NCBI GenBank assembly: GCA_027941995.1
Contig: CP115966.1
Location: 310,001-374,000 of the forward strand
DNA: 64,000 nucleotides
Source of the DNA: Erythrobacteraceae bacterium WH01K
GTDB lineage: Bacteria; Pseudomonadota; Alphaproteobacteria; Sphingomonadales; Sphingomonadaceae
Direction of reading: 5' to 3'
In this document: positions 1 to 64,000 of the stretch, one piece after another
How positions within the stretch are numbered: the stretch's first letter is position 1
Layout of the letters: each line of letters starts with the position of its first letter
Translations under genes and position numbers: made by a program
Notes under the pieces: model-generated
Told to the model about the DNA's origin: nothing
Seen by the model: only the letters and a program-made list of their open reading frames with translations
The model's database searches: none

Positions 1-1580
1 ACATCGGCAACGCCGAAGCCGCTTTCGAACAGCGACCGGCCGCGAAGGGATTCCGGCAGGGCCCGGTGGTCCTCGTCATCCGAATCGCCGAGCTGGTAGA
101 CGCTGTCGCGCCCGATCTCGTGCGCGAATTCGTTGCAGACGAGGGCGTTGTAAGCCTCGTTGTCGGTCGCCGCCACCAGCACCTGGTAGGGTCCGAGATC
201 GAGATTGTGCTCCGTCGCCTCGTTCAGAATTTCGCCGTGGTAATAGGGTACGCCCGCCCGGCGCGCCGGAGCCAGCCTCTGCCAGCTGGAATCGACGATC
301 ATCACCGGCGTCTTCAGGTCCAGCATCTGCTTGGCCAGCGCGATGGTCCACGATGTGCTGCCGGCAATCAGCAGACCCGGGCGCGTGTCGCCCTTCACCT
401 TCAGCAGCTTCGCGACGATATCGACGGTGAAGCCATGCGCGATGATGGTGGATACGACGACCGCGAAGCTCAGCCCGACAAGGATGGAACCGTCGCCGTA
501 ACCCAGTTCGTTGAGGCGGAGGGCAAACAGGCCGCAAATGGCGACGAGAACGATGCCGCGCGGCGCGATCCATGCCAGGAACAGGCGCTCGTTCCACGGG
601 ACCGAACTACCCAGCAGGCTGATCAGGACCGTTGCCGGACGCACGAGGAACAACAGGGCGAGGAGGAACAGCCCGAAGCGCCATTCGAAGTCCCGTAATT
701 CATCGAAGTCCAGGCCGGCGGAGAGCAGGATGAAGATGCCCGATACGAGGATGACCGCGATGTTTTCCTTGAACGGATGGATGCTCCGCAGGCTGGAGAC
801 GTTCATGTTCGCAAGCGCGATGCCCATCACGGTCACGGCGACCAGCCCGGCCTCGTGCTCGATCTTGTTCGAGATGACGAAGACGCCGATCACCGTCGTG
901 AAGAGCACCGGCACTTTCAGGTATTCGGGCACGGCGCCGCGAGGGAAAGCCCAAGCGATGGCAGCAGCCGCTGCAAAGCCCAGCAGGCCGGCCAGGATGG
1001 CGGCCAGGATCAGCGGCGGAACGACATTGAAGACCGAAGCGCCGGGCGTCTCGGCGGAAATGCGGAAATATTCGTAGGCGATGACAGCTGCCAGCGCCCC
1101 GAACGGATCGTTCACGATCGCTTCCCATTTCAGGATGGAGGCGGGCCGCGTCTTCACGCTGGATTGCCGGAGCAGTGGGATGACCACCGTGGGGCCGGTC
1201 ACCACCAGGATGCCGGCAAACAGGATGGCGACCGGCCAGACCAGCCCGGCCACGTAATAGGCAGCAAGAGCCCCGAACAGCCAGCCAAAAGGCACGCCGA
1301 ACACGACCAGTCGCCAGACGCCGTCGCCCGAATGGCGCAGTTCCCTCAGATCGAGGCTGAGGCCGCCCTCGAACAGGATCAGGGCCACGCCCAGTCCGAT
1401 CATGGGCTCCAGCAGGTCGCCAAAGGTTTCTTCGGGATCGAACAGGCCGAATACCGGGCCGGCGAGGAAACCGGCCAGCAGCATGAGGACGATTGCGGGC
1501 CAGCCTGTGCGCCACGCGATCCACTGCGCCCCGATGCCGAGCACACCGACGGTCGCGATAACGAGCGCTTGCGATTCCAT
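1..1580 (-). CDS. Cation:proton antiporter (CPA1 type) with C-terminal nucleotide-binding domain, 3' end cut off by window
   Basis: Reading down from an ATG at 1580, preceded by a good GGAGGG ribosome site, gives about 526 residues with no stop before the window edge. The first ~380 residues are a chain of hydrophobic helices typical of the Na+/H+ exchanger fold, including FEGGLSLDL and GPTVVIPLL motifs. From about residue 395 a soluble part begins with GLLIAGSTSWTIALA and resembles a TrkA-N/RCK Rossmann domain, as in NhaP2/KefB-like proteins. It should exchange Na+ or K+ for protons at the inner membrane, with the cytosolic domain sensing nucleotide. The ion is not predictable from sequence. 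The gene lies 132 bp downstream of apt on the same strand. Confidence 0.85.
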   Translation of the reverse strand, partial: MESQALVIATVGVLGIGAQWIAWRTGWPAIVLMLLAGFLAGPVFGLFDPEETFGDLLEPMIGLGVALILFEGGLSLDLRELRHSGDGVWRLVVFGVPFGWLFGALAAYYVAGLVWPVAILFAGILVVTGPTVVIPLLRQSSVKTRPASILKWEAIVNDPFGALAAVIAYEYFRISAETPGASVFNVVPPLILAAILAGLLGFAAAAAIAWAFPRGAVPEYLKVPVLFTTVIGVFVISNKIEHEAGLVAVTVMGIALANMNVSSLRSIHPFKENIAVILVSGIFILLSAGLDFDELRDFEWRFGLFLLALLFLVRPATVLISLLGSSVPWNERLFLAWIAPRGIVLVAICGLFALRLNELGYGDGSILVGLSFAVVVSTIIAHGFTVDIVAKLLKVKGDTRPGLLIAGSTSWTIALAKQMLDLKTPVMIVDSSWQRLAPARRAGVPYYHGEILNEATEHNLDLGPYQVLVAATDNEAYNALVCNEFAHEIGRDSVYQLGDSDDEDHRALPESLRGRSLFESGFGVAD

Positions 1581-1712
1581 TCCGCCCTCCTGCGGTGCGC
1601 AGCCGGTGGGCGGCGCAAGACGGGACTACAACGCCCCGGGCCGAAATTCTATCCCAGCTTTCCCAAAGGGTTGGCCGGGTGAATGCGCCCCGTCCTGTAT
1701 GCGCTTCGTCTT

Positions 1713-2243
1713 CTACTCGTCGGCGAACGAAACCAGCGCGGATACTTCGAGACTCTTGGCACGCAATCGCGCAGCACCGCCGAGGTCCGGCAGGTCGATG
1801 ACGAAAGCGGCATTCGTCACCACGGCCCCTGCCTGTGACAGGAGATCGGCTGCTGCGCAGGCCGTGCCGCCGGTGGCGATCAGATCGTCGACGAGTGCGA
1901 TGCGGCTCCCCTCGAACACGACGGAGGGATCGACCTCCAGACGGTCGGCGCCGTATTCGAGCGCGTAGTCGATGCCGATGGTCTGCACAGGCAGCTTGCC
2001 CGGCTTTCGGACCGGTATGAACCCGATGCCGAGGCGCATCGCCACTGCAGCGCCGAAGATGAAGCCGCGCGCTTCCATCCCTGCGATGGCATCGGCGCCT
2101 TGCGTGCGCTCTGCCAGATGGTCCACGGCGGCACGCAGCGCGTTTCCGTCGGCAAGCAGGGTGGAAATGTCGCGGAACTGGATTCCCGGCTTCGGAAAGT
2201 CGGGAACGGTCCGGATCGACGCGCGAATTTCGTCAGGCGTCAT
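1713..2243 (-). CDS. apt: Adenine phosphoribosyltransferase
   Basis: 176 residues, the normal length for Apt. The PRPP-binding motif RIALVDDLIATGGTA sits near residues 115-130, and the N-terminus (IRTVPDFPKPGIQFRDIS) is typical of the family. The enzyme salvages adenine with PRPP to AMP in the cytosol. The ATG at 2243 fits the family N-terminus. It follows the cytochrome c1 gene by 66 bp on the same strand, so it may be carried on the bc1 transcript, although the product has no functional link to respiration. Confidence 0.96.
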   Translation of the reverse strand: MTPDEIRASIRTVPDFPKPGIQFRDISTLLADGNALRAAVDHLAERTQGADAIAGMEARGFIFGAAVAMRLGIGFIPVRKPGKLPVQTIGIDYALEYGADRLEVDPSVVFEGSRIALVDDLIATGGTACAAADLLSQAGAVVTNAAFVIDLPDLGGAARLRAKSLEVSALVSFADE

Positions 2244-2309
2244 GGGCAGGACCGCTGCAGGTCCGGGAAGGCGCCGCGGGATACGAGATCGACACGCGGC
2301 GCCGTTCCA

Positions 2310-3167
2310 TCAGTCCTTGCGCTTGGCAGGCTTTACCGCCGACCAGATCTGGCGCTTCGCCATCCAGGCGAGGACGGTTGCGAAGACCAGGAAGATGAGC
2401 ACCGGCCAGCCGGTCTGCTTGCGCTTCACCAGGGTCGGCTCGGCCGCCCAGGTCAGGAACGCGGTGACGTCTTCCGACATCTGCGGGATGGTCGCCTCGG
2501 TCCCGTCGTCGAACGTCACCTGGCCGGTCGAGGTGAGCGGCGGCGCCATCGCGATGTTCAGATACGCGAAGTAGGGGTTGAAATAGAGACCCTCAGGCGT
2601 CCGGAAATCGGGAAATTCTTCCGTCAGTTCTGCCGGGATCGGCTGATAGCCCGACAGCAGCGAATAGACGTAGTCCGTGCCGTGATGGCGGGCCTTCGTG
2701 ATCAGCGAAAGGTCCGGCGGGATGGCATTGTTGTTCGCCGCAGCTGCGGCAACGTCGTTGGGATAGGGCGACGGGAAGTAATCGGTCGGCTCGGCCGCAC
2801 GCATCACGGCTTCACCGGTCGCGGGGTCGATACCCGGAACCTGCCAGGTGGCCGCTTCGGCGCGGACCTGGTTCTCGGTGTAGCCAAGATCGGCAAGGTT
2901 GCGGAACGCGACGTATTTCAGCCCGTGACAGGCCGAACAGACTTCCTTGTAGACCTTGTAGCCGCGCTGGAGCTGGCCGATGTCCCACGTGCCGATCGGC
3001 CCTGTGAACGACCAGCCTCCCTCGGGTGCGCGGGCTTCGAGATGGAAGGCGTATTCCGGCGATTCCTCCGCCTCTGTCGTGGCCGCGTTATACGCGTCCG
3101 CAACGAAGGACAACATCACCACGAAGGTGAAGAGAAGGCCGGCGCCGATAGCGAGAAGGCGAACCAT
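2310..3167 (-). CDS. petC: Ubiquinol-cytochrome c reductase, cytochrome c1 subunit
   Basis: 285 residues from the ATG at 3167. The frame is open further upstream, but that stretch overlaps cytochrome b and is not cytochrome-like. The N-terminus is a hydrophobic signal/anchor (MVRLLAIGAGLLFTFVV). The haem c attachment motif CSACH lies near residue 60, followed by GLKYVAFRNLA. A likely axial Met lies in LNIAMAPPLT, and a single C-terminal helix (WPVLIFLVFATVLAWMA) anchors the protein with the haem domain in the periplasm. It accepts electrons from the Rieske protein and passes them to cytochrome c. It is separated from cytochrome b by 23 bp with a GGAAAG ribosome site. Confidence 0.96.
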   Translation of the reverse strand: MVRLLAIGAGLLFTFVVMLSFVADAYNAATTEAEESPEYAFHLEARAPEGGWSFTGPIGTWDIGQLQRGYKVYKEVCSACHGLKYVAFRNLADLGYTENQVRAEAATWQVPGIDPATGEAVMRAAEPTDYFPSPYPNDVAAAAANNNAIPPDLSLITKARHHGTDYVYSLLSGYQPIPAELTEEFPDFRTPEGLYFNPYFAYLNIAMAPPLTSTGQVTFDDGTEATIPQMSEDVTAFLTWAAEPTLVKRKQTGWPVLIFLVFATVLAWMAKRQIWSAVKPAKRKD

Positions 3168-3190
3168 GTTAAAACTCTTTCCTATTCGCT

Positions 3191-4483
3191 TCAGACGGCG
3201 GGCGAGGTGTTTTCGCCCAGCACGGCTTTCTTGTCGGACCCCAGCACGGCTTCGGTGATCGAGTAGGGCAGCGGCTCGGGCTTCTCGAAGGACGAGATGA
3301 GCGGCAGGATCACCAGGAAGTGCAGGAAGTAGTATGCCGTCGCGATCTGGCTGGCCAGAATCGTGAAGGTCGAGAGATGGGCGCCGCCGCAATAGCCCAG
3401 CACCAGGATGCAGGGGATCAGGCCGAACCAGAAGAACTTGCGGAACAGCGGGCGATAATGGCCGCTACGCACGGGCGAACGGTCGAGCCACGGCAGGATG
3501 AACCACAGCAGGATCGATGCGAACATTCCGATCACGCCCCACAGCTTCGCCGGCAGGATGAAATCGAAGGTGAAGGCACGCAGGATCGCGTAGAACGGCC
3601 AGAAATACCATTCCGGCACGATATTGGCGGGCGTCGCCAGCGGGTTCGCCTCGATATAGTTGTCCGCGTGACCGAGATAGTTCGGCAGGAAGAACACCAT
3701 CGCGAAATAGATGATGAGGAAGACGCCAAGCCCGAAGCCGTCCTTGGCCGTGTAATACGGGTGGAACGGCACGGTGTCGCTCTCGCTCTTCACCTCGACG
3801 CCGGTCGGGTTCGACGAACCCGGGATGTGCAGCGCCCAGATGTGGAGGATAATCACGCCTGCCGTCACGAAGGGCAGCAGGAAGTGCAGCGAGAAGAAGC
3901 GGTTCAGCGCGGCATTGTCAGGCGCATAACCGCCCAGCAACCACACCTGGATCGGCTCGCCGACCAGCGGGATCGCGCCGAACAGGCCGGTAATCACCTT
4001 CGCGCCCCAGAAGCTCATCTGGCCCCACGGCAGCACGTACCCCATGAAGGCGGTCGCCATCACGAGCAGAAAGATCACCACACCCAGCAGCCAGATCATC
4101 TCGCGCGGGGCCTTGTAGGAGGAGTAATACAGGCCGCGGAAAATGTGCAGGTACAGCACCAGGAAGAAGAAGCTTGCCCCGTTGGCGTGGGCGTAACGCA
4201 GCATCCAGCCCCAGTTGACGTCGCGCATGATGTGCTCGGTCGAGGCGAAGGCGACCAGCGCGTTCGGCGCATAATGCATCGCCAGGATGACGCCGGTGAC
4301 GATCTGCAGCACGAGGCAGAAACCCGCCAGCACGCCGAAATTCCACATGTAGGAAAGGTTGCGCGGAACGGGATAGCCCGCACCCACCGCGTTGTAGACG
4401 AGGCGCGGCAGCGGCAGCTTCTCGTCGATCCACTTCGTCAGATCGTTGGCGGGGGTGTATTGTTTGGCCCAGGGAAAGCTCAT
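3191..4483 (-). CDS. petB: Ubiquinol-cytochrome c reductase, cytochrome b subunit
   Basis: 430 residues, full length for bacterial cytochrome b, with about eight hydrophobic helices. The haem-binding histidines lie in helices B and D (for example MHYAPN..., [19 protein letters not shown] region). The quinone-site motif region [15 protein letters not shown] near residue 290 contains the conserved PEWY. It is the membrane core of complex III, with the Qo and Qi sites and two b haems. It starts at ATG 4483, 18 bp after the Rieske gene, and forms the middle gene of the three-gene bc1 operon. Confidence 0.97.
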
Positions 4484-4501
4484 GATCTATTCTTTCTCAG
4501 G

Positions 4502-5092
4502 TCAGCCTACGCGAATGGTCGTGTCGCTGGTAAATTCGTAGTCCGGCACTTCGAGGTTGGTCGGCGCGGGCCCCTTGCGGATGCGGCCGGCGGTATCGAA
4601 CTGCGAACCGTGGCAGGGGCAGAAATAGCCGCCGAACTCGCCTTTGTTCTCGCCCTCGGCAGCGCCCAGCGGGACGCAGCCGAGATGGGTACACACACCC
4701 ATCGTGACCAGGATATCCTCGTGACCCGGCTTCGTGCGGTCGGCCAGGCTTTCCGCGTCGCGGAGCGAGCCTGTGTCCACTGCATTCGCCTCCTGCATTT
4801 CGGCAGGAGTCAGGCGGCGAACGAACAGCGGCTGCTTGCGGAAAACCGCCTTGATCGCCTGTCCGGGCTGGATTGCGGAAACGTCGACATCGGTGCTGCT
4901 TTCGGCAAGCACGTCGGCGCTCGGCGCCATCTGACTGATCAGCGGATAAACTACCGCGAGGCCGCCCACACCGGCCGTGCCGAGCGCGGCGATGTTGATG
5001 AAATCGCGGCGACGCACACCGTCGTGGGTTCCGTCATGGTCTGCAGGCTCGATTGCGGGTGTCGCAGTCGCCGTGCCCGAAGTGTCAGCCAT
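4502..5092 (-). CDS. petA: Ubiquinol-cytochrome c reductase, Rieske iron-sulfur subunit
   Basis: 196 residues from the ATG at 5092; a TTG one codon upstream is also in frame. The [2Fe-2S] ligands are in CTHLGC and CPCHG, the classic Rieske pair. Residues ~28-55 hold a twin-arginine-like sequence (RRRDFINIAALGTAGVG) and one transmembrane helix, as expected for a Tat-translocated, membrane-anchored Rieske protein. It is the first gene of the bc1 operon (Rieske, cytochrome b, cytochrome c1). The 5' region at 5093-5291 probably holds the operon promoter. Confidence 0.96.
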   Translation of the reverse strand: MADTSGTATATPAIEPADHDGTHDGVRRRDFINIAALGTAGVGGLAVVYPLISQMAPSADVLAESSTDVDVSAIQPGQAIKAVFRKQPLFVRRLTPAEMQEANAVDTGSLRDAESLADRTKPGHEDILVTMGVCTHLGCVPLGAAEGENKGEFGGYFCPCHGSQFDTAGRIRKGPAPTNLEVPDYEFTSDTTIRVG

Positions 5093-5291
5093 CAAGTCCT
5101 ACCTTGCCTGCGAACGACCGTCCGGGTCGTCCGGTTCTTCGAAAAAGAGCCGCCATGGTCCAGCATGTGTCCGGTCACGGTGCCCCGATGCCCGCGGCAG
5201 TCGCCGCACGCATGTTTGGGCGGGCTACTAGCTGCTAGTTGCGGCAATGCCAATGGCCTTTTCCGCTCTCTTGGTGGCTATCCTGGACCAG
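5093..5291. other. Intergenic region upstream of the bc1 operon
   Basis: About 200 bp between the stop of pgeF and the start of the Rieske gene. It must hold the promoter of the bc1 operon unless pgeF transcription reads through. I see no convincing -35/-10 pair on the minus strand and no terminator with a T-run for pgeF. A small CTAG-rich palindromic patch lies near 5226-5240. Confidence 0.5.
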
Positions 5292-6068
5292 TCAGGGCAG
5301 GCCGATCAATGCGGCCTGTCGCCCGTAGTCGGCTTCGTTCGCATGGGTGGAACGGCGAAAGGAATAGAACCGTGTGGCATCGCCATAGGTATCGAGGCCG
5401 AGCGCCTCCACCCGGGTCACGCCGGCCTGTCGCAGCCGCGACGCTACGTAACCCTCCAGGTCGAAGTGCAGGCGGTCGCCCCGCCCTTGCGCAAAAAATG
5501 CCTCGTCCTCCGGCGCGAAGGCGCCGCGCATTTCCGGGCCGACCTCGTAATTCGCCTGCGCGATCGCGGGACCGATGGCGGCGAAGATGTCTCCGGTGCG
5601 AGCACCGAGCTCCAGCATTTTCGCAATGGCCGAATCGATGATGCCGCCCACCGCGCCGCGCCATCCGGCATGGACGGCAGCGACCACGCCTGCCCGCCGG
5701 TCGGCCAGCAGGACAGGCGCGCAATCGGCCGTTACCACGCCCACAAGCAGGCCGGGGGTTGCGGTGACGAGGGCGTCCGCTTGCGGGCGTTCGTCACCTT
5801 CCACCGCGCGGTCGATGATAACGGCATCGGGCGAATGCACCTGGTACGGCATGGCGAGCATGGCACCGGGCAGGACCGCCTCGACCCCGCGCCGCCTGTT
5901 CTCGGCAACCGCCCCGGGGTCATCCCTCGCACCGACGCCGAATTGCAGGCCCGATACGGTTCCGGTGGAAACGCCGCCCTCGCGTGTCAGGAATCCATGA
6001 GGCACGCCCTCCAGCACGCGCGCCCGGATCGGCCGCACCTCAGCCAAGGCTGCGGCTAACCTGTTCAT
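5292..6068 (-). CDS. pgeF: Peptidoglycan editing factor PgeF (multicopper polyphenol oxidase/laccase-fold, YfiH family)
   Basis: About 258 residues from the ATG at 6068. A further in-frame ATG at 6089 is possible but would increase the overlap with pepN. Family signatures are GVPHGFLTREGGVSTG near the N-terminus, TADCAPVLLAD, and AVHAGWRGAVGG with the conserved metal-site Cys and His residues. In E. coli PgeF removes wrongly incorporated L-Ser from UDP-MurNAc; related proteins have purine nucleoside phosphorylase activity. The 5' end overlaps the 3' end of pepN by about 29 bp, so the two are probably co-transcribed. Confidence 0.9.
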   Translation of the reverse strand: MNRLAAALAEVRPIRARVLEGVPHGFLTREGGVSTGTVSGLQFGVGARDDPGAVAENRRRGVEAVLPGAMLAMPYQVHSPDAVIIDRAVEGDERPQADALVTATPGLLVGVVTADCAPVLLADRRAGVVAAVHAGWRGAVGGIIDSAIAKMLELGARTGDIFAAIGPAIAQANYEVGPEMRGAFAPEDEAFFAQGRGDRLHFDLEGYVASRLRQAGVTRVEALGLDTYGDATRFYSFRRSTHANEADYGRQAALIGLP

Positions 6069-8685
6069 AGGTATCGCGCGACAGGGCATCGGCGCCGGCA
6101 ATACGCTCCAGCTGCTGCCGCATCAGGGCCGCCCGGCCCGGCTCCATCCTGCGCCAACGACCGAGCGGCGAAACGAAGCGCGCGGCCGTCTGCGGATTGA
6201 TGGAATCGAGTTCGAGGATCGTGTCCGCGATCATGGTGTAACCCTCACCGCTCTCGGCATGGAAGCCATGCGGGTTCCCGGAAAAGGCCATGAACAGGGA
6301 CCGCACACGGTTGGGGTTCTTCATGGTGAAATCGGGATGGTCGGCCAGCGCTTTCACATGCGCGATGACCGACGGATGGAGCGAGCTTGCCTGCATCGCG
6401 AACCACTTGTCGATGACCAGTTCGTTGCCCTTGTAGCGGTTGTAGAAGTCCATCAGCGCATCGGTGCGCTCGATCCCCTCCAGTCCGGCGAGCACCATCA
6501 GCGCGCCTTGCCGGTCGGTCATGTTGTCCGCGGAACTGTATTGGGCCGCGGCCAACTCCGCAGCTTTCGCGGGATCGCTCGCCGCTGCATAGACCAGCAC
6601 CTGCGTCTTCACCTTGCGCGCGCCGCGGCCCGCAGGCGTCATGGCATAGGGGACCGCCTCCACCCGATCGTAGAGGGCATGGAGTTCGTCCCCCAGCGCA
6701 TCGCCCAGATAGGCCTTCAGTGCCTCGCGCTCGCGGTGGATGGCGCCGGGCCGGGCCACCAGCATCTGTTCGGCGAGATAGGTCTGGCTGGGAAGCAGCA
6801 TCAATTCCCCGCGCATCGAATCGTCCAGCGTTTCGTCGGTCAGGATCGTGCCCAGCGCCTTCGCCACGGCCTCCCGGCCCGCAGCCCGGTCTCTATCCCC
6901 GTCGACAGCCGCCAGCAATTCGCCGACGACCAGTTCCTGCATCGCTTCGTAGCGGGCGAAGCTGTCATCGTCGTGGCGGGCGAGGAAAACGAGGTCGCCC
7001 TGGTCGACGACGCGCTCGATCGCGACCGGCGCGGTGAAGCCGCGATTGACCGACAGGACCGGAGGCTTCGCAAACCCTTCGAACTGCAGCGTCTTCTCTG
7101 CGGTGTCGAGCACGACCAGCCGCTCGCCATCGTGCCGTCCCGTCTCGCGGTCGAGCAGGGCGATCTTCAGCGGGATCGGCATGGGCATCTTGGCCGGCTG
7201 GCCCGGTGTTGCAGGCACGTCCTGCCGCAGCCTCAGCACGGCCGTATCCCCGTCATGGGTCATTACCACGTCGACCTTCGGCGTACCGGCCTGGCTGTAC
7301 CACAGGCGAAACTGCGTCAGGTCCAGCCCGGTGCCGTCTTCCATCGCGGTGATGAAATCCTCGCAGGTCGCGGCTTCCCCGTCATGCCGTTCGAAATAAA
7401 GATCGCAGGCCTCGCGGAACGCCTTCTCGCCCGCCATGACCCGCATCATCCGAATGACCTCGGCCCCCTTGTTATAGACGGTCGCGGTGTAGAAATTGCT
7501 GATCTCGCGGTAGGAATCGGGCCGGATCGGATGGGCCAGCGGGCCGCTGTCTTCCGGGAACTGCACACCGCGCAGGACGCGGACATCCTCGATCCGCTTG
7601 ACTGCCTCGCCCTGCATGTCCTGGCTGAACAACTGGTCGCGCAGCACGGTGAAACCTTCCTTCAGGCTGAGCTGGAACCAGTCGCGGCAGGTCACGCGGT
7701 TGCCGGACCAGTTATGGAAATATTCGTGCGCGATAACGCCTTCGACCGCGTCGAAATCGCCGTCCGTCGCGGTGTCGCGGTCGGCCAGCACGTATTTCGT
7801 GTTGAAGACGTTCAGCCCCTTGTTCTCCATCGCGCCCATGTTGAAATCGCTCACCGCGACGATGTTGTAGATGTCGAGATCGTATTCCCGGCCGAAGGTT
7901 TCCTCGTCCCACTTCATGGATGTCTTGAGCGATTCCATTGCGTGGTGGGTGCGCCCCTCGTCGCCCTCGCGGACCCATACGGCGAGTTCCACGTCGCGCC
8001 CGCCCATGGTGGTGAAACGGTCCTTTCGCGCAACCAGGTCGCCCGCGACCAGCGCGAAGAGATAGGACGGCTTGAGCCAGGGATCCCTCCAGACGGCGTA
8101 ATGGCGATCCTCGCCCACCTCTCCGGATTCGACCTCGTTGCCATTGGCGAGCAGGACCGGGAACGCTTCCTGCGATCCCTCCATCCGCACCGTATAGCTG
8201 GAGAGGACATCGGGCCGGTCCGGGAAGAAGGTGATGCGGCGGAACCCTTCCGCCTCGCACTGCGTGCACAGCATACCGTTCGATGCGAACAGCCCCATCA
8301 GCGCGGTGTTGGCCGACGGGTTGAGGACCGTAGTGATCGTCAGTTCGTGCGAATCGCCTTCCAGCGACACCAGCAGGTCGCCGCCATCCATCGACCAGCT
8401 GGAACATTCGCCGCCGTCGCAGGACAGCGATTCCAGTTCCAGCCCGTCACCGTTCAGCCGGATCGTCGGCGAAGGATCGGCGGCGGGATTGCGCTGGACC
8501 TTCAGGGTCGCGGTGACTTTCGTCGTCTCCAGTCCGAGATCGAAATCCAGGTGCACTTCCGGAACCAGCCACGCGAACGGCGCGTAATCCTCGCGCCGGA
8601 TGATGGCCGGCTCCTTCGGTTCGGGCGGGGCATCGGCCAGTTGCGGATTTCCGTCTGCTGTCGAAGGGGTGCGGGCGATGTCCAT
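6040..8685 (-). CDS. pepN: Aminopeptidase N (M1 family zinc metallopeptidase)
   Basis: 881 residues from the ATG at 8685, the usual length for the bacterial PepN family. The frame stays open far upstream but that part overlaps an oppositely oriented gene. The M1 motifs are all present: the substrate-binding GAMENKG exopeptidase motif, the zinc site HEYFHNWSGNRVTCRDWFQL and, 18 residues on, the third ligand in LKEGFTV. It removes N-terminal residues from peptides in the cytosol. There is no signal peptide. The ribosome site is weak. It is divergent from the SDR-like gene at 8740, with 54 bp between starts. Confidence 0.96.
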   Translation of the reverse strand: MDIARTPSTADGNPQLADAPPEPKEPAIIRREDYAPFAWLVPEVHLDFDLGLETTKVTATLKVQRNPAADPSPTIRLNGDGLELESLSCDGGECSSWSMDGGDLLVSLEGDSHELTITTVLNPSANTALMGLFASNGMLCTQCEAEGFRRITFFPDRPDVLSSYTVRMEGSQEAFPVLLANGNEVESGEVGEDRHYAVWRDPWLKPSYLFALVAGDLVARKDRFTTMGGRDVELAVWVREGDEGRTHHAMESLKTSMKWDEETFGREYDLDIYNIVAVSDFNMGAMENKGLNVFNTKYVLADRDTATDGDFDAVEGVIAHEYFHNWSGNRVTCRDWFQLSLKEGFTVLRDQLFSQDMQGEAVKRIEDVRVLRGVQFPEDSGPLAHPIRPDSYREISNFYTATVYNKGAEVIRMMRVMAGEKAFREACDLYFERHDGEAATCEDFITAMEDGTGLDLTQFRLWYSQAGTPKVDVVMTHDGDTAVLRLRQDVPATPGQPAKMPMPIPLKIALLDRETGRHDGERLVVLDTAEKTLQFEGFAKPPVLSVNRGFTAPVAIERVVDQGDLVFLARHDDDSFARYEAMQELVVGELLAAVDGDRDRAAGREAVAKALGTILTDETLDDSMRGELMLLPSQTYLAEQMLVARPGAIHREREALKAYLGDALGDELHALYDRVEAVPYAMTPAGRGARKVKTQVLVYAAASDPAKAAELAAAQYSSADNMTDRQGALMVLAGLEGIERTDALMDFYNRYKGNELVIDKWFAMQASSLHPSVIAHVKALADHPDFTMKNPNRVRSLFMAFSGNPHGFHAESGEGYTMIADTILELDSINPQTAARFVSPLGRWRRMEPGRAALMRQQLERIAGADALSRDTYEQVSRSLG

Positions 8686-8739
8686 GGGGTATAGGGTACT
8701 TTCTGTTCGAGAGGTCTGCGTGATGGGTAGAACCGCCCG

Positions 8740-9522
8740 ATGAAGCAAATGTTCATTTTCGGCCTCGGCTATTCGGCGAAGCGCATCAGGGCTGCGCTCG
8801 AACAGCGCGGCTGGCACGTCGTCGCCACGGGCAGCGACGCAGAGATTGCGTTCGGCGACCGGCAGGCCGTGCTGGAGGCACTGGCGCAGTCGAGCCATGT
8901 GTTGTCCTCGGTTCCGCCCGACAGGGAAAGCGGGCTCGACCCGGTGCTCGATACTTACGGGCGCGAATTTCCGACCGCGTGGGTTGGATACCTGTCCTCG
9001 ACCGGGGTCTATGGCGACCAGCAGGGGGCATGGGTCGACGAAAACTCGCCCACCGGAATCGGACGACGCGATGCGAGGAACTATGCAGACGCGCTCTGGA
9101 TCGAGCTCGGTGCACGGGTGTTCCGCCTGCCGGGAATCTACGGTCCCGGGCGCAGTGCGCTGGACCGGGTGCAAAGCGGCAAGGCACGGCGGATCGATCT
9201 TCCCGGGCAGGTCTTCAGCCGCGTGCATGTCGAGGATATCGCGTCGGGCGTCGTCGCGGCAGTCGAAAGCGATGCCCCGCCGGGCGCATACAATCTCGGG
9301 GACGATTTGCCGGCCGGCGGGAATGCGGTGACCGAGGAAGCGTGCCGGCTGCTTGCCGTTTCTCCGCCGCCTCTCCAGACGGTCGATGCGGCCGGGCTCA
9401 GCGAGATGGCGCGCGGCTTCTATTCGGAGAACCGCCGCGTCGCCAATGGCAAGGCGAAGCGGGTGCTGGGCTGGCGACCGAAATATCCGACCTACCGCGA
9501 GGGTCTGCGCAGCCTGCTCTAG
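8740..9522 (+). CDS. NAD(P)-dependent epimerase/SDR-like protein (YeeZ-type)
   Basis: 260 residues with an N-terminal dinucleotide fold that begins FIFGLGYSAKRI, a GLGYSA variant of the Rossmann glycine motif. YLSSTGVYGDQQG and RLPGIYGPGRSAL are typical of the extended SDR group that includes E. coli YeeZ. The canonical YxxxK pair is not clear. Substrate is unknown. The last 4 bp (CTAG, 9519-9522) are shared with the stop of the convergent EamA gene. Confidence 0.8.
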   Translation: MKQMFIFGLGYSAKRIRAALEQRGWHVVATGSDAEIAFGDRQAVLEALAQSSHVLSSVPPDRESGLDPVLDTYGREFPTAWVGYLSSTGVYGDQQGAWVDENSPTGIGRRDARNYADALWIELGARVFRLPGIYGPGRSALDRVQSGKARRIDLPGQVFSRVHVEDIASGVVAAVESDAPPGAYNLGDDLPAGGNAVTEEACRLLAVSPPPLQTVDAAGLSEMARGFYSENRRVANGKAKRVLGWRPKYPTYREGLRSLL

Positions 9523-10496
9523 GTTTCGGGAGCGGCCTGCCGTTCGCCGGCCTCTTCGGGTGCGGCGCGCATTTGCGCGCTCTGCTGGACCTGCACCGAT
9601 TTCTGGCGCCGTGCGCGCAGCGCCAGGATCATGCCGAGCACCGCCAGCCCCATCCCGCCCAGCGTCAGGGCGGTCCAGCGATAATCCTCGAACAGGGTCG
9701 AAATCGCCATCGCGACGGAAATCGTCAGGATCGAATTGTAGGCCGTGCGCCCCGCCCCGATTTCGCGGACCAGATTGTAATGCAGCGGGAAGGTCACGAC
9801 CGACCCGATCAGCGCGAGGTAGACGATGCCGCCCCAATATCCGGCAGATGTCGGAACGGGCGGCGACCCGGCGGTGAGCACGGCGAACCCGAGGTCGAAA
9901 AGCGTGCCGTAGAGCATTGCCCATGCCAGCAGGCTGACCATCGGCACGCCGCGACCGACCGGGTTGGCCTGCACGACATTGGCGAGCGAGGCGGCAAGGA
10001 TGCCCAGCGCCGCCAGCACAATGCCGAGCGACACGTTGCCGCCTATGACGCCCGCGTCGGGATTGGCGCGCCATTCGTGCACCAGCAGCAGCGAAACCCC
10101 GACGATGGCGATGGCGCTACCCGCCCAGAAGGAACAGCGCGCCTTCTCGCCCAGGAAGACCCGTGCAAACAGGGCATTGGGCACCATCAGCAGGCCGAAC
10201 ATCATCGCCACGATGCCGGAGGTGACGTAAAGCTCCGCGTGATAGACGAACAGGAAATTGCCGCTGAACTGGAACAGGCCGACGATCATCGCCAGCCGCT
10301 GTTCCGGTCCGGTCAGGCGAAGCCGCCGCTTCATCAATGCCGCCACGGTGAACAGGGCCGGGGTCGCCAGCGCGAACCGGTAGAAAACCGACCACGCAGC
10401 CGGAACCCCGTCGATCTGGCCGGTGATGACAAACCAGGTGGACCCCCAGATCGTGCCGGTCAGCAGGAACGGGACGATGACCCGCCAGCTCAGCAT
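9519..10496 (-). CDS. EamA/DMT superfamily transporter
   Basis: About 325 residues from the ATG at 10496, with ten hydrophobic helices in two repeats, starting VIVPFLLTGTIWGSTWFVI, the standard EamA opening. It is probably a small-metabolite exporter of the inner membrane; substrate cannot be read from sequence. A GTG at 10517 overlaps the stop of the upstream threonine aldolase gene (GTGA) and would add seven residues. Neither start has a strong ribosome site, so translational coupling is plausible. The C-terminus is hydrophilic and Gln/Ala-rich. Confidence 0.86.
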   Translation of the reverse strand: MLSWRVIVPFLLTGTIWGSTWFVITGQIDGVPAAWSVFYRFALATPALFTVAALMKRRLRLTGPEQRLAMIVGLFQFSGNFLFVYHAELYVTSGIVAMMFGLLMVPNALFARVFLGEKARCSFWAGSAIAIVGVSLLLVHEWRANPDAGVIGGNVSLGIVLAALGILAASLANVVQANPVGRGVPMVSLLAWAMLYGTLFDLGFAVLTAGSPPVPTSAGYWGGIVYLALIGSVVTFPLHYNLVREIGAGRTAYNSILTISVAMAISTLFEDYRWTALTLGGMGLAVLGMILALRARRQKSVQVQQSAQMRAAPEEAGERQAAPET

Positions 10497-10513
10497 GTCG
10501 GACTGGTCGGGGC

Positions 10514-11512
10514 TCACAGCGCAGCGATCGCATTGCCCAGCGCCTCTGCCGTAGCCGGATCGCTGTCCCAGCTGGCAACGAAGCGGGCGGCATCCGTGCC
10601 CCAATCGTAGAAGTGGTATCCCTGCTTCCTCAGGGCTTCCCGTTCGGCCGCAGACAGGCGCATGAACACCTCGTTCGCCTCTACCGCGTGGAGCAGGCGG
10701 TCAGCGGCTCCGGCGACGATGGCGGAAGCGGCAGCGTTCGCGCGGCGGGCATTGTCCAGCCACACATCGCCTTCGACCATGGCCAGCAATTGCGCGGCAA
10801 GGAAGCGGCCCTTCGATTGCAAATGGCCCGACCGCTTGCGGCGATATCGCACGACGTCGGCCAGCGCGGAATCGAAGAACACGATCGCCTCTGCATTCAT
10901 GCCGCCATTCTTCACGCAGCCGAAGCTGAGCGCCTGTGCCGGACCGACCGCCTTGATCGGCGCGCAGCCGAGATGCGCGACGGCATTGGCGAAGCGTGCC
11001 CCGTCGACATGGAAACCCAGCCCGCGCTCCTTCGCCAGGGCACCGATGGCCGCGAGTTCGGCCGGGCGATAGCATCGCCCGTATTCGCTCGCCTGCGTGA
11101 CGGAAATCGCATGCGGCTGGACCTGGTGCACATCGTCCCGAATGGGGTCGATGACGGTGCGAACGGCATCCGGCGTTATGCGCGCGCCCTCCCCGTCCGC
11201 CAGCAACAGCTTTGCACCATGGAGGAAGAAGCCGGGCGCCCCGCCCTCGTCCATCTCGATATGCGCTTCCCGGTGACACACGACCGCTCCGTGCGGGGGG
11301 ACCATGGCCGACAGGGCGAGGCAGTTGGCCGCCGTGCCGGTCGCCACCCACAGGACGGCGACTTCGCGTCCGAACAGCGCCCCGAATGCATCGTCCAGCC
11401 GCTGCGACAGGTCGTCACCGTCATAGGGCGACTGCACGCTGTCGGCAGATTTCAGGGCGTCCCACACGGCGGGATGCACGCTGGCGGCGTTGTCGGAAAG
11501 AAAACGTGTCAT
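10514..11512 (-). CDS. Low-specificity L-threonine aldolase family (PLP-dependent beta-eliminating lyase)
   Basis: 332 residues, typical for the family. The N-terminus FLSDNAASVHPAVWDAL and the region FHVDGARFANAVAHLGC match fold-type I threonine aldolases, and the PLP lysine is expected in LSFGCVKNGGMNAEAI. It cleaves L-threonine or allo-threonine to glycine and acetaldehyde in the cytosol. It is the upstream partner of the EamA exporter, so an amino-acid export role for that transporter is possible but unproven. Confidence 0.9.
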   Translation of the reverse strand: MTRFLSDNAASVHPAVWDALKSADSVQSPYDGDDLSQRLDDAFGALFGREVAVLWVATGTAANCLALSAMVPPHGAVVCHREAHIEMDEGGAPGFFLHGAKLLLADGEGARITPDAVRTVIDPIRDDVHQVQPHAISVTQASEYGRCYRPAELAAIGALAKERGLGFHVDGARFANAVAHLGCAPIKAVGPAQALSFGCVKNGGMNAEAIVFFDSALADVVRYRRKRSGHLQSKGRFLAAQLLAMVEGDVWLDNARRANAAASAIVAGAADRLLHAVEANEVFMRLSAAEREALRKQGYHFYDWGTDAARFVASWDSDPATAEALGNAIAAL

Positions 11513-11565
11513 GCAGGAACGCCCTTAGCCCGGCCTGTGTTGGTTGCAAGAAGGAGACGTCCGCG

Positions 11566-11904
11566 ATGACCACGCAAACCATGCAAACCACGCAAGACGA
11601 ACTGAAACTGACCATCACGCACGAGGTGCAGGGGCAGGGTGGCCGCTATGTCGCGCATCTCGCCGACAGCGACCAGAGTGGCTTCCTCGAATGGGAACCG
11701 AAGGAAGCGATCCGGCAGGACGATGTGCGCATTGCCACGCACACCGTAGTACCGTCGGAAATCGGCGGCCGCGGCGTTGCTGCCCGGCTGGTGGACCAGC
11801 TGGTGTCGGATGCCCGCGAGAAAGGCTTCAAGATCGTCCCGCAATGTTCCTATGTCGCACGCAAGTTCGACGAGAACCCGGACTGGTCCGACCTTAGAGC
11901 CTGA
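11566..11904 (+). CDS. Small GNAT-fold N-acetyltransferase (YidJ/YjdJ-type)
   Basis: 112 residues from the ATG at 11566, which has a strong AAGGAG site 10 bp upstream. The frame is open upstream but without coding character. It contains a shortened GNAT core: THTVVPSEIGGRGVAARLVDQLVSDAREKGFKIVPQCSYV, the acetyl-CoA binding GGRGVA loop and the terminal strand. This matches the Gcn5-related YjdJ-like group. Substrate is unknown. The N-terminus carries Thr/Gln near-repeats (TTQTMQTTQ). Confidence 0.82.
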   Translation: MTTQTMQTTQDELKLTITHEVQGQGGRYVAHLADSDQSGFLEWEPKEAIRQDDVRIATHTVVPSEIGGRGVAARLVDQLVSDAREKGFKIVPQCSYVARKFDENPDWSDLRA

Positions 11905-11931
11905 GCTAGCGCGGCGCTGCACGCCAAGGGG

Positions 11932-13518
11932 TCAGAGCAAGCCGGAGAAGTCCCGCGTCACCATGCTGTCCAGCACCGCGCTGCACCATTCACGGGCCCG
12001 GTCGACCGGCATTCCGGGCACGGACAGCTTGCCCCCGGCGAGACCGAGATGCAGCGTGCAAAAGCCCAGCCAGCGGGCGATCGGCCCTTGGGAAATTTCC
12101 GCCGATTGGAGCTTCACCCTGTTCCCGATGGACAGTTCGGGTGAGAAGAAGCCGGTGCGGATTAAGACCTGCTCTTCGCTGATGGCGTGCCGTTCCGCTC
12201 GCCAGAGCAGATATTGCCACAGGACCACCACGGCCGCAGCGGCAAGCGGTACGAGGCCGACAAGTTCCTGATTGGGAATCAGGTCCACGCCGGACACCGC
12301 CAGAGCCACTTCGATCCCCAGCGCGATCAGCAGGAACGTGCCGCCTTCGACAATAGCGCTGACTATCCGGAAACTCCCGCTCGCCCTCGCCCAGCGCAAG
12401 TCGTCACCCGGCGGGGAGAACCCCGCTGCCGCTGCGATCGGCAGCAGTTCCGCATCCTTCGCAAAAGGCGCGACGACATGGCTGGCATCTCCGGAATCCT
12501 GCGCGAGGCTCACGAATTTCAGGCCCCGCCAGCCGAACCGGCTTCGCACCACACCGGTCGTCAGGCGCAACGCCTGGACACGGTGGGCCGGCATGACGAC
12601 ATCGGTCCGGGTCAGCAGGCCGCGCCGACGGCGAAATCCCTTGGCAGTGCGGTCCAGCCGGAAATCCCAGTCGCGCAGGAACGTACGCACGAGACCGGTC
12701 GCCAGCCCCACGACCAGCAGCGTACCGATGACGAGAACCACGCCTGTAATTTGCGCGACCAGCCCGAGGGATGCGAGCTGCCTGCCGGGCCCGGCGAGGA
12801 CGTCGCCCCAGAAATCCTCCGACCACAGGTCGAACGGCAACAGGAAGTCGGCCTGCTGCACTGCCGCGGCGAGCACCGCGACCGCCGCCAGCGAGAATTC
12901 GAACAGGCCGAATGTGGCCAGCCGCCTCGGCCCCATTGTGAAGATGGCCTCGCCCCCCGCTCCCGGGGACACGGCTTTCTCCTGAGCAGGCGTGTCTTCG
13001 CCTTGCGCATCGTCGCGCCTTTCCCTCACCACCTCGCGCAGCGCCTCGCCATCGGCTTGCGAGAGATAGGCCAGCGTCAGTTCGTCCTTCCCCCCGGCCC
13101 CCGTCTCGAAGCGAACCTCGACCAGACCCAGCAGGCGGGCGACGAATTTCTGCTCCAGGCTGACATCCTGGATACGGTCGTAGGGAACGGAGCGCGCGAC
13201 GCGCGACAGGATGCCGCTTTCGACCCGGATGTCGGCCTCCCCGACGCGGTAGGTGAACCGGCGCCATTGCAAGAAGGTGACCGCCAGATTGGCAGCGATC
13301 ACCGCCGCCAGCAGCAAGAGAAGCCAGCCGATCCCGCTGCCCATATCGATACCCGCCTCGCCGCCGTCCAGGTCGCCGCCAATGGAATAGGCCGCCGCGC
13401 CGATCGGAAGGACGAGTTGCGGCAAAAGGACGATGGCCTTGACCACGACCGACAGGGGGTCTGTGCGCTGTACGTCCGGTTCGCCTTGTACCGCGCGGTC
13501 AGGCAGGGCGTCCGTCAC
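11932..13518 (-). CDS. Membrane protein with bacterial PH (bPH2/YdbT-type) domains
   Basis: 528 residues beginning at GTG 13518, overlapping the stop of the upstream gene (GTGA). It has three bPH2-like repeats, each introduced by a pair of hydrophobic helices; diagnostic text includes RRFTYRVGEADIRVESGIL, PYDRIQDVSLEQ and a second RRRGLLTRTDVVMPAHRVQAL. This is the layout of B. subtilis YdbT. Function is not settled for the family; roles in stress and antimicrobial-peptide resistance have been proposed. It is paired with the YdbS-like gene upstream. Confidence 0.82.
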   Translation of the reverse strand: MTDALPDRAVQGEPDVQRTDPLSVVVKAIVLLPQLVLPIGAAAYSIGGDLDGGEAGIDMGSGIGWLLLLLAAVIAANLAVTFLQWRRFTYRVGEADIRVESGILSRVARSVPYDRIQDVSLEQKFVARLLGLVEVRFETGAGGKDELTLAYLSQADGEALREVVRERRDDAQGEDTPAQEKAVSPGAGGEAIFTMGPRRLATFGLFEFSLAAVAVLAAAVQQADFLLPFDLWSEDFWGDVLAGPGRQLASLGLVAQITGVVLVIGTLLVVGLATGLVRTFLRDWDFRLDRTAKGFRRRRGLLTRTDVVMPAHRVQALRLTTGVVRSRFGWRGLKFVSLAQDSGDASHVVAPFAKDAELLPIAAAAGFSPPGDDLRWARASGSFRIVSAIVEGGTFLLIALGIEVALAVSGVDLIPNQELVGLVPLAAAAVVVLWQYLLWRAERHAISEEQVLIRTGFFSPELSIGNRVKLQSAEISQGPIARWLGFCTLHLGLAGGKLSVPGMPVDRAREWCSAVLDSMVTRDFSGLL

Positions 13519-14054
13519 GCCGAATCGCGCTTGATCTTCGCACGGATTTCCTCGCGCATGGACAGGGCATCATCGTGTTTCAGGCCGGGCAGGTGGACCG
13601 AGGCATTGTGACTGCCCGCCGTGTGAAGGGTCAGCGTCGCGAGGTCGTAGAAGCGCTCGAGCGGTCCGCGATCGACATCGATATGCTGCACCCTGCCGAA
13701 CGGCACGACGGTATCGGACCGGAAAAGCAGTCCGCGCACGACGCGCAATCGGTCGCCGGACATGGAAAACCCGCGCGCGGCAAAACGGCGGTGCGGGATC
13801 CGCAGCACGAGGAGTATGGCCAAGAGGAAAACCGGTCCGAAAATGACACCCGTCGGCAGGGGCAACACGAAATCGAGCACGCCTGCGCAGATCAGGAAAG
13901 GCAGCGCGATGCCTGCGCCCTGAACGCGCATCGCCTTCTCGTGATTCGGGTGAAGCCGGGTAAGCGGCTCTTCAAATGAATCGCTTGTCCGTTCCGGTTC
14001 CGCCGGGTCCTGCGTGCCCGGTGCCCCCGCGCCATTGGTTCCGCCCTGTGTCAT
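13515..14054 (-). CDS. Membrane protein with one bacterial PH domain (YdbS-type)
   Basis: 179 residues. Two transmembrane helices lie at about residues 45-80 (GAGIALPFLICAGVL, VIFGPVFLLAILLVL), followed by a bPH2 domain with SGDRLRVVRGLLFRSDTVVPFGRVQHIDVDRGPLE as its core (given here in part). It is the partner of the larger PH protein downstream with a 4-bp overlap, so the two are translated together and probably form a membrane complex. The N-terminal 40 residues are acidic and disordered-looking. Confidence 0.82.
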   Translation of the reverse strand: MTQGGTNGAGAPGTQDPAEPERTSDSFEEPLTRLHPNHEKAMRVQGAGIALPFLICAGVLDFVLPLPTGVIFGPVFLLAILLVLRIPHRRFAARGFSMSGDRLRVVRGLLFRSDTVVPFGRVQHIDVDRGPLERFYDLATLTLHTAGSHNASVHLPGLKHDDALSMREEIRAKIKRDSA

Positions 14055-14206
14055 GGGGCCATCTTCTGAATCGGGCGCAGCGGCTTTTCAAGCGCCCTTC
14101 GACGAAGGCTGCTCCTGAAAGGATCCAGGCCGCCGGTAACGGCCTGAATATCGGCAGCCGCGCGATTCGCGAGGCGACACCAAGAGGATGGGGGGGATGG
14201 GGGAAA

Positions 14207-14281
14207 TGGTGCCACGAGAGAGAATTGAACTCTCGGCCTCACCCTTACCAAGGGTGCGCTCTACCACTGAGCTACCGCGGC
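14207..14281 (-). tRNA. tRNA-Thr (GGT anticodon)
   Basis: On the minus strand the 75 bases fold into a cloverleaf: acceptor 5' GCCGCGG pairs with TCGTGGC (two G-U pairs), the D arm contains GCTCAGTGGTAGAGC, the anticodon loop TTGGTAA has anticodon GGT on a 5-bp CACCC/GGGTG stem, the T loop is TTCAATT, and a CCA end is encoded. GGT reads the threonine codons ACC and ACU. The gene stands alone between the PH-domain gene and a small plus-strand gene. I see no clear terminator. Confidence 0.96.
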
Positions 14282-14381
14282 GCCGAGTACCTGTTTGCCA
14301 GGCAGGCGCGCCTATTGTCGGATGTGGCCGACAAGTCAAGCAAAGCTTGAGCGCGGGCGTTCGTCTTGGCAAGGTCGCGCC

Positions 14382-14531
14382 ATGACCGACAATGCCTCGT
14401 CAACCAGTAGGGAAGAACGCCTCGCGGCAAAGCTGCGGGAAAATCTGAGGCGCCGCAAGGCGCAGGCACGCGAAATGGGCCAGCGGGACGAAGCATCGGA
14501 AGCCCTTCCAAAGGAGGGCAGTGGCGGTTAA
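14382..14531 (+). CDS. Small basic conserved protein (49 aa)
   Basis: A 49-residue frame from ATG 14382 rich in Arg, Lys and Glu, with the core EERLAAKLRENLRRRKAQAR, probably one amphipathic or coiled helix. From memory, very similar 45-60 aa proteins with LRENLRRRKAQAR recur in sphingomonads, often beside murA; here there is no murA. Function is unknown. No strong ribosome site is visible, the closest purine run being AAGG some 10 bp upstream. Confidence comes from the familiar motif and not from any domain. Confidence 0.65.
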   Translation: MTDNASSTSREERLAAKLRENLRRRKAQAREMGQRDEASEALPKEGSGG

Positions 14532-14604
14532 CGCGGCGCCCGGACATCATCGTGCCGCCCGCTGCCCGGCGATGCGGCCCCTGCTTGCCAGATCGGAGAC
14601 CTGA

Positions 14605-15294
14605 ATGCCCACGCTGATTCTCGTTCGCCACGGACAGAGCGAATGGAACCTCGCCAACCGGTTCACCGGCTGGTGGGATGTCGGCCTGACGGAAAAAGGC
14701 ATCGCCGAGGCGCGCGCCGCCGGCGAACTGCTTGCCCGTCATCCCGACATGCTGCCTGTGCGAGCCTTCACCAGCTTCCAGACGCGCGCGATCCGGACGC
14801 TGCATCTCGCACTGGAAGCCTGCGACCGGCTGTGGATCCCGGAAACGAAGGACTGGCGCCTGAACGAACGGCACTATGGCGGCCTGACCGGCCTCGACAA
14901 GCAGGAGACGCGCGACCGCCACGGTGACGAGCAGGTCCATATCTGGCGCCGCAGCTTCGACGTGCCCCCGCCGGACATGGAACACGGCAGCGAATTCGAC
15001 CTGTCGGCCGATCCGCGCTACGCCGGCATCGACGTGCCATCCGCAGAAAGCCTGAAGATGACGATCGAGCGCGTCCTTCCCTATTACGAGGAAGCGATCG
15101 TTCCCGCCCTGAAGGACGGCGGCCCGGTCATCGTCTCCGCCCACGGCAATTCCCTGCGCGCACTGGTGAAGCACCTATCAAACATTTCCGACGAGGATAT
15201 CACGGGGCTCGAAATCCCGACCGGCCAACCGATCGTCTACGAATTCGACGACGCGATGACGCCGGGCGAACGCTATTACCTGAAGGATCGCTGA
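14605..15294 (+). CDS. gpmA: 2,3-bisphosphoglycerate-dependent phosphoglycerate mutase
   Basis: 229 residues, the normal dPGM size. The phosphohistidine motif [10 protein letters not shown] is at residues ~6-15, the second catalytic His is in [15 protein letters not shown], and the glutamate of the active site is in [13 protein letters not shown]. It interconverts 3- and 2-phosphoglycerate in glycolysis and gluconeogenesis in the cytosol. A GGAGA ribosome site precedes the ATG. It is followed after 1 bp by purE, so it heads a run of co-directional genes. Confidence 0.96.
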
Positions 15295-15295
15295 G

Positions 15296-15820
15296 ATGAT
15301 CGCGGGGGAGAACGGGAAGGCAGGAGGCGGCAAAGGCGGCGCGATCGACGTCGCCATCGTCATGGGCAGCCAGTCCGACTGGCCGACAATGCAATGCGCT
15401 GCAAAAGTGCTCGAGGAACTGGGCGTCGCGCACGAGGCGCGGATCGTCAGCGCCCACCGCACACCCGGCCGCATGGTCGATTTCGCCCGGAATGCTGAAG
15501 ATGAAGGCATCAAGGTCATCATCGCAGGCGCGGGCGGCGCTGCACACCTGCCCGGCATGATCGCCGCGATGACCCATCTCCCGGTGCTGGGCGTGCCCGT
15601 CCAGTCAAAGGCCCTCTCGGGCATGGATAGCCTGCTTTCCATCGTCCAGATGCCGGCAGGCGTGCCGACAGGCACGCTGGCCATTGGCGAGGCTGGCGCG
15701 ACCAATGCAGGCCTGCTCGCCGCGAGCATCCTGAGCATCGGCGATACCGCCCTTGCGGGCAGGCTCAAGGCATGGCGTGCGAAGCGCAGCGATGCCGTTG
15801 CCGACCACCCGGTGGACTGA
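15296..15820 (+). CDS. purE: N5-carboxyaminoimidazole ribonucleotide mutase
   Basis: 174 residues. The class I PurE core starts near residue 17 with [15 protein letters not shown], and [14 protein letters not shown] and [21 protein letters not shown] are the substrate-binding segments. It catalyses N5-CAIR to CAIR in purine biosynthesis. The ~15 residues before the core ([11 protein letters not shown]) are Gly-rich and may be unstructured. The gene starts 1 bp after gpmA and precedes purK by 8 bp, the usual purE-purK pair. Confidence 0.96.
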
Positions 15821-15828
15821 CCCGAGCG

Positions 15829-16899
15829 ATGAAGAAGACGAAACCGCTGGCACCCGGCAGCACGATCGGCATTCTGGGCGGCGGACAGCTGGGCCGGATG
15901 ATGGCCATGGCCGCCGCGCAGATGGGCTATCGCTGCATCACCTACAGTCCGGAAAAAGAGATCGTCGCCGCGGACGTATGCGCCGATACGTTCCAGAACG
16001 CATGGGACGACCGCGCCGCCATGGCTGCCTTCGCGCAGAATTGCGACGTGGTGACATGGGAGTTCGAGAATGTCCCGGTCGATGCGATCTCGCAGCTCGG
16101 CGACCTGCTGGCCCCCCATCCCCGCGCGCTGGAAACAGCGCAGGACCGGCTCAATGAAAAGCGGTTCGTAGAGGGCCTGGGCGGCCGCGCTGCGCCATAC
16201 GCTCCGGTCGACAACCGCGCCGACCTCGCCTCCGCGGTGGAGCGGATCGGCGCGCCCGGTATCCTCAAGACCCGGAGCGACGGGTATGACGGCAAGGGGC
16301 AATGGCGCATCCGTTCCGCGCACGAGGTCGATGGCGTATCGCTACCCGCCGGGCCCGCAATCTACGAAGGTCTGGTCGAGTTCGATGCAGAATTTTCCGT
16401 CATCCTGACTCGCGGACGCGGCGGCGAGATCGTGTTCTGGGGCAGCACGCACAATATCCATGAGGATGGAACGCTCGCCAGGTCCGTCCTCCCCGCGCCG
16501 GCAATCGTTGCCGCGCAGGTGGACGAGGCGCGCGACCTGTCGCGGCAGGTTGCCGACGCACTCGGCTATGTCGGTGTGCTGACGCTGGAATTCTTCGCCA
16601 CGGCGCAGGGTCCGGTGTTCAACGAAATGGCCCCGCGCGTGCACAATTCCGGGCACTGGACCATCGAAGGAGCAGTCACCAGCCAGTTCCAGAACCATGT
16701 GCGGGCCATTCTCGGCCTGCCGCTGGGCGACACGCGAACCGTCGCACCGGCGATGGTCATGCACAACATCGTGGGCAAGGACGCGAAGACGGCGCATGCA
16801 TCGCTCTCTGACCCGGCCACCCAGCTCCATCTCTATGGCAAGGCACGGGCGCTCGACGGGCGCAAGATGGGCCACACCACCACGTTGAAATTCGACTGA
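15829..16899 (+). CDS. purK: 5-(carboxyamino)imidazole ribonucleotide synthase
   Basis: 356 residues from ATG 15829. The ATP-grasp enzyme opens with GSTIGILGGGQLGRMMAMAA, and KTRSDGYDGKGQWRI, EFDAEFSVIL and NEMAPRVHNSGHWTIEG are standard PurK motifs. It makes N5-CAIR from AIR, bicarbonate and ATP, feeding PurE encoded just upstream. It ends TGA overlapping the folA ATG by one base (TGATG), implying translational coupling. Confidence 0.96.
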   Translation: MKKTKPLAPGSTIGILGGGQLGRMMAMAAAQMGYRCITYSPEKEIVAADVCADTFQNAWDDRAAMAAFAQNCDVVTWEFENVPVDAISQLGDLLAPHPRALETAQDRLNEKRFVEGLGGRAAPYAPVDNRADLASAVERIGAPGILKTRSDGYDGKGQWRIRSAHEVDGVSLPAGPAIYEGLVEFDAEFSVILTRGRGGEIVFWGSTHNIHEDGTLARSVLPAPAIVAAQVDEARDLSRQVADALGYVGVLTLEFFATAQGPVFNEMAPRVHNSGHWTIEGAVTSQFQNHVRAILGLPLGDTRTVAPAMVMHNIVGKDAKTAHASLSDPATQLHLYGKARALDGRKMGHTTTLKFD

Positions 16900-17405
16900 T
16901 GGGCGAGATATTCCTGATCTATGCGCGTGCTGCCAACGGCACGATCGGCAAGGGCGGCAAACTGCCGTGGCACATCCCCGAGGATCTGAAGCGGTTCAAG
17001 GCACTGACGCTGGGCAAGCCGATGATCATGGGCCGCAAGACCTTTGAAAGCCTGCCGGGCATCCTGCCGGGGCGCAGGCATATCGTCCTGACCCGGCGCG
17101 ACAGCTTCGAGGCCGAGGGCGCGCAGATCGTGCGATCGGTACCGGCCGCCCTCGCCGCCGCGCGGGAGGACGACCCCGATACCGACATCGCCATCGTGGG
17201 CGGTTCGGCCGTATACGACGTCTTCCGCCCCCGGGCGGACCGGATCGAGCTGACCCAGATCCACGCCGATTTTGCGGGCGACACGTTCATGAAGCCGCTC
17301 GGTGCAGGCTGGGAACTGACCGCGCGGGACGACCGGGAAGCGGACGGCGACCTGCCCGCTTTCTCCTTCCTGACCTATCGCTGCCGGGCGCAGGACGCGG
17401 CATGA
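16899..17405 (+). CDS. folA: Dihydrofolate reductase
   Basis: 168 residues. Motifs are LIYARAANGTIGKGGKLPWH (active-site loop), PEDLKRFKALTLGKPMIMGR and the NADPH-binding segment IAIVGGSAVYDVF. It reduces dihydrofolate to tetrahydrofolate with NADPH. The position right after purEK is fitting, since purine synthesis uses tetrahydrofolate cofactors. thyA, its usual partner, is not in the window. The stop overlaps the ribF start (ATGA). Confidence 0.95.
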   Translation: MGEIFLIYARAANGTIGKGGKLPWHIPEDLKRFKALTLGKPMIMGRKTFESLPGILPGRRHIVLTRRDSFEAEGAQIVRSVPAALAAAREDDPDTDIAIVGGSAVYDVFRPRADRIELTQIHADFAGDTFMKPLGAGWELTARDDREADGDLPAFSFLTYRCRAQDAA

Positions 17406-18337
17406 GGTGGCTGGACCACCGCGAACCGGTGCCCAGCCCCTTGCGCGGTGCGATCATCGCGCTCGGCAATTTCGACGGATTCCATCGCGGACACCAGCAG
17501 GTCGCGGGCGAAGCGATCGAATGGGCCCGCGCAGAGGGGCGGCCGGCCATCGTCGCGACCTTCGATCCCCATCCGGTGCGTTTTTTCAAGCCTGATACGC
17601 CGCCCTTCCGCCTGACCACGCTGGAACAGCGGCAGGAACTCTACATTGCGGCAGGCGCCTCCGCGATGCTGGTTTTCCATTTCGATGCAGAGCTCGCCGG
17701 GACCAGCGCGGAAGATTTCATTGCCGAAATCCTGGTGGAGCGGCTGGGCGCGCACGGCGTGGTCACGGGCGAGGACTTCACCTTCGGCAAGGGCGCGGCG
17801 GGGAATGTCGACCTTCTGGCCGCCCATCCCGCCCTCGCAAGCCGGACCGTAGCCCCCGTCGAACAGGGCGAGGCGCCGGTATCTTCCAGCCGCATCCGCG
17901 AAGCGCTCAGGCAGGGCGACTGCGAAACCGCGACCGACCTGCTGACCCGCCCCTTCGCCATCCGCGGCATCGTCCAGCATGGCGACAAGCGGGGGCGCGA
18001 GATCGGCTATCCCACCGCCAATCTCGACATCGAGAGCTATCTGCGCCCGCGCTACGGCATCTACGCGGTGACCGGGCGCATCCTGGCCACGGGCGAGGTG
18101 CTGAAGGGCGCGGCGAATATCGGCGTGCGCCCGCAATTCGAACCTCCGAAGGAATTGCTGGAGCCGCATTTCTTCGATTTTTCCGGCGATCTCTACGGAC
18201 AGGAGATCGAAGTCGCCTTCCACCATTTCCTGCGCGGCGAGGCGAAGTTCGATTCGCTGGACGACCTGATCGCCCAGATGGACGAGGATTGCCGCCGCGC
18301 CCGCACGCTCCTGTCGCAGGGTGACGGAGGCGCATGA
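17402..18337 (+). CDS. ribF: Bifunctional riboflavin kinase/FAD synthetase
   Basis: 311 residues. The N-terminal nucleotidyltransferase half has ALGNFDGFHRGHQQV and TFDPHPVRFF; the C-terminal flavokinase half starts after residue ~185 with GIVQHGDKRGREIGYPTANL and ends with the LRGEAKFDSLDDLIAQMDED signature. It makes FMN and then FAD. It overlaps folA and the next gene by 4 bp each (ATGA), making it part of a tight purE-purK-folA-ribF-GDPD-like unit. Confidence 0.96.
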   Translation: MRWLDHREPVPSPLRGAIIALGNFDGFHRGHQQVAGEAIEWARAEGRPAIVATFDPHPVRFFKPDTPPFRLTTLEQRQELYIAAGASAMLVFHFDAELAGTSAEDFIAEILVERLGAHGVVTGEDFTFGKGAAGNVDLLAAHPALASRTVAPVEQGEAPVSSSRIREALRQGDCETATDLLTRPFAIRGIVQHGDKRGREIGYPTANLDIESYLRPRYGIYAVTGRILATGEVLKGAANIGVRPQFEPPKELLEPHFFDFSGDLYGQEIEVAFHHFLRGEAKFDSLDDLIAQMDEDCRRARTLLSQGDGGA

Positions 18338-19380
18338 AACGCTGGGCCATCCGCATCGGCGGCGTGCTCGCCGTCGCATTGCTGGGCCTGACCCTGCTCA
18401 ATGCCAGCTGGCTGGCGCCGGAGCCGAAAGGCGCGGTCAAGCTGATTGCGCATGGCGGGATCCACCAGCATGAAGCCGGCATCGGACGCGTGGGCGACAC
18501 CTGCACCGCCGCCCTGATCGAAGACCCGGTCCACGATTACCTCGAAAACACGCTCCCCTCGATCGAGCGGGCGGCTAGCCTCGGCGCGCATCTGGTGGAA
18601 ATCGATGTCACGCGCACACGCGACGGAAGGCTGGCCGTGTTCGGCGACGACACCGTCGATTGCCGCACGGATGGCAGCGGAGCCACGCGGAATTCTACGC
18701 TGGGTGAGCTGAAGGCACTCGATATCGGCCACGGCTATACCGCCGATGACGGGTCGACCTATCCTTTCCGAGGAAAAGGTACGGGCATGATGCCTGCGCT
18801 CGAGGAAGCGATGGCGGCATCCGGCAGGGCCGGGCTGCTTTACCGCTTCAAGAGCGAGGACGCCGAGGAGGCCGACCTGCTGGCCACCGCGATTGAAAAA
18901 GCCGGCCGGGACACGGGCCCGCGAGGCGATGCTTTCTACGGCTCTGCAGGGCCCGTCGCGCGAATCCGGCAATTGCTGCCGGACGCATGGGCCTTCACCC
19001 GCGCGGAGGCCGAGGCGTGTTCACGCGATTATGTGGCATCCGGCTGGACGGGCCATGTTCCGCAAAGCTGCCGGAACGGCACGATCATCGTACCGCTCGA
19101 CCGCCAGTGGGCATACTGGGGCTGGCCCAATCGCATGATCGCCCGCCTCGAGGCACATGGCACACGGATCGTGATCGTCGGTCCGCAGGGCGAAGGGCAC
19201 CCGCCGGGCCTCGACCTGCCCGAGCAGCTGGGCGAAATTCCGGCCAGCTTCAACGGATACGCTTTTGTCGACGACAGCCTCGCGGTCATCCCGGCCTTGA
19301 TCCAGCGGTTCGACGATCGGAGCCAGGCCGAAATCGATGCAGTCGTCGACGGTCTGGAACGCCGCCGCGCAAACAGGTAG
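18334..19380 (+). CDS. Glycerophosphodiester phosphodiesterase-fold protein with atypical catalytic motifs
   Basis: 348 residues. There is one N-terminal hydrophobic helix (RIGGVLAVALLGLTLLNASW), so it is probably anchored to the inner membrane with the rest in the periplasm. The GDPD barrel is recognisable from LIAHGG, YLENTLPSIERAASLGAHLVE and EIDVTRTRDGRLAVF. The usual HRG is HGG here, and the HD pair after the DV-TKDG strand is replaced by GDD, so normal glycerophosphodiester hydrolysis is doubtful. It is the last gene of the purEK-folA-ribF run. Confidence 0.72.
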   Translation: MKRWAIRIGGVLAVALLGLTLLNASWLAPEPKGAVKLIAHGGIHQHEAGIGRVGDTCTAALIEDPVHDYLENTLPSIERAASLGAHLVEIDVTRTRDGRLAVFGDDTVDCRTDGSGATRNSTLGELKALDIGHGYTADDGSTYPFRGKGTGMMPALEEAMAASGRAGLLYRFKSEDAEEADLLATAIEKAGRDTGPRGDAFYGSAGPVARIRQLLPDAWAFTRAEAEACSRDYVASGWTGHVPQSCRNGTIIVPLDRQWAYWGWPNRMIARLEAHGTRIVIVGPQGEGHPPGLDLPEQLGEIPASFNGYAFVDDSLAVIPALIQRFDDRSQAEIDAVVDGLERRRANR

Positions 19381-19462
19381 CGCTGCAGGCGCACCCAGCT
19401 TGCAAATTCTCCCGCAATAGGGTCTAGGCCGCGCCATCAAATTTCCGCGCCTTTTTCGGCGC

Positions 19463-20047
19463 ATGACCGAGGATACTGGCATCATGCAGGTCGATCAAAC
19501 CGCCCTTCCCGGCTGCCTCATCCTGACCCCGCGCCGGTTCGGGGACGACCGCGGCTGGTTCAGCGAGGTATATTCGAAGCGCGCCCTCGCCGATGCGGGG
19601 ATCACGTGCGATTTCGTGCAGGACAACCACTCGCTCAGCCGCGATGCAGGGACGGTACGCGGCCTCCATTACCAGAGCCCGCCGCACGCACAGGCGAAGC
19701 TGGTGCGGGTCGCCAGCGGCGCGGTGCGCGATGTCGCCGTCGATTTCCGCGAAGGCTCGCCAACGTTCGGCCAGCATGTCGTGGTCGAATTGTCAGCGGA
19801 GAACGGCCGTCAGCTCTTCATCCCGGCCGGCTTCCTCCACGGCTTCGTCGCTTTGCAGCCGGACACCGAGCTATTGTACAAATGCTCCGATTTCTACGCC
19901 CCCGAATGCGACGGCACGATTCGTTTCGACGATCCCGACCTTGCCATCGACTGGGGCATTGCCCGCGAAGACGCCGTGCTGTCGGCCAAGGATGCCGCCG
20001 CACCCTCGCTCGCCGAAGCGGGCACGCCTTTCCAATATGAAAGCTGA
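19463..20047 (+). CDS. rmlC: dTDP-4-dehydrorhamnose 3,5-epimerase
   Basis: 194 residues from ATG 19463; an internal ATG at 19484 (MQVDQTALPG) has a better placed GAGGA site and matches the usual family start, so the true start may be there. Key motifs are RFGDDRGWFSEVY, FVQDNHSLSRDAGTVRGLHY with the catalytic His, and FIPAGFLHGFVAL. It epimerises dTDP-4-keto-6-deoxyglucose on the way to dTDP-L-rhamnose. It is first of rmlC-rmlB-rmlD. Confidence 0.94.
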   Translation: MTEDTGIMQVDQTALPGCLILTPRRFGDDRGWFSEVYSKRALADAGITCDFVQDNHSLSRDAGTVRGLHYQSPPHAQAKLVRVASGAVRDVAVDFREGSPTFGQHVVVELSAENGRQLFIPAGFLHGFVALQPDTELLYKCSDFYAPECDGTIRFDDPDLAIDWGIAREDAVLSAKDAAAPSLAEAGTPFQYES

Positions 20048-20050
20048 GAC

Positions 20051-21091
20051 ATGAGACTCCTCGTCACCGGCGCTGCCGGATTTATCGGATCGGCCGTCAC
20101 GCGGCAGGCTATCGCCGCCGGGCACGACGTCTGCGCGCTCGATTCGCTGACCTATGCCGCCTGCCTCGACAACCTCGCCAGCGTGTCGGAAAGCCCGCTT
20201 TACAGCTTCGCGCAAGTGGATATCCGCGACCGCGATTCGCTCGACCGGGTGATCGGCGGGTTCGAGCCTGACGCCATCATGCACCTCGCGGCGGAAAGCC
20301 ATGTCGACCGCTCGATCGACGGCCCGGGCACGTTCATCGACACCAATGTCATGGGCACGTTCCACCTGCTCGAGGCGGCGCGCGCCTACTGGACCGAGGC
20401 AGGTAAGCCGGAAGCTTTCCGCTTCCACCATGTCTCGACCGACGAGGTCTACGGATCGCTCGGTGAAACGGGCATGTTCACCGAGGACACGCCCTACGAT
20501 CCGCGCAGCCCCTACTCGGCCAGCAAGGCCGCCAGCGACCATCTGGCCCGCGCATGGGGCGAAACCTACGGCCTGCCGGTCATCGTCACCAATTGTTCGA
20601 ACAATTACGGACCCTACCAATTCCCGGAAAAACTGATCCCGGTGGTCATTCTGCGCGCGCTGGCGGGCGAGGAAATCCCGGTCTACGGCGCGGGCGAGAA
20701 CGTGCGCGACTGGCTCTATGTCGAGGATCACGCCGACGCGCTGCTGACCGTGCTGGACAAGGGCCGCGTGGGCCGCACCTACAATATCGGCGGCGAGAAC
20801 GAGGCGAAGAACATCGACATCGTGCGGACGATCTGCCGCCTGCTCGACGAGAAGCGCCCGGCCAACAAACCGCGCGAGGAGCAGATCGCCTTCGTCACCG
20901 ACCGGCCGGGGCACGACATGCGCTATGCCATCGATCCCGAACGCATCCGCAGCGAACTGGGCTGGCGGCCCAGTGTGACGCTGGAGGAGGGGCTGTCCGC
21001 GACCGTCGACTGGTACCTGGAAAACGAGGACTGGTGGCGCGCCTTGCAGGAACGGCAGGGTGTAGGCGAGCGACTGGGCACGAAAGGGTGA
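20051..21091 (+). CDS. rmlB: dTDP-glucose 4,6-dehydratase
   Basis: 346 residues, an extended SDR enzyme. The NAD-binding motif is [10 protein letters not shown] near residue 7, the catalytic T-D-E triplet lies in [12 protein letters not shown], and the YxxxK pair is in [13 protein letters not shown]. It converts dTDP-glucose to dTDP-4-keto-6-deoxyglucose. It starts 3 bp after rmlC and shares a GTGA overlap with rmlD. Confidence 0.96.
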
Positions 21092-21933
21092 CCGTCCTCG
21101 TCTTCGGGACGAGCGGGCAGGTCGGGACCGAACTGGCCGCGCTCGAAAACGTGCGCTCGCTGTCGCGGGCGGAAGCTGACCTGTCCGATCCGGAATCGTG
21201 CGCGCAGGCGATTCGCGCAGCGGACTGCACCGCGGTGATCAACGCGGCCGCCTATACTGCGGTCGACAGGGCCGAGGAGGACGAGGCCACGGCAATCGTC
21301 GTCAATGCCGAGGCTCCCGCTGCGATGGCGCGGGCTGCGGCGGACAAGGGCGTTCCCTTCGTCCATATCTCGACCGATTACGTGTTCGGCGGGGCGGGCG
21401 ATGCGCCGTTCCGGCCTTCCGACCCCACCGGACCGCTCGGCGCCTATGGACGGACCAAGCTGGCGGGCGAGGACGCGGTGCGCAGCGCGGGCGGGGTCCA
21501 TGCGATCCTGCGGACGAGCTGGGTCTTCTCCGCCCACGGCAACAATTTCGTGAAGACGATGCTGCGCCTTGCCGAAAGCCGCGACCATTTGACCGTGGTG
21601 GGCGACCAGCATGGCGGACCGACGCCTGCGCGCGCCATTGCCGAGGCGTGCCATGCCATCGCGCACCAGCTTGCAGACGACCCGGAGAAATCCGGAACCT
21701 ACCACTTCTCCGGTGCGCCCGACACGACATGGGCCGGTTTCGCCCGAGCCGTGTTCGAGGAAGCGGGCGAGGCGGTGACGGTCGAGGATATCCCCACCAG
21801 CGCCTATTCCACCCCGGCCGCCCGGCCGCTCAATTCGCGGATGGATTGCAGCGCGACCGAGGCCACGTTCGGTATCGCGCGGCCCGACTGGCGCAGCGAT
21901 CTGGCGCAGGTGATCGCGCAGCTTCGCAGCTGA
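21088..21933 (+). CDS. rmlD: dTDP-4-dehydrorhamnose reductase
   Basis: 281 residues starting at GTG 21088, overlapping the rmlB stop by 4 bp. Signatures: [15 protein letters not shown] (NADPH site), [24 protein letters not shown] and the YxxxK pair in [13 protein letters not shown]. It performs the last step to dTDP-L-rhamnose, used in surface polysaccharide. rmlA, the first enzyme of the pathway, is absent from this cluster. Confidence 0.96.
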
Positions 21934-21988
21934 GACCTATCTGCAGGCTTTATCCGCCCCGCGATATGCACTAACCGCCCTGCCCATC

Positions 21989-24835
21989 ATGTCTGAAGCT
22001 CCCGACTATAAAAGCACCGTCTTCCTGCCGAAGACCGACTTCCCGATGAAGGCCGGCCTGCCGCAGAAGGAACCGGGCATCCAGGCCCGCTGGGAAAGCG
22101 GGAAGCTGTACGAGGAACTGCGCGCGGCGCGGGAAGGCCGGGAGAAGTTCATCCTCCACGATGGCCCGCCCTACGCCAATGGCGACATGCATATCGGCCA
22201 CGCGCTGAACCATGTGCTGAAGGACATGGTCTGTCGCACGCAGAACCTGATGGGCAAGGACGCGCCCTATGTGCCCGGCTGGGACTGCCACGGTCTGCCG
22301 ATCGAATGGAAGGTCGAGGAGCAGTACCGCAAGAAGAAGCTGAACAAGGACGAGGTTCCCCCGGCCGAATTCCGCGCCGAATGCCGCGCCTACGCCCAGA
22401 AATGGGTCGATACGCAGCGCGAGCAATTGAAGCGCCTTGGCATCATGGGCGACTGGGACAACCCGTACCTGACGATGGATTTCGAGGCCGAGGCGACCAT
22501 CGTTGCGGAGCTTATGAAGTTCGTCGAGGCGGGCAATCTCTACCGCGGATCGAAGCCGGTGATGTGGAGCCCGGTCGAAAAGACCGCGCTGGCCGAAGCG
22601 GAGGTCGAGTACGAGGACATCGTTTCGACCCAGATCGACGTGGCGTTCGAGATTACGGAGAGCCCGATCGCGGAATTGGTCGGCGCGCATGCGGTGATCT
22701 GGACGACGACGCCGTGGACGATCCCTGTGAACCAGGCCTTGGCTTATGGGCCGGAGGTTGATTACGTCCTTTGGCGCGAGCGAGACGGAACACGCTTCCT
22801 CGTCGCATCGGCGTTGCTCGGCGATTTTCTGAAACGTGCTGGCTTAGGGCCACAAGCGACCGAGAACTCGGAAATCTACGGAGCAGTAGGTGAAAGGCAT
22901 GGCGACAATGTTCAGCACTGGAAAGGCTCCGACCTCGCCGGAACCATAGTCCGCCACCCGATGCACCATCTCGGCGGGTTCTACGCCAGGCCCCGCCCCT
23001 TCCTGCCTGGCGAGTTCGTCACGACAGACTCCGGCACCGGCCTCGTCCACATGGCGCCCGACCATGGCGAGGACGATTTCGAGCTGTGCAAGGCGCATGG
23101 ACTCGAACCGCAATTCGCGGTGATGGATGACGGGCGCTATCGCGACGACTGGGAATGGCTGGGTGCGGACGACCTCGACGAAGAGGGCAAGGAACGCCGC
23201 CGCTCCGTCATCAACAAGCCGTTCAATGCGCCGGACGGACCGATCTGCAACGATTTGCGCGAGGTCGGCGCTCTGCTCTCGGCGAGCGACGATTACCAGC
23301 ACTCCTACCCCCATAGCTGGCGCAGCAAGGCCAAGGTCATTTTCCGCTGCACCCCGCAATGGTTCGTGCCGATGGACCGCGAACTCGAAGGTGAAGGCAC
23401 GCTGCGAAGCCGTGCGACCTCCGAAATCGACCGCGTCCAGTTCATCCCCGAAAAGGGCCGCAACCGCATCGGCTCCATGGTGGAAGGCCGCCCCGACTGG
23501 GTGCTCTCCCGCCAGCGCGCATGGGGTGTCCCGATCACGCTGTTCGTCAAGAAGGGTACCAACGACTATTTGCAGGACGCAGACGTCAACGCCCGCATCG
23601 TGGCCGCCATCCGCGACGAGGGCGTCGATGCCTGGACCGAGGACCGGAAGGCCGACTATCTCGGCTCCGGCTACGACGCAGACAATTACGAGATGGTCAC
23701 CGACATTCTCGATGTCTGGTTCGACAGCGGCTGCACCCACGCCTTCGTGCTGGAAAGCGGGCGCTGGCCGGCGCTGCAATGGCCGGCGAACCTTTATCTC
23801 GAAGGCAGCGACCAGCATCGCGGCTGGTTCCAGTCCTCGCTGCTCGAAAGCTGCGCCACGCGCGGCCGCGCGCCCTACGACCAGGTGCTGACCCATGGCT
23901 TCACCATGGCGAGCGACGGGCGCAAGATGTCGAAATCGCTCGGCAACACGATCGATCCGCTGAAAGTGATGGAGCAATACGGCGCGGACATCATCCGCCT
24001 GTGGGCGCTTTCGGTGGATTACACCGAAGACCACCGGATCGGCGACGAAATCCTGAAGGGCGTGGGCGACCAGTATCGCCGCCTGCGCAACACCTTCCGC
24101 TATTTGCTCGGCGCGCTGGACGGTTTCGTCGGCGACATGAGCGATGCGGGCGAAGTGCCGGAGCTGGAAATCTACGTCCTCTCGCTGCTGGCCGATCTCG
24201 ACGGCAAGCTGCGCAAGGCGGCGCTGGAATACGATTTCAACACGTACACCCGCCTGCTGGTCGATTTCTGCAACGAGGACCTTTCCGCCTTCTTCTTCGA
24301 TATCCGCAAGGATACGCTGTATTGCGACGGTCCGGACAGCACGGTCCGCAATGCCTACCGCACGGTGCTCGACCTGCTGTTCCACGCGCTGGTCCGCTAC
24401 GTCGCACCGGTGCTGGTCTTCACGGCGGAAGAAGTCTGGAGCACGCGCTATCCGGACGATGGCGAACAGGGCGGCAGCGTCCACCTCCTCGAATGGCCGC
24501 AGGTCCCCGCCGTTACCGCTGATGTCTGGCGCTGGGAAAAACTGCGCGACCTGCGTGAGCGGGTGACGGAGGCGATCGAGCCGCTGCGCCGAGAAAAGAC
24601 CATTCGTTCCAGCAACGAAGCCGACGTCGTCGTTCCGGCCTCTGCCGTTCCCGACGGCTTTACCGACGAAGCGCTGGCCGAGCTGTTCATTTGCGCGTCA
24701 GTCGCGCGCGGCGATGGAGACAGCGTGACAGTCACGAGATCCAGCGAAGACAAGTGCGGGCGCTGCTGGCGGCTGCTGCCTTCCGTCGAGGAAGACGGCG
24801 CGCTGTGCGACCGGTGCGCAAGCGTTCTGGCATGA
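21989..24835 (+). CDS. ileS: Isoleucyl-tRNA synthetase
   Basis: 948 residues, class I synthetase. The HIGH motif is in NGDMHIGHALNHVLKD (around residue 70), the KMSKS motif in DGRKMSKSLGN (around 650), and the C-terminal zinc finger in CGRCW...CDRC. It charges tRNA-Ile and edits Val in the CP1 domain. About 250 bp (22740-22990) have looser, less GC-rich codon choice than the rest. The stop overlaps the lspA start (ATGA). Confidence 0.97.
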   Translation: MSEAPDYKSTVFLPKTDFPMKAGLPQKEPGIQARWESGKLYEELRAAREGREKFILHDGPPYANGDMHIGHALNHVLKDMVCRTQNLMGKDAPYVPGWDCHGLPIEWKVEEQYRKKKLNKDEVPPAEFRAECRAYAQKWVDTQREQLKRLGIMGDWDNPYLTMDFEAEATIVAELMKFVEAGNLYRGSKPVMWSPVEKTALAEAEVEYEDIVSTQIDVAFEITESPIAELVGAHAVIWTTTPWTIPVNQALAYGPEVDYVLWRERDGTRFLVASALLGDFLKRAGLGPQATENSEIYGAVGERHGDNVQHWKGSDLAGTIVRHPMHHLGGFYARPRPFLPGEFVTTDSGTGLVHMAPDHGEDDFELCKAHGLEPQFAVMDDGRYRDDWEWLGADDLDEEGKERRRSVINKPFNAPDGPICNDLREVGALLSASDDYQHSYPHSWRSKAKVIFRCTPQWFVPMDRELEGEGTLRSRATSEIDRVQFIPEKGRNRIGSMVEGRPDWVLSRQRAWGVPITLFVKKGTNDYLQDADVNARIVAAIRDEGVDAWTEDRKADYLGSGYDADNYEMVTDILDVWFDSGCTHAFVLESGRWPALQWPANLYLEGSDQHRGWFQSSLLESCATRGRAPYDQVLTHGFTMASDGRKMSKSLGNTIDPLKVMEQYGADIIRLWALSVDYTEDHRIGDEILKGVGDQYRRLRNTFRYLLGALDGFVGDMSDAGEVPELEIYVLSLLADLDGKLRKAALEYDFNTYTRLLVDFCNEDLSAFFFDIRKDTLYCDGPDSTVRNAYRTVLDLLFHALVRYVAPVLVFTAEEVWSTRYPDDGEQGGSVHLLEWPQVPAVTADVWRWEKLRDLRERVTEAIEPLRREKTIRSSNEADVVVPASAVPDGFTDEALAELFICASVARGDGDSVTVTRSSEDKCGRCWRLLPSVEEDGALCDRCASVLA

Positions 24836-25368
24836 GCAGCCTGTTCACGAAGAACCGGCTGATCGGCCTCGCCATCGCGGTGATCGTCTGCGCGGCGGAC
24901 CAGTACATCAAGTGGCTGGTGCGCGTGCCGCTTGAACTGCGGGAGAAAGGCGTGATCGAGCTGATCCCGTTCTTCGACCTGCGCTGGACGCAGAATTTCG
25001 GCGTCTCGCTCGGCATGTTCGAGGCGACCAGCGTGGAAATGCGCTGGATTCTCGTGCTCGTCACCGCGCTGATCGCCGTGGTCGTCGCCATCTGGATGAT
25101 GCGCGAGAGGGCGATGGGCGACATCCTCGGCCTGGCGCTGATCCTGGGCGGTGCGCTCGGCAATATCTACGATCGTTACACCTGGGGCTACGTGATCGAC
25201 TATGCCGACCTGCATATCGGCGAATTCCGGCCCTTCCTCATCTTCAACGTCGCCGATGCGGCCATCACCATCGGCGTGTTGATAATCCTTGCCCGTTCCT
25301 TCTTCCTGCGCGACAGTGAAGAGGACACACCAAAGGACGCCGAAGCCGCGTCCCCGGAGACGAATTGA
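24832..25368 (+). CDS. lspA: Lipoprotein signal peptidase (signal peptidase II)
   Basis: 178 residues, four transmembrane helices. The catalytic aspartates lie in GNIYDRYTWGYVIDY and FNVADAAITIG. Upstream motifs AADQYIKWLV and NFGVSLGMF also match. It cleaves signal peptides of prolipoproteins in the inner membrane. It overlaps ileS at its start and the DUF3035 lipoprotein gene at its stop (TGATG). Acidic C-terminal tail. Confidence 0.96.
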   Translation: MSSLFTKNRLIGLAIAVIVCAADQYIKWLVRVPLELREKGVIELIPFFDLRWTQNFGVSLGMFEATSVEMRWILVLVTALIAVVVAIWMMRERAMGDILGLALILGGALGNIYDRYTWGYVIDYADLHIGEFRPFLIFNVADAAITIGVLIILARSFFLRDSEEDTPKDAEAASPETN

Positions 25369-25778
25369 TGCGTACCCTTGCGAAGTCCGCCATCCTGGCC
25401 CTGCCCACGCTCGCCCTTGCGGCCTGCGGCGGTGGCGGCTTGCTGGACCGTGACCGTCCGGACGAATTTGCCGTGCAGCGGCAGGCCCCGCTGGTCGTGC
25501 CGCCGGACTTCAACCTCGTTCCCCCGTCCGAAGGCGCACCGCGCCCGGTCGGCAACACCGCGCAGGAACAGGCGCTCGACGCCCTGTTCGGCGGCCCGGC
25601 CCCGCGCTCCAGCGTGGAAACCAGCGTCCTCGACCGTGCCGGAGAGGCTGCTCCCGGGATCCGTTCCGTCGTCGGCAGCGAGCGGACGAACACCGTCGCC
25701 AAGGGCCGCGTAACCCGCGACATCATCGCCGCGCCGGAAGGCGACGGTCAGGCCGCGCAGGCGGTTATTCCGGGTTAA
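25368..25778 (+). CDS. DUF3035 lipoprotein
   Basis: 136 residues from ATG 25368. A signal peptide ending in LALAAC gives a lipobox with the modified Cys near residue 20. The mature part begins with a Gly-rich linker and includes RPDEFAVQRQAPLVVPPDF, the hallmark of DUF3035, a family of short alphaproteobacterial outer-envelope proteins of unknown function. It sits directly after lspA, whose product would process it. Its stop codon lies inside the loop of the following terminator. Confidence 0.88.
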   Translation: MRTLAKSAILALPTLALAACGGGGLLDRDRPDEFAVQRQAPLVVPPDFNLVPPSEGAPRPVGNTAQEQALDALFGGPAPRSSVETSVLDRAGEAAPGIRSVVGSERTNTVAKGRVTRDIIAAPEGDGQAAQAVIPG

Positions 25779-25799
25779 GGACCCGGAATAACCTTTTTT
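25763..25799 (+). terminator. Rho-independent terminator of the ileS-lspA-DUF3035 operon
   Basis: A perfect 13-bp stem, GGTTATTCCGGGT (25763-25775) with ACCCGGAATAACC (25781-25793), a 5-nt loop TAAGG, and six Ts at 25794-25799. The TAA of the upstream lipoprotein gene (25776-25778) is in the loop, so the gene's last four codons form the left arm. Confidence 0.93.
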
Positions 25800-26096
25800 G
25801 ATTTGCGAACCCGCCTCCGCGGGTTCGTCCTCGGTGCTATTTCGACGCTTCGCGTCGAGCACCTGCGGGCGTGCAGTCGCCCTTGCGACGCGCTAGTCGC
25901 GCACCGGAATTCGCGACAAACTATTGGCTTGGGATGGTTCGGGGCCGTGAGGCCCCGCAAGGCCGACCGGCCGCCCGCAGCGACGCGACCTTCAGGTCGC
26001 ATGAGCGAGGAAGCAAGGAGCGCGGACGCGCTCCGCCCGCAGGGTCCAAACAAAAAACTCGCGCCCTGCCTCCCGCGCAACGCCTGTAACCGGGTT
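25800..26096. repeat. Non-coding run of stacked small palindromes between convergent genes
   Basis: About 300 bp with no believable gene, made of successive hairpins: 25806-25827 (9-bp stem, CTCC loop); 25833-25863 (GGTGCT/AGCACC around CGACGC/GCGTCG); four alternating complementary GTCGC/GCGAC words at 25876, 25885, 25896 and 25913; 25940-25957 (CGGGGCC/GGCCCCG); 25961-25972; 25985-26000 (GCGACC/GGTCGC); 26017-26034 (GGAGCGC/GCGCTCC); and GCAGGG/CCCTGC at 26039 and 26064. It resembles an intergenic palindromic repeat of the REP type. Copies elsewhere in the genome would confirm this. Confidence 0.6.
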
Positions 26097-27095
26097 CTAA
26101 ATCAAACCCGCCAACGGCGAACTGGGATCCGCATATTTCCGGGTCGCCATCCGCCCTGCCAAATACGCATCGCGCCCGGCTTCGACCGCCAGTTTCATTG
26201 CGCGGGCCATGCGGATGGGGTCCTGTGCCTCGGCGATAGCGGTATTCATCAACACACCGTCGCAGCCGAGCTCCATCGCGACCGCCGCATCGCTCGCCGT
26301 GCCCACGCCCGCATCGACCAGCACCGGAACCTTCGCACCCTCCACGATAAGGCGGATAGTCACGCGGTTCTGGATGCCGAGGCCGCTTCCGATCGGCGCG
26401 CCCAGGGGCATGATCGCGACCGCACCCGCTTCCTCCAGCTGCTGCGCGGCGATCGGGTCGTCGGCGCAATAGACCATCGGATGGAAGCCTTCCTTCGCCA
26501 GCACCTCGGTCGCCTTCAGCGTTTCGCGCATATCGGGGTAGAGCGTGCGCGCTTCGCCCAGCACTTCCAGCTTCACCAGGTCCCAGCCGCCCGCTTCCCG
26601 GGCGAGGCGCAGCGTGCGGATCGCCTCGTCGGCGGTAAAGCAGCCGGCCGTGTTCGGCAGGTAGGTGACCTTTTTGGGGTCGATGTAATCGGTCAGCATC
26701 GGCGCCTTGGGATCGCTGACATTGACCCGGCGCACGGCAACGGTGACGATTTCCGCCCCGCTCGCCTCGAGCGCGGCGGCGTTCTGTTCGAAATCCTTGT
26801 ACTTGCCCGTGCCGACAATCAGGCGCGAGGCGAAGGTCCGCCCGGCAACGCTCCAGCTGTCCTGCCCGGCATGGTCCCCGCCGCCGACGAAATGGACGAT
26901 TTCCAGCCGGTCGCCCTCGGACAGGGCCACCTCGGCCAGGGTGGACCGAGGGGCGATTTCGCCATTATGCTCGACCGCGACCCTTGCCGGGTCGAGGTCC
27001 AGCTCGCGCACCAGCTGCGCGGCGGTCGATGCCGACGTGCTGCGGCTATCGCCATTGACGGTTACGGTGATGCTGGTGGCCTGTGTCTCGCTCAT
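26097..27095 (-). CDS. thiG: Fused sulfur carrier ThiS - thiazole synthase ThiG
   Basis: 332 residues. Residues 1-73 are a ThiS-like ubiquitin fold ([10 protein letters not shown] at the start, ending IVHFVGGG at 66-73). Residues ~81-332 are complete Thi[16 protein letters not shown], the Schiff-base Lys175 in [10 protein letters not shown], and [20 protein letters not shown]. ThiG makes the thiazole phosphate of thiamin using ThiS-thiocarboxylate. In this fusion the Gly-Gly is internal and followed by DHAGQDSW, so thiocarboxylate formation would need cleavage or a separate carrier. It starts 17 bp after merC on the same strand. Confidence 0.92.
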
Positions 27096-27112
27096 GCAGT
27101 GCGAGATAGCGG

Positions 27113-27496
27113 TCAGCGCGCCTCAGGCAAGTGCGGACGAAGGTTCAGTATGTGTCCAAGCGAAACCAGCGCCACGCCGATGATCGTCAGCACGGCCTCT
27201 TCCCATCCGTGCGGGGCGGCCAGTGCGCCGCCCATGAAGGTCAGGCCCATCATGGCAACGACGAAAGGAGCACGGCGGCGATGGCGCAAGGCTCCCCAGC
27301 CGATGGTGACGGCAGCAATGACCAGTGCGACCAGCAGGCCCCAGCGGTGGATTTCAGGGGCGAAGATCCATTGGCTGCCGATCCCCACCGCCGACACGAT
27401 CAGGATGCTCGCCAGACAATGCAGGGCGCACAGGCCCGACAGAAGTATGCCGGCCCGGTCCATACGCTGGCGCATCGGGTTGAGGGATCGTGTCAT
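27113..27496 (-). CDS. MerC-domain membrane protein
   Basis: 127 residues with four hydrophobic helices, starting [20 protein letters not shown], where the CALHC pair is the MerC metal-binding motif. The rest ([28 protein letters not shown] region, then [17 protein letters not shown]) fits the family. There is no mer operon here, so a housekeeping metal-uptake role, possibly zinc, is more likely than mercury resistance; this is inference from the Zur-like site upstream. It is followed by thiSG after 17 bp. Confidence 0.8.
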
Positions 27497-27507
27497 GTGC
27501 GAACACA

Positions 27508-27530
27508 GATATGTAATAGTGTATCGTTTC
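27508..27530 (-). promoter_or_regulatory. Candidate Zur box upstream of merC-thiSG
   Basis: The 23-mer GATATGTAATAGTGTATCGTTTC on the plus strand matches the proteobacterial Zur consensus as I recall it (GAAATGTTATA-N-TATAACATTTC) at 17 of 22 informative positions. It lies 12-34 bp upstream of the merC start, where a bound repressor would block transcription. It is also ~90 bp from the divergent ctaA start. No fur/zur gene is in the window. Confidence 0.45.
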
Positions 27531-27616
27531 GCAAGGAATTGATTCCGGCGGGGCTACGCCGACACGGTCCATGCGCCGTCTTGCAACTGCGCGAAAGGCA
27601 TCCCACTAGGCACGCC

Positions 27617-28711
27617 ATGGCCACTCCTGCCGCCCAACTCCGTCCATCCCGCGCCGAGTCGAATCGGAACGACCGGCCCGACCTTCTGATGCGCTGGCTG
27701 CTGTTCGTGGCCGGCATGGTAGTGACAATCGTGTTCGTCGGCGGAATCACCCGGCTCACCGAATCGGGCCTGTCGATCACGCAGTGGCAGCCCGTTACCG
27801 GTGCGCTGCCGCCACTCAGCGAGGAAGCGTGGCTGGCGGAATTCGCCGAATACCGAGCAACGCCGGAGTACCGTTACGAGGCTGCGGTCACCGGCATGAC
27901 CCTGGCCGATTTCAAGTTCATCTATTTCTGGGAGTGGTTTCACCGCTTCATCGGCCGCCTGATCGGGCTGGCCTTTGCCCTTCCACTCGCCTGGTTCTGG
28001 GTTCGGGGCATGATCCCGTCTGGCTACAAGCTGCGGCTCGTGGTGCTGCTGTCGCTCGGCGCGCTGCAGGGGGCATTCGGCTGGTTCATGGTCCGCTCGG
28101 GCCTGTCGGGGCAGATGACCGATGTCAGCCATTTCTGGCTCTCCGTCCACCTGCTGACCGCGCTGTTTACGCTCGCCGGGCTCGTCTGGACAGCGCTCGA
28201 CCTCAGATTCCTCGCGCGGACGGGGAAGAACCGGCCCTCACGCCTTCATGGGTGGGCGCTTGTCACGGCAACCGTGCTGTTCGTGCAGCTGCTGTTCGGC
28301 GCATGGGTGGCGGGTCTGAACGCGGGTCTGGTCTCGGATAGCTGGCCCTTGATGCAGGACCGCTTCGTACCAGAATATGGCAGTGCAAACGGCGTGTTTC
28401 ATGCCGTGACGCACGACCCGTTCTTCATCCACTGGATCCACCGCTGGTGGGCGTGGGTCGCGTTTTTTGCGCTGCTCCTTTTCGCGCGGAGGGTGAAGGC
28501 CCGTGACCGGCGCGCATCGATTGCGGTCAATGCGCTGCTCGGCACGCAGATGCTGCTCGGCATTGCGACGGTCGTGACAGGGGTCGCGCTGTGGATCGCC
28601 GTGGCACACCAATTGGTCGGTGCTTTGCTGGTGGCGGCATTCGCATGGGCTGCGAATGTGCAAGGGCGCCCTGTCGATTCTGTCGCGCAGCTGGCTGCAT
28701 CGCGCTCGTGA
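27617..28711 (+). CDS. ctaA: Heme A synthase (COX15/CtaA family)
   Basis: 364 residues from ATG 27617; upstream frame is open but is not protein-like. Eight hydrophobic helices with the conserved haem-ligand histidines in WEWFHRFIGRL, VSHFWLSVHLL, WIHRWWAWV and AVAHQLVGALLV, and the EXXXE-like segment TRLTESGLSITQWQPVTG. This type 2 (COX15) enzyme converts haem O to haem A for cytochrome aa3 oxidase in the inner membrane. ctaB and oxidase genes are not nearby. Confidence 0.96.
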   Translation: MATPAAQLRPSRAESNRNDRPDLLMRWLLFVAGMVVTIVFVGGITRLTESGLSITQWQPVTGALPPLSEEAWLAEFAEYRATPEYRYEAAVTGMTLADFKFIYFWEWFHRFIGRLIGLAFALPLAWFWVRGMIPSGYKLRLVVLLSLGALQGAFGWFMVRSGLSGQMTDVSHFWLSVHLLTALFTLAGLVWTALDLRFLARTGKNRPSRLHGWALVTATVLFVQLLFGAWVAGLNAGLVSDSWPLMQDRFVPEYGSANGVFHAVTHDPFFIHWIHRWWAWVAFFALLLFARRVKARDRRASIAVNALLGTQMLLGIATVVTGVALWIAVAHQLVGALLVAAFAWAANVQGRPVDSVAQLAASRS

Positions 28712-28765
28712 GGCTCATCGCCAAGCGGCCTTGAGCCACCGCATCCTTCTGATAGAGCGGCATTT

Positions 28766-29506
28766 ATGGGTCGCGCAGTATCGGGTCAGGGGTTTTCGGG
28801 TGGCGTTCGCATGCCGGGCTTCTGGCTGGTGTTAGTCCTTGCTGCAGCGGGGATGCATGCACAAGCGTTGGCGAAGCCTGCGCCAGCGGGTGAGTTTGAA
28901 CTTTGCCGAACGCTCGAACGTTCCTTGCGGGATGGCGAGTTTCTGGTCGTAGAGCGATGCTGGGACATTCGTTTCCGCGAGACCGGTGGCGCCACGGTCG
29001 TCGAGGGCGAACAAACGCATGTTCGCGTCGATGCCCCCGCCGCCCTCGCCCCGCTCGCCGCAATCGAGGAACGCCGCTCGGAAAGCGGCCTGTTCCCGGC
29101 CATTCTGGACGAGGACGGCCTGATAACCGCGCCAGGTAGCAAGACGGCACCCGCCTCTCTCGGCGAGACAGCGAGCGTGGCACTCGCATTGGTCCGGGAT
29201 ATTCGGCCCGAAGGCGATGCGGCCAACGCAATGAACGCATTCGTGCGGCAGGTGACTGCTGCATCGTCGCGGTTCCTGGGGCAGGTTCCGCGCGACCTGT
29301 TCTATCCCGTCCAAAGCAATGGTCGGCAGGAATATGCGCTCGACCTGCCGGATGGTTCGACAGGGTCGGTCCTGATCGAATACTCGGCGGCGCACCGGGC
29401 GTCAGACGGCCTTCTCTCGGCCGCCTCGCGCCGCATCGTCACATCGACAGGTGCGGGCGAGCGTGTGTCCACGGAGCGTTGGGAATTGCGCGAGCCGGCT
29501 CCCTAA
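28766..29506 (+). CDS. Secreted protein of unknown function
   Basis: 246 residues from ATG 28766. The hydrophobic stretch PGFWLVLVLAAAGMHAQALA at ~17-36 looks like a signal peptide with an Ala-x-Ala cleavage site; a second ATG at 28811 would begin right at it but would leave no positive n-region, so the longer start is preferred. Two Cys in the mature part (ELCRTLE and VERCWD) could form a disulfide. The protein is beta-rich, and I recognise no family. It is 54 bp downstream of ctaA. Confidence 0.65.
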   Translation: MGRAVSGQGFSGGVRMPGFWLVLVLAAAGMHAQALAKPAPAGEFELCRTLERSLRDGEFLVVERCWDIRFRETGGATVVEGEQTHVRVDAPAALAPLAAIEERRSESGLFPAILDEDGLITAPGSKTAPASLGETASVALALVRDIRPEGDAANAMNAFVRQVTAASSRFLGQVPRDLFYPVQSNGRQEYALDLPDGSTGSVLIEYSAAHRASDGLLSAASRRIVTSTGAGERVSTERWELREPAP

Positions 29507-29671
29507 TTTACCGAGCGGTATCATATTACCTCTCCGCAAAGCCGCATCCAGCTTGACTTAGAAGCCGTTCCCGGCCATTTGGCCGCGCGGATCGGGGTAT
29601 TGCGCACGCATTGCCCGGAGGCGTCGTATCGGACGCCTCGCTCCGGAACAGATACATAAGGATTTCAAGCC
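29507..29671 (+). promoter_or_regulatory. rplM-rpsI leader region with hairpin
   Basis: The leader upstream of rplM holds a TTGACT at 29552-29557 that could be a -35 box, though no good -10 follows. Nearer the gene is a perfect 8-bp hairpin, GAGGCGTC/GACGCCTC at 29618-29639 with a GTATCG loop, flanked by CCGGA and TCCGG. In E. coli L13 represses translation of this operon by binding its own mRNA leader, so this hairpin is a possible equivalent. Confidence 0.4.
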
Positions 29672-30151
29672 ATGAAGGCGCTCCACAAGGCGACCCGGTC
29701 GATCAAGCCGGCCGAAGTCGAAAAAGACTGGCACATCATCGATGCCGAGAACCTCGTCGTAGGTCGTCTCGCAGCGATCATCGCCAACATCCTGCGCGGC
29801 AAGCACAAGCCGAGCTACACGCCGCATGTCGATTGCGGCGACCACGTCATCGTCATCAATGCCGACAAGGTGAAGTTCACCGGCAAGAAGATGACCGACA
29901 AGACCTATTACAAGCACACCGGCCACCCCGGCGGCATCAAGGAAACGACTCCGGCGAAGGTGCTGGAAGGCCGCTTCCCCGAGCGCGTCCTGGAAAAGGC
30001 CGTGCAGCGCATGATCCCGCGTGGCCCGCTGGGCCGCGACCAGATGCGCGCCCTGCATCTCTATAACGGCACCGAGCATCCGCATGACGGCCAGAAGCCG
30101 AAGACGCTCGACGTTGCTTCGATGAACCGCAAGAACAAGGCTACCGCATAA
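29672..30151 (+). CDS. rplM: 50S ribosomal protein L13
   Basis: 159 residues. Typical L13 sequence: [39 protein letters not shown], and the [10 protein letters not shown] motif. It is a primary binder of 23S rRNA domain II. TAA overlaps the rpsI ATG by one base, the usual L13-S9 operon. Confidence 0.98.
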
Positions 30152-30795
30152 TGGCCGACGACAACAAGAAACCCGCCGACGCCGCTGAAACGCCCGAAAC
30201 CAAGGGCGCCGAAACCGAAGCGACGAAGAGCGAAGCACCCGCCACGGATGCAACCGAAACGCCGGCTGCGCCGACCGGTTCGGAAAAGTCCGACAAGGTC
30301 ACCGATCTCGCCGATCTGGGCGACATCGCCGGCGACGCGCCGGATGCCGATGCCGGAGCGATCGCCAACAATCCCGCCACGCCGCTGCGCGAGCAGGAGC
30401 TGGACCAGCATGGCCGCGCCTACGCCACCGGTCGCCGCAAGGACGCCGTGGCCCGCGTGTGGATCAAGCCGGGCAAGGGCAAGATCGTGGTCAACGGCAA
30501 AGAACAGGAAACGTATTTCGCGCGTCCGACCCTGCGCCTGATCATCAACCAGCCCTTCACCATCACCGACCGCGAAGGCCAGTACGATGTGATCGCAACC
30601 GTTCGCGGCGGCGGCCTGTCGGGCCAGGCCGGTGCGGTCAAGCACGGCATCAGCCAGGCACTGACCCGTTACGAGCCGGAACTGCGTTCCACGGTCAAAG
30701 CGGCAGGCTTCCTGACCCGCGACAGCCGTGTGGTCGAGCGTAAGAAGTACGGCCGCGCCAAGGCACGTCGTAGCTTCCAGTTCTCGAAGCGCTAA
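30151..30795 (+). CDS. rpsI: 30S ribosomal protein S9 with long acidic N-terminal extension
   Basis: 214 residues against about 130 in E. coli. The S9 core begins near residue 88 ([17 protein letters not shown]) and ends with the tRNA-contacting tail [10 protein letters not shown]. The first ~85 residues are Ala/Thr/Glu/Asp-rich low-complexity sequence with [19 protein letters not shown]. Extensions are known in alphaproteobacterial S9, but this one is large. The ATG at 30151 is fixed by overlap with rplM; no internal ATG precedes the core. Confidence 0.97.
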
Positions 30796-30829
30796 TTCGG
30801 CAAGGCTTCACAGCCGACAGATCACCAGG

Positions 30830-30861
30830 AAGGGCGGCCCTCGCAAGGGGGTCGCCCTTTT
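30830..30861 (+). terminator. Rho-independent terminator after rpsI
   Basis: Stem AAGGGCG-GCCCTC with GGGGGT-CGCCCTT closed by a GCAA tetraloop, 13 pairs including two G-U type pairs, followed by a short T-run (30858-30861). It lies 35 bp past the rpsI stop. Confidence 0.8.
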
Positions 30862-30904
30862 CCATGCCGTGGCCAGGCGCCATGCCTGTTCCGGCTGAAC
30901 GGAG

Positions 30905-31771
30905 CTATCGGACGGGAGGGTCCGTGCGCGGCACCTTGTTCACGGGCGCGACCGGCTCTCCGGGAGACCGCGGCGGGATGGCGTCCTCCGGCACGTCCCG
31001 GATCATCATGTCCGGGGTGGACACCTCTTCCAGGTTGCGGACCTCGACCTGCAGCGTCTCGCCGTCCCAGCGCAATTCGTTGAAGCTCGGCGGCGTGGAG
31101 CGCGTACGCTTCGACAAGGTTCCCGCACCGATCATGCGGACAGAGCCATGCACCGTCTCTTCCATCAGGTCGAAGGCATCGTGAACATGGCCCGACAGCA
31201 CGGCCAGCACGGGCCGCTTCGCCAACTCTGTCAGCGCCTTCAACCCGTTCTTCGTCAGCGCGGTCCCCTGCGTGCCGACTTCGCGCAAAGGATGGTGCAC
31301 CGCGACCAGCGCCTGAGTGCCCGGGGGCAGCGCGTCGATCGCATCGAGGCATTTCTTCAGTGCACGGTCCGTTACCCAGCCCTTCGACCAGTTAAGGCGC
31401 GGCTGCGCCCGAACCGCGGTTTTCAGCGGAATGATGGCGATGCCCGGCAGGTCGATTTCCTTCTCGACCATGTCCTGCATTCCTTCGAACCGGCGATAGG
31501 GATCGAAGAACCGTTCAATGGGGTTGAAATAGGGCATGTCGTGATTGCCCACTTCGACCGTCACCGGAACGCCCAGACCGGTGATCCAGCGGGTGGCCGC
31601 AGCAAATTCGGAATGGCGCGCCCGCATCGTAAGGTCGCCGGTGATGGCGACCGCGGCGGGCTGGCGCTCCGCAATTTCGCGCTTCACCCAGTCGAGGGCC
31701 TCGTTGTCCTCCAGTCCGAAATGGATGTCGGACAGGTGGAACAGCAATGTCGTATCGGTCGGTCGGGTCAT
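30905..31771 (-). CDS. Calcineurin-like metallophosphoesterase
   Basis: 288 residues. The two-metal site motifs are visible in order: HLSDIHFG, ITGDLTMRAR, VEVGNHDMPY, AVHHPL and LSGHVHDAF. It is related to 3',5'-cAMP phosphodiesterase CpdA-type proteins, but substrate cannot be assigned. It has no signal peptide. The C-terminal 40 residues are Pro-rich. It overlaps the lipid kinase gene upstream by 4 bp (ATGA). Confidence 0.88.
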   Translation of the reverse strand: MTRPTDTTLLFHLSDIHFGLEDNEALDWVKREIAERQPAAVAITGDLTMRARHSEFAAATRWITGLGVPVTVEVGNHDMPYFNPIERFFDPYRRFEGMQDMVEKEIDLPGIAIIPLKTAVRAQPRLNWSKGWVTDRALKKCLDAIDALPPGTQALVAVHHPLREVGTQGTALTKNGLKALTELAKRPVLAVLSGHVHDAFDLMEETVHGSVRMIGAGTLSKRTRSTPPSFNELRWDGETLQVEVRNLEEVSTPDMMIRDVPEDAIPPRSPGEPVAPVNKVPRTDPPVR

Positions 31772-32622
31772 TCAGGCTTTCCAAGCAGGGCGACGCCGAG
31801 CGGGGCAAGGACAAATGTCTCCTCGCCTCCTCCATCGAAGCGTTCTCCGTCTATCATCAGTTCTATGGGAGCGTTTTCGGTGGACCGCAGCACGACCTCC
31901 GCTTCGCATCCCAGCACGTCGTGCGGGCCGGTACGGAAATCATGGCCGAGGATCGCAGCGCCCTGCGCCACGAATTCTGACAGGCTTTCGATGCGATACG
32001 CCTGGACCGTCATACCTTCGTTACCGGGTGACAGGCGAACCCCGGCATAGCCGCGCTCCCGCCCGATCTCGCGTCCGGCCGCGAATGCGCGGACCAGCGG
32101 GCCGTCGCGGCTGGTGGTAATGGCTTCCATCGATTTCGTGATGGTATCCGCGACATCCCAGTCACGCATTTCCTCCCGCACATCGGCCCACAGGGCGCCG
32201 GGCCCGCCCAGTATCTCCGACAAGGCGATCCAGTCTCGCCCCTTGATGCAGTCGAGGGCGACGGGCCCCAGGGCCCCGCGCCCCAGCGCGGCGATGATGG
32301 CAGGTGTTTCCACGTCGTCGAACAGCCTGTTGCACAACAGGTTCGCCGTGCCGCCCGGCAGGGGCAGGACTTCGCCGTCCCAGCCGTCAAGCGAGCGGAT
32401 GACGGAATTCAGGGTCCCGTCCCCGCCATGCACGACCAGGCGGCCGACACGAGCAGCATCGAGCCGGGCGATTTCCGGCAGCTCTTCCGAAGAGCAATCG
32501 AAGGTGCGGGACACAGGCGAACCGGCCTCGGCCAGCAAGGATTGCAGTTCGCGTTCCAGCCCCTGGGTGTGACTGCCGCTCTTGCAGTTCAAGATCAGCC
32601 AGGTGCGCGGGCTTTGGTCCAT
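31768..32622 (-). CDS. Diacylglycerol/lipid kinase family protein
   Basis: 284 residues. The DAGK catalytic domain shows VHGGDGTLNSVI (the GGDGT nucleotide motif) and LPLPGGTANLLCN. It probably phosphorylates a lipid, as in YegS/DgkB or sphingosine-kinase-like enzymes. Sphingomonads make sphingolipids, so a sphingoid substrate is conceivable but not shown. It is paired with the metallophosphoesterase, which suggests opposing kinase and phosphatase functions. Confidence 0.85.
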   Translation of the reverse strand: MDQSPRTWLILNCKSGSHTQGLERELQSLLAEAGSPVSRTFDCSSEELPEIARLDAARVGRLVVHGGDGTLNSVIRSLDGWDGEVLPLPGGTANLLCNRLFDDVETPAIIAALGRGALGPVALDCIKGRDWIALSEILGGPGALWADVREEMRDWDVADTITKSMEAITTSRDGPLVRAFAAGREIGRERGYAGVRLSPGNEGMTVQAYRIESLSEFVAQGAAILGHDFRTGPHDVLGCEAEVVLRSTENAPIELMIDGERFDGGGEETFVLAPLGVALLGKPE

Positions 32623-32672
32623 GCCGGGATAGCGTTCGAGACCGCCAACACGTTCCCGTTCTTTCCCCTTCC

Positions 32673-32735
32673 CGTCAGACCCTTCTCGTCAGACCCTTCT
32701 CGTCAGACCCTTCTCGTCAGACCCTTCTCGTCAGG
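32673..32735. repeat. 14-bp tandem repeat, 4.5 copies
   Basis: CGTCAGACCCTTCT is repeated exactly at 32673, 32687, 32701 and 32715, with a partial fifth copy at 32729. The repeat begins inside the 3' end of the minus-strand membrane-protein gene: the copy nearest that gene encodes its last residues and its TGA, and the other copies lie past the stop. Confidence 0.95.
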
Positions 32736-32983
32736 ATCAGCCAGCCTGCGATACCGTTCAATGCCGTATAGCCGAGATAGCCCCAGGCCAGACCCGGCCA
32801 GCCATTGGCTGCCAGCAGGAGCGCTGCGAGCAGGACGAGGAATTCGAAGGCGAGGGTTATCCGCCCGCCCATCATGTGCACGAACCACGGCACCTGCCCG
32901 ATCAGCGGATGTCCGCTTTCCAGCACGGCCTTGTGAACGGCAAAATTGCCGATGCCGAGCAGGAAGATCATCAGGATGGCCAT
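32717..32983 (-). CDS. Small membrane protein, unknown function
   Basis: 88 residues from ATG 32983. It has three hydrophobic segments: MAILMIFLLGIGNFAVHKAV, LAFEFLVLLAALLLAANGWPG and YLGYTALNGIAGWLIL. No known family comes to mind. The frame is open upstream, but that part overlaps the region before UrcA and is Arg/Cys-rich antisense-type sequence. Its last codons (LTRRV) and stop are made by the first copy of a 14-bp tandem repeat. Confidence 0.65.
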   Translation of the reverse strand: MAILMIFLLGIGNFAVHKAVLESGHPLIGQVPWFVHMMGGRITLAFEFLVLLAALLLAANGWPGLAWGYLGYTALNGIAGWLILTRRV

Positions 32984-33204
32984 CGCCGTCACTGTGCCAC
33001 CTCGCCCGTCGATTGCAATCCGGCCTTCGTCCGGTGGTTTCTGACACCCGTCGGATGGCCGCAGCGCCAGTCGATACCGGCAGCGCGAAGGTCGAGAACA
33101 CCGCGCTTCACCGCCCTTGCAGGCGTAGAAACGATCGGGCGGGAAGTTCCTGTTCATCCCCCCGAACCCTTCGCAACAGGGACCCGCACGACAGGAGAGA
33201 GACC

Positions 33205-33495
33205 ATGAAAACCCTTGCATTCGGCATTGCCGCCATAGCCACCGCCCTCGCCGCCCCGGCAAGCGCGGAAACGATCGAGGTGCGCACTGCCGATCTCGAT
33301 CTCGGCACCGTGCAGGGCCAGCGAACGCTGGATGCCCGCATCCACTCAGCCGCACGAAAGGTTTGCAAGGTCAGCTCCGCCCATGCCGGCGGACCGATGA
33401 AGGCGGGCGAGGCCATGCGCTGCGTCGATCGCGCCGAAGCGAGTGCCGTGCGCGCCTTCGCCTCCGCGCGGGCTGGCGGGATCCGCGGCGGCTGA
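33205..33495 (+). CDS. UrcA family secreted protein
   Basis: 96 residues from ATG 33205 with a strong AGGAGAG site. The signal peptide KTLAFGIAAIATALAAPASA is followed by a short mature protein with IEVRTADLDLGTVQGQRTLD and two Cys (KVCKVS, MRCVDR), matching UrcA, a family frequent in Sphingomonadales and Caulobacterales and of unknown function. It stands alone and is followed by a strong terminator. Confidence 0.85.
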   Translation: MKTLAFGIAAIATALAAPASAETIEVRTADLDLGTVQGQRTLDARIHSAARKVCKVSSAHAGGPMKAGEAMRCVDRAEASAVRAFASARAGGIRGG

Positions 33496-33535
33496 TCGGC
33501 CAAACTGGCGGGGTCCCCTTGCCGGGACCCTTGCG

Positions 33536-33571
33536 ACCCGGGCCGGACGCAGTCCCCGGCCCGGGTTTTTT
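33536..33571 (+). terminator. Rho-independent terminator after the UrcA gene
   Basis: Perfect 11-bp stem ACCCGGGCCGG (33536-33546) with CCGGCCCGGGT (33556-33566), a 9-nt loop and six Ts to 33571. A smaller GGTCCC/GGGACC hairpin lies just upstream. Confidence 0.92.
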
Positions 33572-33621
33572 GTGCCTTGGTGCCGGGAGAGCAGCGAAAT
33601 CGCGCTGGCGCGCGAGGCGGA

Positions 33622-34401
33622 CTATCGGCCTGCCATCGCCTTCACCTTGGACAGATAGGTCCGCCCAATCCTGAGCGCCTCGCCGTTTTCCAGCTCTGCC
33701 GACCACACGCCCAGCCCGTCGTGCCGCAGGCCGCGAATATTGTCGCGGCGCAGGATGGTGGAGCGATGGATGCGGATGAACTGCGCAGGATCGAGCTTTT
33801 TCTCCAGCCCGGCAATCGTCTGCAGCAGCAGGTAGGAGCGATCCCCGACATGCAGGCGGACGTAATCGCGCTCCGCATCGACACGGTCGACCTGCGAGGT
33901 TTCGAGCCGGATCAGTTCCGAGCGGTGGGGAACCCACAGCTCCTTCAACCACTTGCTTCCGGCATCCTCGCGCAGCGATCCGCGGCGCTCTACGGAGCGG
34001 TCGATCGCCCGGGAAAGCCGGTCTTTCGCGACAGGCTTCAACACGTAGTCCACGGCGTCGCAATCGAAGGCCTCGACGGCGAAATTGCCATGCGCGGTGA
34101 CGAATATCACGGCCGGTCCCGCGCCGTCGTCGCCCGCCATCCCCGCCAGTTTGCGCGCCACTTCCAGTCCGTCCATGCCGGGCATCGTCATGTCGAGCAG
34201 CACGAGATCGGGGCGAAGGGCCTTTGCCAGCCGGAGCGCGGCTTCGCCGTCATTGGCCGTGCCCACCACCGACAGGCTGCCGAGCTTCGCACAGATGACC
34301 TGCATCCGTTCGACCGCCAGCGGCTCGTCGTCCACGATCAGGGTCCGCATCGGTTCGTCCGTGTCGGCGGACGGCGCGGTCTGGCTTTCCGGTTTCGTCA
34401 T
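33622..34401 (-). CDS. LytTR-family response regulator
   Basis: 259 residues from ATG 34401, which overlaps the kinase stop (ATGA). The receiver domain has TLIVDDEPLA, phosphoacceptor Asp in LVLLDMTMPGMDG and the Lys in YVLKPVA. The LytTR DNA-binding domain covers the last ~100 residues: VDRVDAERDYVRLHVGDRSY and FIRIHRSTILRRDNIRGL. It is an AlgR/LytR-like transcription factor. Targets are unknown. Confidence 0.93.
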   Translation of the reverse strand: MTKPESQTAPSADTDEPMRTLIVDDEPLAVERMQVICAKLGSLSVVGTANDGEAALRLAKALRPDLVLLDMTMPGMDGLEVARKLAGMAGDDGAGPAVIFVTAHGNFAVEAFDCDAVDYVLKPVAKDRLSRAIDRSVERRGSLREDAGSKWLKELWVPHRSELIRLETSQVDRVDAERDYVRLHVGDRSYLLLQTIAGLEKKLDPAQFIRIHRSTILRRDNIRGLRHDGLGVWSAELENGEALRIGRTYLSKVKAMAGR

Positions 34402-35639
34402 GCGCAATCCTTCGGCAGAATGATCTGGGTAACATAGCCGGGACCGTCCTCGCGCGCGCCGGAGGTCACGGCAACTCCGTCGCCGAAGCGTGCTTTCAGC
34501 CGGTCGCGGACATTGGTCAGGCCGATGCCGAAACCGTGGGCGACGCGTTCCGGAACGCCCGCCCCGTTATCCGCGACGCGAATGACGATGGTCTCGCCCT
34601 CTTCCCGTGCGGAGACGGCGATGGTGACGTTCGCCTTGCTCGGCGCGACCGCGTATTTCACGCTGTTCTCGACCAGCGGCTGCAGGATCATGCCCGGAAC
34701 GCGGCAGTCGGCGAGATGCCCGGGCAGGTCGAACCGCGTGGTCAGCCGCTCTGGGAAGCGCGCTTCCTCGATCTCGAGATAATGCTGCTGGAGCGCGAAT
34801 TCGTCCGCCAGCGGGACGTCGGCAATCGTGTCTTCGGCCAGGCTGTGGCGGTAGAAATTGCTCATCGCCTGGATCATTTCCTCGGCACGTTCCGTGCGCC
34901 CCGTCATGACCAGCGACGACAGGGAATTGAGCGTGTTGAACAGGAAATGCGGATTGACCTGATAGCGCAGCGACCGAAGCTCCGCTGCCTTTGCCGCGCG
35001 GCGAAACTCTCCCTCGCGCCGCTCTGCCACCTGTGCCTGCGCCCCGGCCAGCAGCGCGAGGTAGAGCGATGCCCAGGCGATCAGCAGGAAGTAGCGGCCA
35101 AGCGCGATATCGCTGATCTGCCGCCACTTGTCGAAACCGCTGGGCGCACGCTGCAGCGTCACCGTCACCACGCCGCGCCCGTCGCTGCCGCCGGTATCGG
35201 GATCGTCCACTTCCCCCGCCACGCCCGGTATGTCGATCAGAACGTTGCCCGCCTCGTCCCGGCGCAGCTTCACACCCTCGCGCTCGCCGACCTTCTGGAC
35301 GATCTTCCCCTCCAGGTCGGCAAAGACCATCTGGTTGATCTGGGCGATCAGGATCGAGGCCGGTAGCGCGGCGAGGACGGTGACGCCGACTTTCCAGCCG
35401 ATCGAGCGATCGTCGACCAGCCGCAAGACAAGCCACAGTCCCGCGGTCACGGCCACGCCTGCCAGGCTGACCACGCCGCGCCGCCACAGCATTTCGTGCT
35501 GCAGTTCGAGGCCGAGGATCGATCCCCTGAGTGTCGTCAGCAGGAAATAGAACAGCCACAGCCCCACCATCGTCGCCAAGACGAGGCGGAATGGCAGGCG
35601 GGCCGTCTGGCCATCCGGATCGGAACGCAGGGCAAGCAT
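34398..35639 (-). CDS. LytS/AlgZ-type sensor histidine kinase
   Basis: 413 residues. Four likely transmembrane helices (about residues 18-37, 52-74, 85-105 and 185-205) enclose an ~80-residue segment between helices 3 and 4 with an acidic, Gly-rich stretch (DDPDTGGSDGRG), presumably the periplasmic sensor. The His_kinase domain (PF06580) has QVNPHFLFNTLNSL with the phosphorylated His, and the ATPase part has NSVKYAV, DNGAGVPE and GIGLTNVRDRL. It pairs with the LytTR regulator by a 4-bp overlap. Confidence 0.93.
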   Translation of the reverse strand: MLALRSDPDGQTARLPFRLVLATMVGLWLFYFLLTTLRGSILGLELQHEMLWRRGVVSLAGVAVTAGLWLVLRLVDDRSIGWKVGVTVLAALPASILIAQINQMVFADLEGKIVQKVGEREGVKLRRDEAGNVLIDIPGVAGEVDDPDTGGSDGRGVVTVTLQRAPSGFDKWRQISDIALGRYFLLIAWASLYLALLAGAQAQVAERREGEFRRAAKAAELRSLRYQVNPHFLFNTLNSLSSLVMTGRTERAEEMIQAMSNFYRHSLAEDTIADVPLADEFALQQHYLEIEEARFPERLTTRFDLPGHLADCRVPGMILQPLVENSVKYAVAPSKANVTIAVSAREEGETIVIRVADNGAGVPERVAHGFGIGLTNVRDRLKARFGDGVAVTSGAREDGPGYVTQIILPKDCA

Positions 35640-35730
35640 GGCCTGATCCTACGCCCATACAGGGCAGGCGCGCCAGCACCGCTGGTCGAAAGGCCAGCGC
35701 CCTTCGTCGAGCGCACGGCCCTGCGAGGGA

Positions 35731-37257
35731 TCAGCCTGTGGGCAGCAGGTTTTCCTTCGCGATACGCTCTTTCCACTGCGCCGGGGCCAGCGTGTGGACG
35801 TTGTTGCCATCGCTATCGACCGCGACCGTGACGGGCATGTCCTTCACCGTGAATTCGTAGATCGCTTCCATGCCCAGATCCTCGAACCCGACGACGCGCG
35901 ATTCCTTGATTGCACGGCTGACAAGATAGGCCGCGCCGCCCGTCGCCATGAGATAGGCGACCTTGTAACGGCTGATGACTTCGACCGCGTCATGACCGCG
36001 TTCGGCCTTCCCGATCATGGCCAGCAGGCCGAGATCGAGCATCATCTCGGTGAACTTGTCCATCCGGGTGGCGGTGGTCGGACCGGCGGGGCCGACGACT
36101 TCGCCCATGACCGGATCGACAGGGCCGACGTAATAGATGGCGCGGCCCCTGAAATCGACGGGCAACTCCTCGCCCTTGTCCAGCATATCCTGGATCCTCT
36201 TGTGCGCCGCGTCGCGGCCCGTCAGCATCCGGCCCGACAGCAGCAGGCGATCGCCGTGCTTCCAGCTGTTCACCTCTTCCTGCGTCAGCGAATCGAGATC
36301 GACCCGGCGTGCGGAGGAATCGGGTTGCCAGTTGACCTTCGGCCAGTCGTCGAGGTTCGGCTTCTCGAGATAGCTCGGGCCGCTCCCGTCGAGGGTGAAA
36401 TGCGCGTGGCGCGTCGCCGCGCAATTGGGAATCATCGCCACCGGCTTGCCGGCCGCATGGCAGGGCCAGTCATGGATTTTCACGTCGAGCACGGTGGACA
36501 GGCCGCCCAGTCCCTGCGCCCCGACGCCCTGTGCATTGACCGCATCGAAGATGTCGATCCGCAGTTGCTCGATATCGGTCTGAGCGCCGCGCTCTTTCAG
36601 CTGGCCCATGTCGATCGGATCCATCAGGCTTTCCTTGGCGAGCTGCATGCAGCGCTCTGCCGTACCGCCGATACCGATGCCCAGCATTCCCGGCGGACAC
36701 CAGCCCGCCCCCATGGACGGGATCTGCTCGACCACCCAGTCGACGATATTGTCGCTCGGGTTCATCATCTTGAACTTCGACTTGTTCTCGCTGCCGCCGC
36801 CCTTGGCTGCGACGTCGATCGATACCGTATTGCCGGGCACCATCTCGACATTCAGGACGCAGGGCGTGTTGTCCCGCGTGTTGCGGCGGGTGAAGGCAGG
36901 ATCGGCCAGGATCGAGGCGCGCAGCTTGTTCTCGGAATGGTTGTAGGCCTGCCGCACGCCTTCATCGACGACCTCCTGCAACGACCGGTCGCTCGCCAGC
37001 CGGCAATCCTGCCCCCATTTGACGAACACGTTCACGATGCCGGTGTCCTGGCAGATCGGGCGATGCCCCTCCGCGCACATCCGGCTGTTGGTCAGGATCT
37101 GCGCGATGGCGTCCTTCGCCGCTTCGCCCTGCTCCGCCTCGTAGGCCTCGCCCAGCGCGCGGATGTAATCCATCGGGTGGTAATAGGAGATATACTGGAG
37201 CGCATCGCAGACGCTTTCGATCAGATCGTCTTCGGTGATGGTAATCATGTCGCTCAT
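35731..37257 (-). CDS. fumA: Class I fumarate hydratase ([4Fe-4S])
   Basis: 508 residues, the length of single-chain class I fumarases. The alpha part includes EGHRPICQDTGIVNVFVKWG with a cluster Cys; the beta part, after residue ~300, includes SGRMLTGRDAAHKRI, YVGPVDPVMGEVVGPAGPT and ATRMDKFTEMML. It interconverts fumarate and malate in the TCA cycle and is oxygen-sensitive. Start at ATG 37257; an ATG three codons on is also possible. It is divergent from the pcm-like gene. Confidence 0.96.
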   Translation of the reverse strand: MSDMITITEDDLIESVCDALQYISYYHPMDYIRALGEAYEAEQGEAAKDAIAQILTNSRMCAEGHRPICQDTGIVNVFVKWGQDCRLASDRSLQEVVDEGVRQAYNHSENKLRASILADPAFTRRNTRDNTPCVLNVEMVPGNTVSIDVAAKGGGSENKSKFKMMNPSDNIVDWVVEQIPSMGAGWCPPGMLGIGIGGTAERCMQLAKESLMDPIDMGQLKERGAQTDIEQLRIDIFDAVNAQGVGAQGLGGLSTVLDVKIHDWPCHAAGKPVAMIPNCAATRHAHFTLDGSGPSYLEKPNLDDWPKVNWQPDSSARRVDLDSLTQEEVNSWKHGDRLLLSGRMLTGRDAAHKRIQDMLDKGEELPVDFRGRAIYYVGPVDPVMGEVVGPAGPTTATRMDKFTEMMLDLGLLAMIGKAERGHDAVEVISRYKVAYLMATGGAAYLVSRAIKESRVVGFEDLGMEAIYEFTVKDMPVTVAVDSDGNNVHTLAPAQWKERIAKENLLPTG

Positions 37258-37426
37258 CGACGCTGTGCTCCTGTCAGTCGAACCGGGCTCCCCCTTAGTC
37301 CGACAGTCCCTAAAGGGTCAAAACGATTGGCACGATTGTCGCCTGCCAAACATCGCGCCATGTTCGGTCCCGACTGGCGCAATGGTGGCAAAACGGTGGC
37401 AGCTTTGCGTGTTTGCGCCTATGGCA

Positions 37427-37454
37427 TTGACCTGCTGTGTTGTTATTGTAATAC
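37427..37454 (+). promoter_or_regulatory. Candidate promoter of pcm-like/tolC genes
   Basis: TTGACC (37427-37432) and TAATAC (37449-37454) with a 16-bp spacer lie 16 bp before the ATG at 37470. The leader would be about 10 nt and would include the AGAGG ribosome site. It is the clearest sigma-70-like pair in the 212-bp divergent region. Confidence 0.5.
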
Positions 37455-37469
37455 ACCCATAGAGGTTTT

Positions 37470-38048
37470 ATGGATTTCCAGACCGCCCGCAGGGCCATGA
37501 TCGACAGTCAACTGCGCACCAGCGGCGTCAACGAACCCTTCGTTCTCGAACGCATGGGCACCGTCCCGCGCGAGGATTTCGTGCCCGAGAGTGCGCGCAG
37601 CACGGCCTATATGGACCGCGCCCTGCCGCTGGGCGACGGCCGCTTCCTCGCCTCCCCCGTCTCGCATGGGCGGATGCTGGCAGAGGCGCATCCCCGCCCG
37701 GGCGAGCGCGTACTGGTGGTCGAGAACGGCAATGGATACCTCGCCGAACTGGTTCGTCCTGTCGCTGCGTCGGTCGATACGGTCGATGCGGACGCCGTCG
37801 CCGCCAACAAGACAAAGGCGAAGGATTACGATCTCGTGCTGGTCGACGGCGCGATCGAGGAACCGTCCAAAGCGCTGGTGAAATGCGTCGCAGCCAATGG
37901 CCGGATCGTCACCGGCCTGATCGAACGGGGCGTGCCGCGCCTTGCCGTGGGACGCCGGACCGGCGACCGGCTGGCGTTCGATACCGTGGCGGACACCAGC
38001 CTGCCCGCGCTCGGCGGTTTTGCACGCAAGAAGGAATGGAGCTTCTGA
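37470..38048 (+). CDS. Protein-L-isoaspartate O-methyltransferase-like protein, degenerate
   Basis: 192 residues, short for the family (about 210-220). The N-terminal substrate half is normal (RAMIDSQLRTSGVNEPFV, VPREDFVPE). SAM motif I, usually G-G/S-G-Y, reads VVENGNGYLAEL, and the region after it, normally holding motif post I and II, is cut to VDTVDADAVAANKTKAKDYDL. The end (DLVLVDGAIEEPSKAL, GFARKKEWSF) matches sphingomonad homologues beside tolC. Methyltransferase activity is doubtful. The tolC-type gene begins 2 bp after the stop. Confidence 0.78.
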   Translation: MDFQTARRAMIDSQLRTSGVNEPFVLERMGTVPREDFVPESARSTAYMDRALPLGDGRFLASPVSHGRMLAEAHPRPGERVLVVENGNGYLAELVRPVAASVDTVDADAVAANKTKAKDYDLVLVDGAIEEPSKALVKCVAANGRIVTGLIERGVPRLAVGRRTGDRLAFDTVADTSLPALGGFARKKEWSF

Positions 38049-38050
38049 TC

Positions 38051-39553
38051 ATGCCGGGGAGGGTTTCGATCAAGCCACTGCTTCTGGGCAGCGCACTGGG
38101 TTGCATGGCCATGGCCACCCCCGCCCATGCCGACACGCTGCGCGAAGCGTTGGCACAGGCTTACGAGACCAACCCCGTCCTGCAGGCGGCCCGGGCCCAG
38201 CAGCGGGCGACCGATGAAACCATTGCAGTGGAAAGGGCCGCAGGCCGGCCCAATGCATCGGTTGCAGGCACGTATATCGAGTTCCTGAAAACCTCGGGCA
38301 ACAGTTTCACGGCCCCCGACCGCACATTGCAGGTCGGCCCGGATCTTTCCGTTCCGGTCTATCAGGGCGGCGCGGTGAAGAACGCGATTCGGGCGGCCGA
38401 CGAACGGATCGAGGCGGGACGAGCCGACCTTCGCGGGACCGAGAGCGCGATTTTCAGCCAGGTGGTCGCGGCCTATATGGACGTTCTCCAGGCAGAGGCT
38501 CTGGTCGGCCTGAACGTGAACCAGGTGCAGGTGCTTTCGACCAATGTCGAGGCGACCGGTGACCGGTTCGAGATCGGCGACCTCACCCGGACCGACGTCG
38601 CGCAGTCCCAGTCCCGCCTGGCCCTGGCGGAAGGCGACCTGCAAAGCGCGCGCTCCAACCTCATCGGTGCGCGCGAGACCTATATCCGGCTGGTGGGCGA
38701 ATACCCCACCAATCTGGAGCCGCCGCCGCCGCTTCCCAACCTGCCGGACAGCCCCAATACCGCCGTGGACGTCGCGCTGGAGCGCAATCCCGACCTTATC
38801 GCCGCGCGCGAACGGGCCGACGCCGCCGGTTACGATGTCCGCGTCGCTGGATCGAACCGCCTGCCGCGCGTCAACGTCTTTACAGGGGCGGACTATTCCA
38901 ACTTCTTCGGCTCGCTGGGCGGACCGACCTCGGCCCAGTTCGCGCAGTCTGAACTGACGGCCAATGCCGGGGTCCAGTTCACAATCCCGATCTATCAGGG
39001 CGGCCGCCCCGCTGCGCTGCGGCGGCAGGCACAGGCCCGCGAAGGTGCGGCGCTGGAACAGGTCATCGCGGCAGAGCGCGACGTCATCGCGCAGGTCCGC
39101 GCCTCCTTCGCCAGCTACCGCGCGGCCCTGTCGATCATCGATTCGTCGCGCACCGCCGTGTCGGCAGCGGAACTCAGCCTCGAAGGCGTGCGCGCGGAAA
39201 ACTCGATCGGCAATCGCACGGTGCTGGACGTTCTGAACGCGGAACAGGAACTGCTTGTCGCCCGGGTCCAGCTCGTGACGGCGCGCCGCAACGCCTATGT
39301 TGCCGGCTTCTCCCTGCTGGCCGCGATGGGCCTGGCAGAGGCGCGCGATCTCGGCCTGGATGGCGGAACGCTGTACGATCCGCTGGTCAATTACGACCGC
39401 GTGTCGGGGCAATGGTGGGACTGGCAGCGCGACCCGGACCCGGTGCCCGTCTCGACACGCACCGTTGACATCCCCGCCGCCAATGCGACACTCCCCGCCG
39501 ACACGCAGCCGGACGACCCGGCAGAAATTACGTCCGGCGTTCTGGGGGAATAG
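38051..39553 (+). CDS. TolC family outer membrane channel protein
   Basis: 500 residues from ATG 38051 (GGAG 9 bp upstream); an ATG at 38036 inside the previous gene is the alternative. Signal peptide LLLGSALGCMAMATPAHA. Two TolC repeats with long coiled-coil helices: SVPVYQGGAVKNAIRAADER and, later, TIPIYQGGRPAALRRQAQAR, and LEGVRAENSIGNRTVLDVLNAEQ. The C-terminus is Asp/Pro-rich. It forms the outer-membrane exit of type I secretion or RND efflux. No inner-membrane partner genes are adjacent. Confidence 0.93.
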   Translation: MPGRVSIKPLLLGSALGCMAMATPAHADTLREALAQAYETNPVLQAARAQQRATDETIAVERAAGRPNASVAGTYIEFLKTSGNSFTAPDRTLQVGPDLSVPVYQGGAVKNAIRAADERIEAGRADLRGTESAIFSQVVAAYMDVLQAEALVGLNVNQVQVLSTNVEATGDRFEIGDLTRTDVAQSQSRLALAEGDLQSARSNLIGARETYIRLVGEYPTNLEPPPPLPNLPDSPNTAVDVALERNPDLIAARERADAAGYDVRVAGSNRLPRVNVFTGADYSNFFGSLGGPTSAQFAQSELTANAGVQFTIPIYQGGRPAALRRQAQAREGAALEQVIAAERDVIAQVRASFASYRAALSIIDSSRTAVSAAELSLEGVRAENSIGNRTVLDVLNAEQELLVARVQLVTARRNAYVAGFSLLAAMGLAEARDLGLDGGTLYDPLVNYDRVSGQWWDWQRDPDPVPVSTRTVDIPAANATLPADTQPDDPAEITSGVLGE

Positions 39554-39556
39554 GGC

Positions 39557-40099
39557 ATGGCACAGCCGAACGAGGCATCGGTCGAAGAGATCCTCGAATC
39601 GATCAAGAAGGTCATCGCGCGTGACAACCGCTCGATCGCGGCAGAGGCCCGGATGCGCCGTGAACGAGCCGCCAAGGTCGAGGACACGCCCGAACCCGCC
39701 GCCCCGGAAGAGGCGGAGGAAGTCCTCGATCTGGACGAATCGGCCATGGTTGCGGACACGGACGGCGATTCGCTGGTAGGTTCGGAAGATGTCGAACCGA
39801 CGGGCGATGCGTTCGGCGAAGACCACGACCAGGACGACGATGACAGCGACGACGAGCGTTCGCCGCTGCTGAACGACAGCGTCTCGGACGCCATGCGCAG
39901 CAATCTCGCCGCATTGGCCATGCTCGCCCAGCCGCCTGCCGCCCCGCAAATCGTGCGCAGCGGGGAAACCTCGCTCGAAGGCATGGTGCGCGAGATGCTT
40001 CGCCCGATGCTGGCCGAATGGCTGGACGAGAACCTGCCCCCGATGGTCGAACGCATGGTGCAGAGCGAAATCAGCCGGATTGCCGGCAAGAAACGGTAA
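39557..40099 (+). CDS. popZ: PopZ-type polar organizing protein (DUF2497)
   Basis: 180 residues with the three-part layout of PopZ: an N-terminal helix VEEILESIKKVIARD at ~9-23, a central acidic disordered segment (about residues 50-110, with runs such as DDDDSDDE), and a C-terminal helical oligomerisation region LRPMLAEWLDENLPPMVERM ending ISRIAGKKR. In Caulobacter PopZ forms a polar matrix that holds ParB-parS. parB and parS sites are in this window ~20 kb away. It starts 3 bp after the tolC-type gene. Confidence 0.85.
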   Translation: MAQPNEASVEEILESIKKVIARDNRSIAAEARMRRERAAKVEDTPEPAAPEEAEEVLDLDESAMVADTDGDSLVGSEDVEPTGDAFGEDHDQDDDDSDDERSPLLNDSVSDAMRSNLAALAMLAQPPAAPQIVRSGETSLEGMVREMLRPMLAEWLDENLPPMVERMVQSEISRIAGKKR

Positions 40100-40173
40100 C
40101 GCGCGTCAGGCGCCTGCACCGGCAGGCTGGCAAAAGGCTTGCAGGCATCGGCACTTGCGATAGACCGGCCTGC

Positions 40174-42354
40174 ATGACCACATCCCTTCTCCGCCGTAGC
40201 GCCGCAGGCCTCGCGCTTGCGGCAGCGCTGACGACCACCGCCCCCGTTCTTGCGCAGGACACGCGCGCGATGCAGGCGGAGGATCTCGTAACCATGCCCC
40301 GGGTCGGGGCGCCCAGCGCCATGCCGGGCGGCCGGTTCGCGCTTGTCCCGGTCACCGAAACCGACCCCGAGACGTTCAAGCGAACCCGCCGCTATTCCGT
40401 GATCGACCTGCAGGGCGATAATCCGCATGTTTCGCCGATCGCCCTGCCAGATGGGGCCGCTTCGGTGCAGATGGGCGGCGACGGGGCGCTGTATTTCCTG
40501 AAAGCCGCAAGCTCGGCGGAAGACGGTGCCTCTGCGGAAGATCGCGCATCGGCGCCTTCGGCCATGCAGCTCCATCGCGCCGTCTTGGGTGAGGATGGAA
40601 AGCCCGGGCCGGCAGTGCAGCTGACGCGCTTCCTGAACGACATCGACGATTACAAGCTGTCGGCGGACGCGCGCGGCGTGGTCTTCGTCTCCCGCCTCGA
40701 CCGCCGATGCACCGACCTCGATTGCACGCTGGATACGCCCAGCCGCGAGAGTTCGGACATCGGTACGGGCAGGCTCTACCGCGACGAAGACGGCTTCGTG
40801 CGCCACTGGGACCAGTGGGAGACGCCGGGCCATTACAATCGCGCCTTCGCCTACGAACTGGGTTCGGCAGGCGTATCGAATCCCGTCGCGCTCGATGGAC
40901 CGGCAGGGGGCGAAAACGCGCTGGTCGGTGATACGCCCACCCAGCCATTCGGCGGGACGGAAGACATCGCGTTCAGCGCCGACCATGCCGATGTCTTCTT
41001 CACTGCCCGCAAGTCGGACGCGGCGGAGCCGACCTCCACCGATACCGACATCTACCGCATCACGCTCGGGGAAGGTGCAACTCCGGTAAACCTGACCGAT
41101 GCCAACCGGGCCGCCGACGCCCTGCCCAGCCCGTCGCCTGACGGGAAATGGCTGGCCTATGCAGCGATGGCGCGGCCCGGTTACGAATCGGATCGCATGG
41201 TCATCCAGCTGCGCGATCTTGCCACTGGCGAAACCCGCGCCCTGACCCAAGATTTCGACCGCAGCTTCCACTCGCTCGCCTGGACGCCCGATTCGCGCTG
41301 GATCATCGCCACCGCGCAGGATGTGCTGGACAGCCCTGCCTTCCGCATCGATCCCATGACCGGATCGGTCGAGCGGCTGGACCTGATGCCCGGAAACGAG
41401 GCGCATCTGGGCAGCATCGTTCCACTCGGCGGTGGGCGGCTGCTGTTCACGCGCGATTCGATTGCCGCTCCTGCCGAGGTTTACCTGTCGGACAACTGGC
41501 AGGAAGCGCGCGCGGTCACCGGCGTGGCTACCGATCGCATCGCCGCGCTCGATCCGGTCCTCACGCAGCGCTTTTCCTTTGCCGGGGCCGGCGGCGACAC
41601 GGTCTGGGGTCAGATTACAAAGCCCACCGCGCATGACGGCCGACTGCCCGCAATTCTCTACATCCATGGCGGACCGCAAGGATCGTTCAACGATGGCTGG
41701 TCCAGCCGCTGGAACCCGCGTGTCCTGGCCAGCCAGGGCTATGCCGTCATCTCCGTCGATTTCCATGGAAGCACGGGTTACGGGCAGGCCTTCACCGACA
41801 GTATCAACCGCGACTGGGGCGGCAAGCCGCTGGAGGACCTGCAAAAGGGCCTGGCCGCGGCGCTGGAGCAGGACAGCCAGATCGACGGCAGCCGCGCCTG
41901 CGCCATGGGCGCCAGCTATGGCGGCTACATGGTCAACTGGATCGCGGGCAACTGGCCGGACCGGTTCGATTGCCTGATCCAGCATGACGGCCTGTTCGAC
42001 ATGCGGATGTTCTATTACACGACAGAGGAATTGTGGTTTCCGCGCTGGGAATTCGGCGGCAGCTATACGCAAGCGCGCGAGACCTATGAACGCTGGAACC
42101 CGGTCAACCATGTCGAGAGCTGGCGCACCCCGATGCTGGTCATCGCCGGAGAGCGCGACTTCCGGATCCCCTATACGCAGGGCCTGGCCAGCTTCACCGC
42201 GCTGCAGGAACAGGGGGTGGAGGCGGAACTGCTGGTCTTCCCGGACGAGAACCACTGGGTCCTTGGTGCCGGCAATTCTCTGCAATGGCACCGCACCGTG
42301 TTCGGCTGGCTTGATCGCTGGCTGAAGCAGGAGCCGCAGGCGGATTCCGAATGA
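40174..42354 (+). CDS. S9 family peptidase (prolyl oligopeptidase/acylaminoacyl-peptidase type), secreted
   Basis: 726 residues from ATG 40174. Signal peptide [22 protein letters not shown]. The first ~450 residues are beta-propeller repeats, including [14 protein letters not shown]. The alpha/beta-hydrolase domain has the nucleophile in [11 protein letters not shown], the Asp in [13 protein letters not shown] and the His in PDENHWVLG. It cleaves short peptides in the periplasm or outside. Its 3' end overlaps the ferredoxin gene (ATGA). Confidence 0.92.
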
Positions 42355-42731
42355 GCAAGGGCAAGATCGAGAAGGCGCAGAAGGCCTATGTGAAGATCGG
42401 GGCCGACACGATCGAGCGCCATATCTTCCTGTGCGCGATATCCGAGAAACAGAAATGCTGTTCGCGCGATGAAGGCGAAAAAGCTTGGAAATACCTTAAG
42501 AAGAGGATGAAGGAGCTTCGCCTCACGGGCCGCGGCGGCACGGTCCAGCGCACGAAGGCGGATTGCCTCCAGCTATGCGCCGCGGGGCCGATCGCGGTCG
42601 TCCAGCCGGGCAATGTCTGGTACCACTCATGCGACGAAGCCGTACTGGAACGCATCATCCAGGAACATCTTATCGGCGGCAATCCGGTGGAGGATTTCCG
42701 GCTGACCGTCCCGCCCGGCGAAGCCGGCTAG
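42351..42731 (+). CDS. Thioredoxin-like [2Fe-2S] ferredoxin
   Basis: 126 residues. Four conserved cysteines: [12 protein letters not shown] near residues 27-37, then [14 protein letters not shown] near 71-76, plus GNVWYHSC and IIQEHLIGG, the pattern of small (2Fe-2S) thioredoxin-fold ferredoxins common in alphaproteobacteria. Redox partner is unknown. It is translationally coupled to the S9 peptidase gene. Confidence 0.87.
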
Positions 42732-43024
42732 TCGCGGCGGCGCTCGTCCTCGATCCGGTCGTCGATCGATGCATCGTGGCCCGTGCCATTGGAGAGGAAC
42801 ACCAGCCCCATCAGCGCGCTGGTCAGTAGCATCGACAGGCCGATCCCCAGCGCGACCGCAATGTAGAAATGCACCGATTCGACGCCTTCCCGAAGGTAGA
42901 GCAGGGCCACCGCGATGCCCACGACGCCCACGGTGATCATCAGCATGAACCGCATCAGCCGCCGGTAACGGGCCCAGGCAAAGGCAGCCTTTTCCGGGTC
43001 TTCGAGCGGTGATTTGGGCGTCAT
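42728..43024 (-). CDS. Small two-helix membrane protein, unknown function
   Basis: 98 residues from ATG 43024. Two transmembrane helices ([20 protein letters not shown] and [20 protein letters not shown]) between a charged N-terminus and a very polar tail ending [12 protein letters not shown] recall similar sphingomonad hypothetical proteins but no named family. It is convergent with the ferredoxin gene, sharing 4 bp at the stops. Confidence 0.72.
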
Positions 43025-43124
43025 GCGGACTGGTTCCTCATCGTGGCGGTTTCGGCCTTGCATCCGGATTCGCCATCTGCGCAGCTTCGTGGCATCTTCT
43101 CTTCCGGAGGGAAAGGAGGCGCCA

Positions 43125-43556
43125 ATGCTTATCGAAGGGATTACCGCGCAGCGCGAGGCAGGCGATATCCTGACTTGCGAAGCAAGGCTACCTGTCCGGG
43201 AGGCGGTAGCGATGCTGGCAGGCAAGCGGATCGGTGCCCTGCCCGTGGTCGAGGATGGCAGGGTGCTGGGCATCTTCTCCGAACGCGACGTCATCTACCG
43301 CCTGGCCGACGAGGGCGAGGCCTGCCTGGCGCGTCCCGTAGGCGAGGTTATGACATCGCCGGCCATCACCATCACCTCGCGCGACCGGATCGACGATGCC
43401 CTCGCCCTGATGAGCAGGCGCCGGATCCGTCACCTGCCGGTGGTCGATGACGGGCGCTTCGTCGGCTTTGTGTCGATCGGCGATATCGTCAAATCCCGCA
43501 TCGACGAGGTGGAAAGCGAAGCCGCGACCATGCGGACCTACATCCAGTCCGCCTGA
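43125..43556 (+). CDS. CBS-domain pair protein
   Basis: 143 residues from ATG 43125 with a perfect AAAGGAGG site. Two CBS repeats: VREAVAMLAGKRIGALPVVE with LGIFSERDVIYRL, and IDDALALMSRRRIRHLPVVD with FVGFVSIGDIVKSRI. Such stand-alone pairs bind adenosine nucleotides and act as sensors. Partner is unknown. Confidence 0.92.
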   Translation: MLIEGITAQREAGDILTCEARLPVREAVAMLAGKRIGALPVVEDGRVLGIFSERDVIYRLADEGEACLARPVGEVMTSPAITITSRDRIDDALALMSRRRIRHLPVVDDGRFVGFVSIGDIVKSRIDEVESEAATMRTYIQSA

Positions 43557-43597
43557 CGCAGCTTGAGGACGGGCCCCGCGCGTCCTACATGTGCTTC

Positions 43598-43939
43598 ATG
43601 GCCGAGACACAGACCCGCACCCCGATGCTGACCGATGCTGCGGCGAAACGCGTCGCGTGGATTGCCGACAAACAGGGCAAGCCCGCAATCCTGAGGCTTT
43701 CGGTCGAGGGCGGCGGTTGCAGCGGGTTCCAGTACAAGTTCGAACTGGCCGACGCGCCCGAGGACGACGACCTGACCAGCCAGACGGCGGAGGCCCGGCT
43801 GGTGATCGACCCGGTCAGCCTCGACCTCGTCGCAGGCAGCAGCGTCGATTACGTGGAATCGCTGGGCGGCGCCGCCTTCCGGGTGGAAAATCCGATGGCT
43901 GCGGCTGGCTGCGGCTGCGGATCGTCCTTCGGGATTTGA
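43598..43939 (+). CDS. erpA: Iron-sulfur cluster insertion protein ErpA
   Basis: About 113 residues from the ATG at 43598 (another in-frame ATG at 43589). A-type carrier cysteines: GGGCSGFQYKF and the C-terminal GCGCGSSF. It delivers [4Fe-4S] clusters to target enzymes; in this window likely clients include class I fumarase. No isc/suf genes adjoin it. Confidence 0.92.
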   Translation: MAETQTRTPMLTDAAAKRVAWIADKQGKPAILRLSVEGGGCSGFQYKFELADAPEDDDLTSQTAEARLVIDPVSLDLVAGSSVDYVESLGGAAFRVENPMAAAGCGCGSSFGI

Positions 43940-43977
43940 AATTTACCTGAGCCATCGCATCGGGCAAGACACCGCCC

Positions 43978-44769
43978 ATGCGTATTGCGACATTCAACAT
44001 CAACGGCATCAAGGCCCGTCTTCCCCGCCTGCTCGAATGGCTGGAGGAAACCCGCCCTGCCGTCGCCTGCCTCCAGGAAATCAAGTCTCAGGACGATGGC
44101 TTCCCGGCGGAAGAATTCGAGAAGATCGGCTACAAGGCGATCTGGCACGGCCAGAAAAGCTTCAACGGCGTCGCGATCCTGGCGGACGGGACTGCGCCCG
44201 AAGAAACCATGCGGGGCCTGCCACCGCTGACGGAAGGCGAGGAACCGGACGAACAGTCGCGCTATCTCGAAGCGGATGTCGCCGGGGTGCGCATTTGCAA
44301 TCTCTACCTGCCCAACGGGAATCCGCAGCCGGGCCCCAAATTCGATTACAAGCTGCACTGGATGAAGCGCCTGCGCGCCCGGATGCAGGAATTGTGGCGA
44401 CAGGAATTGCCCACCATCGTGCTGGGCGATTTTAACGTCATACCGGAGGCGAAAGACACGTTTTCGGTGCGCGCCATGGCGGACGATGCGTTGACCCAGC
44501 CGGAATCGCGCGATGCCTATAACCACCTGCTCGCCGATGGCTGGACGGACGCGCTGGGAACACTGAACCCTCGCGGAGGCGTCTGGACCTACTGGGATTA
44601 CCAGCGCGGGGCATGGCAGCGCGATCACGGGTTCCGGATCGACCACTGCCTGTTGTCGCCCGAACTTGCCGACCGGCTGCTTTCGGCCGGCGTCGACAAG
44701 GAATATCGAGGCCGCGAAAAGGCAAGCGACCACGCCCCTGTCTGGGTAGAGCTCGCGCCGCAGGACTAG
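43978..44769 (+). CDS. xth: Exodeoxyribonuclease III
   Basis: 263 residues. AP-endonuclease fold: RIATFNINGIKARLPRLLEW, CLQEIKSQD, GDFNVIPEAKD, and the catalytic end FRIDHCLLS and SDHAPVWVEL. It cuts at abasic sites and removes 3'-blocking groups in base-excision repair. A strong terminator follows. Confidence 0.96.
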   Translation: MRIATFNINGIKARLPRLLEWLEETRPAVACLQEIKSQDDGFPAEEFEKIGYKAIWHGQKSFNGVAILADGTAPEETMRGLPPLTEGEEPDEQSRYLEADVAGVRICNLYLPNGNPQPGPKFDYKLHWMKRLRARMQELWRQELPTIVLGDFNVIPEAKDTFSVRAMADDALTQPESRDAYNHLLADGWTDALGTLNPRGGVWTYWDYQRGAWQRDHGFRIDHCLLSPELADRLLSAGVDKEYRGREKASDHAPVWVELAPQD

Positions 44770-44792
44770 CGCGACGACCGGATGACAAGATG

Positions 44793-44830
44793 AAAGGCCG
44801 CCGACTCCGATGGGAGCCGGCGGCCTTTTT
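44793..44830 (+). terminator. Rho-independent terminator after xth
   Basis: 16-pair stem from 44793-44808 to 44813-44828 (AAAGGCCGCCG ... CGGCGGCCTTT) with one A-C mismatch, GATG loop and five Ts at 44826-44830. On the minus strand the T-run is weak, so it serves mainly xth. Confidence 0.9.
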
Positions 44831-44860
44831 CATCTCCTGCGACCCTGCAGGACGCCGAAA

Positions 44861-45526
44861 TCAGCGATAGAAGATGTGCGTGTTGATCGCCACGCGGCGC
44901 GACTTCACCCGGGCCCAGCGCGGGCTCACATACTTTGCATGGAAATAGAGCGAATCCTCGGCTTCGCTGTCCCACAGCCCGCGGTGCGCGATTGTGGCGA
45001 TCTTCTTGGCCTTCTGCCAGGCGCTGGAGCCGCGCGAGATACGCGGCATGCGGCCGTTCTTCACGAAACTGAACTGCGCGCGCTGGTAGACGACCCCGCA
45101 ATAGTCGGAAGGAAACTGGTGCGAATCGGCCCGGTTGATGACGACCTGCGCCACGGCCAGCTGACCGTCGATCGGCTCGCCGCGCGATTCGAAATACACG
45201 GCACCCGCCAAGCATTCGAGTTCGCGGCTTAGATTGGCCGGGGCATCGATCGATGCGATCATCTCTCGCAGAGACGATGCGGAAGGGGCGGGTTCTTCGG
45301 CCGGTTCGGCAGCCGGGGAATCTTCGGTCGATTCTTCGGGAAGCGGCTGGACCACCTCTTCCGTGACGAAGACCGGGACCGTCTCGTCGACGACCGGGGC
45401 GGGTGCCTGCACCTGCTCGATTTCGCCGACTTCTGCATTTGCGCCGGAACCTTCGGCGCTGGCAGCGATTAGAACAAAGCCTGCCGCGATGGCGGCAAGG
45501 GAAATCTTGTGGGTCTTTCGACTCAT
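44861..45526 (-). CDS. SleB/CwlJ-type cell wall hydrolase
   Basis: 221 residues. Signal peptide at ~1-25 (ISLAAIAAGFVLIAASAEG), then a Glu/Pro-rich linker to ~residue 95, then the Hydrolase_2 domain: ECLAGAVYFESRGEPIDGQL with the catalytic Glu, AVAQVVINRADSHQFPSDYC, QFSFVKNGRMP and HAKYVSPRW. It probably cleaves peptidoglycan in the periplasm during growth; sporulation is not implied. Confidence 0.9.
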   Translation of the reverse strand: MSRKTHKISLAAIAAGFVLIAASAEGSGANAEVGEIEQVQAPAPVVDETVPVFVTEEVVQPLPEESTEDSPAAEPAEEPAPSASSLREMIASIDAPANLSRELECLAGAVYFESRGEPIDGQLAVAQVVINRADSHQFPSDYCGVVYQRAQFSFVKNGRMPRISRGSSAWQKAKKIATIAHRGLWDSEAEDSLYFHAKYVSPRWARVKSRRVAINTHIFYR

Positions 45527-45723
45527 TATACCGTCATTTTTGAGCGGTGAACGGACACTGACGCAGGCGGAGACCTGTTTGCGTTATATGCAATTATTTA
45601 GGTGGTCTTTTCTGGCCTGCCGGCCGCTCCCCGTCTGCGTGCTATCCCGTGGACCCCAATGTCCATGACGAGACGCCTGCGCTGCTGGAAGCTGGCGGGC
45701 AGATACGGGCCCTGACGCTCAAG

Positions 45724-46068
45724 TCAACTTAACGCGTTCAGAGTTTCGACGAACTGTGCGGGATCAGCGACATCTGCCTCCAGCACCCACAAATCCGGGT
45801 CGGAACCATGCCTTTTACGGCAATAGTCCGTAAAATCCTCTTCGTTTTCAACGGCTTTTGGAACAACCGGCGTCCAACGACGCGTGCCGTCCATCTGCGG
45901 CATCCTTTCCCAAAGTTGCGCGCTGGACCCGTTTTGCATGGTTAAGAGAAGGATGGTTCCCGCATCGCGTTCCCCTTTGAACAAGACGCTGGCAAACCCG
46001 CCCCGCCCTTCGACCAGGCGCCTGATCGCACCGATTTCGACGTGAGCGGGCAGGCGCGAATCGGTCAA
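45724..46068 (-). CDS. DUF1491 family protein
   Basis: 114 residues. No ATG is available; the frame begins at TTG 46068, preceded by CAGGAAA. RLPAHVEIGAIRRLVEGRGGFASVL and DFTDYCRKRHGSDPDLWVLE match DUF1491, a short alphaproteobacterial family of unknown function. 22 bp after the thioesterase gene. Confidence 0.85.
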   Translation of the reverse strand: MTDSRLPAHVEIGAIRRLVEGRGGFASVLFKGERDAGTILLLTMQNGSSAQLWERMPQMDGTRRWTPVVPKAVENEEDFTDYCRKRHGSDPDLWVLEADVADPAQFVETLNALS

Positions 46069-46090
46069 GGCCGGTTTCCTGCGGCCGTTT

Positions 46091-46558
46091 TCACGGCGAT
46101 TCGTAACCGGGCAGGCCGGAAAGAGGGATGTGCGAGCGCATGAACGTGCCCGTCCCCCGTCCGATTTCGTCGCCCTCGTGATCGATCAGACGGGATTCTG
46201 CGACCAGGACGCGGCGGCGGCCGCTCACCCACTTGCCCTCCGCGATGACTTCCCCCTCCTTCACAGGCTTCGTGAAATGCAGGTTGAAGGATGTCGTCAG
46301 CAGGAAACGGTCGGTGACGATGGTGTTCGCGGCATAGAAGGCCGCATCGTCCAGCATCTTGAAATAGATCGTCCCGTGGGCCGCGCCCGCCGCGTGATAG
46401 GCATCCGGCGTCACATGGAAGACGAGCCGTGCACGCCCCTCCTCTTCTATATGCAGGCGGGACCGGAAAAGGTTGTTGACCGGCGCGGAACTGTAAAGCC
46501 GTTCCAGTGCGCGGTAATGCGAGATCGCCCCGGATTCTGCAGGCTTCTCAGGCGGCAT
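46091..46558 (-). CDS. PaaI-type hotdog thioesterase
   Basis: 155 residues. Hotdog fold with the segments GAAHGTIYFKMLDDAAFYAA and TSFNLHFTKPVKEGEVIAEG. It probably hydrolyses an acyl-CoA. It overlaps the 3' end of ptsN by 11 bp, so the genes are co-transcribed. Confidence 0.87.
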   Translation of the reverse strand: MPPEKPAESGAISHYRALERLYSSAPVNNLFRSRLHIEEEGRARLVFHVTPDAYHAAGAAHGTIYFKMLDDAAFYAANTIVTDRFLLTTSFNLHFTKPVKEGEVIAEGKWVSGRRRVLVAESRLIDHEGDEIGRGTGTFMRSHIPLSGLPGYESP

Positions 46559-47012
46559 GGCGTTCGCTCACATTGGCCATCAGAGCATAAAGCGCGTCGG
46601 CATCCGGCGCAGAGAGCAGCAGGTCGCGCACTTCCTCGCTGCGAACCATGCGCGACAGGGCCGCCAGTGCATGAAGGTGGCTGACGCCTGCGTCCACCGG
46701 CGAGAAAAGACCCAGGACCAGGCTGACCGGCACTCCGTCCGTCGCATCGAAATCGACCGGCTTTTCCAGCCGCATCAGGCAGGCTCGGGGCCGACGCACC
46801 TTGTCCGATCGCCCATGCGGCATGGCGATACCGTTGCCGAACCCAGTGCTGCCCAGCGCTTCGCGCTCCTGCAGAGATTTCAGGAGTTCGTCTGATGTCG
46901 GCCCGTCTTCGTCTCCGGATAACAGGCCTGCCACTGCTCGCAGGATATCGTCCTTCGTCGCGGCATCGCTGACGACTACGGTTTCGGGCGATATTCGGTA
47001 AAACGCGCTCAT
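46548..47012 (-). CDS. ptsN: Nitrogen-PTS enzyme IIA (PtsN)
   Basis: 154 residues. The phosphorylated His is in GFGNGIAMPHGRSDKV (around residue 66). Standard EIIA-Ntr layout otherwise. It acts in regulation of potassium, nitrogen and stress responses, not sugar uptake. The usual companions rpoN and hpf are only partly kept: hpf is just upstream, and rpoN is absent from the window. Confidence 0.94.
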   Translation of the reverse strand: MSAFYRISPETVVVSDAATKDDILRAVAGLLSGDEDGPTSDELLKSLQEREALGSTGFGNGIAMPHGRSDKVRRPRACLMRLEKPVDFDATDGVPVSLVLGLFSPVDAGVSHLHALAALSRMVRSEEVRDLLLSAPDADALYALMANVSERHAA

Positions 47013-47107
47013 CGTCGAAAATCTTGTCTCTGCTGGAAAGGGCCCGCACCATACGCGGCGTGAATGCCGCGCATGGCTGCCGGAAACGGCTGCTCGGGGC
47101 CGGCGGG

Positions 47108-47686
47108 TCAGCCGGGTTCGACCCAGCCCACCGATCCGTCGCGGCGGCGATAGACCATGTTGTGGCGACCGGTTCCAGCATTTTTGAAAAACAGCGCACC
47201 CGTATCGCGCAGATCCAGCATCATCACGGCATCGGCAACCGACGCTTCCGGGATGTCGACCTTGGTCTCCGCGACGACGACGGGGGCATCGCCGGCCTCT
47301 TCCGTTTCGGGTTCTTCTTCCGCAGGCTCGGGCGAAGCGAAAATGGTGTAGGCCGCCTCTTCCTGCCGCGCGGCATGATCCGCCTGTTCGTGGCGATCCT
47401 TCAACCGGCGCTTGTAGCGGCGAAGCTGCTTCTCGATCTTGGCGGCAGCCTTGTCGCAGGCTTGGTGCGCATCATGCGCTTCGGCGTGGCCCTTCAGGAT
47501 AAGCCCCTGCATCACGTGCAGTACGATGTCGCAGGCAAAGGCGCCCGCCCCGGCCTTGCCGAACGTCACGTGGCTGGAGATGGCCCGGTTGAAATATTTC
47601 TCGACCATGCCTTCCATCCTGTCGCGGGCATGATCCTGCAGGGCTGCGCCCGTTTCGACCTGGTGACCGGAAACGCGAATATCCAT
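47108..47686 (-). CDS. hpf: Ribosome hibernation-promoting factor, long form
   Basis: 192 residues from ATG 47686 (AGGAGA site). The N-terminal S30AE domain (IRVSGHQVETGAALQDHARD ... AEAHDAHQACDKAAAKIEKQ) is joined by an acidic linker to the C-terminal dimerisation domain (MMLDLRDTGALFFKNAGTGR). The long form pairs 70S ribosomes into 100S dimers in stationary phase. It precedes ptsN with a 95-bp gap. Confidence 0.95.
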   Translation of the reverse strand: MDIRVSGHQVETGAALQDHARDRMEGMVEKYFNRAISSHVTFGKAGAGAFACDIVLHVMQGLILKGHAEAHDAHQACDKAAAKIEKQLRRYKRRLKDRHEQADHAARQEEAAYTIFASPEPAEEEPETEEAGDAPVVVAETKVDIPEASVADAVMMLDLRDTGALFFKNAGTGRHNMVYRRRDGSVGWVEPG

Positions 47687-47747
47687 GGCTCGGCTTCTCC
47701 TTTGTTGCGCTCCGAAACCCGCGATCCGGGACTCCGGAGCCGGGGGT

Positions 47748-48437
47748 TCAATGCGTCCAGAGCGGTTTCTGGATCTTGGCGATGAAGGCGCGGTGGCGGG
47801 CAAGTTCTTCCTCGCTGGCCTCGTGCCGGCGGGCCGGACGCGGTTCGCGCCTGGGCCGCACGATCTGCGCCTGCGCCATCTCCGCTTCGTCTGATGCCGC
47901 CTCTGCTGCCAGTTCCAGGCCGATCTGGCGGCCGCCCGTCAGTTCGACATAGACCTGCGCCAGGAGTTCCGCATCCAGCAGCGCGCCATGTTTGACGCGG
48001 TGGCTGCGGTCGACGCCGAAGCGGGTGCACAGCGCATCAAGCGAAACCTTTGCGCCGGGAAACTTGCGCCGGGCCATTGTCACCGTGTCGACCATGCGGT
48101 CCATGCTGACGGGCGCCAGCCCGCATTGTTCCAGCTCGGCATTGAGGAAACCGAAATCGAACGAGGCGTTATGCGCGACCAGCGGCGCATCGCCGATGAA
48201 TTCCAGAAGCTCTGCCGCGCCGTCGGCAAACAGGGGCTTGTCCGACAGGAACTGGATCGACAGGCCGTGAACCGCCTCCGCCTCTGCCGGCATGTCGCGT
48301 TCGGGGTTGTAATAGGCATGGAAACTGGCCCCGGTCTCGACCCGGTTGACCATCTCCACGCAGCCGATTTCAACCATCCGGTCCCCCTTCTTGGGGTCGA
48401 GGCCGGTGGTTTCCGTATCGAAGACAATTTCGCGCAT
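47748..48437 (-). CDS. dnaQ: DNA polymerase III epsilon subunit (proofreading exonuclease)
   Basis: 229 residues from ATG 48437. Exonuclease motifs: ExoI IVFDTETTGLDP, ExoII VAHNASFDFGFLN and ExoIII HGALLDAELLAQVY with the catalytic His-Asp. The C-terminal tail RHRAFIAKIQKPLWTH is the probable contact for the alpha subunit. It sits next to coaE, the order seen near alphaproteobacterial origins. Confidence 0.95.
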   Translation of the reverse strand: MREIVFDTETTGLDPKKGDRMVEIGCVEMVNRVETGASFHAYYNPERDMPAEAEAVHGLSIQFLSDKPLFADGAAELLEFIGDAPLVAHNASFDFGFLNAELEQCGLAPVSMDRMVDTVTMARRKFPGAKVSLDALCTRFGVDRSHRVKHGALLDAELLAQVYVELTGGRQIGLELAAEAASDEAEMAQAQIVRPRREPRPARRHEASEEELARHRAFIAKIQKPLWTH

Positions 48438-48501
48438 GAGTCGTTTATCTATCGGCCCGGTCCGGCCATCTGGCAAGGGGCCGCGGCATGGCCGGCGTGG
48501 A

Positions 48502-49095
48502 TCAGGCGGCGGACAGGGTTTCCAGCAGGGCCGCGACGTCGGCCCGCGTGGCGTCCAGCGACTGGCCGGTATCGATGACCGTATCGGCCCGCTCCCGCTT
48601 CTGTGCATCTGGAACCTGAAGGGCCAGGATCTTGGCGAACTTGTCTTCCGTCATGCCGGGGCGTGCCAGCACGCGCGACCGCTGCGCCTCGGCAGGCGCA
48701 GACACGACCACGACATGATCGACCGCTTCGAATCCGCCTTTCTCGAACAGCAGGGGGATGTCGAAGACCACCACTTTCGCATCGGCGTGATCTTCCATGA
48801 AATCGGCGCGGATTGCGGCCACCGCGGGATGGACCAGCAATTCGAGCTGGGCGAGTTTTTCCGCATCGCCGAACACCAGAGTGCCCAGTGCGTCGCGGTC
48901 GACCCCGCCGGGACCGGTCGTCCCGGGAAAGGCCGCTTCGATCGCCGGGAGAAGCGCGCCGCCCGGTCCCTGAAGGATGCGAACCTCTGCATCGGCGTCG
49001 AAGACAGGCGCACCCAGATCCTCGAACATGGCAGCGACGGTCGATTTGCCCATGCCGATCGATCCGGTCAGCCCGATGATGAGAGGACGATTCAC
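48502..49095 (-). CDS. coaE: Dephospho-CoA kinase
   Basis: 197 residues starting at GTG 49095, overlapping the aroE stop (GTGA). P-loop [19 protein letters not shown] and the substrate Asp in [11 protein letters not shown]; the LID-like region [12 protein letters not shown] follows. It makes CoA in the last biosynthetic step. Confidence 0.95.
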
Positions 49096-49961
49096 GGGGC
49101 AAGCCTTTCACGTAAAGCAGCGTCCGCATCGCGCGGTGCGGGGACGCCGAAGAATTTCTCGAAGGCCGCGGCGGCCTGGCCGATCAGCATGGAGAGGCCG
49201 TCTATGGTCTCGAAACCGGCAGCTTCCGCCCCCCCAAGGAACGGTGTTTCGAGCGGATCGGTCACGATGTCGTAGGCAATGGAGCCGGGCGGGGCATGGC
49301 TCCAGTCGAAGGGCAGGGGGGGCTGACCCCGCATGCCCAGCGGGGAGGCGTTGACGACGAGATCGCAGCACCCCTCCCGGTCGTCGAAGGCGAAATCGGT
49401 CGGCTCGGCGAAATGGGAAAGCGGCGGGGCGTGGTGATCGCCTTCACCTTCACCTTCACCGGCGAGCTCAAGCAGGATGGCCTTCGCCTTGTCCGGATTG
49501 CGACCGGCCAGGACAATCGTGAAACCTTCCGCCGCGAGCGCTGTGACGATGGCCCGCGCCGCACCGCCCGTCCCCAGCACCCGAGCCATGCGGAAATAGT
49601 GGCGCTCTGCCAGAAGCGGCCGCAGAGGTTCGAGGAAACCGGCGACATCGGTGTTCCAGCCGACCAGTTCTCCGTCCCGCGCACGCGTCACGGTATTCAC
49701 GGCCCCGACCTTCCTCGCCAGCGGCTCCAGCCGTCCGAGCAAGGGGATGATCGCCTGCTTGTGCGGCATGGTCACATTGCAGCCCAGCCAAGCCGGATCG
49801 CTGCGGCGGCTGGCGAGATAGCTTTCCAGCGCATCCGGCGCGACCCGGTGCGACCGGTAATCGGCATCGATCCCGGCCTGTTCCAGCCAGAAGCCGTGAA
49901 TTATTGGAGATTTCGACTGCGCGATGGGGTCGCCGATGACTTCGGCATAGGGCCTGCTCAT
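49092..49961 (-). CDS. aroE: Shikimate dehydrogenase
   Basis: 289 residues. Substrate motifs [26 protein letters not shown] (catalytic Lys) and [10 protein letters not shown]; the NADPH site is [15 protein letters not shown]. It makes shikimate in the aromatic pathway. Residues ~168-174 are a Gly-Glu repeat (GEGEGEGD) made by three TTCACC units at 49440-49459. It overlaps coaE and maf by 4 bp each. Confidence 0.95.
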
Positions 49962-50563
49962 TCCGCAATCATCCCGCGTTCGCGCAGCGCGCCCAGTACG
50001 GGGAGAAGCGGCATGCCCAACACGGTGAAATGGTCACCGATGATCCGCTCGAACAGGTGCACGCCCATCGCCTCTAACCGGAAAGCGCCTGCGCAGTGCC
50101 CGATTTCCGGCCATTCGGCGCCGAGATAGCCTTCGATGAAGTGATCCGACAGCTCCCGCACATGGAGCGTGGCAAGGCTGGGCACGATCCAGTCGATCGC
50201 GCCATTCCGGGCGAGGGCCGCTGCGCTGTGCAGATGCATCGGCTTGCCGGAAAAGAAGCGCAAATGGTCCGCCGCCTGTTCGCGGGTCTGCGGCTTGTCG
50301 AAGCGCTGTCCGCCGACTTCGACCAGGGAATCGCTGCCCAGCACCCAGGGGGAAGGTTCCTCGGCGGACACCGCCGCAGCCTTCGCGGCGGCCAGCGCCT
50401 GCACGATTTCGGCGGGGTCCGCGCCGTCCATTGCGCGCTCCAGCGCCCGCTCGTCGATATCGGCCGGGCGCGAGCGATATTTTATCCCGGCACCATCCAG
50501 CATGGCGCGGCGCGAGGCGCTCTTCGAGGCGAGGATCAGGTCCTGTGCGGCGGCTATCGGCAT
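49958..50563 (-). CDS. maf: Maf-like nucleotide pyrophosphatase
   Basis: 201 residues. Motifs LILASKSASRRAMLDGAG and VLGSDSLVEVGGQRFDKP (the conserved Asp of the catalytic site), then SAAALARNG. Maf proteins hydrolyse nucleoside triphosphates, including modified ones. Together with aroE, coaE and dnaQ it forms the conserved origin-side operon. It starts 1 bp overlapping the PPDK-regulator stop (TGATG). Confidence 0.93.
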   Translation of the reverse strand: MPIAAAQDLILASKSASRRAMLDGAGIKYRSRPADIDERALERAMDGADPAEIVQALAAAKAAAVSAEEPSPWVLGSDSLVEVGGQRFDKPQTREQAADHLRFFSGKPMHLHSAAALARNGAIDWIVPSLATLHVRELSDHFIEGYLGAEWPEIGHCAGAFRLEAMGVHLFERIIGDHFTVLGMPLLPVLGALRERGMIAE

Positions 50564-51459
50564 CAGATCGGTTTCTCGTCCGGCTTCACGCGTTTCGTGC
50601 GCTCGTTATGGATGCGAATGATGGCCGCGGCCGTTTCCTCGATCGAACGGCGGGTCACGTCGATGACCGGCCAGTTGTTGTCGGAGAAAAGCCGGCGGGC
50701 GAACTGCACTTCCTTTTTCACGCGCTCGTTGTCGATATAGGCGGTTTCTTCCCGCTCGTTCAGGGTCAGCAGGCGGTTGCGGCGGATCTGCACCAGCCGT
50801 TCGGGCGCGGTCGTCAGGCCGACCACGGTGGGATGTTTCAGGCCATAGAGCGCCGGGGGCGGGGGGCTTTCCACCACCAGCGGGATATTGGCGACCTTGA
50901 AGCCGCGATTGGCGAGATAGATGCTGGTCGGCGTTTTGGAGCTACGCGACACGCCTGCCAGCAGGATGTCCGCCTGCTCCCAGTTCTCGTGACCGACCCC
51001 GTCGTCATGCGCGATGGTGAACTGGATTGCCTCCACCCGGTCGAAATAGGCTTCGTCCATCCGGTGCTGTCGGCCGGGACGGCCATGCGCCTCCTGCCCC
51101 AGCTGCGCTTCCAGCGCCACAGTGACGGAATCGAGCGCATCGACCGCGGGGAGCGACATCTGCCGGCACTTTTCCTCCAGCGCCTTTCGCGTCTGCGCGT
51201 TGACCAGCGTATAGAGGACAAGGCCCGGGCTGGCTGCCAGTTCGGGCGCGATCCGGTCGAGATGCGCCTGGCTGCGCACCATGGGCCAGAAATGGCGCAC
51301 GACATCGGCATTCTCGAACTGGGCGAGGGCGGCCTTGGCGATCATTTCCAGCGTTTCACCGGTGGAATCCGACAACAGGTGGACATGGATACGGGGCAGG
51401 GCACGGGCTCCGGTTGGCGGGCGGCTGCGGCCCTGTGGAGAAACACCGGCATAAACCAC
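50563..51459 (-). CDS. ppsR: Pyruvate, phosphate dikinase regulatory protein (DUF299)
   Basis: The bifunctional kinase/pyrophosphorylase has its P-loop-like motif at ILLAGVSRSSKTPTSIYLAN, and opens RIHVHLLSDSTGETLEMIAK. The start is a problem: just before RIHVHLL there is no ATG, GTG or TTG in frame, only a CTG at 51399. The first upstream in-frame candidate is a GTG at 51459 (298 residues, without a good ribosome site). I give the GTG; a CTG start would give 278 residues, the usual family size. It switches PPDK or PEP synthase activity by phosphorylation. Confidence 0.85.
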   Translation of the reverse strand: MVYAGVSPQGRSRPPTGARALPRIHVHLLSDSTGETLEMIAKAALAQFENADVVRHFWPMVRSQAHLDRIAPELAASPGLVLYTLVNAQTRKALEEKCRQMSLPAVDALDSVTVALEAQLGQEAHGRPGRQHRMDEAYFDRVEAIQFTIAHDDGVGHENWEQADILLAGVSRSSKTPTSIYLANRGFKVANIPLVVESPPPPALYGLKHPTVVGLTTAPERLVQIRRNRLLTLNEREETAYIDNERVKKEVQFARRLFSDNNWPVIDVTRRSIEETAAAIIRIHNERTKRVKPDEKPI

Positions 51460-51735
51460 GGGAGGAAATCGCGGACAAGGCGGGGATGGAATTCTGCCGC
51501 CATTGCGAGTCCTTTCCTGCAACCGGTTCTGGACAGGATCGCTGCCTTTCCCACAGTCTGGGGACAACGGGGACAGCTTTCCTTTGACTCAGTTCGCATC
51601 ACGAGTCGGTCATGGCAGGCAGGACTGGAATCCGGTCGACAAATCGGGCAGTGCGCCGCCATCCCCGTTTTCCACAGGGCCAACAGACTCCAACAGACTC
51701 TATAAATATATTGAATTGATTGGATACCAGACCCG
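51400..51735. other. Candidate chromosomal origin of replication (oriC)
   Basis: The region between the diverging ppsR and hemE genes. It has near-consensus DnaA boxes: TTCTCCACA (minus, 51434-51442), TTTTCCACA (plus, 51668-51676), and weaker TTTCCCACA (51547-51555) and TTGTCCCCA (minus, 51559-51567). It has six GANTC sites within 194 bp (51507, 51586, 51603, 51628, 51686, 51696), a doubled 10-mer CCAACAGACT at 51680-51699, and an AT-rich tract TATAAATATATTGAATTGAT at 51701-51720 that could be the unwinding element. hemE is the known neighbour of the Caulobacter and Rickettsia origins. Confidence 0.7.
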
Positions 51736-52773
51736 ATGCCCGGCCTTTTGATCGACACGTTGCGCGGCAAGCGCGGTGAGCAGGTGCCCCTTTGGCTCAT
51801 GCGGCAGGCAGGACGGTATCTTCCCGAATACCGTGCCCTGCGTAAGGAAAAGGGCGGGTTCCTGGACCTGGTCTATGACAGCGAGGCAGCGTGCGAAGTC
51901 ACGCTCCAGCCGCTGCGCCGGTTCGGGTTCGACGGGGCGATCCTGTTTTCCGATATCCTGATCGTACCCCACGCGCTGGGGCAGAATCTCGAATTCCTGG
52001 CAGGGGAGGGACCGAAACTCTCACCCAAGCTGGTCGATCATGCGCTGGAGAGCCTGCAAGGGGTGCCTGAGCGCTTCGACCCGGTTTACCGGACCGTGGG
52101 GCTGGTCAGTGCTGCCCTGGGCCCTGAGACGGGCAATTCGGCGACTATGCTGGGTTTTGTCGGCAGCCCCTGGACCGTTGCGACCTACATGGTTGCAGGC
52201 GAGGGCAGCCGCGACCAGCATGCAGCGCGCGAAATGGCGTACCGCGATCCGGCAGTGCTGGGGGCAATCGTCGATGCCATCGTGGGAAGCTCCATCACCT
52301 ACCTCTCCGGACAGATCGAGGCCGGGGCGGAGGCGGTGCAATTGTTCGACAGCTGGGCGGGCAGCCTCGCCCCCGACCAGTTCGAGCGCTGGGTCATCGC
52401 TCCCAACGCCCGCATCGTGTCTGCACTGAAGGATCGTCATCCGGATACCCCGATCATCGGTTTTCCGAAGGGTTCGGGCGAGAAGCTTCCCGCCTATGTC
52501 CGCGAAACCGGGGTCGATGCCATCGGCCTCGATGAGACGGTCGATCCGGCCTGGGCTCACTCGGTGCTGCCGGCAGGCATGCCGGTGCAGGGCAATCTCG
52601 ATCCGCTGATCCTGATGAGCTCGCCCGAAGAAATCGCCGCGCGGGCCACCACCATCCTGGAAACCTTTCGCGATCGTCCCCATGTCTTCAATCTGGGCCA
52701 CGGCATCGGACAGTTCACGCCCATTGCCAATGTCGAGGCGCTGGTCGCCGCGGTTCGCGGCTGGCAGGGGTGA
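51736..52773 (+). CDS. hemE: Uroporphyrinogen decarboxylase
   Basis: 345 residues. Motifs LWLMRQAGRYLPEYRALR, FDGAILFSDILIVPHALG (catalytic Asp) and GHGIGQFTPIANVEALV. It makes coproporphyrinogen III in haem synthesis. ATG 51736 comes right after the AT-rich tract of the candidate origin. hemJ follows after 31 bp. Confidence 0.96.
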   Translation: MPGLLIDTLRGKRGEQVPLWLMRQAGRYLPEYRALRKEKGGFLDLVYDSEAACEVTLQPLRRFGFDGAILFSDILIVPHALGQNLEFLAGEGPKLSPKLVDHALESLQGVPERFDPVYRTVGLVSAALGPETGNSATMLGFVGSPWTVATYMVAGEGSRDQHAAREMAYRDPAVLGAIVDAIVGSSITYLSGQIEAGAEAVQLFDSWAGSLAPDQFERWVIAPNARIVSALKDRHPDTPIIGFPKGSGEKLPAYVRETGVDAIGLDETVDPAWAHSVLPAGMPVQGNLDPLILMSSPEEIAARATTILETFRDRPHVFNLGHGIGQFTPIANVEALVAAVRGWQG

Positions 52774-52804
52774 CGGAAGGGCTTCGAACGCCTAGATCGG
52801 GACC

Positions 52805-53248
52805 ATGCAGGACATTCTCGCAACGCTGTATTTCTGGCTGAAGGCCGGGCACATCATCTTCGTCATCTTCTGGATGGCGGGCCTGTTCATCCTGCCGCGC
52901 CAGATGCTTTACATGTACCCGAGCGCGCCGGGTTCGGACGAAGAAGCCCTGTGGGCGCAGCGCACGCGCACCCTTTCCAGAGTTATCCTGATCCCCAGCA
53001 TCATCGTGGTCTGGGCGCTGGGCCTGCTGCTGATGACCACGATCGGCGCGCACACGCAGGGCTGGTTCCATGCAAAGCTGCTGCTGGTGCTGGTCCTGTC
53101 GGGCTATCACGGGTTCATGAGTGCCAAGGCAAAGGCCATGGCGCGGGGCGAGAGGCCGCTGAGCGAGAAAGCCCTGCGTTTGTGGGGCGAGCTGCCTGCC
53201 ATCATCACGATCCTGGTGGTCGTGCTGGTCATCGTGAAGCCGTTCTGA
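52805..53248 (+). CDS. hemJ: Protoporphyrinogen oxidase HemJ
   Basis: 147 residues, four hydrophobic helices. The HemJ signature is FWLKAGHIIFVIFWMAGLF followed by LPRQMLYM, with the conserved His; AKLLLVLVLSGYHGFM has another. It performs the oxygen-independent oxidation of protoporphyrinogen IX in the inner membrane. It fits directly after hemE. Confidence 0.92.
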   Translation: MQDILATLYFWLKAGHIIFVIFWMAGLFILPRQMLYMYPSAPGSDEEALWAQRTRTLSRVILIPSIIVVWALGLLLMTTIGAHTQGWFHAKLLLVLVLSGYHGFMSAKAKAMARGERPLSEKALRLWGELPAIITILVVVLVIVKPF

Positions 53249-53299
53249 CCCAATGACCGCAGGCGGCGTGCGAGGTGCCTGCGGCACGCAATCTCTCGA

Positions 53300-53328
53300 T
53301 TGACGCGCCGACGACGCGCGCCTAATCG
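53300..53328 (+). promoter_or_regulatory. Candidate rho promoter
   Basis: TTGACG (53300-53305) and TAATCG (53323-53328) with a 17-bp spacer, giving a leader of roughly 100 nt before the rho ATG. Long rho leaders are known to carry autoregulation. The -10 box is imperfect. Confidence 0.4.
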
Positions 53329-53438
53329 CAACACATCAACCGGCATACGGTAACCGCGGCTTCCTGGCCCGGGACCGCTTCCCGCTTTCTCCAAGCCCGA
53401 TGGAAGTGCCGGCGTTACCCCCAGATGGAATACCACAC

Positions 53439-54704
53439 ATGCATCTCAAGGATTTGAAACTCAAAGCGCCGGCCGATCTCGTCCAGATGGCCGAGGAACT
53501 CGGTGTCGAGGCCGCCGGCACGATGCGGCGGCAGGACCTGATGTTCTGCATCCTGCGCGAACTCGCGGAAGACGAGGAATACGACGAGAAGATCATGGGC
53601 ATCGGCACCATCGAGGTGCTGCAGGACGGCTTCGGTTTCCTGCGCAGCCCCGAGGCGAATTATCTCGCCGGTCCGGACGACATCTACGTCTCGCCCAATC
53701 AGGTCCGCAAGATGGGCCTGCGCACCGGCGACACGGTCGAAGGCGAAATCCGCGCGCCGAAGGAAGGCGAACGCTATTTCGCGCTGACGAAGCTGACTTC
53801 GGTCAATTTCGAGGATCCGGACCAGGTTCGCCTGCGGACCAATTTCGACAACCTGACCCCGCTCTACCCTGAGCAGAAGCTGTCGCTCGACACGCTCGAT
53901 CCCACGGTCGCGGACAAGAGCGCGCGGGTCATCGATATCATCTCGCCGCAGGGCAAGGGCCAGCGCGCGCTGATCGTCGCTCCGCCGCGCACCGGTAAGA
54001 CCGTGCTGCTGCAGAACATTGCGAAGGCGATCACCGACAACCACCCCGAGGTGTTCCTGCTCGTCCTGCTGGTCGACGAACGCCCCGAAGAAGTCACAGA
54101 CATGCAGCGCAGCGTGAACGGCGAGGTCATTTCCTCGACCTTCGACGAACCTGCCACGCGCCACGTGCAGGTTGCCGAAATGGTGATCGAGAAGGCGAAA
54201 CGCCTGGTCGAGCACAAGCGCGACGTCGTGATCCTCCTCGATTCCATCACGCGTCTCGGCCGCGCCTACAACACCGTCGTGCCCAGCTCCGGCAAGGTGC
54301 TGACGGGCGGTGTCGATGCCAACGCCCTGCAACGCCCCAAGCGTTTCTTCGGCGCGGCGCGCAACATCGAGGAGGGCGGTTCGCTGTCCATCATCGCCAC
54401 CGCGCTGATTGATACCGGCAGCCGCATGGACGAGGTCATCTTCGAAGAGTTCAAGGGGACGGGCAACAGCGAAATCGTGCTCGACCGCAAGGTTGCCGAC
54501 AAGCGTATCTTCCCGGCTCTCGACGTCGGCAAGTCCGGTACCCGCAAGGAAGAACTGCTGGTCGAGAAGGACAAGCTGTCCAAGATGTGGGTCCTGCGCC
54601 GTATCCTGATGCAGATGGGCACGGTCGACGCGATGGAATTCCTCCTCGACAAGATGAAGGATTCCAAGACCAACGAAGACTTCTTCGACACGATGAACCA
54701 GTAA
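53439..54704 (+). CDS. rho: Transcription termination factor Rho
   Basis: 421 residues from ATG 53439; an in-frame ATG at 53400 would add 13 residues. RNA-binding N-terminal domain ([31 protein letters not shown]), Walker A in [16 protein letters not shown], Walker B in [18 protein letters not shown], and the Q/R loops near [14 protein letters not shown]. It forms a ring helicase that ends transcription. rho next to hemE-hemJ and upstream of mnmE is standard alphaproteobacterial order. Confidence 0.97.
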
Positions 54705-54750
54705 TCCGGGTTCCCCGCCGAGGGGTTTTGCGAAGGAATAGCAGGGACTT

Positions 54751-55152
54751 ATGGAACGTCTCGTCTATGTCAGCGAAGCATCGGACAATACGGGTACGCA
54801 GGATGTGTTCGCCATTGTCGAGGCATCGGCGCGAAACAATGCAACGCTCGACCTGACCGGCTTCCTCCTGTTCGAGGACAATCGGTTTCTCCAGCTTCTC
54901 GAAGGTCCTTCGGGCAATATCGATATGATAATGGCGCGGATTAAGGACGATCCGCGCCATCATTCGCTGCACATTGCGGAGCGCCGCGACGCGGTCGAGC
55001 GATGGTTTCCCAACTGGAAGATGAAGCAGCTGATTTCCTTCAATTCTCCGCCTGCAATGGAAGAATTGCGGGTAATCCTGAAATCGAAGGAAGGCGGAGA
55101 GCGGGTTCAGGCGATACTCGACGATTTCCTGAAGGTCCGACCTGCCAATTAA
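54751..55152 (+). CDS. Stand-alone BLUF-domain blue-light sensor
   Basis: 133 residues. The photocycle residues are all present with the same spacing as in AppA: Tyr6, Asn30, Gln48, Trp89 and Met91 (AppA Tyr21, Asn45, Gln63, Trp104 and Met106). LVYVSEAS, NNATLDLTGFLLF, RFLQLLEGP and DDPRHH match the family. It binds FAD and senses blue light. There is no output domain, so it must act through a partner. It lies 47 bp after rho. Confidence 0.93.
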   Translation: MERLVYVSEASDNTGTQDVFAIVEASARNNATLDLTGFLLFEDNRFLQLLEGPSGNIDMIMARIKDDPRHHSLHIAERRDAVERWFPNWKMKQLISFNSPPAMEELRVILKSKEGGERVQAILDDFLKVRPAN

Positions 55153-55550
55153 GGCGCGCGGTCGGCCTGAAGCTGCGCCGCCATTTTCTCCCAGACCTTG
55201 TTTACCGCCTTCAACGGGCGGATCATGACCTTGAAATCCGCGATCTTCCCGTCGTCGTCGAAGCGGATCAGATCGATGCCGTTTATGTGGATGTCGTCCA
55301 TCGTGCAGGCGAATTCGAGCATCACGTCCTGTCCGTCGACCAGTTCGCGCTCATATCGGAAATCATTGGCGCCCAGCGTCGCCGCAGCCGCCGAGAGATA
55401 GGCAACCACCAGCTCGCGCCCCTCCTGGGGGGTGTGGACCACGGGTGAGTGAAACACGGCATCTTCGTGCACGAGGCGGGCGAGGCGCTCGGGATCGGGC
55501 GAGGTCGCCAGCTGATGCCATTCTGCTAGACCCTGCTGGGTGGTGTTCAT
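55149..55550 (-). CDS. NTF2-like/SnoaL family protein
   Basis: 133 residues of the NTF2-like alpha+beta fold: LAEWHQLATSPDPERLARLV, DAVFHSPVV, NGIDLIRFDDDGKIADFKVM. It could bind a small hydrophobic ligand or act as an isomerase; no function is assignable. It follows the glutamate synthase-like gene with a 4-bp overlap and ends convergently with the BLUF gene (4 bp shared). Confidence 0.82.
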   Translation of the reverse strand: MNTTQQGLAEWHQLATSPDPERLARLVHEDAVFHSPVVHTPQEGRELVVAYLSAAAATLGANDFRYERELVDGQDVMLEFACTMDDIHINGIDLIRFDDDGKIADFKVMIRPLKAVNKVWEKMAAQLQADRAP

Positions 55551-57124
55551 GAAGCTCTCCGGAAACTGTCGGCGCGTGCGGCGCGCCAGTGATGGCCGAT
55601 CGGGGTCGCATCGGGATCATCGACCAATGCACCGGGTTCGATAAAGGAATAGATGCGGTCGATCGCATCGGACCGCGCACCGTTGACGCGTTCCCGCATA
55701 TCGCGCGGGGCGATGTCCCACGGGCTCTGCAGCCCCATGGCCACCGTTATTTCCCGCAGCGAATGCAGGGTCTGGCGCTGGAAACGGGCAACGCGCGGGG
55801 CCTTGTCCTCCACCACCAGACCGCGCTGGCGCCAGGCCACCTGGGTCGCAACGCCGGTCGGGCAGTGCCCCGTATGGCATTCCATCGACTGCACGCATCC
55901 CAGCGAGAACATGAAGGGGCGTGCCGCATTGCACCAGTCGGCCCCGATGGCGAAGGATTTGGCCATCTGCGCACCCGAATGGATTTTCCCGGCCGCGGCG
56001 ATCTTCACGCGGTCCTTGAAGCCCGTGCCGACCAGCATGTTGCGGATCCAGATCTGCCCTTCGCGCAGCGGCATACCGACGCTGTTCGACAGTTCGAGCG
56101 GGGCAGCGCCAGTCCCGCCCTCCGCGCCGTCGACCGTGATGAAATCGGGGTGCAGGCCCGTTTCCAGCATGGCCTTGCCGATAGCCATGATCTCGTGGGG
56201 CTGGCCCACGCACAGCTTGATACCGACCGGTTTGCCGCCGGACATGTCCCGCAACTGCGTCAACCATTCCAGCATCTCGATCGGTGTCGAGAATGCCGAA
56301 TGCGCTGCGGGAGATGTAACGGTTTCGCCCACGGGCACGCCGCGCGCCTCGGCGATTTCCTGCGTCACCTTCTCACCCGGCAGAACGCCGCCATGGCCCG
56401 GCTTGGCGCCCTGGCTCAGCTTGACCTCGATCATCTTGACCTGGTCCGGCGCGGAATTGTCCTTGAACTGTTCGGGATCGAAGCTGCCATCCTTCGCCCG
56501 CGCGCCGAAATAGCCGCTCCCCAGCTCCCATATCAGATCGGCGCCCGGCCCCCGGTGATAGCGGCTGATACTGCCTTCACCGGTATTGTGGGCGAAGTCG
56601 CCGATCTTCGCGCCGGCATTGAGCGCCTCGATCGCCCGGGCAGAAAGGGAGCCGAAGCTCATGGCGGAAATATTGAGGAGGGAGGACGAGTAGGGCTGCT
56701 TGCAGGTCCCTGCGCCCACATCGACCCGCCACTGGTCGGGCACGCTATCGTCGGGGGCGATGGAATGGCTCATCCATTCGTACTCGTCCGAATAGACGGC
56801 GAGTTCCGTGCCCATGGGGTGGGCATCGAGATCGCCCTTCGCCCGCGCATAGACGAGGGCGCGGGCCTGATGGCTGAACGGTCGCCCGTCGAGATCCCCT
56901 TCGACAAGGTAGGACTGCGCGAAAGGGCGCAGGTCTTCCATCATCCAGCGGATCCGCGCAATGAGTGGGTAATTCCGTCTAAGGGTATGATTGGACTGGA
57001 GAAAATCCCAAACGGCGATGAAGGCTGCTGGCGCTGTCAGCAAAAGCGCCCACGGCAGAACCCATGCGCTGAGCCCTGCCAGCACAAGCGCGAAAAGGGG
57101 GATCAGGTAACGCCACGCAACCAT
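55547..57124 (-). CDS. FMN-binding glutamate synthase family protein
   Basis: 525 residues. Two N-terminal hydrophobic helices (YLIPLFALVLAGLSAWVLPW and the next) are followed by the GltS FMN barrel: NISAMSFGSLSARAIEALN, KLSQGAKPGHGGVLPGEKV, DGAEGGTGAAPLEL and the Cys-rich stretch CVQSMECHTGHCPTG. It lacks the amidotransferase domain, so it is not a complete GOGAT. Substrate is unknown. Confidence 0.9.
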   Translation of the reverse strand: MVAWRYLIPLFALVLAGLSAWVLPWALLLTAPAAFIAVWDFLQSNHTLRRNYPLIARIRWMMEDLRPFAQSYLVEGDLDGRPFSHQARALVYARAKGDLDAHPMGTELAVYSDEYEWMSHSIAPDDSVPDQWRVDVGAGTCKQPYSSSLLNISAMSFGSLSARAIEALNAGAKIGDFAHNTGEGSISRYHRGPGADLIWELGSGYFGARAKDGSFDPEQFKDNSAPDQVKMIEVKLSQGAKPGHGGVLPGEKVTQEIAEARGVPVGETVTSPAAHSAFSTPIEMLEWLTQLRDMSGGKPVGIKLCVGQPHEIMAIGKAMLETGLHPDFITVDGAEGGTGAAPLELSNSVGMPLREGQIWIRNMLVGTGFKDRVKIAAAGKIHSGAQMAKSFAIGADWCNAARPFMFSLGCVQSMECHTGHCPTGVATQVAWRQRGLVVEDKAPRVARFQRQTLHSLREITVAMGLQSPWDIAPRDMRERVNGARSDAIDRIYSFIEPGALVDDPDATPIGHHWRAARADSFRRAS

Positions 57125-57147
57125 GCCTTCTCCCCCCTTGCGCCAGC

Positions 57148-57846
57148 TTAGCCGAGATGTTCGGAAAAGAATGCGTCCGTCCGGCTGTCCGCCAGCGTCG
57201 CGCCTTCTTCGTCCCGGCGTTCACCGAATTGCGTGGCGAAGCCGTGGTCCAGTCCTTCGTAGTCGTGAAGCGTAACTTTCGGATGGTCATCCAGCCCGTC
57301 ATGCATTGCCTTCTGCGCTTCCTTGTCGACGAATCCGTCTTCGGTGGGGATGTGCAGCATGAGCGGATTAGCGATGGCCTTTGCCTCGTCCAGCATGTCG
57401 GGAACGCCGACGGCGTAGTAACCCACCGTCGCATCGCTGTCGGTCCGGGCGGCGGTCATGTAAGCCAGCTTCCCGCCGAGGCAGTAGCCGACCGCGCCGA
57501 CTTTCTTGCCGCCGGTTTCATCGCGTGCCCACTTGATCGCAGCCTCGATATCACGAACGCCTTCGTCGGCGTCGAACTTGCCCATCAGGTCCAGCGCGCG
57601 CTGAAACTCGGGTTCGATATCGGGATCGAGTTCGATACCGCGCTCCAGCTGCCAGAAGAGGTCGGGCGCCACCGCGAGATACCCCTGTTCCGCCAGCAGG
57701 TCGCACTTGCGCCTGATGCCGGCATTCACGCCGAAGATTTCCTGGATGACGACAATCGCCGCTTTCGGCTCTCCCGCCGGGCGGGCACAATATCCTGCAA
57801 ACTCGTTGTCGCCGGAAAGGGTGGAGATGGTTACATTGGCCGTCAT
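57148..57846 (-). CDS. Dienelactone hydrolase family protein
   Basis: 232 residues. Alpha/beta-hydrolase with Cys nucleophile in GAVGYCLGGKLAYM, Glu in VIQEIFG, Asp around HIPTEDGFVDK and His in YEGLDHGFA. The family covers carboxymethylenebutenolidase and other hydrolases; substrate is uncertain. It is divergent from the DUF6489 gene. Confidence 0.88.
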   Translation of the reverse strand: MTANVTISTLSGDNEFAGYCARPAGEPKAAIVVIQEIFGVNAGIRRKCDLLAEQGYLAVAPDLFWQLERGIELDPDIEPEFQRALDLMGKFDADEGVRDIEAAIKWARDETGGKKVGAVGYCLGGKLAYMTAARTDSDATVGYYAVGVPDMLDEAKAIANPLMLHIPTEDGFVDKEAQKAMHDGLDDHPKVTLHDYEGLDHGFATQFGERRDEEGATLADSRTDAFFSEHLG

Positions 57847-57943
57847 TGTCGTGGCTCCTCTTGCCTTCGGGTGCGGTATCGCTTGCTAAAGCGCCGCCGC
57901 CAACCCAATTATCTGTCAACAGCATAAAAACGGAGGAAACGCC

Positions 57944-58210
57944 ATGAAGGTCCATGTGGAAATCGATTGCACGCCGGAAGAGGCGCGGACCTTCATGGGT
58001 CTGCCCGATGTGAGCAAGGCGAACAGCGTCTATGTCGATACCATGGCCAAGGCGATGAAGGGTGTCACCAACCCCGACCAGCTGCAGGACATTGCGAAAA
58101 CGATGGCGCCCATGGGGCAGATGGGGCTGAAAATGTTCCAGAATTTCGTCGAAGGCAGCATGGCTGCGCGAGATGTGTCCGCGCCCAAGGGTGAAAAGAA
58201 GGGCGACTGA
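57944..58210 (+). CDS. DUF6489 family protein
   Basis: 88 residues from ATG 57944 with a strong CGGAGGAAAC site. KVHVEIDCTPEEARTFMGLP and MAPMGQMGLKMFQNFVEGSM are typical of this alphaproteobacterial family of unknown function. The C-terminus is Lys/Gly-rich. It sits 30 bp upstream of mnmE, as often seen in this group. Confidence 0.85.
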   Translation: MKVHVEIDCTPEEARTFMGLPDVSKANSVYVDTMAKAMKGVTNPDQLQDIAKTMAPMGQMGLKMFQNFVEGSMAARDVSAPKGEKKGD

Positions 58211-58240
58211 CGCTCACTCCGTTCAGGCGGCAAGTCTTCG

Positions 58241-59509
58241 ATGGACACGATCTTTGCCTTGTCGAGCGGAGCGCCGCCGGCCGCCATCGGGGTTATCCGC
58301 ATTTCCGGACCCAAGGCCGGCAACGCGCTGCAAAGCCTGGCCGGGCGTCTGCCACCTGCTCGCCGTACCAGTCTAGCCAAGCTGCACGATGCCTTCGGGG
58401 ACCTGCTCGACGAAGCGCTGATCCTCTGGTTCCCGGGCCCGGCCACGGCAACGGGGGAGGACTGCGCGGAGATTCACTGCCACGGGGGCAGGGCGGTCAT
58501 CGCCGCCATCGGCCGTGCATTGACCGCCATACCGGGCCTTCGCGCCGCCGAGGCAGGCGAGTTCACACGGCGCGCCTTTGCCAATGGCCGCCTGGACCTC
58601 GCGGAAGCGGAAGGTCTTGCCGATCTTCTCTCGGCCGAAACGGAATTGCAGCGCGCTGTCGCGGTCAGCGCGGCAGAAGGTGGGCTTTCCCGGCAATTCG
58701 GCGATTGGCGGGAACGGCTACTTATCCTTTCTGCGCAGATCGAAAGTGCTCTCGATTTCTCCGACGAGGACGATGTTCCAGACCTGCCGGAGAGTTTTCT
58801 GCCTGCCTATCGGCTGCTTGCTCAGGAATTGGACGAGGTGCTGGATAGACCGGGCCTGGAGCGGCTGAAGGACGGCATTCGCGTGGTACTGGCCGGGCCG
58901 CCCAATGCCGGAAAATCGACCCTGTTCAACGCGATACTGCAATCGGAGGCGGCCATTGTCTCTCCCATGGCAGGAACCACGCGCGACGTCATCGAGCGTC
59001 CGGTCGCGATCGCGGGTATTCCCTTCGTGTTTATCGACACAGCGGGCCTGCGCGACCACACGGCCGATGCCATCGAACAGATCGGCATGGACCGCGCGGC
59101 AGATGAAGTTACGCGCGCGGACATCGTCCTTTGGCTGGGGCAGCAGGGCGACGGACCGGAAGGGGCATGGGAAATCGAGACCCGGTCCGAAGAGAGCAAG
59201 GCCATGAAGGACGCGCCGCGCCACCGCGTGTCCGGCAAGACGGGCGAGGGGCTGGAAAGTCTTACCGAGGACCTTGCTCGAGCCGCTTCTTCGATATTGC
59301 CCAAACCCGGGGCCGGAACGATCAACCAGCGGCAGAGAGAGCTTCTTGCAATCGCCCGCAGCGCGCTGGGCGATGCTCCTCATCCCGATCTGCTCCTGGC
59401 ATCCGAACAATTGCGCCAGGCGCGAAGCGCGTTCGATCGCATCCTCGGTAATGCAGCGACCGAGGACGTGCTTGATACGCTTTTCGGACGGTTCTGCATC
59501 GGCAAATAG
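58241..59509 (+). CDS. mnmE: tRNA uridine-5-carboxymethylaminomethyl modification GTPase MnmE
   Basis: 422 residues, slightly short. N-terminal tetrahydrofolate domain (IFALSSGAPPAAIGVIRISG, FTRRAFANGRLDLAEAEGL), P-loop VLAGPPNAGKSTLFNAIL near 215, DTAGLRD (G3) and the C-terminal FCIGK. A canonical NKxD (G4) is not visible: the segment there reads IETRSEESKAMKD. With MnmG it modifies wobble uridines. parS follows 1 bp after its stop. Confidence 0.95.
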   Translation: MDTIFALSSGAPPAAIGVIRISGPKAGNALQSLAGRLPPARRTSLAKLHDAFGDLLDEALILWFPGPATATGEDCAEIHCHGGRAVIAAIGRALTAIPGLRAAEAGEFTRRAFANGRLDLAEAEGLADLLSAETELQRAVAVSAAEGGLSRQFGDWRERLLILSAQIESALDFSDEDDVPDLPESFLPAYRLLAQELDEVLDRPGLERLKDGIRVVLAGPPNAGKSTLFNAILQSEAAIVSPMAGTTRDVIERPVAIAGIPFVFIDTAGLRDHTADAIEQIGMDRAADEVTRADIVLWLGQQGDGPEGAWEIETRSEESKAMKDAPRHRVSGKTGEGLESLTEDLARAASSILPKPGAGTINQRQRELLAIARSALGDAPHPDLLLASEQLRQARSAFDRILGNAATEDVLDTLFGRFCIGK

Positions 59510-59510
59510 A

Positions 59511-59526
59511 TGTTTCACGTGAAACA
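59511..59526. other. parS site 1 (mnmE-mnmG intergenic)
   Basis: TGTTTCACGTGAAACA, a perfect 16-bp palindrome and identical to the canonical parS. It is the only one of the five sites outside a gene, in the 55-bp mnmE-mnmG gap. ParB is expected to load here. Confidence 0.95.
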
Positions 59527-59564
59527 CGGGTGCCGAAAGGCGTATTTGTCACTATAACAGTCGT

Positions 59565-61424
59565 ATGAGCGAAAACTACGATATCGTCGTCGTTGGTGGG
59601 GGCCACGCAGGGGTCGAGGCAGCCTGTGCAGCGGCCCGAACGGGTGTGCGCACGGCGCTGATCACCTTCGACGCCTCCACCGTGGGCGCGATGAGCTGCA
59701 ATCCCGCCATCGGTGGCCTCGGCAAGGGGCATCTTGTTCGCGAAGTGGATGCTTTCGACGGTGTGATTGCGCGGGCTGCCGATGCAGCTGCGATTCATTA
59801 CCGGATGCTCAACCGGTCCAAGGGTAGCGCCGTATGGGGTCCGCGCGTCCAGGCCGACAGGACCCTGTTCCGCCGGGCGGTCCAGGACATCGCGGCCCGG
59901 CAGGACAACCTGACCATCGTCGAGGGTGAAGTATCCGCGTTGCAGTTGAAGGGCGAACGCATCTCTGGCGTTATCCTCGGGGATGGCGCCCGGATCGATG
60001 CGCCTGCGGTAATTCTCTGCACCGGCACCTTCCTTGGCGGAAAGCTGTTCCGCGGCGAAGAGATCCTGACAGGTGGACGGATCGGAGAAGCGTCGGCGAC
60101 TCGCCTCGCGCAGCAGGTCCGCGACTTCGGTTTGCCGATGGCAAGGCTGAAAACCGGAACGCCGCCACGGCTCGACGGGCGGACTATCGATTGGGCGAGC
60201 CTCCCCGAACAGCCGTCGGACGGGGAAGGGTGGACCCTCTCCGATCTCTCGGAGAAACGCGTAAACCCCGAGGTCTTCTGCGCGATCACGCGTACGAATG
60301 CGCGGAGCCATGATATCATCCGGCAAAACCTTGACCGATCGCCCCTGTTTTCCGGTGCCATCGACGCACAGGGCCCGCGCTATTGCCCCTCTATCGAGGA
60401 CAAGATCCACCGGTTCGCAGATCGGGACGGTCACCAGGTCTTCCTGGAGCCGGAAGGGCTGAATACCCCGATGGTTTATCCGAACGGGATAAGCACTTCG
60501 CTCCCGGTCGATGTGCAACTCGATATGCTGCGCAGCATGGACGGGCTGGCCAATGTGACCATGGCCGTGCCGGGATATGCGGTCGAGTATGATTATATCG
60601 ATCCCCGGGCTTTGACGCGGGGTCTGATGGTGCAGAAGGTTCCGGGTCTTTACTGTGCTGGACAGATCAACGGCACGACCGGATACGAGGAGGCCGCGGC
60701 ACAGGGGCTGGTTGCGGGACTTTCCGCAGCTTCTGCCATTCGCGGATCGGAAGCGCCTCGGCTCGACCGGTCGAACAGCTACATCGCGGTGATGGTCGAC
60801 GACCTGACCCTTCACGGCGTGAGCGAGCCCTACCGGATGCTGACCTCCCGCGCGGAATACCGTCTTCGCCTCAGGGCAAACAATTCGGCCACCCGGTTGA
60901 CGCCCGTGGCGCTTGATGCGGGGTGCGTCGGCGCGGAACGGCGCGAATGGTTCACGAAGCGCCAAGGGGAGCGGGCGAAGGTCGATGCCGTACTCGACCG
61001 GAATTTTTCATCCCGCGAGCTCGTGAACGCCGCCGCCGACATCCGGGATGACGGAACGAAGAAAACGGGTAAGGAATGGCTTCGGTTTCCTTCCGTCGGT
61101 CTGCAGCACGTTTCACGTGGAACATTCGATCTCTCGGATATCGATGCCGAACTTGCGCAGGAGATCGTCGAGGATGCTGCTTACGCCCCCTATCTCGAGC
61201 GACAGGATGCGGAACTGCGGGACCTTCGGGCGAGCGAAGCCGTCCCGCTGCCACCCGATTTCGCTTATCGCGACGTGCCCGGCCTTTCGAACGAGATGGT
61301 CGAGAAGCTGACGCAGGCCCGCCCGGATACCTTGTCGGCAGCGAGCCGGGTTCGGGGCGTAACGCCTGCTGCCCTGGCGGTTCTGATGGTGCATGCCAAG
61401 CGCCTGGCAAAGGAAGCAGCGTGA
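59565..61424 (+). CDS. mnmG: tRNA uridine-5-carboxymethylaminomethyl modification enzyme MnmG
   Basis: 619 residues. FAD site [20 protein letters not shown] at the N-terminus, [20 protein letters not shown], the GTFLGGKLF segment, and the [20 protein letters not shown] signature. Partner of MnmE. A TATAAC at 59553-59558 could be a -10 box close to the ATG. parS site 2 lies inside the gene. GTGA overlap with rsmG. Confidence 0.97.
61109..61124. other. parS site 2 (inside mnmG)
   Basis: CGTTTCACGTGGAACA, two changes from the canonical TGTTTCACGTGAAACA but keeping the TTTCACGTG-AA core. Confidence 0.85.
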
Positions 61425-62050
61425 CCGAGGAAGAGGCACGGGCCTTCGTCCTCTCGCGAATGCCATCGTCCCGTTTCGCAATGCTGGATACCCTTATTGC
61501 CTTGCTTCGAAAAGAGAACGAACTTCAGAACCTCGTGTCGCGTCCATCCATGGACGAGGTCTGGTCTCGCCATATTGCCGACAGTGCGCAGTTGGTCGAT
61601 CACGTTTCACGTGAAACGGGCAACTGGATGGATCTGGGGGCGGGAGCCGGATTCCCCGGTCTCGTTCTCGCCATCATGCGTCCTGATGCGATGCTCCGTC
61701 TTGTGGAATCTCGCAAGCGTCGCGTCGCTTGGCTGAGGGACGCTGCGACTGATCTGGGGCTGACAAATTGCGTGGTTCACGGTTGCCGCCTGGAATCTCT
61801 TCCGCCGTTTCCGGCCGATGTGATTACCGCACGGGCATTCGCGCCACTGCCCAAGCTGCTCGACCTCGCAGGAATGTTTTCCACCGCGCGAACAGATTGG
61901 GTCTTGCCCAAAGGGCGGTCTGCAGCGCAAGAATTGCGGGACCTTCCCAAGAAGGCGCGAAGCATGTTTCACGTGGAACGCTCCGCTACCGATGATGAAG
62001 CAGCCATCCTCGTCGGGAAAGGAAGGGTGAAGGCGGGAGCACGCACATGA
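61421..62050 (+). CDS. rsmG: 16S rRNA (guanine527-N7)-methyltransferase RsmG
   Basis: 209 residues starting at GTG 61421, overlapping the mnmG stop. SAM site [17 protein letters not shown], substrate region [20 protein letters not shown], and [15 protein letters not shown]. It methylates G527. Two parS sites lie inside the gene. ATGA overlap with parA. Confidence 0.95.
61603..61618. other. parS site 3 (inside rsmG)
   Basis: CGTTTCACGTGAAACG, a perfect palindrome that differs from the canonical site only at the two end pairs. Confidence 0.88.
61965..61980. other. parS site 4 (inside rsmG)
   Basis: TGTTTCACGTGGAACG, two differences from the canonical site; within the last ~90 bp of rsmG, just before parA. 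Confidence 0.85.
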
Positions 62051-62823
62051 TTACCATTGCTATTGCCAACCAGAAAGGCGGCGTCGGGAAAACCACGACT
62101 GCCATCAACATTGCCACGGCAATGGCGGCCACCGGCTGGCGGACCCTCCTGATCGATCTGGATCCGCAGGGGAATGCTTCCACGGGCATGGGTGTCGCTG
62201 GAGAAGACCGTGTTCACTCGAGCTACGAATTGCTCGTCGAACAGACGCCGCTTTCCGAGTGCATCCAGCCGAGCACCATTCCCGGACTGGACGTCGTCCC
62301 TGCAACCGTCGATCTGAGCGGGGCAGAGGTCGAACTCGTTTCGGTCACCGACAGGACGGACCGGCTCAGTGCGGCGCTGGCCGATCATGCGGATCATGAC
62401 ATCTGCTTTATCGACTGTCCGCCGTCGCTGGGTCTCCTGACCCTGAACGCCCTTGGCGCGGCGAATACGCTCCTGATTCCCCTGCAATGCGAGTTCTTCG
62501 CACTCGAGGGGCTCAGCCAGCTCTTGCAAACGGTGGAGCGGGTGCAGCAACGATTCAATCCCGATCTGGGAATCATCGGGGTCGCGCTGACCATGTTCGA
62601 TCGCCGCAATCGCCTGACCGACCAGGTGGCGGACGACGTCCGGGAAGTCCTCGGGAAGCTCGTGTTCGAAACCGTCATACCGCGAAATGTCCGGCTGTCC
62701 GAAGCGCCGAGCCATGGCTTGCCGGCACTGGTCTACGACCACTCCTGCGCGGGCAGCAAGGCGTATATGGGCCTGGCGAGAGAGCTCATCGGGCGGCTCC
62801 CTGAAGAAAGGAAGGCAGCATGA
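62047..62823 (+). CDS. parA: Chromosome partitioning ATPase ParA
   Basis: 258 residues. Deviant Walker A in IANQKGGVGKTTTAINIATA with the signature Lys, LLIDLDPQGNAST and HDICFIDCPPSLGLLTLNAL (Walker B). No N-terminal DNA-binding domain, so it is a chromosomal (type Ib-like, Soj) ParA. It moves ParB-parS along the nucleoid. ATGA overlaps on both sides. Confidence 0.97.
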   Translation: MITIAIANQKGGVGKTTTAINIATAMAATGWRTLLIDLDPQGNASTGMGVAGEDRVHSSYELLVEQTPLSECIQPSTIPGLDVVPATVDLSGAEVELVSVTDRTDRLSAALADHADHDICFIDCPPSLGLLTLNALGAANTLLIPLQCEFFALEGLSQLLQTVERVQQRFNPDLGIIGVALTMFDRRNRLTDQVADDVREVLGKLVFETVIPRNVRLSEAPSHGLPALVYDHSCAGSKAYMGLARELIGRLPEERKAA

Positions 62824-63809
62824 GCAACTCGGACGATCCCATCTATCTGTCGCCCGTGCCGCGCAGTCCCGCTGATCGCAAGAAGAAGCTGGGCAAGGGA
62901 CTTGGCGCGCTTCTTGGCGAGACGCGGCGGGAAGAACCGCTTGTCACCAGCGATCGCGAGCAGCAAGCTGTGGGGGAGGGCGATGTTCCACGTGAAACAT
63001 CGCCGCGCGGGGGGCTGTCGTCCATTCCGGTCGCTTCCATCGAGCCGCTCCCGGGCCAGCCGCGAACGCATTTCGACGAGGAGGCCTTGGCCGAACTTGC
63101 TGCCTCGATCGCGCAGCGCGGGGTCATCCAGCCCATCATCGTTCGCCCGATTGCCGGTGGCCGGTACCAGCTAGTCGCGGGTGAGCGCCGCTGGCGTGCG
63201 ACGCAAAAGGCCCGGCTGCATGAAATTCCCGCCATCGTCCGCGATCTCGACAAGCGGGAGATCATGGCCCTGGCCCTGATCGAGAACCTCCAGCGCGTCG
63301 ACCTCAATCCGATCGAGGAAGCGCGCGCTTACAAGAAGCTCGCCGACGAAGAAGGGCTGAGCCAGAACGATATCGCGACCATGGTCGACAAGTCGCGCAG
63401 CCATGTGGCGAACCTCCAGCGCCTCCTGTCCCTGCCGGAAGACGTGATCGGTCTTGTCGAGGAAGCTAAGCTTTCCATGGGTCATGCGCGTGCGCTGATT
63501 GGCCATGACGATGCCGTGTCTCTGGCGGAGACGGCGGTCCGTAAATCGCTGTCCGTTCGAGAAGTGGAGCAATTGGCCAAGGGGGAGGGCGGGGCTCCCG
63601 CGAAACCCGGAAAGGCAAATGTGCCGTCGCGCGATCCCGTAAAGGATGCCGATATCGCCGCCGTCCAACGGCATCTGGAAGAGTTCCTCGGGCTCTCGGT
63701 ACGTATCAAAACGGACACCGACCCCCGCACCGGCATGGTCACGATCCGATACAAAACGCTCGATCAGCTGGATCTGATTTGCCAGCGCCTGACGGGCGGG
63801 GACATCTAA
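62820..63809 (+). CDS. parB: Chromosome partitioning protein ParB
   Basis: 329 residues. The N-terminal ParA-stimulating motif KKLGKGLGALLGE is at ~21-33. The CTP-binding domain has PGQPRTHFDEEALAELAASI and GERRWRATQKARLHEIPAIV (GERR box); ALIENLQRVDLNPIEEARAY and a helix-turn-helix SQNDIATMVDKSRSHVANLQ follow; the C-terminal dimer domain is near the end. parS site 5 is inside its own gene. Confidence 0.97.
   Translation: MSNSDDPIYLSPVPRSPADRKKKLGKGLGALLGETRREEPLVTSDREQQAVGEGDVPRETSPRGGLSSIPVASIEPLPGQPRTHFDEEALAELAASIAQRGVIQPIIVRPIAGGRYQLVAGERRWRATQKARLHEIPAIVRDLDKREIMALALIENLQRVDLNPIEEARAYKKLADEEGLSQNDIATMVDKSRSHVANLQRLLSLPEDVIGLVEEAKLSMGHARALIGHDDAVSLAETAVRKSLSVREVEQLAKGEGGAPAKPGKANVPSRDPVKDADIAAVQRHLEEFLGLSVRIKTDTDPRTGMVTIRYKTLDQLDLICQRLTGGDI
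62985..63000. other. parS site 5 (inside parB)
   Basis: TGTTCCACGTGAAACA, a single mismatch from the canonical parS. ParB could bind its own coding sequence. Confidence 0.9.
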
Positions 63810-64000
63810 CCCACTGAAATTCCAGACAAGCCGCGTGAAATCGTTAACGCAAGACCGTTCACGCGTTAACCACGTCCGCACATAAAACCCTTACTCGGTA
63901 GTCCTACCTAGAGGCCACGGACGGAATGAGACCCGTCCGGCGGGGTCGGTCGCTGGTTGTCCCCGCACCGGGACAACTTGAAGACCAAATCAAAAAAGGG
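63810..64000 (+). promoter_or_regulatory. Region after parB with inverted repeat and structured leader
   Basis: No gene begins before the window ends. A perfect inverted repeat GTTAACGC (63843-63850) and GCGTTAAC (63863-63870) brackets 12 bp and looks like an operator; its GTTAAC words resemble CtrA half-sites but lack the N7 spacing. Downstream are hairpins GGACGG/CCGTCC (63919-63938) and GTTGTCCC/GGGACAAC (63956-63977), as in a long leader. It ends in an A-rich segment. Confidence 0.45.

Follow-up and report, generated by a model that had tools for sequence, protein, structure and literature searches.

The convergent gap between DUF3035 and thiS-thiG

The window analyzed here is a 64,000-nucleotide stretch of the genome of Erythrobacteraceae bacterium WH01K (contig CP115966.1, positions 310,001 to 374,000 of the forward strand). 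Within it, a DUF3035 lipoprotein-like gene and a thiS-thiG fusion gene converge on a non-coding gap rich in the hairpins that an earlier note on this DNA had described. These hairpins belong to two head-to-head copies of one modular repeat unit, which together span 25801–26057 and are separated by 33 nt. Each unit contains four hairpins (hp1–hp4). The features of the locus are as follows.

25368–25778, plus strand: DUF3035 lipoprotein-like gene, whose convergent neighbor in other genera is corC
25763–25799, plus strand: intrinsic terminator of the DUF3035 gene, a perfect hairpin (25763–25793) followed by T6
25801–25906, minus strand: unit A, complete, with a DNA fold z-score of −5.3
25886–25906 and 25871–25882, minus strand: hp1 and hp2 of unit A
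25863–25871 and 25833–25863, minus strand: core CGCCCGCAG and hp3 of unit A
25828–25833 and 25806–25827, minus strand: tag CGAGGA and hp4 (loop GGAG) of unit A
beyond hp4, minus strand: tail of unit A, short and A-rich, running into the terminator T-tract
25907–25939, no strand: head-to-head spacer of 33 nt
25940–26057, plus strand: unit B, complete
25940–25957 and 25961–25972, plus strand: hp1 (loop GTGA) and hp2 of unit B
25973–25980 and 25985–26000, plus strand: core GCCCGCAG and hp3 of unit B
26006–26011 and 26017–26034, plus strand: tag CGAGGA and hp4 (loop GGAC) of unit B
26035–26057, plus strand: tail of unit B, GCCCGCAGGGTCC-AAACAAAAAA
26097–27095, minus strand: thiS-thiG fusion gene, which in other genera runs co-directionally with geneX

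The hairpin at 25763–25793 and its TTTTTT are the ordinary terminator of the DUF3035 gene and are separate from the repeat; the T-tract abuts the A tail of unit A. Within the stretch 25800–26096, to which the earlier note had assigned the array, the repeat occupies about 25801–26057, while 26060–26096 is unrelated sequence ahead of the thiG stop codon. The stacked hairpins themselves are real, and none of 200 dinucleotide shuffles folded as well as the region, either as RNA of the plus strand (z −4.1) or as DNA of the minus strand (z −3.8). The alternating GTCGC and GCGAC words pointed out previously are present as parts of hp1, hp2, and hp3 in the two opposed units. The competing long-range pairings proposed for these words gained no support over the local hairpins in a fold comparison.

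Anatomy of the repeat unit

The same anatomy is seen again in 170 units. Each is about 100 nt long and is ordered hp1, CAA, hp2, GCCCGCAG, hp3, CGAGGA, hp4, and an A-rich tail, and the units are assembled from interchangeable modules. Across all copies compared, the hp1 stem is variable (mostly 6–9 bp), as is hp3, hp2 has a 4-bp stem with a loop that is usually GACC or GACT, and the hp4 loop is GGA followed by C, G, or T. The words GCAAG, GCCCGCAG, and CGAGGA are conserved. The four hairpins form on one defined strand, and the near-invariant linkers between them are conserved across genera.

Unit pairs lying close to each other are arranged head-to-head in 19 cases and in tandem in 11, and none is tail-to-tail. 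The head-to-head spacers consist mostly of unrelated sequence and measure 24–36 nt in 13 of the 19 pairs. Tandem arrays also occur, with eight exact cores within one 8-kb stretch of Croceibacterium xixiisoli and four copies approximately 155 bp apart in genome G006. In many genera, the simple hp4 behind CGAGGA is replaced by another 3′ module, TAGCCAAG-hairpin-GCCGGCGCYTGAGGC (for example, at loci L020, L022, L037, and L092).

Dispersal and host range

BLAST matched the region at 16 places in the 2.9 Mb WH01K genome, one of which is 81% identical over 256 nt, nearly the whole element. A covariance model found 12 matches there, a lower bound, as are all per-genome counts from this model, since few candidates per genome were scored. 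Matches were present in 17 of the 60 genomes searched, including WH01K, and all 17 belong to the same family. The dispersed copies for which the earlier note had recommended a BLASTN search are thus present in both the genome itself and its relatives, as opposed to a single copy with nothing similar elsewhere. A covariance model of the head of the unit was positive in 49 of 198 sampled Sphingomonadales genomes, of which 47 are in the family of the window. Outside the order, it gave a single marginal match among 190 genomes sampled from the class. The remaining two positive genomes, G132 and G149, are incomplete and belong to another family of the order (f8); their matches may reflect transfer, contamination, or a misplaced bin.

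A 27-nt core is found in at least 120 stretches of GTDB genomes. Among the core matches listed, the named isolates are Erythrobacter, Porphyrobacter, Croceibacterium, Qipengyuania, Aurantiacibacter, Tsuneonella, Pelagerythrobacter, and allies, and the named hosts are Erythrobacteraceae. The repeat is confined almost entirely to Erythrobacteraceae-type genera. Together with the extragenic location of the units, this agrees with the suggestion in the earlier note that such elements occur in intergenic regions of this family.

The repeat was not matched in the plasmid records of PLSDB, and its core is present in 21 contigs of IMG/VR, where the single contig looked at (L244) resembles a gene-transfer-agent cluster. 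At L244, L236, and the WH01K loci L004 and L007, the units are situated among the capsid and tail genes of a prophage-like cluster. This is probably a gene-transfer-agent cluster, which would probably account for the IMG/VR contigs with the repeat. A search for neighboring genes returned as recurrent neighbors only conserved housekeeping loci (thiG and its neighbor, rsfS/rlmH, and rnpA). In the literature searched, whose coverage excluded subscription journals, we found no description of the family in Erythrobacteraceae, and the core words gave nothing; the available part of RepRanger (PMC12306157) gives REP counts for one Erythrobacter and contains no such family. This dispersed repeat family of about 100 letters is apparently new to the literature.

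Placement relative to genes

Placement statistics were obtained from the loci retrieved by core match, counting gaps of 90 bp or more. The gaps with units comprised 32 convergent, 37 co-directional, and 3 divergent ones, compared with 15, 102, and 77, respectively, for the gaps without units. Convergent gaps are enriched for units (odds ratio 9.5, p = 6 × 10⁻¹¹), and divergent gaps are depleted of them (odds ratio 0.066, p = 1 × 10⁻⁹). The 11 gaps listed for the WH01K genome include five convergent, six co-directional, and no divergent ones. For many units, a stop codon is no more than 40 nt away. In co-directional gaps, the strand preference was not significant, with a sense to antisense ratio of 17:24 (p = 0.35) and of 35:46 in another count.

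Orthologous gaps occur both occupied and empty. In nine sampled genomes where it is empty, the gap between thiG and geneX measures 67–115 nt, compared with about 200–340 nt where it is occupied (L088, L092, L124, and L132). Likewise, the gap between DUF3035 and corC is 64 nt in L158, compared with 250–282 nt in the unit-bearing L091, L111, and L147. Orthologous units differ in their stems and retain the anatomy.

By analogy with the BIMEs of E. coli, the units might be architectural DNA sites. Between convergent genes, they would take up or signal supercoils, or be bound by gyrase or a nucleoid protein, and would be maintained for this purpose. The enrichment in convergent gaps, the avoidance of divergent ones, the near-constant dimer spacer, and the conservation of the linkers across genera would all suit such a role. 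However, many orthologous gaps in related species contain no unit at all, and the arrangement varies among single units, dimers, and tandem arrays, which makes an architectural site rather doubtful as the explanation.

Paired stems and the folded strand

In 30 heads of equal length, 99.2% of the cells were paired, compared with 24–46% when slid; the pairing percentage is partly circular for hp1 because this hairpin was found by a hairpin search. The covariation check envisaged in the earlier note proved positive, with 57 double-change cells in these heads against 14 in shuffles. There are 17 double-change cells in hp2, which exhibits no one-sided changes and whose pairing played no part in the selection of the units. 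The unit helices covary, and the structure is maintained. Short inverted repeats are plentiful in GC-rich genomes, and the array might accordingly be taken for chance palindromes; the dispersed homologous copies, fixed anatomy, and compensatory stems refute this reading.

The loops bear on whether the folded form is DNA or RNA. The hp4 loop is GGAT, GGAG, or GGAC in 112 units and GGAA in none, across 48 distinct stem contexts, although these counts are not independent events because the copies are related. GGAA is the RNA-stable GNRA form, whereas d(cGNABg), which GGAB fits, is reportedly a DNA-stable hairpin form (Nakano et al. 2002). The loops of hp1 and hp3 are often of the types C(GNA)G and C(GNNA)G, with the third base free; TTCA, the other common hp3 loop, fits neither rule. 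Loops that are stable in RNA (GGAA, GNRA, and UNCG) are seldom found in the units. By sequence, the loops match exceptionally stable single-stranded DNA hairpin motifs and not RNA ones. Under DNA energies, the unit strand is the better folder of the two in 112 of 133 units, whereas under RNA energies the unit strand is better in 70 of 132 and the complement in 62; the loop and strand-energy results depend on each other to some extent. G-T pairs make up 7% in hp4, and RNA would tolerate them likewise.

No Rfam family reached its gathering score in the region, and the only match above threshold in the window is one tRNA elsewhere. The best sub-threshold matches have E values above 1 and include a weak one to rsmX. 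A transcribed RNA element at 3′ ends, serving as an mRNA stabilizer, terminator, or small RNA, would be in keeping with the position just past stop codons, the stable folds, and the covariation. The hp4 loops and the CGAGGA linker also display GGA motifs, which resemble CsrA/RsmA sites and accord with the rsmX match. Nevertheless, such an element is quite unlikely in view of the insignificant strand preference in co-directional gaps, the rarity of RNA-stable loops, the lack of strand preference under RNA energies, the absence of a T-tract after the unit, and the Rfam result. From the loops, the strand bias under DNA energies, and the placement on either strand in co-directional gaps, we therefore infer that selection, or else a copying mechanism, acts on a folded DNA strand.

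Comparison with known repeats

The RAYT gene that the earlier note had proposed to look for did not appear, as the Y1_Tnp profile (PF01797) had no match in the WH01K genome. Y1_Tnp was also absent in 15 of 16 unit-bearing genomes tested, where the positive controls were detected; the remaining one, G182, carries a 162-aa frame. In the survey of 60 genomes, those with Y1_Tnp mostly lack the repeat. A Y2_Tnp search, which had no working positive control, gave zero matches. Neither a transposition intermediate nor a target duplication nor a mobilizing gene was found.

REPINs are characterized by inverted doublets, dispersal, extragenic 3′ placement, and tandem arrays (PMC3116915). The REPINs and GTAG-REPs that accompany RAYTs in Pseudomonas and E. 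coli share with the present units their dispersed and extragenic occurrence, inverted doublets, location downstream of genes, and presumed folding of single-stranded DNA. They differ in that they consist of one palindrome of 20–40 nt, whereas the present units comprise four hairpins over about 100 nt, without the GTAG tag at the palindrome foot and without a RAYT detected in the WH01K genome. Despite the shared traits, mobilization as a strict RAYT-dependent REP or REPIN is very improbable given the distribution of Y1_Tnp and the missing tag, and it is largely refuted for extant genomes; an ancestral RAYT, since lost, is possible.

The CGTC-REPs (Di Nocera 2013, PMC3733652) are likewise alphaproteobacterial and form head-to-head dimers, with spacers of 20–100 nt. 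No dedicated transposase is known for them; in the present family, the search for one covered Y1_Tnp and Y2_Tnp. They are defined by a CGTC tag, an 8–9 bp stem starting with AT, and a CCA tail, whereas the present units generally lack CGTC, have no AT-initial stem or CCA tail, and contain several hairpins each. The CGTC at some hp4–tag junctions is only a coincidence. In Croceibacterium xixiisoli (L049, 8290–8330 and 9080–9230), CGTCATGCCGGACTTGATCCGGCATCCA fits the description of a CGTC-REP and is a distinct element adjoining units, so that two REP types lie side by side. The BIMEs of Enterobacteriaceae are mosaics of alternating palindromes and linkers between genes, for which binding of gyrase, IHF, or Pol I is a further criterion. 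They share the mosaic intergenic layout with the present family; their sequence is unrelated, and their unit anatomy and phylogenetic range differ.

The family works like REPs and REPINs and is of the REP/BIME kind, but because neither a RAYT, nor the GTAG tag, nor the CGTC, AT-stem, and CCA features were found, it is classed with neither the RAYT-REPs nor the CGTC-REPs. The REP-type mosaic of the earlier note is therefore an apt working analogy that stops short of a classical REP, which would have a RAYT, a GTAG or CGTC tag, and one 20–40 bp palindrome.

Inversion at the locus and interpretation

In most sampled genera, geneX follows thiG and DUF3035 faces corC. Two congeneric genomes, WH01K and G001, differ in that DUF3035 and thiG face each other across the dimer and geneX comes after corC. 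The adjacency of thiG and DUF3035 led us to seek the reciprocal junction, which was found between corC and geneX. In G017, thiG and corC are 141 kb apart and oriented such that one inversion yields the order in the window. The inverted segment is approximately 110 kb long (about 336.06–445.7 kb of the WH01K contig), extending from about window position 26060 to beyond the window end. The inversion, with its junctions DUF3035–thiG and corC–geneX, is specific to the genus of the window among the genomes compared, and further rearrangements of the thiG/corC region occur in other genera.

The dimer in the window lies at one of the inversion breakpoints, and both breakpoint gaps hold units in other genera; G017 has no unit in either its DUF3035–corC or its thiG–geneX gap. 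The dimer is reversed between the window and G001, with the unit carrying the GTGCTCGA-type hp3 beside DUF3035 in one and beside thiG in the other. Recombination between inverted units is a natural candidate explanation for the inversion. Alternatively, the dimer could have arrived after the inversion instead of causing it.

Taken together, we assign a probability of roughly 0.6 to the reading that the array consists of two head-to-head units of a non-autonomous dispersed DNA repeat of REP/REPIN-like character, including the following mechanism. The selected form would be a folded single DNA strand, as exposed during replication. Copies would spread or be lost as DNA hairpins through an enzyme other than a detectable Y1/RAYT of the genomes tested, and the stems would stay matched by selection or by template switching within hairpins. 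Dispersed copies may also favor rearrangements, of which the inversion found here would be one. More tentatively, the family might represent a class of mobile single-stranded DNA elements, in which the four-hairpin unit is recognized and copied by a non-Y1 enzyme, the loops serve stability as single-stranded DNA, and inversions between copies reshape chromosomes.

How alphaproteobacterial REPs fare without a transposase is an open problem (PMC3733652), to which this family contributes a rich case whose anatomy is sharply defined. It offers a computable signature that separates selection at the DNA level from that at the RNA level (GGAB and not GGAA loops, and unit-strand stability under DNA energies only), orthologous sites that are occupied or vacant across many genera, and an inversion that may be associated with the repeat. 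Culturable Erythrobacteraceae thus allow a direct test of how REPs move in the absence of RAYTs and of whether they are DNA or RNA elements. In the congener G001, the spacer of the dimer (L054, about 2130–2280) contains an inserted inverted pair of another short repeat, CTGAGCCTGTCGAAGG / CCTTCGACAAGCTCAG.
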